Below the pieces are notes generated by a model. It was not told the origin of the DNA, did not search any database, and saw only the letters and a program-made list of their open reading frames with translations. Of a DNA stretch of 27,280 nucleotides, positions 1 through 27,280 are shown one piece after another. Source of the DNA: a virus; IMG/VR virus record IMGVR_UViG_3300024517_000094, positions 1-27,280 of that record; one strand, 5' to 3'. The translations under genes were made by a program, and so were the position numbers. Within the stretch, counting starts at the first letter, position 1; every line of letters starts with the position of its first letter.

Positions 1-625
1 ATTCACCGCTTCTCACTTTTCGGAATGTCTGCCTATCAATTAGAATCGGAACAAACCCAGCATCATCCCAAAGATACGCTTGTATTGCTTTGAACGCATC
101 AGCCACAAAATCAGCCGACATTGGAGAAACCTTTCCCGTTGTAACGATTAAACCTTGATGTACCTCCTCAATCCTCGAATAACGCTTTTCTCCATCGCTA
201 TTTATGAATGACGAATCCGAACCTTTGCCCTGCTCAGTTTGCGCTTTACCGTTGAAGGTGTAACTCTCCCAACCTCCCGAAGGGTCTAACCAAACTAAGT
301 TAGCGTTCTGACAATGTGGCAAATCTAAAGGGGTTGCAGCTATATCACTAACGTTGATTGTTATCGTACCTGTTAAAGTACTTGAATCGGAAAGTCTTGT
401 TTGAGTCACTCCAAAAGTGTAAGTTCCTAAAGTTCCTTCAGGTATGTCAATCTCAAACTGTGGGAAATTATACGCTCCAAATGGAGATGGTAAAGGTTCA
501 GCCGTTACCCAACTTGGAACAGTTCCAGTAAATGAGTAAAAGTATTGAGTGATGCTTTGCTCGAATTGGTCACCAAAGGTAGCCATTTCGAAAAGGTCGT
601 AAGTTCTGTCTAGGTAAATTGCCAT
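1..625 (-). CDS. Phage tail/virion protein with Ig-like domain (partial)
   Basis: The reading frame opens at an ATG whose A is the last base of the upstream TAA stop (TAATG overlap) and runs off the left edge, so the C-terminus is missing; about 208 residues are visible. It begins MAIYLDRTYDLFEM. Residues about 25-100 are rich in T, S, G and aromatic residues and contain the stretch TGTITINVSD, which resembles an immunoglobulin-like strand pattern often found in virion proteins. Further on come SGGWESYTFNGK and a more helical C-terminal part. It follows the neck and tail-completion genes in the same operon, so a tail or baseplate role is inferred from position. I do not recognise a named family. 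No transmembrane segment or signal peptide is visible. Confidence 0.7.
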   Translation of the reverse strand, partial: MAIYLDRTYDLFEMATFGDQFEQSITQYFYSFTGTVPSWVTAEPLPSPFGAYNFPQFEIDIPEGTLGTYTFGVTQTRLSDSSTLTGTITINVSDIAATPLDLPHCQNANLVWLDPSGGWESYTFNGKAQTEQGKGSDSSFINSDGEKRYSRIEEVHQGLIVTTGKVSPMSADFVADAFKAIQAYLWDDAGFVPILIDRQTFRKVRSGE

Positions 626-1380
626 TATTGAATAGTAAATGTTGTGCCTATTTCTAAAAATCCAATTCCTCCCACATTGCCCGTTCCGGGTGTGGCGGCT
701 ATGTTGACAATATGCTCACCAAACTCAGCCGTATCTTGCCAAATCATTGAATAGATTGTTTTCCCGTTCTGAAAGTGGATTGGCTCACGTGCGTTTAGAA
801 TCTTACCAGCCGCATCATAAGCGGCTAGGTCATCTTGCTTGAACGTTCCGTTTAGTGCGTATCTAGTTGTATGTGATTCAAGTCCAACAAATAGAGCAAA
901 GGGTATTGACATTTGGAAGTCGCGCCCTATTCGGGGTGCTTTGATTTCCTTAAATACGCTCTTTAAGAAACCACTTACATCTACCTTACAATTTCCATCT
1001 GCTCCACGAATAGCCGTGATACTTGCGACCAATCCATAAGGATAATCTGTAAATCCAGGGTGAGCAGCATCATAACCAGCGTATAGGTTAACAGGAACAC
1101 GGGTTGAGATAACCGTACCGCCTGCTCCTGCGGTGTAAGTAGTATCTAACAAAAGAGCATTTCCCGATATTGAAAGCACCTTGTGAGTTCCTGCGTAGAT
1201 TCCGCTTGGTATTATCGCGTTAGTCCCCACAATGAAGTTGTCAACGTTTGAAAGTGGCGAAATGATTAGTTGAAGATTACCTAAATAATTACCAGCCGCA
1301 ACAAAAGTATATTCAGGAGCAAATGTGTAAATGATTGGTCTGTGAACTGAGTTCCAAAGGTTAGGTAGTGTAATTGCCAT
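625..1380 (-). CDS. Putative tail/baseplate structural protein
   Basis: A 251-residue soluble protein starting MAITLPNLWNSVHRP. Its ATG overlaps the stop of the upstream neck gene (TAATG), and its own stop overlaps the next start in the same way, so the three genes are translationally coupled. It is mainly beta-strand-like and rich in G, T and aromatic residues, with no enzymatic motif, signal peptide or membrane segment. The N-terminal phrase LWNSVHRPIIYTF resembles what I recall from uncharacterised structural proteins of other flavobacterial phages, but this is memory, not a search. Position after the HK97-gp10-like protein suggests a tail tube, baseplate or adaptor role. Which of these cannot be told from the sequence alone. 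Confidence 0.7.
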   Translation of the reverse strand: MAITLPNLWNSVHRPIIYTFAPEYTFVAAGNYLGNLQLIISPLSNVDNFIVGTNAIIPSGIYAGTHKVLSISGNALLLDTTYTAGAGGTVISTRVPVNLYAGYDAAHPGFTDYPYGLVASITAIRGADGNCKVDVSGFLKSVFKEIKAPRIGRDFQMSIPFALFVGLESHTTRYALNGTFKQDDLAAYDAAGKILNAREPIHFQNGKTIYSMIWQDTAEFGEHIVNIAATPGTGNVGGIGFLEIGTTFTIQ

Positions 1381-1868
1381 TATGCTTTTATGTCAAATGC
1401 TGTTACTATATTATCTGTTAATCCTTCAACCGCTTTCGATGCTATTAACTGAACAAACGCATCAAATTTATCTTGCTTCAATGCGTCCTCCAATAACCCT
1501 GAGTTCTGACCTTTGTGAGTTCTCCAAACCATGTTTCCCTCCTTTTGCATTTTGGTAGCTATTGCATAGGCTAGTGATTTAATCGGCTTATCAGTTGAAA
1601 TTGGTTTTTCTTTAATCCAACTCTCTATTGGAGATATGGGTGGAAAAGAACCAGGTCTTCTTCCCCATATTAAAGTGTTAATGTAACCGTTAGCCAATAT
1701 CTTAAACCCGTTATCCGTGTAGATTATCTCAACAGAATCGTGCAACCGCCCCGAACTATTGACTGCACCAAATTTGGTAATCCGCTTGGTTTTGATAGCG
1801 TTCTGAATGTCAGCCTTCGTCTGCTCTGCGAAGTTTCGCAATAGTATTTCCTCGTTAGGACTTAGCAC
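1380..1868 (-). CDS. HK97 gp10-like neck / minor tail protein
   Basis: A 162-residue protein with the signature of HK97-gp10-like head-tail joining proteins. A helical N-terminal part (about 1-40) leads to GRLHDSVEIIYTDNGFKI. Then comes the loop GRRPGSFPPISPIESWIKEK (about 78-97), which matches the 'G(R/K)xPGxxPPxxxIxxWI' phrase common in this family, and a helical C-terminus. Such proteins sit at the head-tail interface. The start is GTG (position 1868) and overlaps the stop of the tail-completion gene by 7 nt. The pairing of this gene with the preceding 138-aa gene is the usual neck/terminator pair of siphophages and myophages. Family assignment is by motif recognition and is fairly secure. 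Confidence 0.75.
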   Translation of the reverse strand: MLSPNEEILLRNFAEQTKADIQNAIKTKRITKFGAVNSSGRLHDSVEIIYTDNGFKILANGYINTLIWGRRPGSFPPISPIESWIKEKPISTDKPIKSLAYAIATKMQKEGNMVWRTHKGQNSGLLEDALKQDKFDAFVQLIASKAVEGLTDNIVTAFDIKA

Positions 1869-2278
1869 TCAACTTGGCTTTTAATCGTCACGCTCAAAGT
1901 GTAACCGCTTACACCTTCCAATATTTGGTACTGTGGTTCTGAGCGAATTGAAGTAAACTCAATGTCAGAATCATAATCATCTTCTAACCTATCCAAGAAG
2001 TCTTGGCATAACAAATCCATTCGGCTAATGATACCCTCCCTCAATGCTTCATCTTGCAGCCCTTCATCCTTCTCAACGAATGAGAACAACAAAGGCGTAG
2101 TTCGTTTAAACGTGTCCTTTGGGTCGCGTTCTTGCGTGAATGGATATAGATGTATTCTTGGGTATGGTAACGCCTGAGAGTTAGCCGCATCGCTATTACG
2201 ACCGTGAATAAATGTTCCCGTAGTATTCACAGCTTTAGCCGTGTCTCGAACCATATCTAGTAGCTGTTGGTAGGTCAT
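1862..2278 (-). CDS. Probable tail terminator / tail-completion protein
   Basis: A 138-residue protein, MTYQQLLDMVRDTAKAVN at the start, with alternating alpha and beta character. The visible pattern is a helical N-terminus, YPRIHLYPFTQERDP, then two long helices and a C-terminal strand pair ending GVSGYTLSVTIKSQVEC. Size and composition match gp17/gpU-like tail terminator proteins that cap the tail tube. It directly precedes the HK97 gp10-like gene, as these proteins often do. Its ATG overlaps the stop of the SEC-C microprotein gene (ATGA). The function is inferred from size, secondary-structure pattern and neighbours; no diagnostic motif was recognised. Confidence 0.6.
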   Translation of the reverse strand: MTYQQLLDMVRDTAKAVNTTGTFIHGRNSDAANSQALPYPRIHLYPFTQERDPKDTFKRTTPLLFSFVEKDEGLQDEALREGIISRMDLLCQDFLDRLEDDYDSDIEFTSIRSEPQYQILEGVSGYTLSVTIKSQVEC

Positions 2279-2415
2279 TTTCGTTTATACGTTCGTGTGC
2301 AATTGGCTCGTTTTCCCTGTTCCTTTAAACAGCAATGTTTGAACTTTAGACTTGAGCCGCAAGCGCATTTATCATTTCTATGGATGACGTAATTAAATTT
2401 AATAGTGTCGTTCAT
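2275..2415 (-). CDS. SEC-C motif zinc-binding microprotein
   Basis: A 46-residue gene that short-ORF filters would miss. It starts ATG at 2415, overlapping the TGA of the upstream gene (ATGA), and its own TGA overlaps the next ATG (ATGA), so it fits exactly between two genes. Residues 16-30 read KCACGSSLKFKHCCL, a textbook SEC-C zinc motif (CxCGSxxKxKxCC) as found at the C-terminus of SecA and in many small proteins. A basic tail follows (KEQGKRANCTRTYKRK). The motif binds one zinc ion and usually mediates protein contacts. In phages such microproteins have no established role. Position between a tail-chaperone-like gene and a tail terminator is suggestive of assembly, but that is inference. 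Confidence 0.8.
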   Translation of the reverse strand: MNDTIKFNYVIHRNDKCACGSSLKFKHCCLKEQGKRANCTRTYKRK

Positions 2416-3124
2416 TCTATCGGTTTGTCAGTCTTTGAATTGAAGTATTGGAGATTCTCACTATACTCCCGTTCCGTCTTTTCAAGTAGTAGGGTTGTGT
2501 AGATGTCAATTGCTTTCTTCTCAAGGATTGGGTCGTATTTGAGAACGTCACCTTTCGCAAGCGCGTGTAAAGTGGCGAACCATCCGAACTGTTGTATCTT
2601 TTCAATCCCTGCGGCAATCTCATTGTCGTTTGGTTTGTCTGTGTACATATCTTCCCACCTCTTTTGCCATTTCTCAAACTGCAAAAAAAAAACGCCCAAT
2701 AGCCTAACGCTTCAGGAACTCGCAACCCTTTAATATCAACGCCCGTATACGTCTTAATAATCAATTGAGATGCTGCAATCTCAGGAAGTTCTAACTCATT
2801 CACGCGCTTAAATTCGGCTTCTGAATTAATCAACTGCAACCATGTACCCTGCTCAATAGATAGTTCTTTTACTTCGTCAGGTACTTCAATATATTCGGGT
2901 TTCTCGTTCCAAAAAAAGCCGCAAGAATTGAAGATAAAGGATTGAGACTCTAAACTCATTTCGTTAAAATCCTTCGTGCTTATTCCTGTAAGTGCTTCAA
3001 TCGCTTCTGTAGTGTCATCGGTGCAAAGAGCGTTCACGTAGTCAATCCATTGCAGGTCATCAAACGACTGAGGTATCTTCTTGTCCTCAATCCCTCTTTC
3101 GGTTATGACTTTAATGCTTACCAT
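2412..3124 (-). CDS. Probable tail assembly chaperone, read through a frame change in a T10 run
   Basis: The frame that opens at 3124 (MVSIKVITERGIEDKKIPQS) encodes a convincing protein for about 147 residues, up to EALGYWAFFF. There it meets ten consecutive T on the coding strand (plus-strand A run at 2683-2692). Beyond the run that frame stays open to 2417 but turns into an implausible mix (KRGGKICTQTNQ, then S/T/R-rich). The -1 frame instead gives a well-formed continuation (LQFEKWQKRWEDMYTDKP ... FGWFATLHALAKGDVLKYD) to a TGA at 2412. The joined product would be about 237 residues. Either ribosomes slip on the T run, as in the G/GT tail chaperones, or the run carries an indel (mutation or sequencing error). 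The N-terminus (IPQSFDDLQWIDYVNAL) resembles chaperone-like proteins of other tailed phages. Confidence 0.6.
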
Positions 3125-3133
3125 TTAATTTAC

Positions 3134-3141
3134 CAAAGATA
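3134..3141 (-). promoter_or_regulatory. Possible -7 promoter box before tail chaperone gene
   Basis: TATCTTTG on the minus strand fits the Bacteroidetes -7 consensus TAnnTTTG and lies 9 nt before the ATG at 3124, in the 29-bp gap after the terminase. No TTG is found at the usual -33 distance, and such an octamer arises by chance every one to two kilobases in AT-rich DNA. Weak call. Confidence 0.25.
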
Positions 3142-3153
3142 ACGTTTTCATAA

Positions 3154-4365
3154 TTAACCGAATGTACGAACTCTCATCTTACCTTTCTTGTTTAGTTTCA
3201 ACTCCATCTCCAAATAACGAGCAGCATCAATTGCGTGATTCCAGGCATCAATAGGCTTGTTAATCTCCATACCGTCCCTATCCTTTGCCCAGCAATAATT
3301 TTGTAGTTCCTTTCTTAAATTGGTGCTTCGCTTAGTAATTTGAAATGGTTGTTCTTGCATTAGTCCAACCCCGTACATAATCGAATCCGCACCTTTGGTT
3401 ACTGGCTTCAAGGTGAAACCATAACGGTTAATATCTGCAATACTTTTCGGGTCTGCACTATCAGCGTAACCAATCATTTGTTTGGTAATGTCGTTCTCTT
3501 TCAATAGGTCTGCAATGTCTGAATTAAGTAACCCCGTCCGATACACCACCTCATTGTATATTCTAACCCCGTTATATTCATAACCCATTATTACAGATGT
3601 CGGGTCATTACTGTAGCCGAAATCAATAGAGTAGCCTACAAACTTCGCATCCTGGGGCAAGCTGTCAATCTCTGACCAATTGGAAAACACAACGCCTCGC
3701 AGACTCCCAATATTACCCATACCGTAGACATTCCAAAGATTAGCCCAATATTCGCTAACTAGTTCGGGCGGCTGTTGACCTTCAACGTAATCAACTCCAT
3801 AAGCCAACCTGTAATAGTTTAGAATCTCATTGCGTTCGTTATCGTCTAACATCTCATTATCTTGAAAAGTTAGCTGAATGAAGTCACAATCATCTCTACC
3901 TATCACCTCTTTGTCAATGAAGAAAGGAGCATCAGGATTGTAATCCGAATAGACCTTTTTAGCCCTAGATGCCACTTGTCTGTAGCTTTCTGAATCGCAT
4001 TTGTTCACCTCATTGAAGTATGCAATGTCGGAGCGTAGACCCTTACCAACATCTGACTTGTCCAACCCTATAAACTTGATGAATGAACCGTTAGGAAACC
4101 GATACAAAGTACCTGCTAAGAACTTAGATTCAACGTATAGACCTGAGAGCTTCATTATCTTAACAAAGTCCTTAATGACCGTTAGCCGCATCTTGGTTAA
4201 CTCTGAAGATATAATCAATATCTCTTTGTTCGGTTGGCTTGATGCGTGATTGATTAGCAGTATCAGTATAGATATTGTCTTACCGCTACCCTGACCACCT
4301 CGAATTACTTTAACGCGCTTCTTTAGACCTGCTATCTTACGGAGTGCCGTGGTCTGCGCTATCAT
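3154..4365 (-). CDS. terL: Terminase large subunit
   Basis: A 403-residue packaging motor that translocates and cuts phage DNA at the portal. The N-terminal ATPase has Walker A RGGQGSGKT (residues 22-30) and Walker B IAYFNE (114-119), with the catalytic glutamate at 119. The C-terminal RNase H-like nuclease begins at SIDFGYSNDPTS with a candidate metal-binding Asp at 248. More acidic residues follow in YADSADPKS (about 300-308) and in AWNHAIDAARY (Asp 380). Length and domain order are those of a complete terminase. The ATG at 4365 lies inside the end of the small-subunit gene, giving a 29-nt overlap, the classic TerS-TerL arrangement. It is followed not by portal and capsid but by tail genes; the portal is about 17 kb away in this window. 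Confidence 0.95.
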   Translation of the reverse strand: MIAQTTALRKIAGLKKRVKVIRGGQGSGKTISILILLINHASSQPNKEILIISSELTKMRLTVIKDFVKIMKLSGLYVESKFLAGTLYRFPNGSFIKFIGLDKSDVGKGLRSDIAYFNEVNKCDSESYRQVASRAKKVYSDYNPDAPFFIDKEVIGRDDCDFIQLTFQDNEMLDDNERNEILNYYRLAYGVDYVEGQQPPELVSEYWANLWNVYGMGNIGSLRGVVFSNWSEIDSLPQDAKFVGYSIDFGYSNDPTSVIMGYEYNGVRIYNEVVYRTGLLNSDIADLLKENDITKQMIGYADSADPKSIADINRYGFTLKPVTKGADSIMYGVGLMQEQPFQITKRSTNLRKELQNYCWAKDRDGMEINKPIDAWNHAIDAARYLEMELKLNKKGKMRVRTFG

Positions 4366-4798
4366 CTAACGGGTCTATGTTTAGTATGCTAACGTTTGCG
4401 TTTACATTTGTCTCGTTCTTCTCAGCTAGTCCAGCAATCCTATTACCCATACTCGCATTGAAGAAACCTAATAGCGTTCCTGTCTTAATGTTGTCGTTCC
4501 TTTCTGCCTTTATACGCGTAAGGATGCCCCCAAAGTCATCGTAATAACCATTGTCATTATCAAAGTAATGATGGATATGTCTATTGTATTTATCGTAATA
4601 CCAAACAAAGAAACCATCAATATCATAAGGCATTGGAGGGTTATCTGTTACTCGTTCGCCATCCTTACCAACGTATTGAACTTTCGCCCATTTAGTAGCC
4701 TGACTATCAACATAGCTTTTGTAGTCGTTCCAAGCACTTAACAACTCATCAGGCGTTTTAAATATCCTTGTAGGGTGTATGTTTCCGTTCTTTGCCAT
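4337..4798 (-). CDS. terS: Terminase small subunit
   Basis: A 153-residue protein immediately upstream of and overlapping terL. It begins MAKNGNIHPTRIFKTPDELL. It has a helical DNA-binding-like N-terminus, the phrase YDIDGFFVWYYDKYN (about 58-72), a basic helix (ILTRIKAERNDNIKTG) and an acidic, Asn-rich C-terminal tail (SILNIDPLDDSADHG). This matches the general plan of phage small terminases: N-terminal recognition, a central oligomerisation region, and a tail that contacts TerL. Small terminases diverge widely, so the call leans on position and on the PDELLSAWNDYKSYVD-type start common in Bacteroidetes phages. The start ATG is preceded by TACCTTTG, a possible -7 box that would make the message almost leaderless. 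Confidence 0.85.
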   Translation of the reverse strand: MAKNGNIHPTRIFKTPDELLSAWNDYKSYVDSQATKWAKVQYVGKDGERVTDNPPMPYDIDGFFVWYYDKYNRHIHHYFDNDNGYYDDFGGILTRIKAERNDNIKTGTLLGFFNASMGNRIAGLAEKNETNVNANVSILNIDPLDDSADHGTP

Positions 4799-4802
4799 AT
4801 TA

Positions 4803-4810
4803 CAAAGGTA
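4803..4810 (-). promoter_or_regulatory. Possible -7 promoter box before terS
   Basis: TACCTTTG on the minus strand matches TAnnTTTG and ends 4 nt before the terS ATG, in the short gap after the phosphoesterase gene. Transcription from it would start at or within the start codon. No -33 TTG is present at about 19 bp, so this is a weak call that could be coincidence. Confidence 0.25.
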
Positions 4811-4815
4811 ATCAA

Positions 4816-5892
4816 TTACATAAGATGATGCGTTAGCCTAGCCACCTGACCGTTACTGAACGAATGAACAAAACCCTCAATAGCTTTCTTTGCTCCAACA
4901 TATCCATTTCTGTGATGCCAGGAGTCTGATGGGCTGGGTGTTCTTAGGTATTCAGCTGTAACCCCTATGAAGTCTTTGCCGCTCATAAATTTGTGAGTTT
5001 GCTTGTGATGTAGGTGGTGCAGGTAGATGTATCTGTAAGGGCAATCAGCAAACATTTGTGGTGCTTCCGTTGCCATCAACAAGGGCGTGTCGGCTAACTT
5101 CGCCCCATCCCCGTGACTTGTAGCAATCATATTGACCCCGTACTTCGTGTACTTCCTATGGCAGATACTAACGTCAAAAGTTACGTTCTTTGAGTGTCTG
5201 AAATAAGCCTCAATAGTTTGGGCTAACATAAACCCACTCATATAATCGTGGTTGGAAGGATTGAAGATTATCTCAACATCTGAATAAGGTAGTATGCGCT
5301 CAATAGCCCTAACGTACATTTCTTTGGCGGCTATAAACGCTTCGTGCCACATTCCGCTAGTGTCTTGCGGTGTTCCGCTTGTGGTCGTTCGTTTAGGCGT
5401 GTCAATGTGAAGGCAATCGTTGCCTATTACAAAGATGACTTTATCAATGTCAAACCCTTGCGCTTTAGATAGTATTCCGCTAATGCCTTCATCAACTTGG
5501 TTTACTGATTTCTCAATATCGTAATTGCTCCCCGTTTCAGATTTGGTTGCCAACTTGCCAACGTGAATATCCGCTGGGTCTAGCACTAAGCAATGAGGGT
5601 CTGATACTTTTACCCTCTTTATCTTCTTGAACTTTGGCGAATAGCTTTGTAAATCCTTTAGTATCGGCTCAAATGTTTGCTCTAACGTTTGCCCTTCATT
5701 TTTTGCGAAGATTGAGAACTTCTCAGACTTGTGCCAGTAGTGCTTAACGTCTTTGATGTCAATGCCTGATGCCTTGCATTGCTCTAGAAGTTCGGGTAAA
5801 TGACCGTGTTCCCTCCATACATCAATGAACGTTTTTTCTTCGCTTGTTAGTCTGTATCTATTACCTTTTCCCGAACCAGCTTTGTAGCGCAT
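4816..5892 (-). CDS. Calcineurin-like metallophosphoesterase
   Basis: A 358-residue enzyme with the complete set of calcineurin-like phosphoesterase motifs: DIH (108-110), GND (157-159), SNHD (213-216, the GNHE/D equivalent), SHGDG (259-263) and a final LHHLHH (291-296). These residues hold two metal ions and hydrolyse phosphodiester or phosphomonoester bonds; the family includes SbcD/Mre11 nucleases and phage phosphatases. An extra N-terminal helical part (about 15-65, LTSEEKTFIDVWREHG) looks like a small DNA-binding or helix-turn-helix segment. The gene sits between replication genes and the terminase. Processing of phage DNA ends or replication intermediates is a plausible inference, but the substrate cannot be read from the sequence. 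Confidence 0.85.
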   Translation of the reverse strand: MRYKAGSGKGNRYRLTSEEKTFIDVWREHGHLPELLEQCKASGIDIKDVKHYWHKSEKFSIFAKNEGQTLEQTFEPILKDLQSYSPKFKKIKRVKVSDPHCLVLDPADIHVGKLATKSETGSNYDIEKSVNQVDEGISGILSKAQGFDIDKVIFVIGNDCLHIDTPKRTTTSGTPQDTSGMWHEAFIAAKEMYVRAIERILPYSDVEIIFNPSNHDYMSGFMLAQTIEAYFRHSKNVTFDVSICHRKYTKYGVNMIATSHGDGAKLADTPLLMATEAPQMFADCPYRYIYLHHLHHKQTHKFMSGKDFIGVTAEYLRTPSPSDSWHHRNGYVGAKKAIEGFVHSFSNGQVARLTHHLM

Positions 5893-5895
5893 TAT

Positions 5896-6096
5896 TTAAT
5901 CTTGGTGTTTAATAACCTCCCAAAAATCAGGGTCGTGTTTTGCTATCTTTTCACTTGCATACTTCCAATAAGCCTTTGAGAAATCAATTGCTTCTTTGTC
6001 TGATTCCAAACCTAAGTCACATTGTATGCTTCGGTTGACACTTAGTAAAGAGTCTATTGCTTCTTTGGTTTCCTCGTTTTCTTGATATCTGCTCAT
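5896..6096 (-). CDS. Small acidic hypothetical protein
   Basis: A 66-residue, mainly helical, acidic protein (MSRYQENEETKEAIDSLL at the start, ending FWEVIKHQD). No motif, membrane segment or signal peptide is visible. It ends 3 nt before the phosphoesterase gene and is probably co-translated with it. I do not recognise a family. Confidence 0.55.
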   Translation of the reverse strand: MSRYQENEETKEAIDSLLSVNRSIQCDLGLESDKEAIDFSKAYWKYASEKIAKHDPDFWEVIKHQD

Positions 6097-6109
6097 TCCG
6101 CTAATTTAA

Positions 6110-6286
6110 TCAATAAGTGCTTAACATCATTTCCGCATCGTTCCACATCAACGCATCACGCCAACCGCAATCACAAAGATAACTAGGTTTTGTTTGCGCT
6201 TCAATCTTTTTCTGTTCCACTTTGTCAATGTTGCCTAGTGGAGACAATAGACAAGCTAGTGTAAATAGTCGGAGTATGTTCATCAT
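6110..6286 (-). CDS. Short protein with hydrophobic N-terminus and CxC motif
   Basis: A 58-residue frame that fills the gap between the DnaA-like gene and the 66-aa gene. The start ATG (6286) overlaps the TGA of the upstream gene (ATGATGA). The N-terminus MMNILRLFTLACLLSPLG is a plausible signal sequence or membrane anchor; TLAC is an imperfect lipobox. The mature part holds a YLCDCGWRD motif. Export to the periplasm or membrane is therefore possible. No family is recognised. Support is the exact stop/start overlap and the absence of any other explanation for the 180-bp gap. Confidence 0.5.
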   Translation of the reverse strand: MMNILRLFTLACLLSPLGNIDKVEQKKIEAQTKPSYLCDCGWRDALMWNDAEMMLSTY

Positions 6287-6729
6287 AATAGTTCAGGGTG
6301 ATAGTTCTCTTTTCCTTCCTTGACAACCTTATAGCCTAGCATCTGCATAATATCGTCAACTGGATGTTTGAACGAATTATCCCATTCGTACCACTCATTG
6401 AACTTCTTTATGGAGTGAATGATGGTTGCGTGGTTTAGCCCTGCATACTCAGCAATCTTGGTAAATGTCAATACGTTGCTGCGTTGCTTTCTAGTTAGCC
6501 AAAACAGAATTGACCTAGCTAAGATGTACTCTCGTTGCCGTGTCTTAGATGAAAGCATTGTGTTGTAATCAATCCCGAAGTAATCGGCTATTATTTGCGC
6601 GTGACCTTTGAAGTCAACCTCTTGCACTTTGAACCCCGTTCTAGGTTCTGAACTGCAAACCATTGCTTTCAGTTTTATACGGTACTCAGCTACCATTTTT
6701 TCAATTAGTAAATCTTCTTGTTCAGTCAT
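6283..6729 (-). CDS. Stand-alone DnaA domain IV-like DNA-binding protein
   Basis: A 148-residue protein with no AAA+ ATPase. Residues about 36-115 resemble the C-terminal DNA-binding domain of the bacterial initiator DnaA. There is a basic helix (SKTRQREYILARSILFWL) and then a helix-turn-helix (TFTKIAEYAGLNHATIIHSI), corresponding to the DnaA signature in which the second helix reads DHTTVxHA. DnaA domain IV binds 9-bp DnaA boxes. Free copies occur in phages of Bacteroidetes and may recruit or block initiation at an origin or act as a transcription factor. It belongs to the replication operon, two genes after the methyltransferase. Which site it binds is unknown; no classic TTATNCACA box was found in the window's non-coding regions. 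Confidence 0.75.
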   Translation of the reverse strand: MTEQEDLLIEKMVAEYRIKLKAMVCSSEPRTGFKVQEVDFKGHAQIIADYFGIDYNTMLSSKTRQREYILARSILFWLTRKQRSNVLTFTKIAEYAGLNHATIIHSIKKFNEWYEWDNSFKHPVDDIMQMLGYKVVKEGKENYHPELL

Positions 6730-6811
6730 TGTATTTTTGTTTTATCGTTTCTATTATCGCCCTTACTCCGCAAAGTAAGAAGAAAAAGTAAATGCGTATG
6801 GTTGTTATCAT
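6722..6811 (-). CDS. Possible 29-aa single-pass membrane peptide
   Basis: A 29-codon frame from ATG 6811 whose TGA lies just inside the start of the DnaA-like gene (overlap of 8 nt). The product, MITTIRIYFFFLLCGVRAII followed by a short basic tail, would span the membrane once. Support is the overlap and its position in an otherwise unexplained 96-bp gap. It may be chance. Confidence 0.3.
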   Translation of the reverse strand: MITTIRIYFFFLLCGVRAIIETIKQKYND

Positions 6812-6825
6812 TGGAATAGTTCTGT

Positions 6826-7917
6826 TTATATTTTAGATAGCCATTGCTCGTAAATCTCAGTTGCTATGTTTGCAGTCATTACAGGTGGTACACTCATACC
6901 TATAAAATATTTAACAATACTTTTTGAATTATTCGTATTTAAAAAATTATAGTCTAAAGGATAAGAACCCGTTTTTAATAAATCTTTATCGGTGCAAATT
7001 TTACCATCGAAATATCTTCTATCCGTTTCGCCTGATGTTATAGTTCCGCAAACTTCATCATCGTGCCTAATCATTGCGTTAAACCCACTAAATTTTTTAT
7101 AAACTCTTTCATTAATATCTGAGCAACATTTATCAGATTTAATTCTAAATTTCATTAGTTTACCTCTTTCCGTTTCGTCATCATCTATACCATTTTCACA
7201 TCTATACTCGCCAAAATTAATTTCTGGCTCATTAAAATTCAATTCTAATTTAGGTGCAGCCTGAAACATATCAACTTGCTCCATAAATGGTTCTGCTAAG
7301 TCATTTCTAAGCGCAACAAAAAAGACACGTTCACGCCTTTGAGGCACACCCATTTTTGAAGCGTTCAATAGATATGGTTCAATTCTTAATTGATAACCAG
7401 CTTCTTTAAACGCTTCGTAAATTCTAATCACATAATCCTTTGCAGAACCAAGCATCAAGCCCTTCACATTCTCAGCAACCACTACTTTGGGTTGTAATTC
7501 TTTTGCAAGGTCGATGAAGTCAAAGAATAGATTATCCAAAACCTGTTCCGCTTGTCCTTCTCGAAACTTCTTTTCCTTACCCCAATCCTTTTCCCTATTT
7601 CCAGCCATTGAAAAAGAACTGCAAGGTGGTGAGCCGTCCAAGATGTCTAGGTTATAAAGTTCTTCAGGTAGGTCTTTTCTAAGTTTAAAAGTTTGGATTG
7701 GCTCTAAGTAGCTGAACTTCGGGTTATGATTAGTTCTATATGCTTCAATCATTTTCGGGTCAATCTCATTACAACCAAGCACATCGAACCCCGCTAACTT
7801 GTAACCCATAGTAGAACCGCCACCACAAGCAAAGCAACTAAAAACAGTTCCTTTATCTTTTGTGAAGTTTGCATCTTTTAACGTCCATTCATACGGAAAC
7901 CTATGTTCTTTGTTCAT
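6826..7917 (-). CDS. DNA (cytosine-5) methyltransferase
   Basis: A 363-residue enzyme that transfers a methyl group from S-adenosylmethionine to C5 of cytosine in a specific DNA sequence. Visible motifs, numbered from the ATG at 7917, are the SAM-binding FSCFACGGGST (26-36), catalytic GSPPCSSF (95-102, nucleophile Cys 99), ENVKG (149-153), VPQRRERVFF (191-200) and motif X GMSVPPVMTANIA near the C-terminus. The target-recognition part lies between. A longer frame begins at a TTG at 7935, but that TTG is part of a TACATTTG promoter box, so the ATG 18 nt further in is the better start. No cognate restriction enzyme is seen nearby. Protection of phage DNA from host restriction is the likely role. 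Confidence 0.92.
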   Translation of the reverse strand: MNKEHRFPYEWTLKDANFTKDKGTVFSCFACGGGSTMGYKLAGFDVLGCNEIDPKMIEAYRTNHNPKFSYLEPIQTFKLRKDLPEELYNLDILDGSPPCSSFSMAGNREKDWGKEKKFREGQAEQVLDNLFFDFIDLAKELQPKVVVAENVKGLMLGSAKDYVIRIYEAFKEAGYQLRIEPYLLNASKMGVPQRRERVFFVALRNDLAEPFMEQVDMFQAAPKLELNFNEPEINFGEYRCENGIDDDETERGKLMKFRIKSDKCCSDINERVYKKFSGFNAMIRHDDEVCGTITSGETDRRYFDGKICTDKDLLKTGSYPLDYNFLNTNNSKSIVKYFIGMSVPPVMTANIATEIYEQWLSKI

Positions 7918-7932
7918 CTCGTTAATTTTGAC

Positions 7933-7962
7933 CAAATGTAATTATATTACCTTAACTTGCAA
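7933..7962 (-). promoter_or_regulatory. Bacteroidetes-type promoter for the methyltransferase
   Basis: On the minus strand: -33 TTG (7962-7960), a 19-nt spacer, and -7 TACATTTG (7940-7933). Transcription should begin near 7926, about 9 nt before the ATG at 7917. Upstream lies the block GAAATTATTTTTAAAATATA followed by GTTGCA, shared with three other promoters in this window. This is the only promoter-like site in the 50-bp gap after the 86-aa gene. Confidence 0.7.
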
Positions 7963-7984
7963 CTATATTTTAAAAATAATTTCA

Positions 7985-8245
7985 TTAGTCAACTATTACT
8001 ACATCATTCTCAATAACCTGCTCAATAGCATTCTGGCAAGCCTCGGTTAACTCTATCAGATTCCTATCGGTGCTGCCATTCTTGTAGACGTTATCAAGGA
8101 ATAAATCTAATTCCTTCTCAAGCCCTCGCATCCTACGAAATAGGCTTTTCTTTTGCTTACTGTTGCCTCCGAAATCATCTAGTAAGTCTGACGTAAATTG
8201 CAATGCTACAATTAATTTGAATGCTTTCTTTTCTTGTTCTTTCAT
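7985..8245 (-). CDS. Hypothetical helical protein
   Basis: An 86-residue helical protein (MKEQEKKAFKLIVALQFTSD at the start), with a basic middle (KQKKSLFRRMRGLEKEL) and a hydrophobic acidic end (VIENDVVIVD). It starts 3 nt after the VRR-NUC gene and is the last gene before the methyltransferase promoter. No family recognised; a role in replication or recombination is only suggested by the operon. Confidence 0.55.
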   Translation of the reverse strand: MKEQEKKAFKLIVALQFTSDLLDDFGGNSKQKKSLFRRMRGLEKELDLFLDNVYKNGSTDRNLIELTEACQNAIEQVIENDVVIVD

Positions 8246-8248
8246 TGT

Positions 8249-8521
8249 TTAGTTATTTAGGTAATTCTTTAAATCTTCATAGTCTTTCGGCTCTGACACG
8301 AATACGATAAAACCGTCCGCGCGCAGCTTCTTAATTTGATACTGTTGCACTTTGCTCAACACCCCACCCGTATCTTTCACCTCAATAAACAAAGGCGGTC
8401 TATCGGGTTTAAATGCCATTAGGTCAGGCAATCCGTTTACTGTTGCACGTAGTATTTTAATAACAGTCCAGCCGTTAGCTTCTGCGAACTTCTTTATTTT
8501 GGTTTGATACTTTGCTTCCAT
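8249..8521 (-). CDS. VRR-NUC domain nuclease
   Basis: A 90-residue minimal nuclease of the PD-(D/E)XK superfamily, VRR-NUC type. The visible core is an N-terminal helix (MEAKYQTKIKKFAEANGW), the GLPDLMAF strand with the first catalytic Asp (about 33), FIEVK (about 45-49) with the second acidic residue and the Lys, and the helix KVQQYQIKKLRADGF. Phage VRR-NUC proteins are typically this short. In eukaryotes the domain is found in FAN1, which cleaves branched DNA, so processing of replication forks or flaps is a reasonable inference. The gene overlaps the end of the helicase gene by 28 nt, suggesting that nuclease and helicase act together. Confidence 0.88.
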   Translation of the reverse strand: MEAKYQTKIKKFAEANGWTVIKILRATVNGLPDLMAFKPDRPPLFIEVKDTGGVLSKVQQYQIKKLRADGFIVFVSEPKDYEDLKNYLNN

Positions 8522-9729
8522 TGTTCAAAGTGTTTTTGCGTGAAACTTTCTTTTAATTTGACCTTCTTATAAATCTGTAACTCAATACCATTTTCTGCCA
8601 TTATGAACCACACTTCAGGCGGTGTTTCTCTATCCTTTGATGTGGCTCTATCCCTTCCTTGTAGGTAGCTTAAGGCACTAAACTCAATATTGTAATAAAC
8701 TAAGCAATCAGCACTAGATAAATTAACGCCCTCTCGGCTGCTTCTAATCTGACCAACGTATGTAGCCTCAGAATCTAAATTAAACGCTTCAGGGTTATCC
8801 GTACAGTTTGGAATCATTGCCTTAATCATTGCAGCTTCTTCCTGGTAGACCGTGAAGATGGCTATTTTACGACCTTCAAACTTTCGGATGATAGCTTTGA
8901 CTTTCGTGTTATCAACTTGCCTTGTTTCGTTCTCGCAGATTACAGTACCTCCACAAAGTTGGTGAACCTTTGACTGCATTTTTACGCCAGTATCCGCTAG
9001 TATTACATCCTCTTTACCCTCATAAATCCCATCGTTTGAGATGGCTTTAATCATCTTGTAAGTTGATGGTCGCATTGGAACGGTCAAAACGTTCTCAATT
9101 ATTGTTTGCGTGAACCCAGCTTGTTTCTGCGTGTACGATAGCATCAAAGGTCTAACGTAAGGCTCTATCTGATTCCATCTAGCATTAGAATAGTCATTGA
9201 CTGCCTGACCAGTACCCACGTATGTTTTACCAATAGTCACGAAGTCTTTTGCCCAGGCGTAGAAATTACGGTACTTAGCGAAAGGGCTAAACGGATGCAG
9301 TTGGAACTGATGGAATAGCTGAGAAAATCCTTCAGGACTTGGTGTACCTGATAAAAGAATTACGTAGCTGTTTTGGTCAATCATTGCCTTCAATTGCTTA
9401 TAACGCTTTGACGGCTTCGGAAACGTTCCGCAACAATGCGCCTCATCAATAACAAAGTATTTAAACTTCTCAGTTACCTTGTGAAGGCTCTCGTAGTTGG
9501 TTACTACGGCATCAAAACCGATTAGTTTAGCATCCTCCTCAATTGACTTAATAGCTTTCTTTTTCGTTACGAATAGGCATCTATCAGCACCTATCTTTTG
9601 AAGCGTGGCTAATGCGGTTAGGGTTTTCCCAGTTCTCACTTCCATTGACAAGTAAACGAGTCGTCTTTTAGTTAAGACGTTAGACGCTTGGTCGGATAGT
9701 GTTTCTTGGTAATCTCTAAGTTTAATCAT
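8494..9729 (-). CDS. SNF2-like DEAH-box helicase
   Basis: A 411-residue superfamily 2 ATPase. Motifs: a Q-like start (LRDYQ, 4-8), Walker A EVRTGKT (30-36), DEAH (95-98), SGTP (127-130), and in the C-terminal domain GVNLSSADCLVYYN with motif VI QGRDRATS (357-364). The compact layout matches phage SNF2/DEAD helicases that pair with VRR-NUC proteins. The likely job is DNA translocation or fork remodelling during replication or recombination. It overlaps both neighbours: its ATG meets the stop of the primase-helicase gene (ATGA), and its 3' end runs 28 nt into the nuclease gene. All helicase motifs appear intact. Confidence 0.9.
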   Translation of the reverse strand: MIKLRDYQETLSDQASNVLTKRRLVYLSMEVRTGKTLTALATLQKIGADRCLFVTKKKAIKSIEEDAKLIGFDAVVTNYESLHKVTEKFKYFVIDEAHCCGTFPKPSKRYKQLKAMIDQNSYVILLSGTPSPEGFSQLFHQFQLHPFSPFAKYRNFYAWAKDFVTIGKTYVGTGQAVNDYSNARWNQIEPYVRPLMLSYTQKQAGFTQTIIENVLTVPMRPSTYKMIKAISNDGIYEGKEDVILADTGVKMQSKVHQLCGGTVICENETRQVDNTKVKAIIRKFEGRKIAIFTVYQEEAAMIKAMIPNCTDNPEAFNLDSEATYVGQIRSSREGVNLSSADCLVYYNIEFSALSYLQGRDRATSKDRETPPEVWFIMAENGIELQIYKKVKLKESFTQKHFEQWKQSIKPK

Positions 9730-12125
9730 ATCTCAAAAGGGTCTGAATAGTCAATATCATCTATGTTTTCCATTTCCGTTTGGTTATCTCCATCCTCAAA
9801 CTTTATCCATCTGAAATGGCTTTTTCCTTGTGATACTTTTAAGCCTTTGAAACTTCCGTATGATTCCAGCCAACCTGTGAATTTTCGTTGTGATAGCTTT
9901 CGGTCAAAATCTTTATACTCTAAAACAAACTCGCCAAACTTCAATGCTTTATCTAGCCTTTCATTAATAGGTAGATTTTCATCACACCACTCAACAAACT
10001 CTGAAGACGTTTCTTTGATGAACTTTCTTTGCTCCAAGTTGACAGATTCGTGCGCTACTAAACCGTTAGCTAAATAGTATTGAACGCATCCAATCATAAA
10101 GTCATCAAACCGCTTCCATTCAGCCGCATCCCAATCATCAAACAGCATCTTGCCAAACTCATCAAATGGAGTATGGTGTGAACCAAAGTAGCTGCTAAAT
10201 TCAATCTCGAACTTTCTACGCTCAAACGAACCACCAACGCCTCCAATGGTGTAGTTAGTAGTTATGACCACTTTAGGCGAACGGCTAACAGGTACGTGAA
10301 TAGCATCCTTGTTTTTTTTCTCTAAAGTTATGCCTTCAGTAATCAAACTAAATAACTGCTCAAAGGCGAAGTTCTTTTTCACATCGTCAAAGACCAGCAC
10401 CTGGGTATCTGCTCCAACCGTTTGATATGGAAATGATTTATCGAAACTGAATTGCTTACCGTCCAAAGTAGCTACTCTTTTCATATGGTTGATGGCGTTG
10501 CAGAACATACCCTTTCCACTTCCACCGTTGGGGTTGTCGCTTATCAATTCATCATTCATTATGATAGCCCTATTTTGTCCTGAAGTCTTGCAAGAATGGA
10601 GCAAGTAACCGATAACTGAACGAAAGGAATTAAAACGCTGTTCATCGTTTGCGGTAACCAACCTTAAAAATTTCTCATACATCCCACTAATTGAACGCTC
10701 TGCCGTATATTCCCTATCAATTACGTGCTTTTTCCAAACAAACCCATCAAGGTCAATGTAGTCTATTGGTTTCACTTCATTCTTTGTAATCTCTAAAGCG
10801 CAGTTATTAAAATATAAGTAGCAAGTAGTATCTGTGTCCTTCTTTAGATTTACTTCCGCGGTTTGAAGCATTGACAAATAATCCTCTTTAAATAGCCGCG
10901 TTTGGTTAGCCATAAAATCGTATGGAGCATAGCCGATATCAGTTCTTTCGGACAAGTAATCTAGAACAAAATCCTTTATAAAAGTTGGCGCAGTATCTTC
11001 TAGCAAATTACTATCAATTTTTACGAATAGATAAGACATAGCACCCTCAGGAAAGAACTTGCAGAACTGGTTTTGCTCCAGAAAGAACTTGTATTTGTGT
11101 GGGCTTAGTTGAACCTTTCCTTTGTCAGTATAGCCCCAAAAATCGGTGACGGCTAGTGTATCTTTAACAGACTCAAGAGCGGATTCTAAATCTTTTATTT
11201 CAGGAAGAACTTTTGCTATTTCAGATTGCTTCTTTCCTGACCTTATCAGCTTTTCAACCTTCGCTTTTGCGTGGTCATCTTCAAAGAATCTTGTCCCGTG
11301 TCTTTCGGTGCTTCTATAAGCAGACTTAACAACTCTACTTATTTCAGTTTCGGTAAATGGCTCATCACCACCTTGAGCGTATTGGTGCAGGTGCCTTTCA
11401 GCTTCGTTTTGGTTAATGCCGAAAGAGTTTAAAGCATTGGCAAACTTATACATATTTTGGTTTCTGCTTCCTTTAGTATTACCATACTTCTTTTCCCACC
11501 AAGTAGTTAAGTTAGAAATAATACGGTTCTCGCTTTGGACTGGAATAAAGCATTCATCCATATTTTTACCAACGCTTTGCTCGTCAGGCTCTGCAATCTC
11601 AACCCAGGTTAAAGCATCCACGTTTAGATAAAGTTCGGGGTCATAACTTTCGTAGCAAACTCTACTAATATCACTAACACTTTTATCAAAATATTCACAG
11701 TCCCAAACTAGTGCAATCGAATCAAAGTAAGCTTTGTGTTTAGACGGGTCAGGTGGTATTCTCACTAGTACCTTTAATCCGTTACCGCTGGGGCTAGTAA
11801 AAACTGAATAGGTGTATTCCCAAGCCTCTAAAGTGTCGCGGTAAGATTGGAGCATATCAGCATCGGGGAATTTGTCAAAGTCTAAGCATATTAAACCGCT
11901 TGGTTGTTTTAATCCTGATATTGAACGATTCGTAAACGTTCCGCTGAAACAAATAGAAGGAAGCCACTTCTTTAATTCATCACGCTTTCCCTTGTCCGAT
12001 TCTAATCTAATACGGCTCAGTAGTTCTTTGCTGTTGCCGTTCTTTATGCGACTTAGCGCAAAGTCAACAGACCTATTAAACCCAGCGGCTGTTGCTAGAA
12101 TGTTTTTGAATATGGTTATTGTCAT
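9726..12125 (-). CDS. Primase-helicase (BT4734/VirE-N primase fused to D5-like helicase)
   Basis: A 799-residue bifunctional replication protein. Residues about 1-180 form an archaeo-eukaryotic-type primase of the BT4734/VirE-N family: metal-binding LDFD (81-84), SPSGNGLKV (111-119) and SVSDISRVCYES (149-160). A helical linker (about 215-275, NQNMYKFANALNSFGINQNE) looks like a primase C-terminal domain. Residues about 480-740 are a superfamily 3, D5-like helicase: Walker A NPNGGSGKG (531-539), Walker B VLVFDD (576-581), sensor ITTNY (621-625), arginine finger ERR (635-637). It should unwind the origin and prime synthesis. A TTG at 12167 extends the frame by 14 residues, but this lies inside a strong RNA structure; the ATG at 12125 starts the conserved MTITIFKN and is preferred. 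Confidence 0.9.
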   Translation of the reverse strand: MTITIFKNILATAAGFNRSVDFALSRIKNGNSKELLSRIRLESDKGKRDELKKWLPSICFSGTFTNRSISGLKQPSGLICLDFDKFPDADMLQSYRDTLEAWEYTYSVFTSPSGNGLKVLVRIPPDPSKHKAYFDSIALVWDCEYFDKSVSDISRVCYESYDPELYLNVDALTWVEIAEPDEQSVGKNMDECFIPVQSENRIISNLTTWWEKKYGNTKGSRNQNMYKFANALNSFGINQNEAERHLHQYAQGGDEPFTETEISRVVKSAYRSTERHGTRFFEDDHAKAKVEKLIRSGKKQSEIAKVLPEIKDLESALESVKDTLAVTDFWGYTDKGKVQLSPHKYKFFLEQNQFCKFFPEGAMSYLFVKIDSNLLEDTAPTFIKDFVLDYLSERTDIGYAPYDFMANQTRLFKEDYLSMLQTAEVNLKKDTDTTCYLYFNNCALEITKNEVKPIDYIDLDGFVWKKHVIDREYTAERSISGMYEKFLRLVTANDEQRFNSFRSVIGYLLHSCKTSGQNRAIIMNDELISDNPNGGSGKGMFCNAINHMKRVATLDGKQFSFDKSFPYQTVGADTQVLVFDDVKKNFAFEQLFSLITEGITLEKKNKDAIHVPVSRSPKVVITTNYTIGGVGGSFERRKFEIEFSSYFGSHHTPFDEFGKMLFDDWDAAEWKRFDDFMIGCVQYYLANGLVAHESVNLEQRKFIKETSSEFVEWCDENLPINERLDKALKFGEFVLEYKDFDRKLSQRKFTGWLESYGSFKGLKVSQGKSHFRWIKFEDGDNQTEMENIDDIDYSDPFEI

Positions 12126-12135
12126 TTTAAATAAC

Positions 12136-12211
12136 CCTAAAGGAGCAGTATGTGCCAACATACCCAAATGCGCTACCGACCAGGTAGGAACGCATAAGTT
12201 GCCCCTTTAGG
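12136..12211 (-). ncRNA. Structured 5' leader: three-way-junction RNA before primase-helicase
   Basis: In the minus-strand transcript CCUAAAGGGGCA (12211-12200) pairs with UGCUCCUUUAGG (12147-12136), a 12-bp closing stem P1. Inside are P2 (AUGCG + CUACC against GGUAG + CGCAU, with a UUC bulge and loop UGGUC, 12195-12168) and P3 (GUAUGU / ACAUAC with loop UGGC, 12163-12148). The junction strands are ACUU, UUGG and none. One P1 pair is G-U in the minus-strand RNA but would be A-C in the plus-strand RNA, so the fold favours the sense of the downstream gene. The structure ends 10 nt before the ATG at 12125 and lies downstream of a good promoter. I do not recognise it as a known riboswitch or ribozyme. 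Confidence 0.6.
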
Positions 12212-12281
12212 AATTTCTTTTTAGTACGTTTTTCTGTAACCTGGTCATTCTAAAGAATCCGCTTTTGGCTTGCGAACAATG

Positions 12282-12310
12282 CAAATGTAAATAATAATTC
12301 AATACCACAA
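12282..12310 (-). promoter_or_regulatory. Promoter for the primase-helicase operon
   Basis: Minus-strand -7 box TACATTTG (12289-12282) with TTG (12310-12308) 18 nt upstream, a close match to the Bacteroidetes consensus. Expected transcription start is near 12275, giving a leader of about 150 nt that contains the three-way-junction RNA. An AT-rich block (TTTTTTAAAAAAG) lies further upstream. Confidence 0.65.
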
Positions 12311-12352
12311 CACATTTATTTTCTTTTTTAAAAAAGCACTAGTGTACACAAA

Positions 12353-12524
12353 TTACGCCACATCGAAAAACCACTAAGGCGTTAGAGTATCAATGAGTTA
12401 CGCCATTTACGCCCTATCTTTATCTTTTTTCAGATTTTCAAAATAAAAAAAATAGCCCGATTCGTCAAAGTAAAAAAGAATAGAGAGTAGGGAATTAGTG
12501 TATAAGTCGTAGATAGGGCGTAAA
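12353..12524. other. Candidate replication origin: repeated TWACGCC motifs
   Basis: Five copies of a short motif occur in 172 bp of AT-rich non-coding DNA. TTACGCCA is at 12353-12360 and 12398-12405, TTTACGCCCTATC at 12406-12418, an inverted copy GGCGTTA at 12378-12384, and GATAGGGCGTAAA at 12512-12524. The last is a perfect 13-bp inverted partner of 12406-12418. Long A/T runs lie between (12421-12480). Iterons plus an AT-rich zone beside the primase-helicase gene are typical of phage origins. The repeats could equally be operators for the adjacent promoter. No classic DnaA box was found. Confidence 0.45.
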
Positions 12525-12550
12525 AAAACCCCCACCGATATGGCAGGGGC
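12521..12550 (-). terminator. Rho-independent terminator after SSB-like gene
   Basis: On the minus strand GCCCC-TGCC-ATATC-GGT-GGGGG forms a GC-rich hairpin (12550-12529) followed directly by TTTTTTT (12528-12522). It lies 25 nt beyond the stop of the SSB-like gene and closes the recombination operon before the origin region. Confidence 0.8.
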
Positions 12551-12574
12551 TTGGTTAAGGGGTTGGATTAGATT

Positions 12575-12934
12575 TTAAAAGGGCAGAATCTCACTTTCTT
12601 CATCTTCAATCGGTTGTGGCGTTTGCGCGGCTTGCTCAACTCGTTCGCCTGCCATTACTTTCCACGCCTGGAGACTTGTGTAGTACTTGCCTTTCCACTC
12701 GTTTGTCCGTATGTTAAAGCTAACCTCAACTTCTTGCCCTAGCTTGTTGTACTTGATGAAATTATCGACTTTTTCCGTGCCGAATATTTCAAATGCAAAG
12801 ATTTGTTCAGCCCCTTCGTAGCCGTTATTATTGGCAATTACGAAATTGAGTTTTTTCCATTCTTTGCCGTTTTGCGAAGTACCTGACTCAACTGGTAGCA
12901 CATTCTTGATTGTTCCTTTTTCTTTGTATTCCAT
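12575..12934 (-). CDS. ssb: Single-strand DNA-binding protein, DUF3127-like
   Basis: A 119-residue OB-fold-like protein. The pattern GTIKNVLPVESGTSQNGKEW - KKLNFVI - EQIFAFEIFGTEKVDNF - VEVSFNIRTNEWKGKYYTSLQAWKV matches the DUF3127 family, which is largely confined to Bacteroidetes. The C-terminus is acidic and ends EDEESEILPF, like the protein-interaction tail of bacterial SSB (which ends DDDIPF). It would coat single-stranded DNA during phage replication and recombination and recruit partners through the tail. Neighbours fit: it follows the ERF annealing protein and Gp157, the usual recombination cassette, and is the last gene before a terminator. Confidence 0.8.
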   Translation of the reverse strand: MEYKEKGTIKNVLPVESGTSQNGKEWKKLNFVIANNNGYEGAEQIFAFEIFGTEKVDNFIKYNKLGQEVEVSFNIRTNEWKGKYYTSLQAWKVMAGERVEQAAQTPQPIEDEESEILPF

Positions 12935-12962
12935 TTTTATTATTGATTATTTGATTACTTAA

Positions 12963-13457
12963 TTACTTAATTTGCAAGTTGTATCTAGTCTCAATCTCGA
13001 ATCCTTCAACCGTTTCGCCTTCCTTGATAGCCTTTTTGATAGCTGTTAGATTGGGCTTTGAGGTCTCAGGTACTACGGTAACAAACTCATCGTCTAGTTT
13101 GACTTCATCCATTGTACAGATAACGCCCTCTGATTTGCGAAAGTTGATTTTCAGCGTTTCGGTTTTGATTTCGTTGATGCCGTACAAGTCCATTGCAATG
13201 TGAATGTTTTGCTTTAACCTGGTAGACTTGTTTTGTTCCGTCTTTTTAAGCCCTTGTAACCGCTTAATTTCAGCATCAATAGCAGTAATAGTATCATCAG
13301 CTTCTTTGATTATGTAGGCATACGCTACGGCTTTCCCTTGCAGTTGTGATTCGTTTATCGCTAGAGCAGTTTCCAGTTCGGGAGTCAGTTCCCCATCCTC
13401 CAATTGGTTGGTTATTTCCAAGTATTCTGCTTCGATGTTGTAAAGTGATTTCTTCAT
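12963..13457 (-). CDS. Gp157-family phage protein
   Basis: A 164-residue protein of the siphovirus Gp157 family. Recognisable features are the start MKKSLYNIEAEYLEITNQLE, a long coiled-coil-like helical region (about 25-90, ITAIDAEIKRLQGLKKTEQN), and the C-terminal VPETSKPNLTAIKKAIKEGE followed by EGFEIET, close to the family's phrase 'D..AIKKAIKEGEEVPGFEL'. Members are widespread beside ERF/RecT recombinases and SSB genes; the biochemical function is not established. The gene lies 37 nt after the ERF gene. Another frame starts on the ERF stop (ATGA at 13497) and may help ribosomes reach this start. Confidence 0.82.
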   Translation of the reverse strand: MKKSLYNIEAEYLEITNQLEDGELTPELETALAINESQLQGKAVAYAYIIKEADDTITAIDAEIKRLQGLKKTEQNKSTRLKQNIHIAMDLYGINEIKTETLKINFRKSEGVICTMDEVKLDDEFVTVVPETSKPNLTAIKKAIKEGETVEGFEIETRYNLQIK

Positions 13458-13493
13458 TTTCTTGTTCTCTTAATTGGTTAAAAATTTCTTTGC

Positions 13494-14039
13494 TCATTTT
13501 AAAACGTCATCCATTAACGCGGTTTTGTTTACTTCCGTTAAGGCATATTTCCCTTCGATTGCTGAAATTAACCCTCCATCAACTAGGTACTGAACAGCCT
13601 TGCTCCATTCGGTAGATTTTGGTTTTAACTCAGGCTTTGCTGCTTGTCGTTTAGGTGGTGCGCTTGCCTTTTGACCATCGTCATCCTCATCAATGTTTAA
13701 TGATAAGATTGCGCCCAAAGCGTACCGTCTAGCATAAGTAATTGCGCTCCCTAGTTTCTGTGGGTCTGTAGCATCCTTAACAGGCGTGGAAGAAACCGAA
13801 CTAATCCATTCTCCTGACTCGTGCAAAAGAAGCGTTGTAAGCCCTTCAATGCTCGGCAACTGTAAAACACTAAGCCCGTTGTCATTTAGTGGCTTTGTGA
13901 CCGCTTCAATAATGTTTGAAAGACTTGCGTACTTATTTTTGAAGAATGGGTTTTTGGCATCCTTAGAAACCTTCCCCACTACCGAATGAAACTTTACCAT
14001 TGCTTTGGCTAGTTCCGTTATTGATTCTGACTTGTTCAT
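13494..14039 (-). CDS. erf: ERF family single-strand annealing recombinase
   Basis: A 181-residue (from the ATG at 14039) single-strand annealing protein of the ERF superfamily, as in P22 Erf. Diagnostic sequence: NPFFKNKYASLSNIIEAVTKPL (about 30-51) and GSAITYARRYALGAILSLN (about 97-115) followed by an acidic patch IDEDDDG. The C-terminal region (after about 122) is a basic linker and a small helical domain. The protein anneals complementary single strands, helping recombination-dependent replication or circularisation of phage DNA. A GTG at 14087 would add 16 residues but overlaps the preceding small gene, so the ATG 11 nt after that gene's stop is preferred. Confidence 0.88.
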   Translation of the reverse strand: MNKSESITELAKAMVKFHSVVGKVSKDAKNPFFKNKYASLSNIIEAVTKPLNDNGLSVLQLPSIEGLTTLLLHESGEWISSVSSTPVKDATDPQKLGSAITYARRYALGAILSLNIDEDDDGQKASAPPKRQAAKPELKPKSTEWSKAVQYLVDGGLISAIEGKYALTEVNKTALMDDVLK

Positions 14040-14050
14040 TGTTCTAGTTT

Positions 14051-14227
14051 TTAAATGGTTGTTAATGCTTGTTTGAATTGATGCCACTCTTTTACTAACG
14101 GGTCTTTTTCAAGCCCAGCTAGTTTGGCGTATTTCATTGAGTTGCCTAATTGCTCTTTGCATCGGCTTTTAATGATGTTTGTAATTACCCTAGACCTCAA
14201 AGGACATTCGCTTAGTTCCACTTTCAT
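14051..14227 (-). CDS. Small hypothetical protein between HTH and ERF genes
   Basis: A 58-residue frame whose ATG (14227) overlaps the stop of the HTH gene (ATGA) and which ends 11 nt before the ERF start. Sequence begins MKVELSECPLRSRVITNII and ends EWHQFKQALTTI; it is helical and basic with two Cys (8 and 23). No family recognised. The stop/start overlap and exact fit between neighbours support it as a real gene. Confidence 0.6.
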   Translation of the reverse strand: MKVELSECPLRSRVITNIIKSRCKEQLGNSMKYAKLAGLEKDPLVKEWHQFKQALTTI

Positions 14228-14439
14228 TGCTCAATTAGTTTAATACCGTTAATAGTTAACCACTTCTCAGCCCGTTTCAACACCTTACTATGTTTAGGTG
14301 TGAAGCGTTTGAAGTTTCCGTTCATTACGCGGTAAGCAAAGGAGTAATTGACCTTTAGAATGTCCGCGATTTCTTTTAGCGCGCCTGAAGGTAGAGCCTT
14401 GCCGACCTTTCTGCACTTGTCTTGATTTTGTTCTTTCAT
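14224..14439 (-). CDS. Small helix-turn-helix DNA-binding protein
   Basis: A 71-residue basic protein. Residues about 16-42 (LPSGALKEIADILKVNYSFA) form a plausible helix-turn-helix, with AYRVMNGN as the second part of the recognition helix. The tail (KHSKVLKRAEKWLTING) is basic. It is the first gene of the leftward recombination/replication operon and is transcribed away from the rightward small-gene operon, so a role as switch or repressor at the 14.44-14.57 kb intergenic region is plausible. No enzymatic domain. It could also simply be a replication accessory factor. Confidence 0.65.
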   Translation of the reverse strand: MKEQNQDKCRKVGKALPSGALKEIADILKVNYSFAYRVMNGNFKRFTPKHSKVLKRAEKWLTINGIKLIEQ

Positions 14440-14519
14440 TACTTAAATAATTAGTTCGGTGCGAATCTACGGATTAGTTTTGGATTAAAAAAATATTTCA
14501 AATTATTTTCAAAACATAG

Positions 14520-14547
14520 TTGCAATTAAAAGTAATAGTTATATTTG
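14520..14547 (+). promoter_or_regulatory. Promoter for the rightward small-gene operon
   Basis: Plus-strand TTG (14520-14522), 17-nt spacer, TATATTTG (14540-14547). Expected start near 14554, 18 nt before the ATG. It carries the same upstream block (AAATTATTTTCAAAACATA then GTTGCA) as three minus-strand promoters in this window. Confidence 0.7.
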
Positions 14548-14555
14548 TCAAACAT

Positions 14556-14566
14556 TTAATAACAGA
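14556..14566 (+). repeat. Leader repeat TTAATAACAGA, copy 1
   Basis: An 11-bp sequence ending 5 nt before the ATG of the 94-aa gene. An identical copy sits at the same distance before the next gene (14875-14885) and a third occurs at 15277-15287. It may be a translation enhancer typical of AT-rich Bacteroidetes leaders, or a regulator-binding site. Confidence 0.5.
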
Positions 14567-14571
14567 ACGAG

Positions 14572-14856
14572 ATGAAAAATTTAGAAGTATCAAAAAAGTG
14601 GAACAGCTTAGACAACTCAGAGAAGTTGGAAGTTATAGAGCAAGGAATTGATTGCTTTTCCGTATCAGAAGGTAGCCTTTTCATAAGAGCATTCAGAGAT
14701 GGTAGCGTTTGCGCTTACATTCAAAAAAAAGCCGATAACCACCTAATGGCTGAGGCTGTTAGTCAAGACACATTGGCAACTCTATTTGATGCTGACCACG
14801 AATTTGAGGAAGAAGATGCTGAAGTAATTTTAACCTGGATGAACGAGCAGCTATAA
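14572..14856 (+). CDS. Acidic hypothetical protein
   Basis: A 94-residue acidic protein, first gene of the only multi-gene plus-strand operon. It starts MKNLEVSKKWNSLDNSEKLE, has a middle part (GSLFIRAFRDGSVCAYIQKK) that looks like a small beta-sheet, and ends in an acidic helix (FEEEDAEVILTWMNEQL). Its strong negative charge is compatible with a DNA mimic or inhibitor of a host protein, but that is speculation. The leader contains TTAATAACAGA ending 5 nt before the ATG, repeated before the next gene. Confidence 0.65.
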   Translation: MKNLEVSKKWNSLDNSEKLEVIEQGIDCFSVSEGSLFIRAFRDGSVCAYIQKKADNHLMAEAVSQDTLATLFDADHEFEEEDAEVILTWMNEQL

Positions 14857-14874
14857 ATAATAATTGAAAACAAC

Positions 14875-14885
14875 TTAATAACAGA
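14875..14885 (+). repeat. Leader repeat TTAATAACAGA, copy 2
   Basis: Identical to 14556-14566 and at the same distance (5 nt) from the start codon of the 92-aa gene. The following bases differ (CTAAT against ACGAG), so the match is limited to the element itself. Confidence 0.5.
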
Positions 14886-14890
14886 CTAAT

Positions 14891-15169
14891 ATGGAATTTG
14901 AATTTGAAACAACGATAGAGTTAGCAGACGTTACAATTAGATTTGACTACTCTCCCGAAGAAGCTATGGTTATGTATTACTCCGATGGTAGTGGTTATCC
15001 TGGATGCTCGGCATCCATTGATAATTACGATGTAAACTTTGAAACCAAAAAGTTTAACTCAATCACTCACAGATGGGAAGTATTTCAGCAAGACATCACA
15101 GACTTCGTTGAAGATATGGGTGTAGATATTGAAGAACTTTGCTTTGAACACATTAATAATTTAGGATAA
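14891..15169 (+). CDS. Acidic hypothetical protein
   Basis: A 92-residue, very acidic protein (MEFEFETTIELADVTIRFDY at the start), with a beta-rich first half, GSGYPGCSASIDNYDVNFETKKF in the middle and an acidic helical end (FVEDMGVDIEELCFEHI). No known motif. It shares strong acidity with the gene upstream. The stop overlaps the next start (TAATG). Confidence 0.65.
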   Translation: MEFEFETTIELADVTIRFDYSPEEAMVMYYSDGSGYPGCSASIDNYDVNFETKKFNSITHRWEVFQQDITDFVEDMGVDIEELCFEHINNLG

Positions 15170-15309
15170 TGAAATACAAAATCACAAACAACTTTGACGA
15201 ATCGTGCGTTTTCACATCGTCAACAGGTCAGGATTTAAAGGATGAAATCAGATTCTTAGCGAGGAAGCTAGGTAAGTTAATAACAGACTTTAAAATTGAA
15301 AAACTATGA
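15169..15309 (+). CDS. 46-aa hypothetical protein
   Basis: A 46-codon frame linked at both ends: TAATG overlap with the upstream stop and ATGA overlap with the next start. Sequence begins MKYKITNNFDESCVFTSSTG and ends ITDFKIEKL. Short beta-then-helix pattern; no family recognised. Its 3' part contains the third copy of TTAATAACAGA (15277-15287), 18 nt before the next gene's ATG. Confidence 0.6.
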   Translation: MKYKITNNFDESCVFTSSTGQDLKDEIRFLARKLGKLITDFKIEKL

Positions 15310-15572
15310 ACATCTATTACAACCAAACTCAAGATGCAGCCGTGCTGGATTATTTTAATCGTTACGATAATTTAGGCGCAACGCCTGAGAGAGTTCTACG
15401 CCACTTTAGGATAATGGAGAAGCTATCGGAACGAAGATGGCACAACACGCCCGTTGGTAGCATACGAAGGTCTTTCAGCAACCTAAAGAACAAGGGCTTA
15501 ATCCATAAATCAGAAGTTAAGATAACTGGAGATTACGGTAAGCCCGTTACGGTTTGGCATTTGACCGAATAA
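15306..15572 (+). CDS. Predicted winged-helix DNA-binding protein
   Basis: An 88-residue protein, last gene of the plus-strand operon. The order of elements fits a winged helix: helix 1 AAVLDYFNRY, GATPERVLRHF, recognition helix VGSIRRSFSNLKNKGLIHK, then a two-strand wing EVKITGDYGKPVTVWHLTE. The phrase 'S(I/V)RRxxxxLxxxGLI' with a final 'G..V.VW.L' is common in small phage wHTH proteins. It probably binds DNA as a transcription regulator. Its targets are unknown; the operon's own promoter and the facing HTH gene are candidates. Confidence 0.65.
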   Translation: MNIYYNQTQDAAVLDYFNRYDNLGATPERVLRHFRIMEKLSERRWHNTPVGSIRRSFSNLKNKGLIHKSEVKITGDYGKPVTVWHLTE

Positions 15573-15574
15573 TT

Positions 15575-15647
15575 ATACAAATGAAGTAATCGACTGTGTT
15601 ATTTGTATGGTAACAACATTGTGATTCACAACATTGTGAGTTACTTC
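15575..15647. terminator. Convergent intergenic region with stem-loops and a 12-bp direct repeat
   Basis: The region separates the end of the rightward operon from the end of the leftward lysis genes. It holds nested inverted repeats: ATACAAAT (15575-15582) with ATTTGTAT (15601-15608), GAAGTAA (15583-15589) with TTACTTC (15641-15647), and TTGTG-ATT-CACAA inside. It also has ACAACATTGTGA twice (15613-15624, 15628-15639). No long T-run follows, so it is a possible two-way terminator rather than a textbook one. Confidence 0.45.
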
Positions 15648-16279
15648 TTTAACCGAATGACCTGCCCAGCGCGAAGGGTTACAAAGTGACTTGAGCCTGC
15701 CATATATCCAACAGAAAAGTAAGTTCCTGATTTGAACTTTAGACCGATGTCTGCACCAACGTAGAAACTATTGAATTGATTAGCGTAAGTCATTCCCAAA
15801 CCACTTTGGAAGGATGCGATTAGTTGGAACTTGTCAGGCTTGTAGGTGTTGATTGTAACGGGTCGGAGTACCTTGTAACTAAAGCCACGCCCCACTACCT
15901 TATTTCTAAAGATAGTGTCTTGAATAACGGCTTGTAAGGAACTATCTCTAATAGTGTCGATATACGTAACCGCTTGCGTTAGATAGTGGCTTAAAATGGC
16001 TGTGGTGTCTATTGGTTGGTCGTTGTAGATGTAAACCGTTGACCCGTTAAGATAGATAGTATCTTGAATGGTTGCGCTAGGTAGCCATCTTACCACTTCC
16101 TTTTCAACTATAATCGTATCAGGCAATGGCAAACGCGATTTAATCACGCGCTCAATTGAATCGTAGTTTATTTCGGTACGGTCGGGTTGTAGTGTAGTGT
16201 CTCCACAACCGCGCGTTAGTATCAGCGCAACTATAACGGCTGCAAGTACAGCTATTATAATCAGATTCGATTTGTTCAT
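15641..16279 (-). CDS. Membrane-anchored periplasmic protein, possible lysis accessory
   Basis: A 212-residue protein with one N-terminal transmembrane helix (LIIIAVLAAVIVALIL, about 6-21) followed by RGCG. A long extracytoplasmic part has repeated DTI/DTT phrases, and the C-terminus alternates strands (GADIGLKFKSGTYFSVGYM). Similar single-pass proteins lie next to lysis genes in many Bacteroidetes phages, where they are annotated as hypothetical. Its gene overlaps the DUF5675 gene (ATGA), consistent with a lysis module, and a spanin-like task is possible. The family is not recognised with certainty. The Cys at about 25 lies just after the hydrophobic helix, but no proper lipobox is present. 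Confidence 0.6.
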   Translation of the reverse strand: MNKSNLIIIAVLAAVIVALILTRGCGDTTLQPDRTEINYDSIERVIKSRLPLPDTIIVEKEVVRWLPSATIQDTIYLNGSTVYIYNDQPIDTTAILSHYLTQAVTYIDTIRDSSLQAVIQDTIFRNKVVGRGFSYKVLRPVTINTYKPDKFQLIASFQSGLGMTYANQFNSFYVGADIGLKFKSGTYFSVGYMAGSSHFVTLRAGQVIRLKK

Positions 16280-16710
16280 TGGGTTACTTCCAAAACAAAC
16301 CCGTCAGGAGCAACTTCTAATAGCTTGTTTAACGTTGATTTGCTGGAAGTAATATCTGCCAAACCATCACCATCTAAATCAACAAAAGCCTTGCCGACTA
16401 AGATACAACCGCGAATATCTGACTTGCCGCTTTTCGGGTTTAATGACCCTGCGTAGTTGCCTTGATGGATTAGGATGAACGAACGACCAGGAACATCATT
16501 AACAATAAAGTGTTTAGGGTATTTTGCTGAAGTCCGAAAGTCCACATCATAATAACCTTCAGGTATGCAACTCACGTTCCTTTGGTTGTCTAACCACGGC
16601 AACTCCAAAGTGCGACATTTGAAAACTTCATCTCCCGTTTCTTCGTCCGTTAGCGTTAAAGTTCCGTGTGTTTGTTTAGGGTAATATTCGCGGCAAAGTG
16701 TAGCTATCAT
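16276..16710 (-). CDS. DUF5675 family protein, YkuD-like active-site pattern
   Basis: A 144-residue protein of the DUF5675 family, frequent beside lysis genes of phages. Family landmarks: TLELPWLDNQRNVSCIPEGYY (about 34-54), VPGRSFILIHQGN (73-85) and SDIRGCILVG (97-106). His 82 and Cys 102 are arranged like the His and SxGC Cys of YkuD L,D-transpeptidases, enzymes acting on peptidoglycan crosslinks. Enzyme activity on the cell wall is therefore an attractive inference, but the family's function is not established. It lies between the fibre genes and the membrane-anchored protein and overlaps both neighbours by 4 nt. No signal peptide is visible. Confidence 0.8.
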   Translation of the reverse strand: MIATLCREYYPKQTHGTLTLTDEETGDEVFKCRTLELPWLDNQRNVSCIPEGYYDVDFRTSAKYPKHFIVNDVPGRSFILIHQGNYAGSLNPKSGKSDIRGCILVGKAFVDLDGDGLADITSSKSTLNKLLEVAPDGFVLEVTQ

Positions 16711-16925
16711 AACACTAAGTTTCCTTGTTCGTCAATTTCTGGAATGATGCCATATTCTAGCAGTCTCGCAATCCAAACTGATTCTTCTATTGTTGTTTCC
16801 CAAACTTGAATAGTGTCTGTGCGCTGATTCGGGTCTGTCCATCCGTAACCAATTACAGATTCTTTGTCATCGCCATCGAATGTAATCCAATAAGTTCGAA
16901 CGGGTGGGTTTATAATACTGTTCAT
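16707..16925 (-). CDS. Small hypothetical protein
   Basis: A 72-residue protein (MNSIINPPVRTYWITFDGDD at the start) with a GYGWTDPNQRTDTIQVWETT middle and an end reading GIIPEIDEQGNLVL. Beta-rich, no membrane segment. It lies between the fibre gene and the DUF5675 gene and overlaps the latter (ATGA). Possibly a small chaperone or accessory of the fibre, but no family is recognised. Confidence 0.6.
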   Translation of the reverse strand: MNSIINPPVRTYWITFDGDDKESVIGYGWTDPNQRTDTIQVWETTIEESVWIARLLEYGIIPEIDEQGNLVL

Positions 16926-16935
16926 TTTCTAAATT

Positions 16936-17895
16936 TTAAATTCCACCGCCATCAGTAATTGTCCAACCATAAGTTGAGATAAGGCTTGTTCTTGCTGTTT
17001 CGGCAGCCGAACCAAGTGTATATGTTGATGTTCCAAAATGAAAGGCAACCGCATTAGTTGGTGCTTGTGCCTCCCACGCAACGAGCGTAGCATCATAATT
17101 TGCAGTTGAAAGTGTGCAATTGGCGAATGTGTTTCCTCCTCCTGTAATCGCTCCTATTGTCCAAGTGTCAACGCCTAAACCTTCGAATAAAGGATTTATG
17201 TTAAATACTCCGTTTAAATTTCCTTGCGGAATCCAACCGCTAACATCCGCCAAAGCACCTAATGCGCAACTTCTTAAACCATCGTTCCAATTCGTAACTC
17301 CGCTAACATCCCACGTTGAAAGGTCTTGGTTGCCTAGTGGTGTATTCAAAAAGGCTTGTCTTATATTAGTAACTCCACTATGGATTATTCCTTCAACATT
17401 TCCGATAAACGAAGTACATGAGTTAAGGAATAGATTAAAGTTTGTACATACTGAAAAATCCCACAATGAGAAGTTTACACTCGTTAGACTACTGCAATTG
17501 GAAAACATTGCTTTAGCAGCATTTGCGTGTGATATAACAGGAATGTCTGTCGCTGAAACATCAAGATTAGAACACCCGTGAAAAACCCTTATGCCTGCAA
17601 AATCAAAAGTTCCCCAATTACTCACATCTGAAATCTTTGCTTTATCGCCACCGTTAAAAAAAGCAAATGTGTTAATCGTTCCCGAAATGGTAATAGTCTT
17701 AATACCTGCAACTGCGTATGTGTGGGTGTTTGAAGTGTTCACCGTTCCATCACCCCAATCAACAGTAGCTATTCCTGATGTCATTGGTAACACAATAGTA
17801 TCTGATGCCGAACCCGCTTGCGTAGTGTCCCAAATAGATATGAAGTTCGGGTTGACTGAAGAAAAGCTATTGAAATATGTAAACCGCCTAGACAT
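16936..17895 (-). CDS. Tail fibre / adhesin with PKD-like and BspA-like (DUF285) regions
   Basis: A 319-residue, Asn/Ser/Thr-rich protein. Residues about 30-75 look like a PKD domain: GIATVDWGDGTVNT, then HTYAVAGIKTITISG. The middle (about 85-270) has repeated elements of the BspA/DUF285 type: MFSNCSSLTSVNFSLWDFS, then LSTWDVSGVTNW and LADVSGWIP, each about 25 residues. These domains occur on surface proteins that bind other cells. In a phage this suggests receptor binding by a tail fibre. The start overlaps the end of the previous gene by 8 nt. The pairing of a T/S-rich structural gene and this one resembles a fibre-plus-tip module. Confidence 0.75.
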   Translation of the reverse strand: MSRRFTYFNSFSSVNPNFISIWDTTQAGSASDTIVLPMTSGIATVDWGDGTVNTSNTHTYAVAGIKTITISGTINTFAFFNGGDKAKISDVSNWGTFDFAGIRVFHGCSNLDVSATDIPVISHANAAKAMFSNCSSLTSVNFSLWDFSVCTNFNLFLNSCTSFIGNVEGIIHSGVTNIRQAFLNTPLGNQDLSTWDVSGVTNWNDGLRSCALGALADVSGWIPQGNLNGVFNINPLFEGLGVDTWTIGAITGGGNTFANCTLSTANYDATLVAWEAQAPTNAVAFHFGTSTYTLGSAAETARTSLISTYGWTITDGGGI

Positions 17896-18772
17896 ACGTT
17901 CCTGTTATTTTAGCGAATCCAGCACCCGTTGTAATCGTTCTTTTGGCTGCAATGGTATCTCCAATTGATAACGCTGTTGGATTAACGAACGCGGCAAACC
18001 CCCCACCGTTTACATTGTAGGTAATATCTCCACTACTTCCATCGTCTGAAGTGCTTGTGAATGTTCCTGCGTTGTCTGAATCAATGGTTAGTGTTCCCGT
18101 TTCATCGTTTGTCGCTTCAAATCCAAACTTGATGAACAGGCTTTTAACTTGTGGTGTACACGTAAGATTTTGAACACTTGGAACACTTGAAGTAGTACCA
18201 TCAGAATCTGTGAATGTAATATCAGGCAGAACTAAACTACCTTCAGCCGCAACCGTAGCCGAATAACTAGCATCTGAATTAGCAACCGTTGCATCGTCAA
18301 CCCTCCAATATTGCCCTTGTTTACTACCTACTAATGTTGCGCCCGTTTCTTGTCTCACCTCAATATTTTCGGTGTCACCCGAAGGTATGTTTTCCATAAA
18401 AACACCGTTAACATTAACGGTTGCATCTGCACAAACCGCGCTAGTAACTTCCCACGAATCACCATCCCAAGCACCTGAAGGTGAGCCGTCAAGGTTTACG
18501 ACCAAATCAACCGAACCTTCAGCGACAACCGAACCAGTTGACCCTAAACTATTACCGTTTACCGTAACTGTAGAATCTACAATAACCGAAGGATTTGCTT
18601 CAGTTCCAACAGGATTAGCCGCGCTATCAGTAATCACTTGGTTGTTAGTTCCACCACTTACAATAGTCCCAATTGTTACCCCGTTTATTTGCTCGGTAAC
18701 GTCAGCACCGTCTATAACTGTTACTGAATTAGTTGATGCGGTAATTGTTGTTTTGCTCTTTACGCTGGTCAT
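17888..18772 (-). CDS. Ser/Thr/Gly-rich tail fibre-like structural protein
   Basis: A 294-residue, low-complexity, beta-rich protein with repeated V/T/S strands (NGVTIGTIVSGGT, STVTVNGNSLGSTG). It contains the phrase VANSDASYSATVAAEGSLVL-PDITFTDSDG (about 162-191), which matches a pattern I know from tail or appendage proteins of Bacteroidetes phages ('NSDxxY..(T/S)V.A.GxL.LPDI'). Only scattered charged residues, no enzymatic motif. It sits between the BppU-like gene and the PKD/BspA fibre gene and overlaps both. A role in the tail fibre or baseplate is likely. Confidence 0.7.
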   Translation of the reverse strand: MTSVKSKTTITASTNSVTVIDGADVTEQINGVTIGTIVSGGTNNQVITDSAANPVGTEANPSVIVDSTVTVNGNSLGSTGSVVAEGSVDLVVNLDGSPSGAWDGDSWEVTSAVCADATVNVNGVFMENIPSGDTENIEVRQETGATLVGSKQGQYWRVDDATVANSDASYSATVAAEGSLVLPDITFTDSDGTTSSVPSVQNLTCTPQVKSLFIKFGFEATNDETGTLTIDSDNAGTFTSTSDDGSSGDITYNVNGGGFAAFVNPTALSIGDTIAAKRTITTGAGFAKITGTYV

Positions 18773-19149
18773 TGCTTAGAGTAGTTTGATTTGATTACAT
18801 CGTATAGATAGACTTCGCCCATTGTTTTGTACCCAGCTGTTAAAACAGAATCGTCAATATTAATGTACCATTCTAAATATACTTTTCCAGCGTTCCAAGT
18901 TTTTGAATCTGATTCGAGTATCTGAATTTGATACTCTCCTGGGTTGGCTGTTGGTGTTGCGACTCCCCAACCCGTAGGCGCGTTCTCTTTGAACTTCATT
19001 AGCGTGTTGCCGCTTCCATCTTTTATAATGTAACGAACGTCATTGATAGCCGCAAAAGGAATAGCTACATCTGCGGAATCAGTATGCTCAATAGTTATCA
19101 CATCACTTTCTCCCGTGTAAAGTGTTTTAAGTGCTGTTGGTGTTGCCAT
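18769..19149 (-). CDS. Small structural protein resembling baseplate/BppU N-terminal domain
   Basis: A 126-residue beta-rich protein. The first part (LYTGESDVITIEHTDSADVAIPFAAINDVRYIIKDGSG) and NPGEYQIQILESDSKTWNAGKVYLEWYI recall the N-terminal domain of BppU-like baseplate proteins, which attach fibres to the baseplate. The start overlaps the stop of the previous gene (TAATG) and the stop overlaps the fibre gene (ATGA). Fit with the surrounding fibre genes supports a tail role. Family assignment is tentative. Confidence 0.6.
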   Translation of the reverse strand: MATPTALKTLYTGESDVITIEHTDSADVAIPFAAINDVRYIIKDGSGNTLMKFKENAPTGWGVATPTANPGEYQIQILESDSKTWNAGKVYLEWYINIDDSVLTAGYKTMGEVYLYDVIKSNYSKQ

Positions 19150-19481
19150 TACTTATTTTTGTTCAATGGTTTTTCTTTGCCTTTTGGCGTTCCGATTATA
19201 TTGTGAATTGCCATAGTCAACTCATTTACCTCAAGTTTCAAAGAGTTAATCACATCAGCCATTGCGCTATTTTCTTCCGCACAATCTTTTCTTTCTTGTC
19301 GGCTAATCGTCAACTCGTTTTTTGTAAACTCAGCGAACTCTTTATATTCGGTTTTCAAAACCTGCAATTCCTTCACAGCTTCAGATTTGGCGGCTTGTTT
19401 TTGAGCAAAATAACCCACAACTACTCCTCCCGTTCCTCCTCCTAATACCTTCATTGCTGCGGCTAATAATGCGCTATCCAT
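19149..19481 (-). CDS. Membrane/coiled-coil protein, holin or spanin candidate
   Basis: A 110-residue protein. An N-terminal Ala/Gly-rich hydrophobic segment (LLAAAMKVLGGGTGGVVVGYF, about 4-25) could enter the membrane. It is followed by a long charged coiled coil (about 27-95, EAVKELQVLKTEYKEFAEFT, SRQERKDCAEENSAMADVI) and a lysine-rich tail. This layout is seen in small phage lysis proteins and in phage anchor proteins. It lies in the late operon between structural genes, not next to the DUF5675 gene. Weak TM character means a purely structural role is also possible. Confidence 0.5.
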   Translation of the reverse strand: MDSALLAAAMKVLGGGTGGVVVGYFAQKQAAKSEAVKELQVLKTEYKEFAEFTKNELTISRQERKDCAEENSAMADVINSLKLEVNELTMAIHNIIGTPKGKEKPLNKNK

Positions 19482-19485
19482 TTGA

Positions 19486-19866
19486 TTAAGCTGATTTGAC
19501 GTAAAATTTAACTTTGCAAATATAACTCATTGCCGTGTCAGTATAAAAGTCTGTTGTTGCAGATGACTCCACATTGCTTTTAATACCAGTCAGAACAGCG
19601 TAACAAGTAACCGTGTTTGAAGTGTCAAATTCAGCCGTAACTAAATCCGTTACTTGCTTGTTAATCCCGATTGTTCCGTTTGCAATTATAGCTAGTAAAG
19701 TAGTTGACGGGTCGGCATTTTCAACCGTTGATTTCAAAACGCTCAAAGTTCGTTCCGTAGATACATATTCGTAATCTGCGAATGATGAAACAGAAACAGC
19801 CGTAAAGTCTGATGGTATTCGCGAAGATGGCAATTGTACTAATGTACCTGCGTTGGTGAGTGCCAT
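19486..19866 (-). CDS. Small virion structural protein
   Basis: A 126-residue, Thr/Ser/Ala-rich protein (MALTNAGTLVQLPSSRIPSD at the start). It is mainly beta with a central helix and has no motif beyond general similarity to small phage structural proteins. It starts 2 nt after the 167-aa gene in the head/tail operon. Role not determined; a neck, decoration or tail component is inferred from position. Confidence 0.6.
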   Translation of the reverse strand: MALTNAGTLVQLPSSRIPSDFTAVSVSSFADYEYVSTERTLSVLKSTVENADPSTTLLAIIANGTIGINKQVTDLVTAEFDTSNTVTCYAVLTGIKSNVESSATTDFYTDTAMSYICKVKFYVKSA

Positions 19867-19868
19867 TG

Positions 19869-20372
19869 TTACAGTTCAATTATTCGGTAAGTAACGTATA
19901 TTTTAATATCGCTATCTCCAGCCGTGGGATCTCCACTTGCAACCTTTACATTTAGTGCGGCATTATCAACTAACTGAGTAGCCGTTGCAGAAGCTAAAGT
20001 AGTAGCATCCGCAAACCTTCTTATTGTTGATGCTGAGTTCTTAATAACCGTTGATGCTTGGTTATCTGTTGCTCCAGCGGTTATCAATTCAAGGCTTGTA
20101 TTGGTCGCGTAGGTAGCTGAAACATAAACCATTTTCATTGATGCACTCATAACCTCAATAGCAAACCCTACTCCAGGGGCGGCTACTATTTCTATTGGTG
20201 TCGTGTTCAAATGTAAAACGTCAGCCGTTGCAATAGTTAGTGATGCCGACTTAACGCAAACGCATTCAGCGTTACTATTCATCGTGTCAATTAAAGCCGT
20301 AAAATGCTCTTGCTTTGGCGTTTTACCTCGCTCAAAATAACTCTTTAGTACCGTCTTTGTAAAAATTGCCAT
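19869..20372 (-). CDS. Virion structural protein, fibre-like N-terminus
   Basis: A 167-residue protein. The first 30 residues (MAIFTKTVLKSYFERGKTPK followed by QEHFTALIDTM) match a phrase often found at the start of collar, tail fibre or appendage proteins of Bacteroidetes phages ('LKsYFqxGxxPTxxxFxxLIDx'). The rest is Ala/Thr/Val-rich with beta strands and ends SDIKIYVTYRIIEL. Its ATG overlaps the stop of the DUF6712-like gene (TAATG). A neck appendage or fibre-attachment function is plausible; no enzymatic sign. Confidence 0.6.
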   Translation of the reverse strand: MAIFTKTVLKSYFERGKTPKQEHFTALIDTMNSNAECVCVKSASLTIATADVLHLNTTPIEIVAAPGVGFAIEVMSASMKMVYVSATYATNTSLELITAGATDNQASTVIKNSASTIRRFADATTLASATATQLVDNAALNVKVASGDPTAGDSDIKIYVTYRIIEL

Positions 20373-21064
20373 TATCCTGTGTATATTATTTTACCGTTCT
20401 CATTAGTTAGGTAGATTCGTTCTCCCAATTTGTTTCCTATTCCTTTGCCAATCCCTCTAATCTGAAACCTTGAACGCTTTTGAACGTGGTCAACTTCGCT
20501 ATAAACAACGCCATCTAGTACGTTATCTTGCTCATCCAAATAGTTAAGCATCGCTCTTCTTTTTAAGTCGCGTTGATTCTTCCAATAGTTCAGGAATGCC
20601 TGTAAATTATTGCCCGATACTGGTTGAGCCGTTTCGTTTGAAATCTGTTGTAATCCTTGGTGTGATACGTTCACACCTGCGTTAACTGAATAGCCGTAAA
20701 ACGTAGCGTGTGCTAGATATGGTTGCACGTAATTGACAAAGAACGTTCCATGCTCTAATTCCTCCCAATCGGTTGTGTTATCCGTAGTTGGTTTTGAATC
20801 GCTGTTCGTTGTCACCGATTTCCACATCTTGAGAATACCAACTTCAGTCTCGTTTACCTTGTCATCTTCAACGTAACTATTCGTAACGCTCCACGCTTTC
20901 ACATCTTCGGCTGCAAGTGTGTCAAGTACCGTGTAAAGGGCTGAAGGTAGCGTTGCGCGTAGTTGCTCCAAAGGTGGATAGATATACGGTAAAACCTTGT
21001 CATCTGAAACGTTGACGTTAATGGGTATTACTTTCGATTCAACCAAATATAGTTTGTCAATCAT
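20372..21064 (-). CDS. DUF6712-like protein, probable head-tail connector
   Basis: A 230-residue protein placed directly after the portal gene (ATGA overlap). It starts MIDKLYLVESKVIPINVNVS, continues KVLPYIYPPLEQLRATLPSA, and has a helical C-terminal half (FLNYWKNQRDLKRRAMLNYLDEQ). This matches my memory of the DUF6712 family of Bacteroidetes phages, thought to be head-completion or connector proteins because of its place next to portal or capsid genes. The connector role is inferred from position; no motif proves it. Confidence 0.65.
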   Translation of the reverse strand: MIDKLYLVESKVIPINVNVSDDKVLPYIYPPLEQLRATLPSALYTVLDTLAAEDVKAWSVTNSYVEDDKVNETEVGILKMWKSVTTNSDSKPTTDNTTDWEELEHGTFFVNYVQPYLAHATFYGYSVNAGVNVSHQGLQQISNETAQPVSGNNLQAFLNYWKNQRDLKRRAMLNYLDEQDNVLDGVVYSEVDHVQKRSRFQIRGIGKGIGNKLGERIYLTNENGKIIYTG

Positions 21065-22434
21065 ATCTCAGTTTGTTCTTTTGGTAAATAACCTTCCATT
21101 GATAAGCCAATTAATCCTCTGATTTCTTCATCACTCATTTTTTCGAGAACTTTTGTGGCAACTAATGGACTTAACGCGCTTAATGCATCAGATGTAGATG
21201 TTCCGCTTTCGCCATCTTCACTAGCTATTGGCGCATATCCTCCAAGTTCTCTAATTTCATCGGCTGTTAATTTATCAACTAGCCAATCGGGGACTATATC
21301 AATCAATTCTAGAGGGTCAATACTCCAATCGTATTGAGGAAAAACTATTTCCAAAGATTGACTAACCAACTTTTGATAATCCAATGCGGTTAACGAAAAC
21401 AACTTAATAGTGTTAATTAATTCGTCATTGTTGCCTAACTGACTTGACCGCGCAAAGCCAGGAACAAGGATAGTTGGTACTTCCATCCCCCTGCATACCC
21501 TTCGCCCGATACGGTCAACCGCTTCTGTTGTTGAATTGAGTAGTTTCTCAGAACTAAACACCGTTAACTCAGGTGCTTCTTCCTTCTTGTCAACTTGAAT
21601 GTGTAGAATCGGGTCGGCATCCTCACCGCAAAACCCTTCTACAGATTTATCAAAATAATCTTGCTCAGTTCGTCCGCTTTCGTCCTCCGTTACGTCATCA
21701 ATTTCGCCAATGGTTGTAAGAATGGCATCGGGTCGAAATCCTTTCTTTACGTTGCGCCAATCCAAACGACCTAAAGCCGCATCAGATTCGATTTCTTCCA
21801 TCGCAGCCCACGCTACAGGTTTCGGATAAATCTTTTGCCCTGCCTTCTGCTCATAATGGTAGACAATATCACCTACCTGGTAGCCGTATTCTTTTATTTG
21901 TTCTGCAACTCTTCTATTTCTGCTTTCGGGTGATTCGTGAGAATCGAAAACATCCATAAAAACACGGTCTTTTTTCAAGTCCTTGCCGTTGGCTAACTCA
22001 TCGTTCACATAGTAACCGCCTTCATCAGTAGCCCTAACGTTCTCAAATTCTAAAGCGTACACTCTAAACGGTTCGCCTTTGATGTTGTAAACTACTTTCA
22101 AAGCAATGCCACGGAATAACCCTGCAAAGTCGGCTAATTCAGCCGCTAACTGGTTAGTAGTTTGACGAGCGTTAATCTTCATTGAAGAAACACCCGTATC
22201 TGCAAACCCTTTTCCCTTAATAAAGGTAGATTTCGTCTCCCGACAACTTGAAGCCGTTACGCTAGATTCTATCGCTAACAACAACTCGTTAGGCAATAGG
22301 TTATTTTTGCCGTAATCGTAACGATTCGCACTTTTATTGTGCTTAATCTCAGCAACTCGGTTCTGACCAACAACAGCCTTTTTGCTGAAGTTAGTTTTAA
22401 CCTGTTTTGCTCTATTCTTTCCTTTGATAGCCAC
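21061..22434 (-). CDS. Phage portal protein
   Basis: A 457-residue protein with the general plan of phage portals, which form the ring through which DNA enters the head and to which the tail attaches. It has a basic N-terminus (MAIKGKNRAKQVKTNFSKKA), LLPNELLLAIESSVTASSCR, and a mixed stem/wing region. Near residues 295-345 comes SSEKLLNSTTEAVDRIGRRVCRGMEVP with ILVPGFARSSQLGNN, where other portals have an 'F.VP..LLG' phrase. A helical C-terminal part (LTADEIRELGGY) carries an acidic Ser/Thr-rich tail. Identification rests on length, pattern and position among head genes. It is downstream of the capsid gene, the reverse of the usual order. Confidence 0.72.
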   Translation of the reverse strand: MAIKGKNRAKQVKTNFSKKAVVGQNRVAEIKHNKSANRYDYGKNNLLPNELLLAIESSVTASSCRETKSTFIKGKGFADTGVSSMKINARQTTNQLAAELADFAGLFRGIALKVVYNIKGEPFRVYALEFENVRATDEGGYYVNDELANGKDLKKDRVFMDVFDSHESPESRNRRVAEQIKEYGYQVGDIVYHYEQKAGQKIYPKPVAWAAMEEIESDAALGRLDWRNVKKGFRPDAILTTIGEIDDVTEDESGRTEQDYFDKSVEGFCGEDADPILHIQVDKKEEAPELTVFSSEKLLNSTTEAVDRIGRRVCRGMEVPTILVPGFARSSQLGNNDELINTIKLFSLTALDYQKLVSQSLEIVFPQYDWSIDPLELIDIVPDWLVDKLTADEIRELGGYAPIASEDGESGTSTSDALSALSPLVATKVLEKMSDEEIRGLIGLSMEGYLPKEQTEI

Positions 22435-22437
22435 CGC

Positions 22438-22809
22438 TTAATCCTTTGGAGTTGCTTTCTTTTTTGCCTTTTCGACCAACACAATCACATCATCATACAA
22501 CCCTCTACTCAATAGCTTCTTTGCAATGGCATCGGTCAGCGTGTCAGCCGTTACAATGCCTATTCCTTTGACCATTAAGCGGTCATTTTTGTGCTTTGTA
22601 CTAAATCTATATTTGCTCATTTTCTTGGGTCTAATTAACCGCGTTAATTCAATGTAAGCTAGTATCTGTTCACTTCTGCAAGTTACGCAATAACTTAAAC
22701 TAAAAACCTCCCAATGTAATGACATCAGAAGGCTTTTATTTACTTTTTCAAACGGTTGATTTATGACATCAACTATTCGCGCCTTAAAATCATTAGACAA
22801 CTTGACCAT
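22438..22809 (-). CDS. Small head-region protein, apparently two fused parts
   Basis: A 123-residue frame (ATG at 22809, overlapping the upstream stop by 17 nt). The first part (about 1-62, MVKLSNDFKARIVDVINQPF) is helical and contains CVTCR and a basic end. The second (about 64-123, MSKYRFSTKHKNDRLMVKGI) is a compact alpha/beta stretch ending in a Lys-rich tail (EKAKKKATPKD). The junction carries an in-frame ATG at 22620, so the second part might also be made separately as a 60-residue protein. No family recognised for either. Location between the 193-aa head protein and portal suggests a role in head assembly. Confidence 0.55.
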   Translation of the reverse strand: MVKLSNDFKARIVDVINQPFEKVNKSLLMSLHWEVFSLSYCVTCRSEQILAYIELTRLIRPKKMSKYRFSTKHKNDRLMVKGIGIVTADTLTDAIAKKLLSRGLYDDVIVLVEKAKKKATPKD

Positions 22810-23374
22810 CCAACACCGCAAGATTAACCGCTAGTGTTTCGCTCTCGTCATAAATCAAAGCAGCGTTAGGCATATCTCCCGTGAACGTCATAGTTACGCT
22901 GGTATCATCGTTGATAAGAACTCCGTGCTTCCACTCTCCTGCACTTGGAGACATTCCGTAGTTGTCAAATTTACCATCTGCATCATTAGCAATACCGAAC
23001 ACTTCAAGCGTTCCAGCGTTGCTTTCTGCAATGATAAAGACATCAACAGCATCGGCTAATACTTCGAGAGAATAACGCTCTGCACCCGACTTAGCGTAAA
23101 GAACAGCGTTGAAATTCTGCTTTCTCATATTCACGACATCACCAACTTCTAAAGTAGTGTTTGCTCCGTGCTTCAAGCGTTTGCCTGTAACTTTTTTGAA
23201 CCCTGTCCCAGCAGCGAATGTAAAGGCTGTTACCTCATTCACCCCAGCGGTAATAGTTGCCCCGTCCAAATCGGCAATATTGCCAATGTAAAACGTTTTG
23301 TCGAAACCACCTTTCTTTTTTATTGCTTCGCAGCTCGGGTCTAGCGTTGCGAGCGCATTTGAACATCCTGACAT
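22793..23374 (-). CDS. Head-associated structural protein
   Basis: A 193-residue protein (MSGCSNALATLDPSCEAIKK at the start, then GGFDKTFYIGNIADLDG). Mostly beta-strand, with charged loops and no enzymatic motif. The N-terminal 'C..ALATLDPSCEA..K.GG.DK.FYIG' phrase resembles what I remember from uncharacterised proteins beside capsid genes in flavobacterial phages. It may be a decoration or head-completion protein. It is preceded by a hairpin (23397-23420) that could limit transcription from the abundant capsid message. Confidence 0.65.
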   Translation of the reverse strand: MSGCSNALATLDPSCEAIKKKGGFDKTFYIGNIADLDGATITAGVNEVTAFTFAAGTGFKKVTGKRLKHGANTTLEVGDVVNMRKQNFNAVLYAKSGAERYSLEVLADAVDVFIIAESNAGTLEVFGIANDADGKFDNYGMSPSAGEWKHGVLINDDTSVTMTFTGDMPNAALIYDESETLAVNLAVLDGQVV

Positions 23375-23396
23375 TTGATTATCTTTTTTTAAAGTT

Positions 23397-23420
23397 AGGG
23401 GTTGACATTTGCCAACCCCT
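23397..23420 (-). terminator. Hairpin after the capsid gene, possible attenuator
   Basis: AGGGGTTG (minus strand, 23420-23413) pairs with CAACCCCT (23404-23397) around an 8-nt loop. It is followed by AACTTTAAAAAAAG, so there is no good U-run. Such a stem between capsid and downstream genes can partly stop transcription or protect the capsid message. Confidence 0.5.
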
Positions 23421-23430
23421 TAAATATTTA

Positions 23431-24474
23431 CTATCCTCCGTAAAGAGTGATGTATTTTTGTCCGACCATCCAACAAGCCATTGTCTGAACGTTCTTGATG
23501 TATCGTTGCATTGCACCGTTAGCAACCTCTCCAATTTTCAAGGTAGAAACATCTGAAGATAAATCAACCAATACTTTCAAGTAACTTGGAATTGCGAAAA
23601 TTCTGAATCCTACCAATGGCACAAAGTTTATCTTGTGACCGTTGTATGAGATAACCTCGCTATCTCCTGAACCTTCAACCAAGAAGTTGATTTGTTGAGC
23701 CGCGCCTACAGCGTTGTTAGCAATTTTAATCAATTGCTTGTCTCCAAGTGGAGCGTAAATCTCAGCAGGTTCTGAAGAGTGGTTAACAGATTTTGAAGGT
23801 GCTGCTCCGTACATCTTAGCATACTCAGCCGCAATAGTTGCGCTAGTTACAGTTGCAATAGAAAGTACTTTTCTGTAATCTCCTAGACCTGCTCCTGGCG
23901 TGTCTTTTGCGTTTGATGCGTTATGCAATAGAACGGCTGGTAAAGAGTTCACCAAGTTAGTAGGCATTGCAGCGGCTAACGTTTGCGCTCCTGCGCTGAT
24001 TGAACCTTGTGCGGCTCCTGGAGTAAGTCCAGCAATCAACGCTTTTTGAGCCGTAGTTGCTCCGTCCCATATCATATTCTCAACAGCCTCACCAATTGCT
24101 GGTGCTACTTGAATTAATACTTTTTGGTCAAACTCATCTGACATAATCTCGAATGCTCCTGCCTTCATTGAACGCTCAAATCTTGTTCCTTTCAAAGAGT
24201 TCTCATCAATGAAATCTTCGTATTGGAATGAAGTTAAAGCAACGCCTGTTTTGTTTACGTTAGCATCAATGTCACCTGTTGCTGTAACCGCTCCCGTGCT
24301 GAAAGCCGATACCGCTACGGTTGCGCTTGATTCGTAAACATCCGCGCCTGATTTGTGACCTTCTTGGATGTCGATTAGACCATCTCTGAAAGTGTTAGAT
24401 TCTGCGTAGAGTTCCTGTTGGATTTGCTCTAACTCTGTTTGGTTGGTAGTACCACCCGTGTAATTTACTGCCAT
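23431..24474 (-). CDS. Major capsid protein
   Basis: A 347-residue protein between the protease/scaffold and head-completion genes, the place of the major head protein. It starts MAVNYTGGTTNQTELEQIQQ, an N-arm-like helix, then FRDGLIDIQEGHKSGADVYE. It continues with alternating A/G/V/T-rich segments, KGTRFERSMKAGAFEIMSDE (helix), KALIAGLTPGAAQGSISAGA, and a C-terminal VANGAMQRYIKNVQ then MACWMVGQKYITLYGG. Size and composition fit an HK97-fold capsid subunit, as do AKMYGAAPSKSVNHSSEPAE and ISYNGHKINFVPLVGF. No sequence motif proves the fold; the neighbouring protease, scaffold-like region and portal make the call strong. Confidence 0.8.
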   Translation of the reverse strand: MAVNYTGGTTNQTELEQIQQELYAESNTFRDGLIDIQEGHKSGADVYESSATVAVSAFSTGAVTATGDIDANVNKTGVALTSFQYEDFIDENSLKGTRFERSMKAGAFEIMSDEFDQKVLIQVAPAIGEAVENMIWDGATTAQKALIAGLTPGAAQGSISAGAQTLAAAMPTNLVNSLPAVLLHNASNAKDTPGAGLGDYRKVLSIATVTSATIAAEYAKMYGAAPSKSVNHSSEPAEIYAPLGDKQLIKIANNAVGAAQQINFLVEGSGDSEVISYNGHKINFVPLVGFRIFAIPSYLKVLVDLSSDVSTLKIGEVANGAMQRYIKNVQTMACWMVGQKYITLYGG

Positions 24475-24476
24475 AA

Positions 24477-24671
24477 TTATTTATTTTTAAATATTTTTAT
24501 TTCGGTTTCTAACCACTCCAATTGTTCGGGAGTGCATTTATTTTTTAATACTTCGCTTGCCGTTTTCCCGTCAGGTAATGACTTTAAAAAGTCGGCATAA
24601 GAAACACCACTATCAAACGGGTTTAACACCTCGGTTAATGGTTGGCTTTTTATGCTTCTTTTTCTTGCCAT
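24477..24671 (-). CDS. Small basic protein between protease and capsid
   Basis: A 64-residue basic protein (MARKRSIKSQPLTEVLNPFD at the start, ending LEWLETEIKIFKNK). The start overlaps the protease stop (TAATG) and the stop lies 2 nt before the capsid ATG. It looks helical, with the phrase SYADFLKSLPDGKTASEVL. Possible small scaffold, head decoration or chaperone. No family recognised. Confidence 0.6.
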   Translation of the reverse strand: MARKRSIKSQPLTEVLNPFDSGVSYADFLKSLPDGKTASEVLKNKCTPEQLEWLETEIKIFKNK

Positions 24672-25873
24672 TATTTCCCTCTGTTGAAATCCATTTTCTG
24701 CTTGTTCGTCATTTCTGCGTAAACAGTTGGAACTTCTCTTTTTGGTGCTTTGCCTTTGTCATTATCACCAACAACTAGATTAGACATTGAACCAAGCAAC
24801 TTAGTTACCTTATTTAAGGCTTCAGTTGTTTTTTCCTGGTTCTCAATGATGGTTGCATTTGATGCTTCCAAAGATGCAACCTTGTCTTTCAACTCGGACA
24901 CTTCTTTGTTTTCTTCATCAACTTCTTCCTCATCATCTTCAGAACTTGCAGCCATTACTTCAGAAACTAATCCTTCAGCTACAACAACCGAACGACCATC
25001 TGCAAGTGCATACTCGCCATCTGCGCTAGGTGTTTCCATTGACTCATCTGAGAATACAGCCGTACCTTCAGATAGTTCTCCGTCAAAATAAACAGAACCA
25101 CCTTCAGCCAATTCAGCCGAAGCGTTTACAGTTTCATTTTCCGTTGGTACTTCTTCAGTTTCGTTCTTTGTTTTGAACGCTGTTGTGATGTTGTTGATAG
25201 TGTTTAACACATTATCAAGTACCGATTTTTCTTCTTTAACCATTTCTTTTTTCTTATTGTGCATTGCGGCTGCAAACATCTTGTTTGTGTAAACAACCGA
25301 CCGATTACTATTTTCTACTTTTTCAGCTACTCCTAACTTACCCGTTGCGAACCCTAAACGAATAGATTCGTCACACGTTAGGTTAGTGGTTTGAGCCATC
25401 AACTGAGTCACCTCTACACGGTTATCCTCTCCAATAACGCTGCAATAGATGTCTATCAACTTCACCTGCTCCTTCTCAATCTCATTGGCAAACAGCCTCA
25501 AGTCTTCCGCTTCTAATTGCCAGGGCAAACCGAAAGCATCAACCCAAACTGGGTGAATGATTGAATCTGAATTTTGTGAAATAAGTCTTTGTTCACCAGC
25601 AAGGAAAAGAATCATTGCGGATGAGTTAACTTTGTAGCCGTGAGTAGTGATTGTTTTACCACAACCTTTGAGCATATCGTAAATTATACGCGCTTCGGAA
25701 GTAGAACCACCATCAGAACGAACTTCGAGAATAATCTCTGTTGCATCCTGGTGAGCATCTAGAAAGTCTCTAACGGTTACGGAAGAAAAGACGGGTTGAG
25801 ATTCGTCAAACATCTCATCAAAAGAATCGTTTGGCGCAATGTCTCTGTCACAGATTAACTTCGGAATTTCCAC
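24671..25873 (-). CDS. ClpP-like head maturation protease with C-terminal scaffold-like region
   Basis: A 400-residue two-part protein. Residues about 1-190 are a ClpP/S49-like serine protease: ILEVRSDGGSTSEARIIYDML (about 48-68), GYKVNSSAMILFLAG with the nucleophilic Ser at 84 or 85, and SIIHPVWVDAFG with His 107. The C-terminal half is acidic (SEDDEEEVDEENKEVS) and coiled-coil-like (ELKDKVASLEASNATIIENQ), ending in a basic segment (KAPKREVP). It has repeats of an 'xADGxYxLADGxxVVVxxGxVxEV' type seen in similar phage proteins. This is the layout of a protease fused to a scaffold. An ATG at 25243 (residue 211) after an A/G-rich stretch could start a separate scaffold. The start is GTG at 25873. 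Confidence 0.85.
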   Translation of the reverse strand: MEIPKLICDRDIAPNDSFDEMFDESQPVFSSVTVRDFLDAHQDATEIILEVRSDGGSTSEARIIYDMLKGCGKTITTHGYKVNSSAMILFLAGEQRLISQNSDSIIHPVWVDAFGLPWQLEAEDLRLFANEIEKEQVKLIDIYCSVIGEDNRVEVTQLMAQTTNLTCDESIRLGFATGKLGVAEKVENSNRSVVYTNKMFAAAMHNKKKEMVKEEKSVLDNVLNTINNITTAFKTKNETEEVPTENETVNASAELAEGGSVYFDGELSEGTAVFSDESMETPSADGEYALADGRSVVVAEGLVSEVMAASSEDDEEEVDEENKEVSELKDKVASLEASNATIIENQEKTTEALNKVTKLLGSMSNLVVGDNDKGKAPKREVPTVYAEMTNKQKMDFNRGK

Positions 25874-25877
25874 CTTA

Positions 25878-25885
25878 CAAAATTA
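25878..25885 (-). promoter_or_regulatory. Possible promoter of the virion operon
   Basis: Minus-strand TAATTTTG (25885-25878) matches TAnnTTTG, with TTTTTG upstream (spacer 22 nt to its final TTG, slightly long). It lies 4 nt before the GTG start of the protease, so the message would be leaderless or the true start slightly further in. It faces the rightward box at 25899. Confidence 0.45.
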
Positions 25886-25898
25886 ACGCGGAGTTTCC

Positions 25899-25906
25899 TA
25901 CCTTTG
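25899..25906 (+). promoter_or_regulatory. Possible promoter of the RHH-like gene
   Basis: Plus-strand TACCTTTG (25899-25906) matches TAnnTTTG. Expected start near 25913, 11 nt before the ATG at 25924. No clear TTG at -33, so activator dependence or a false match are both possible. Confidence 0.4.
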
Positions 25907-25923
25907 ACAAAAACCAACCGTTA

Positions 25924-26094
25924 ATGATATCACAAAAGAAAGACGATAACCCGAACCTAGTTAAGAATTGGTTAATCAGGGGTGCAAGAATAGACCCCGA
26001 CACAGATAGACAATTTCAAAATAAGCTGAAGGAAACGGGGGATTCCCAAAGTGCTGTTATCCGCAAGGGTATTCGGAACTACATTAATTCTTAA
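25924..26094 (+). CDS. Ribbon-helix-helix-like regulator
   Basis: A 56-residue protein transcribed away from the virion operon. IRGARIDPDTDRQFQNKLKE (about 17-36) and TGDSQSAVIRKGIRNYIN (about 37-54) give the strand-helix-helix pattern of CopG/Arc-type repressors, with RGARID as the DNA-contacting strand. The frame is open further upstream, but the ATG at 25924 is the one located after the TACCTTTG box and gives the expected length for the family. It could regulate its own gene and the virion operon through the shared 50-bp intergenic region. A terminator follows at 26141-26167. Confidence 0.65.
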   Translation: MISQKKDDNPNLVKNWLIRGARIDPDTDRQFQNKLKETGDSQSAVIRKGIRNYINS

Positions 26095-26097
26095 ACG

Positions 26098-26126
26098 CAA
26101 AAAAGCCGCGCTATTAAGCAACGGCT
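26098..26126 (-). terminator. Terminator of the 45-aa gene
   Basis: On the minus strand AGCCG-TT-GCT-TAAT-AGC-G-CGGCT (26126-26104) forms a stable hairpin followed by TTTTTTGCG. It closes the leftward transcript of the small gene at 26170-26307. Confidence 0.7.
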
Positions 26127-26140
26127 GATTGGGTTGATTT

Positions 26141-26167
26141 AGGGCGTTCTTATGGTTGCCCCTTTTT
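26141..26167 (+). terminator. Terminator of the RHH-like gene
   Basis: AGGGC and GCCCCT (plus strand) form a stem around GTTCTTATGGTT, followed by TTTTTG. It lies 46 nt after the stop of the RHH-like gene and faces the leftward terminator at 26098-26126. Confidence 0.6.
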
Positions 26168-26169
26168 GT

Positions 26170-26307
26170 TTAGTTAAACGCTTTGCTTATAGCGTTGGCG
26201 TATGCCTCAGTTACTTTCTTTTCGTAGAATGCAATTAGTTCGTTATTGCTTTCTAGTTTTTCAGCTTTCAACTGGTTGATGATTCGGATTGTTGTTTGGA
26301 TTGTCAT
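26170..26307 (-). CDS. 45-aa hypothetical early protein
   Basis: A 45-residue helical protein, MTIQTTIRIINQLKAEKLES at the start and ending YANAISKAFN. An in-frame start lies further upstream (26352), but it overlaps the promoter's -7 box, so the ATG at 26307, about 28 nt after the expected transcript start, is preferred. It has its own promoter and terminator. Function unknown; such single small genes often act on the host early in infection. Confidence 0.6.
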   Translation of the reverse strand: MTIQTTIRIINQLKAEKLESNNELIAFYEKKVTEAYANAISKAFN

Positions 26308-26341
26308 AGTTTCTTTGTTTTTCTGTTGCTGTATTGCCTGA

Positions 26342-26371
26342 CAAATATACACCTAAGTTTTAAACCTGCAA
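26342..26371 (-). promoter_or_regulatory. Extended Bacteroidetes promoter of the 45-aa gene
   Basis: Minus strand: TTG (26371-26369), exactly 19 nt, TATATTTG (26349-26342). Upstream is GAAATTATTTTTAAAAGAAT and then GTTGCAGG. The same arrangement occurs at 26810, 7933 and 14520. Confidence 0.8.
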
Positions 26372-26414
26372 CATTCTTTTAAAAATAATTTCATTTTTCT
26401 TATTGACAAGAACA

Positions 26415-26435
26415 AAGCCCCCTAATTGGAGGCTT
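26415..26435 (-). terminator. Terminator of the 63-aa/60-aa operon
   Basis: AAGCCTCC (26435-26428, minus strand) pairs with GGGGGCTT (26422-26415) around a 5-nt loop, followed by TGTTCTTG. The stop codon of the 60-aa gene lies in the loop. The U-run is poor but the stem is strong. Confidence 0.55.
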
Positions 26436-26604
26436 TCAACATCTCTTTTGCTTTCACAATTCCGCTCAATGTATAAACGTCTATTTTATACAACTCTGCT
26501 AATTGAAAAACCTTGTGGAGCTGGTCAGAGTAGAACCAAACGACCTCGCCACTTCGCAAAGTGTGAGACTCGTACAACTGACCTCTTTCGTCTACTTTTC
26601 CCAT
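26422..26604 (-). CDS. 60-aa hypothetical protein
   Basis: A 60-residue protein (MGKVDERGQLYESHTLRSGE at the start), with EVVWFYSDQLHKVFQLAELY in the middle and a helical end (LSGIVKAKEMLKASN). The order is a short strand pair followed by two helices. It overlaps the end of the upstream 63-aa gene by 13 nt and ends inside a terminator. No family recognised. Confidence 0.6.
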   Translation of the reverse strand: MGKVDERGQLYESHTLRSGEVVWFYSDQLHKVFQLAELYKIDVYTLSGIVKAKEMLKASN

Positions 26605-26783
26605 TGTACACCGTTCCAGTTGTAAGTGAAAGACTTTGCAAGAACTCCGTTCACAAACTGTTGAACTGTGACGTTTGAAACAACACCAACTTTTTCAAGT
26701 CTGTTCATTTCTTCTTGAGTTTCTACAAATGTAGATTTCCATTCTGAAACTCCTTTTGGCGATGTGATAAGAAAAGCATTCAT
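26592..26783 (-). CDS. 63-aa hypothetical early protein
   Basis: A 63-residue protein, MNAFLITSPKGVSEWKSTFV at the start, ending TYNWNGVQWEK; compact alpha/beta character. An in-frame GTG at 26807 lies at the expected transcript start, so the ATG at 26783, about 20 nt downstream of it, is preferred. It is expressed from the extended promoter at 26810-26839 together with the 60-aa gene. Function unknown. Confidence 0.6.
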   Translation of the reverse strand: MNAFLITSPKGVSEWKSTFVETQEEMNRLEKVGVVSNVTVQQFVNGVLAKSFTYNWNGVQWEK

Positions 26784-26809
26784 GGCGTGTCTGTTTTTTA
26801 ATGACACGT

Positions 26810-26839
26810 CAAATATACAACCAATATTTAAACCTGCAA
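26810..26839 (-). promoter_or_regulatory. Extended Bacteroidetes promoter of the 63-aa gene
   Basis: Minus strand: TTG (26839-26837), 19-nt spacer, TATATTTG (26817-26810). The upstream block AAAATATTTTTAAAAGATA and GTTGCAGGTTTAAA are nearly identical to the promoter at 26342-26371. Confidence 0.8.
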
Positions 26840-26874
26840 CTATCTTTTAAAAATATTTTTATTTTATTTTATCT

Positions 26875-26889
26875 CGTATCGCGATTCGC
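26875..26889. repeat. Operator-like inverted repeat, copy 1
   Basis: CGTATCGCGATTCGC matches, on the opposite strand with one mismatch, GCGATTCGCGATACG at 27205-27219. Each copy contains overlapping self-complementary units (ATCGCGAT, TCGCGA). GC-rich palindromes stand out in this AT-rich region. Confidence 0.45.
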
Positions 26890-26894
26890 GAATA

Positions 26895-26928
26895 GCAAAA
26901 GCCCCAACTCAATTAAGAATCAGGGCTT
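26895..26928 (-). terminator. Terminator after the 58-aa gene
   Basis: AAGCCC and GGGCTT (minus strand) close a long hairpin (26928-26899) with further weak pairs inside (CCCTGATTC with GAGTTGGGG), followed by TTGC. It ends the leftward transcript of the 26969-27252 genes. Confidence 0.6.
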
Positions 26929-26968
26929 CCTATTATGCTATAAATGAAAATAGCTTGCAATAACGTTA

Positions 26969-27145
26969 TCATTGTTCGTCTACTATTTCTTCAAATCTAA
27001 CGCTGTGTTGCGCTTCTGTTACATCTAAGTTAGCATCTTCAAAATATGTAATTGCTTCATATCTGGTTGTTGCTATACATACTGCTATCAACTCTTCTTT
27101 AATATTGTAATAGCTCCATTTAATTTTACAAATTCCGTTTTTCAT
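26969..27145 (-). CDS. 58-aa hypothetical protein
   Basis: A 58-residue protein starting at an ATG that overlaps the stop of the preceding 36-aa frame (ATGA). It begins MKNGICKIKWSYYNIKEELI and ends in an acidic stretch (AQHSVRFEEIVDEQ); the pattern is strand-strand-helix-strand. A terminator follows 40 nt downstream. No family recognised. Confidence 0.6.
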   Translation of the reverse strand: MKNGICKIKWSYYNIKEELIAVCIATTRYEAITYFEDANLDVTEAQHSVRFEEIVDEQ

Positions 27146-27252
27146 TTTTCTACGTCTTTATTTCGTTTCACTTTAGGTGCTTCACCTTTTCCATACTTCA
27201 ATTTGCGATTCGCGATACGCGATTTCTCTAAAATACGTTCCATCTGTTTCAT
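27142..27252 (-). CDS. Possible 36-aa very basic peptide
   Basis: A 36-codon frame (MKQMERILEKSRIANRKLKY at the start) with a Lys/Arg-rich end, joined to the 58-aa gene by an ATGA overlap. It contains the second copy of the CGCGAT repeat inside its coding sequence. Supported only by the overlap and composition. Confidence 0.4.
   Translation of the reverse strand: MKQMERILEKSRIANRKLKYGKGEAPKVKRNKDVEK
27205..27219. repeat. Operator-like inverted repeat, copy 2
   Basis: GCGATTCGCGATACG, partner of 26875-26889 (14 of 15 bases in the reverse complement). This copy lies within the 36-aa frame. Confidence 0.4.
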
Positions 27253-27280
27253 CTTGTCTGCATTTTAACTCAAAACCGAG

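Follow-up and report, generated by a model that had tools for sequence, protein, structure and literature searches.

A putative pseudoknotted leader RNA before a phage primase-helicase gene and its apparent relatives in Bacteroidota phages

What kind of RNA lies between the promoter and the primase-helicase gene of this virus, and what could it do there? The window, i.e., the whole stretch of DNA that was analysed, is an entire virus record of 27,280 bases and perhaps a genome fragment. Its gene set is of the tailed-phage type, with terminase, portal, head protease, SSB, Gam/Gp157, and ERF, and further comprises the primase-helicase, a DEAD helicase, VRR-NUC, a C5 methylase, and a DnaA-C protein. 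Similar primases were found in 25 phage records, 20 of them from named hosts (Cellulophaga, Flavobacterium, Nonlabens, Polaribacter, Maribacter, or Tenacibaculum) and five without a named host; the closest is a spring phage, whose primase is 44.5% identical.

The original prediction placed a three-way-junction RNA in this leader, with a promoter about 70 nt upstream. The -7 box, which we take to be of the Bacteroidetes type from the consensus TAnnTTTG, indeed lies 70 nt ahead of the closing stem P1, and the transcript would start a few nt downstream of it. The same box stands ahead of the element in relatives, where the scans demanded it. Repeats upstream of the promoter are possible origin iterons (Table 1); similar GGCGTAA repeats precede promoters in several relatives. 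The predicted structure itself is present base for base and position for position on the minus strand. P1 has 12 bp with a single G-U in the minus-strand RNA, the bulge of arm 1 is TTC, and arm 2 has the loop TGGC and zero nt between it and P1. The spacing from P1 to the ATG at 12125 is 10 nt.

Table 1 Features of the primase-helicase leader and its surroundings in the window
Feature	Position	Strand	Remark
Primase-helicase gene behind the leader	9726..12125	-	BT4734-like N + PriCT_1 + DUF5906
Tail GTTATTTAAA, P1 to ATG	12126..12135	-	Weak U-tract; most relatives have a U-tract here
P1, 3' strand	12136..12147	-	Sequence and MFE fold
Arm 2, 6 bp, flush on P1	12148..12163	-	MFE fold; arm 2 of L005 likewise flush
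TTGGC of arm 2, partner of H1 loop	12154..12158	-	
Arm 1, 10 bp with 3-nt bulge	12168..12195	-	MFE fold
X' = ACCTGGTC, in and beside arm-1 loop	12178..12185	-	
P1, 5' strand	12200..12211	-	Sequence and MFE fold
X = GACCAGGT, complement of arm-1 loop region	12239..12246	-	Element score 42.5
5' hairpin H1, CGC-AAGCCAAAA-GCG	12260..12274	-	In MFE fold
H1 loop segment GCCAA, possible 5-bp kissing with arm 2	12265..12269	-	Weak alone
-7 box TACATTTG, Bacteroidetes-type promoter	12282..12289	-	Sequence
Repeats GATRKGGCGTAA, both orientations, upstream of promoter	12345..12524 (12345-12364, 12399-12419, 12511-12524)		

Folding of 12275-12125 (minus strand, 151 nt) gave a minimum free energy (MFE) of -41.1 kcal/mol with a z-score of -2.20. 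Both arms and 10 of the 12 P1 pairs appear in this fold. It beats chance only moderately, as the native leader was better than 196 of 200 shuffles and the other 4 folded at least as well. The fold of the window alone is thus suggestive and not decisive; the comparative evidence decides. The MFE also contains the 5' hairpin H1, which was absent from the original prediction and which many relatives have at the same place. The window tail is a poor U-tract. A terminator scan of the window found nothing among loops of 3-8 nt, the only ones that it covers, so it cannot judge P1. The leader also holds a 22-codon frame from the ATG at 12195 to the TAA at 12127. RepY-type leader peptides are known from ColIb-P9, and such a reading of this frame is unlikely.

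Two long-range complementarities, both missing from the original prediction, connect the early part of the leader with the arms. X and X' are complementary over 8 nt, a match that was equalled in only 0.12% of cases when the upstream stretch was shuffled 5,000 times. The 5-nt match between GCCAA of the H1 loop and TTGGC of arm 2 was reached in 24.9% of cases when the whole upstream stretch was shuffled and in 2.0% when only the H1 loop was. Both matches occurred jointly in 0.02% of shuffles. X:X' is significant by itself, and GCCAA/TTGGC by itself is not. The distance from the promoter motif to the start of X is 35 nt in the window, and complete 8-bp pairing with X' would open the top of arm 1. 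Against X:X', the MFE, a nested fold in which no pseudoknot can appear, pairs 12250-12243, a segment that includes half of X, with 12136-12129, adjoining the ATG.

The search for relatives gave ten loci. The sole very close one, L002, has the same leader as the window, and covariation is lacking for the window pairings themselves. The primases of L003-L007 and L010 are 64-68% identical (L005, 67%); L011 carries the same RNA as L007, and L008 and L009 come without the 5' part. The leaders of L003, L004, L006, L007, and L010 have little sequence in common with the window, yet they follow one plan: promoter box, short hairpin H1, linker, and a long P1 enclosing a hairpin H2, with the H1 loop complementing the H2 loop. 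The loop pairs of this compact group all differ (GTGCGA/TCGCAC, GGTGCAA/TTGCACC, GGCTCAG/CTGAGCC, GTAGCAG/CTGCTAC, and TAGCGG/CCGCTA). With pairs placed by hand, changes on both sides were counted in 5 of 6 kissing pairs, 6 of 9 pairs in P1, 4 of 5 in H1, and 2 of 3 in H2, and non-standard pairs filled 0 of 30 kissing cells and 1 of 25 H1 cells. A MAFFT alignment of the five leaders had misplaced the L006 hairpin and was replaced by the hand placement. Covariation in related phages is hence strong for the same kind of RNA and lacking for the window's own pairs.

L005 comes closest to the window in plan. It repeats the three-way arrangement, including an arm 2 that directly abuts P1, without any recognisable common sequence. 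Its H1 loop TGACA is complementary to the arm-2 loop TGTCA, the counterpart of GCCAA/TTGGC in the window. The linker of L005 can pair with the arm-1 loop through AGAACG or AACTGA, two registers that are mutually exclusive, and X and X' of the window occupy the corresponding places. Among the close relatives that were read, L005 is the only one with a three-way junction. The junction that gave the original prediction its name is therefore present in the window and L005 and is not what the relatives share. As these leaders compare, the common feature is an early segment predicted to pair with a loop inside P1. A search pattern built on the window's own letters had given 26 stretches, and the one examined (L037) was the L002 record. 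A shared primary motif, GACATNYTGAAAG..GGGG..GAACC, was discarded; it was present only in four of the same phages and one unrelated GC-rich contig.

To what extent does the plan recur beyond these relatives? Three further protein scans gave at least 80 loci each and a fourth gave 4, and many loci that are about 50% identical show the same plan with different loops. For a kissing-blind test, 229 leaders were taken, 89 of them with a promoter motif 85-230 nt ahead of the gene, and 42 non-redundant leaders were each folded in two parts. On average, the longest complement between loops was 3.93 within leaders vs 2.58 across leaders. Complements of at least 6 were found within 13 of the 42 leaders vs about 1% across, and no loop-swap permutation out of 20,000 reached the observed sum.

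An initial, looser scan for the architecture hit most leaders and gave way to a stricter, shuffle-controlled one. Its score, devised after examples had been seen, combines X (sought 4-45 nt behind the motif), X', P1, and the U-tract, and 34 of 126 non-redundant promoter-anchored segments reached at least 36 vs 1 of 630 shuffles. The input was 241 leaders, 153 with a usable promoter motif. The X sequences of the 34 segments are of 33 different kinds. X starts at a median of 13 nt and P1 ends at a median of 94 nt behind the promoter motif, and X often sits in the loop of H1. By eye, L288|-467, L188|-469, L280, and L127 are doubtful; in L127, CTGGAAG/CTTCCAG is a better pair than the scored one. 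The fold z-scores of the 36 segments scoring at least 34 have a median of -3.06 (L198, 0.15), a value that is biased because the segments were selected for stems.

Some primase leaders lack the element. In L043-L118 (76 loci, some incomplete, with primases about 44-50% identical), only L048 and L081 score at least 34, and the 34 leaders of this set that were inspected hold mostly TGACAT-like repeats. Members were found in metagenome bins titled Dysgonamonadaceae (L288), Bacteroidota (L281), Lacinutrix (L285), and Flavobacteriaceae (L284), and the element is present in the isolated Flavobacterium elemo phages. Seven leaders from nine regions of named phages were read by eye; elemoE shows the element, and phi46:1, Panino, MW202828, P12024S, and two faecal records are without a clear one. 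A genome scan with A3 gave 11 relatives, 10 of them titled MAG, and one with A1 gave no relative. The DNA search with the L136 element gave no named phage. In Leef_1, the scan match starts ahead of an annotated gene and extends into it.

Next, the sense of the element and its 3' border were considered. In 32 stem cores built with Watson-Crick pairs only, the first interruption followed by renewed pairing was G-U in 12 cases, A-C in none, and another combination in 1. This count makes a coding-strand RNA more likely than a DNA operator. It replaces an earlier count of 35 G-U to 2 A-C, which was biased as the stem finder permitted G-U. Counted from the last G/C of P1, positions 1-11 of the tails have T fractions of 0.59-0.90 and positions 12-14 of 0.28-0.41, and A rises where T falls, after 11 nt. 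The tail count covers 29 of the 36 segments, leaving out the window, L127, L160, L209, L212, L216, and L218. Such a profile resembles the tail of an intrinsic terminator, as far as base composition can tell. At least 5 T in the 9 nt behind P1 were found in 30 of the 34 hits, a proportion that is biased because T behind P1 counts in the score. The U-tract is interrupted in L138 and L146, absent in L048, and weak in L127 and L005. In 25 of the 34, the distance from P1 to an open-frame ATG is at most 32 nt (median 20 nt); in L003, L007, and L010, it is about 80 nt.

The element is also found before other operons. A scan of the loci collected, on both strands (3,195 distinct segments), gave more elements with other X in the same phages; rows without a U-tract or a nearby ATG were taken as chance. 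The additional elements stand before ERF (L218), before HNH/NUMOD4 or GIY-YIG endonucleases (L133, L134, L137, L155, and L218), and before unassigned genes. Compared with Pfam, ten genes behind them were 5 endonucleases, 1 ERF, and 4 with no match. The original prediction had tied the RNA to the primase-helicase and hence to the switch to replication. The element is not confined to primase genes; the same kind precedes ERF and endonuclease genes.

For a count per phage, a filter (score of at least 34, a T-run, and an ATG within 32 nt) was applied to 13 phage records of 465 kb, i.e., 12 picked for carrying the element plus the window, with the elemo records covered to base 50,000. It returned 21 rows at 18 places, three elements being counted twice because each lies behind two promoter motifs. 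Among the 18 places, those of the window and L002 are one element and one in G014 is doubtful. Three of the 13 records hold 4, 3, and 2 elements, the window holds 1, and L198 would be a fourth record, with 2, under a limit that admits its ATG at 109 nt. G018 (L007) yields none under the filter because its ATG is 79 nt away. The copies within one phage differ in X and P1. The same filter returned 0 from 600 promoter motifs in 400 kb of a Pedobacter chromosome. With the score of at least 34 alone, 35 of 1,071 phage segments and 9 of 600 Pedobacter segments were retained. At a score of at least 32, the numbers were 52 of 1,071 native vs 29 of 1,071 shuffled segments, and this low threshold is unreliable because the contrast with the shuffles shrinks. 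Further matches in the window with scores of 32-35.5 (22302 +, 25959 -, and 13934 +) were taken as chance, as their ATG is at least 71 nt off or missing.

Alleles of the element can be compared directly. The phages elemoA and elemoE were both recorded from Flavobacterium sp. BAL314. Their upstream sequences are identical in 78 of 78 columns, the RNA in 55 of 108, and the sequence behind it in 72% over 47 columns, with matched changes in the pairing segments (TGAGAGC/GCTCTCA vs GTGGAGG/CCTCCAC). L146 and L150 are similar in this respect (92% upstream, 55% RNA, and 84% downstream). The opposite pattern, with the RNA kept and the upstream part changed, was found in L160/L193 (99% vs 53%) and L171/L173 (97% vs 34%). 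Of 18 pairs chosen by us, 7 have an RNA that diverges more than either flank and 8 have one that diverges less than either; in the other 3, it is intermediate or equal. Judged by these pairs, the element behaves as a cassette and not as a uniformly fast-changing stretch.

Covariance searches gave no name to the RNA. As expected from the original prediction, the window has no Rfam 15 family at the gathering score, and with permissive settings, 12080-12600 yielded 11 matches, none of which came anywhere near gathering. The Rfam 15 models on 7 + 14 relatives' loci returned only two tRNAs, elsewhere in the loci.

Taken together, we put it at about an even chance that the leader acts in cis as a pseudoknotted attenuator for the primase operon and belongs to an undescribed class of Bacteroidota phage leaders. 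For this class, sequence comparison shows the architecture, the covariation, the coding-strand sense, the U-tract of the relatives, the position, and the recurrence at several operons of one phage with private X/X' pairs. We infer that P1 with the U-tract is an intrinsic terminator serving as an attenuator and that X:X' sets read-through. Transcription would begin just downstream of TAnnTTTG, in elemoA and elemoE just behind TATCTTTG. The early X would pair with X' in the inner loop or arm of the long hairpin P1, which would close with the U-rich tract, the first gene following shortly after. As the hairpin lies mostly 6-26 nt before the start codon, there is no room for a second promoter, and the mRNA must read through P1. 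Pairing of X with X' in the nascent RNA would then tune read-through, and its level should determine the timing or strength of expression of the replication operon. Private X/X' pairs would prevent cross-talk and recombination between copies. Translational control of the primase-helicase had been proposed originally. The unrecognised, cis-placed leader RNA of the minus strand is retained from that proposal; control of translation is not supported, as the relatives' U-tract directly behind P1 suggests attenuation of transcription instead, and in L003, L007, and L010 some 80 nt separate the end of P1 from the ATG. The window version is likely the same device with two arms and perhaps two long-range pairings. 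Its weak U-tract could shift the action toward translation, and its own mechanism is the least certain because of this U-tract and the lacking covariation. Tentatively, and at well below an even chance, the plan may be generalised to a sequence-free code, in which operon starts of many Bacteroidota phages would each carry a private lock between the early bases of the mRNA and its own terminator loop that alone sets read-through, so that any matching pair works.

Other mechanisms would use parts of the same structure. These hosts make little use of Shine-Dalgarno sites, and the pseudoknot could hide the 5' end of the mRNA from decay while the hairpin and the U/A-rich tail serve as a ribosome landing place. 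We consider this rather unlikely. It would fit the short distance from the motif to X, by which the 5' end is tied up, the structure kept without sequence conservation, and the ATG close behind in most hits; the T-rich stretch that begins at P1 and turns A-rich after 11 nt is terminator-like, and the distant ATG of L003, L007, and L010 and the late start of X in the window also argue against it. A ligand riboswitch is highly improbable. Pseudoknotted leaders with a terminator-like hairpin would suit one, but no invariant pocket was recognised on reading, nearly every X is different, and no sequence pattern is common to the window, L005, and the compact group. It is unlikely, too, that the folded 5' RNA binds the host RNA polymerase, which then ignores P1 and later terminators of the operon, as an antiterminator of the put type would. 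In the excerpted text of PMC9378689, HK022 putL and putR are phage RNAs of two stem-loops that lie behind early promoters and act in cis on transcription; the figure is ~70 nt for put and a median of 94 nt for the P1 end of the present element, which shares the position of putL behind the promoter and, in some phages, occurs more than once, at separate operons. While putL and putR resemble each other in sequence, copies of the present element have different X and P1, and the same excerpt mentions no U-tract at the put end (PMC9378689).

A trans-acting RNA for immunity or incompatibility, blocking the replication genes of related co-infecting phages, had been our leading idea and was dropped once several private elements per phage appeared. 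The P4 CI RNA and the P1/P7 C4 antisense RNA are phage leader RNAs with self-complementary loops, and P4 CI acts before a primase-helicase gene. The position before primase-helicase genes and the divergent RNAs between conserved flanks in elemoA/elemoE, from one host strain, and in L146/L150 are what this explanation would predict. We now regard it as very unlikely: X and X' satisfy each other in cis, some phages hold several elements with different X before unrelated genes, the 18 allele pairs go in both directions, and Phage_integrase had a match in 0 of 18 virus or phage records, fragments included. Rfam c4 (RF01695; PMC2864571, in excerpt) had no match in the window or the 21 loci scanned. 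Because some genomes hold several elements per phage, we infer that the private pairs are explained more simply by avoided cross-pairing or recombination than by immunity. The element is a recurrent and apparently undescribed RNA device, carried by phages of one of the major bacterial phyla, and it bears on the timing of their replication genes. It is hard to detect by sequence-based family searches because the letters turn over while the pairing stays, and it is testable because isolated Flavobacterium phages carry two alleles.

How does the element compare with known systems? The D5 N-terminal domain is a primase-helicase domain. The candidate RNA HMP_4078 (about 109 nt, mostly Bacteroidetes) lies near a phage integrase and the D5 N-terminal domain and, as described in PMC8040213, is palindromic with no intrinsic terminator predicted. 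By this description it differs from the present element, to which it may or may not be related. In the parts of the open-access literature covered, the class was not recognised, and it is apparently undescribed in Bacteroidota phages, with HMP_4078 (PMC8040213) compared by description only. In the excerpt of PMC2864571, STAXI lies near DNA-handling genes, SSB among them, and is built of two or three pseudoknots in tandem. A pseudoknot near DNA-handling genes is shared with the present element; unlike STAXI as described there, the window leader has a single element, and no tandem pseudoknot copies were found in 11900-12600. In contrast to P4 CI and C4, the element has no Rfam match, occurs in several different forms in some phages, and comes from phage records in which no integrase was found. 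Like HK022 put, it stands directly behind the promoter and, by the filter used, may have more than one copy in a few phages; unlike put, as far as the excerpt of PMC9378689 describes it, its sequence is private, and what is constant is the pairing of an early segment with a loop and the U-tract before the ATG. The bacterial attenuators based on intrinsic terminators also have a hairpin close to the promoter, with a U-tract a short way ahead of the first start codon. The element differs from them in that no alternative antiterminator hairpin was recognised in the leaders and that a loop of the putative terminator hairpin would pair with the early part of the same RNA.

In the window leader (minus strand), the minimum free energy fold of 12275-12125 contains an 8-bp pairing of 12250-12243 with 12136-12129, an alternative to X:X', the pairing of an early segment with the arm-1 loop region of the leader element. 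This alternative ties half of X to the stretch preceding the ATG and might represent the second conformation of a switch.

In Flavobacterium phages elemoE and elemoA, the gene order as annotated is largely common. Their replication modules differ, without likeness at the DNA level, and the leader RNA is the start of this differing module. Among the tested genes located behind an element, 5 of 10 encode homing-type endonucleases (table).

A second leader class, distinct from the X/X' element, precedes related primases at loci L139 (2401-2500), L140, L152, L162, L175, L179, and L185, which were aligned together. Here, AGGGG at the 5' side is complementary to CCCCT, which is followed by a T-run. 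A hairpin loop (CACTGTT, ACTTGTT, TTCTTGCTA) complements a segment 3' of the T-run (AACAGTG, AACAAGT, TAGCAAGAA), and this pairing covaries across the aligned loci, as judged by reading. The L048 primase leader has a 10-bp pairing, AACCGACCAA/TTGGTCGGTT, enclosed by a TTGCCCC/GGGGCAA stem, and lacks a U-tract.

Coordinates of features in the window and at related loci
Feature	Position	Remark
Endonuclease gene behind element	L133:4825-5322	HNH or GIY-YIG
Endonuclease gene behind element	L134:6234-6920	HNH or GIY-YIG
Endonuclease gene behind element	L137:4856-5224	HNH or GIY-YIG
Endonuclease gene behind element	L155:2019-2495	HNH or GIY-YIG
Endonuclease gene behind element	L218:7124-7918	HNH or GIY-YIG
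Primase leader	L048:2856-2980	L048 and L264 are one record
GATRKGGCGTAA repeats	window 12345-12364, 12399-12419, 12511-12524	directly upstream of primase promoter

GGCGTAA repeats resembling the GATRKGGCGTAA repeats of the window were seen in several close relatives; other groups have different repeats (TGACAT, GTACACATT). The upstream repeats might act as iterons of a replication origin and correspond in kind to the type of primase.
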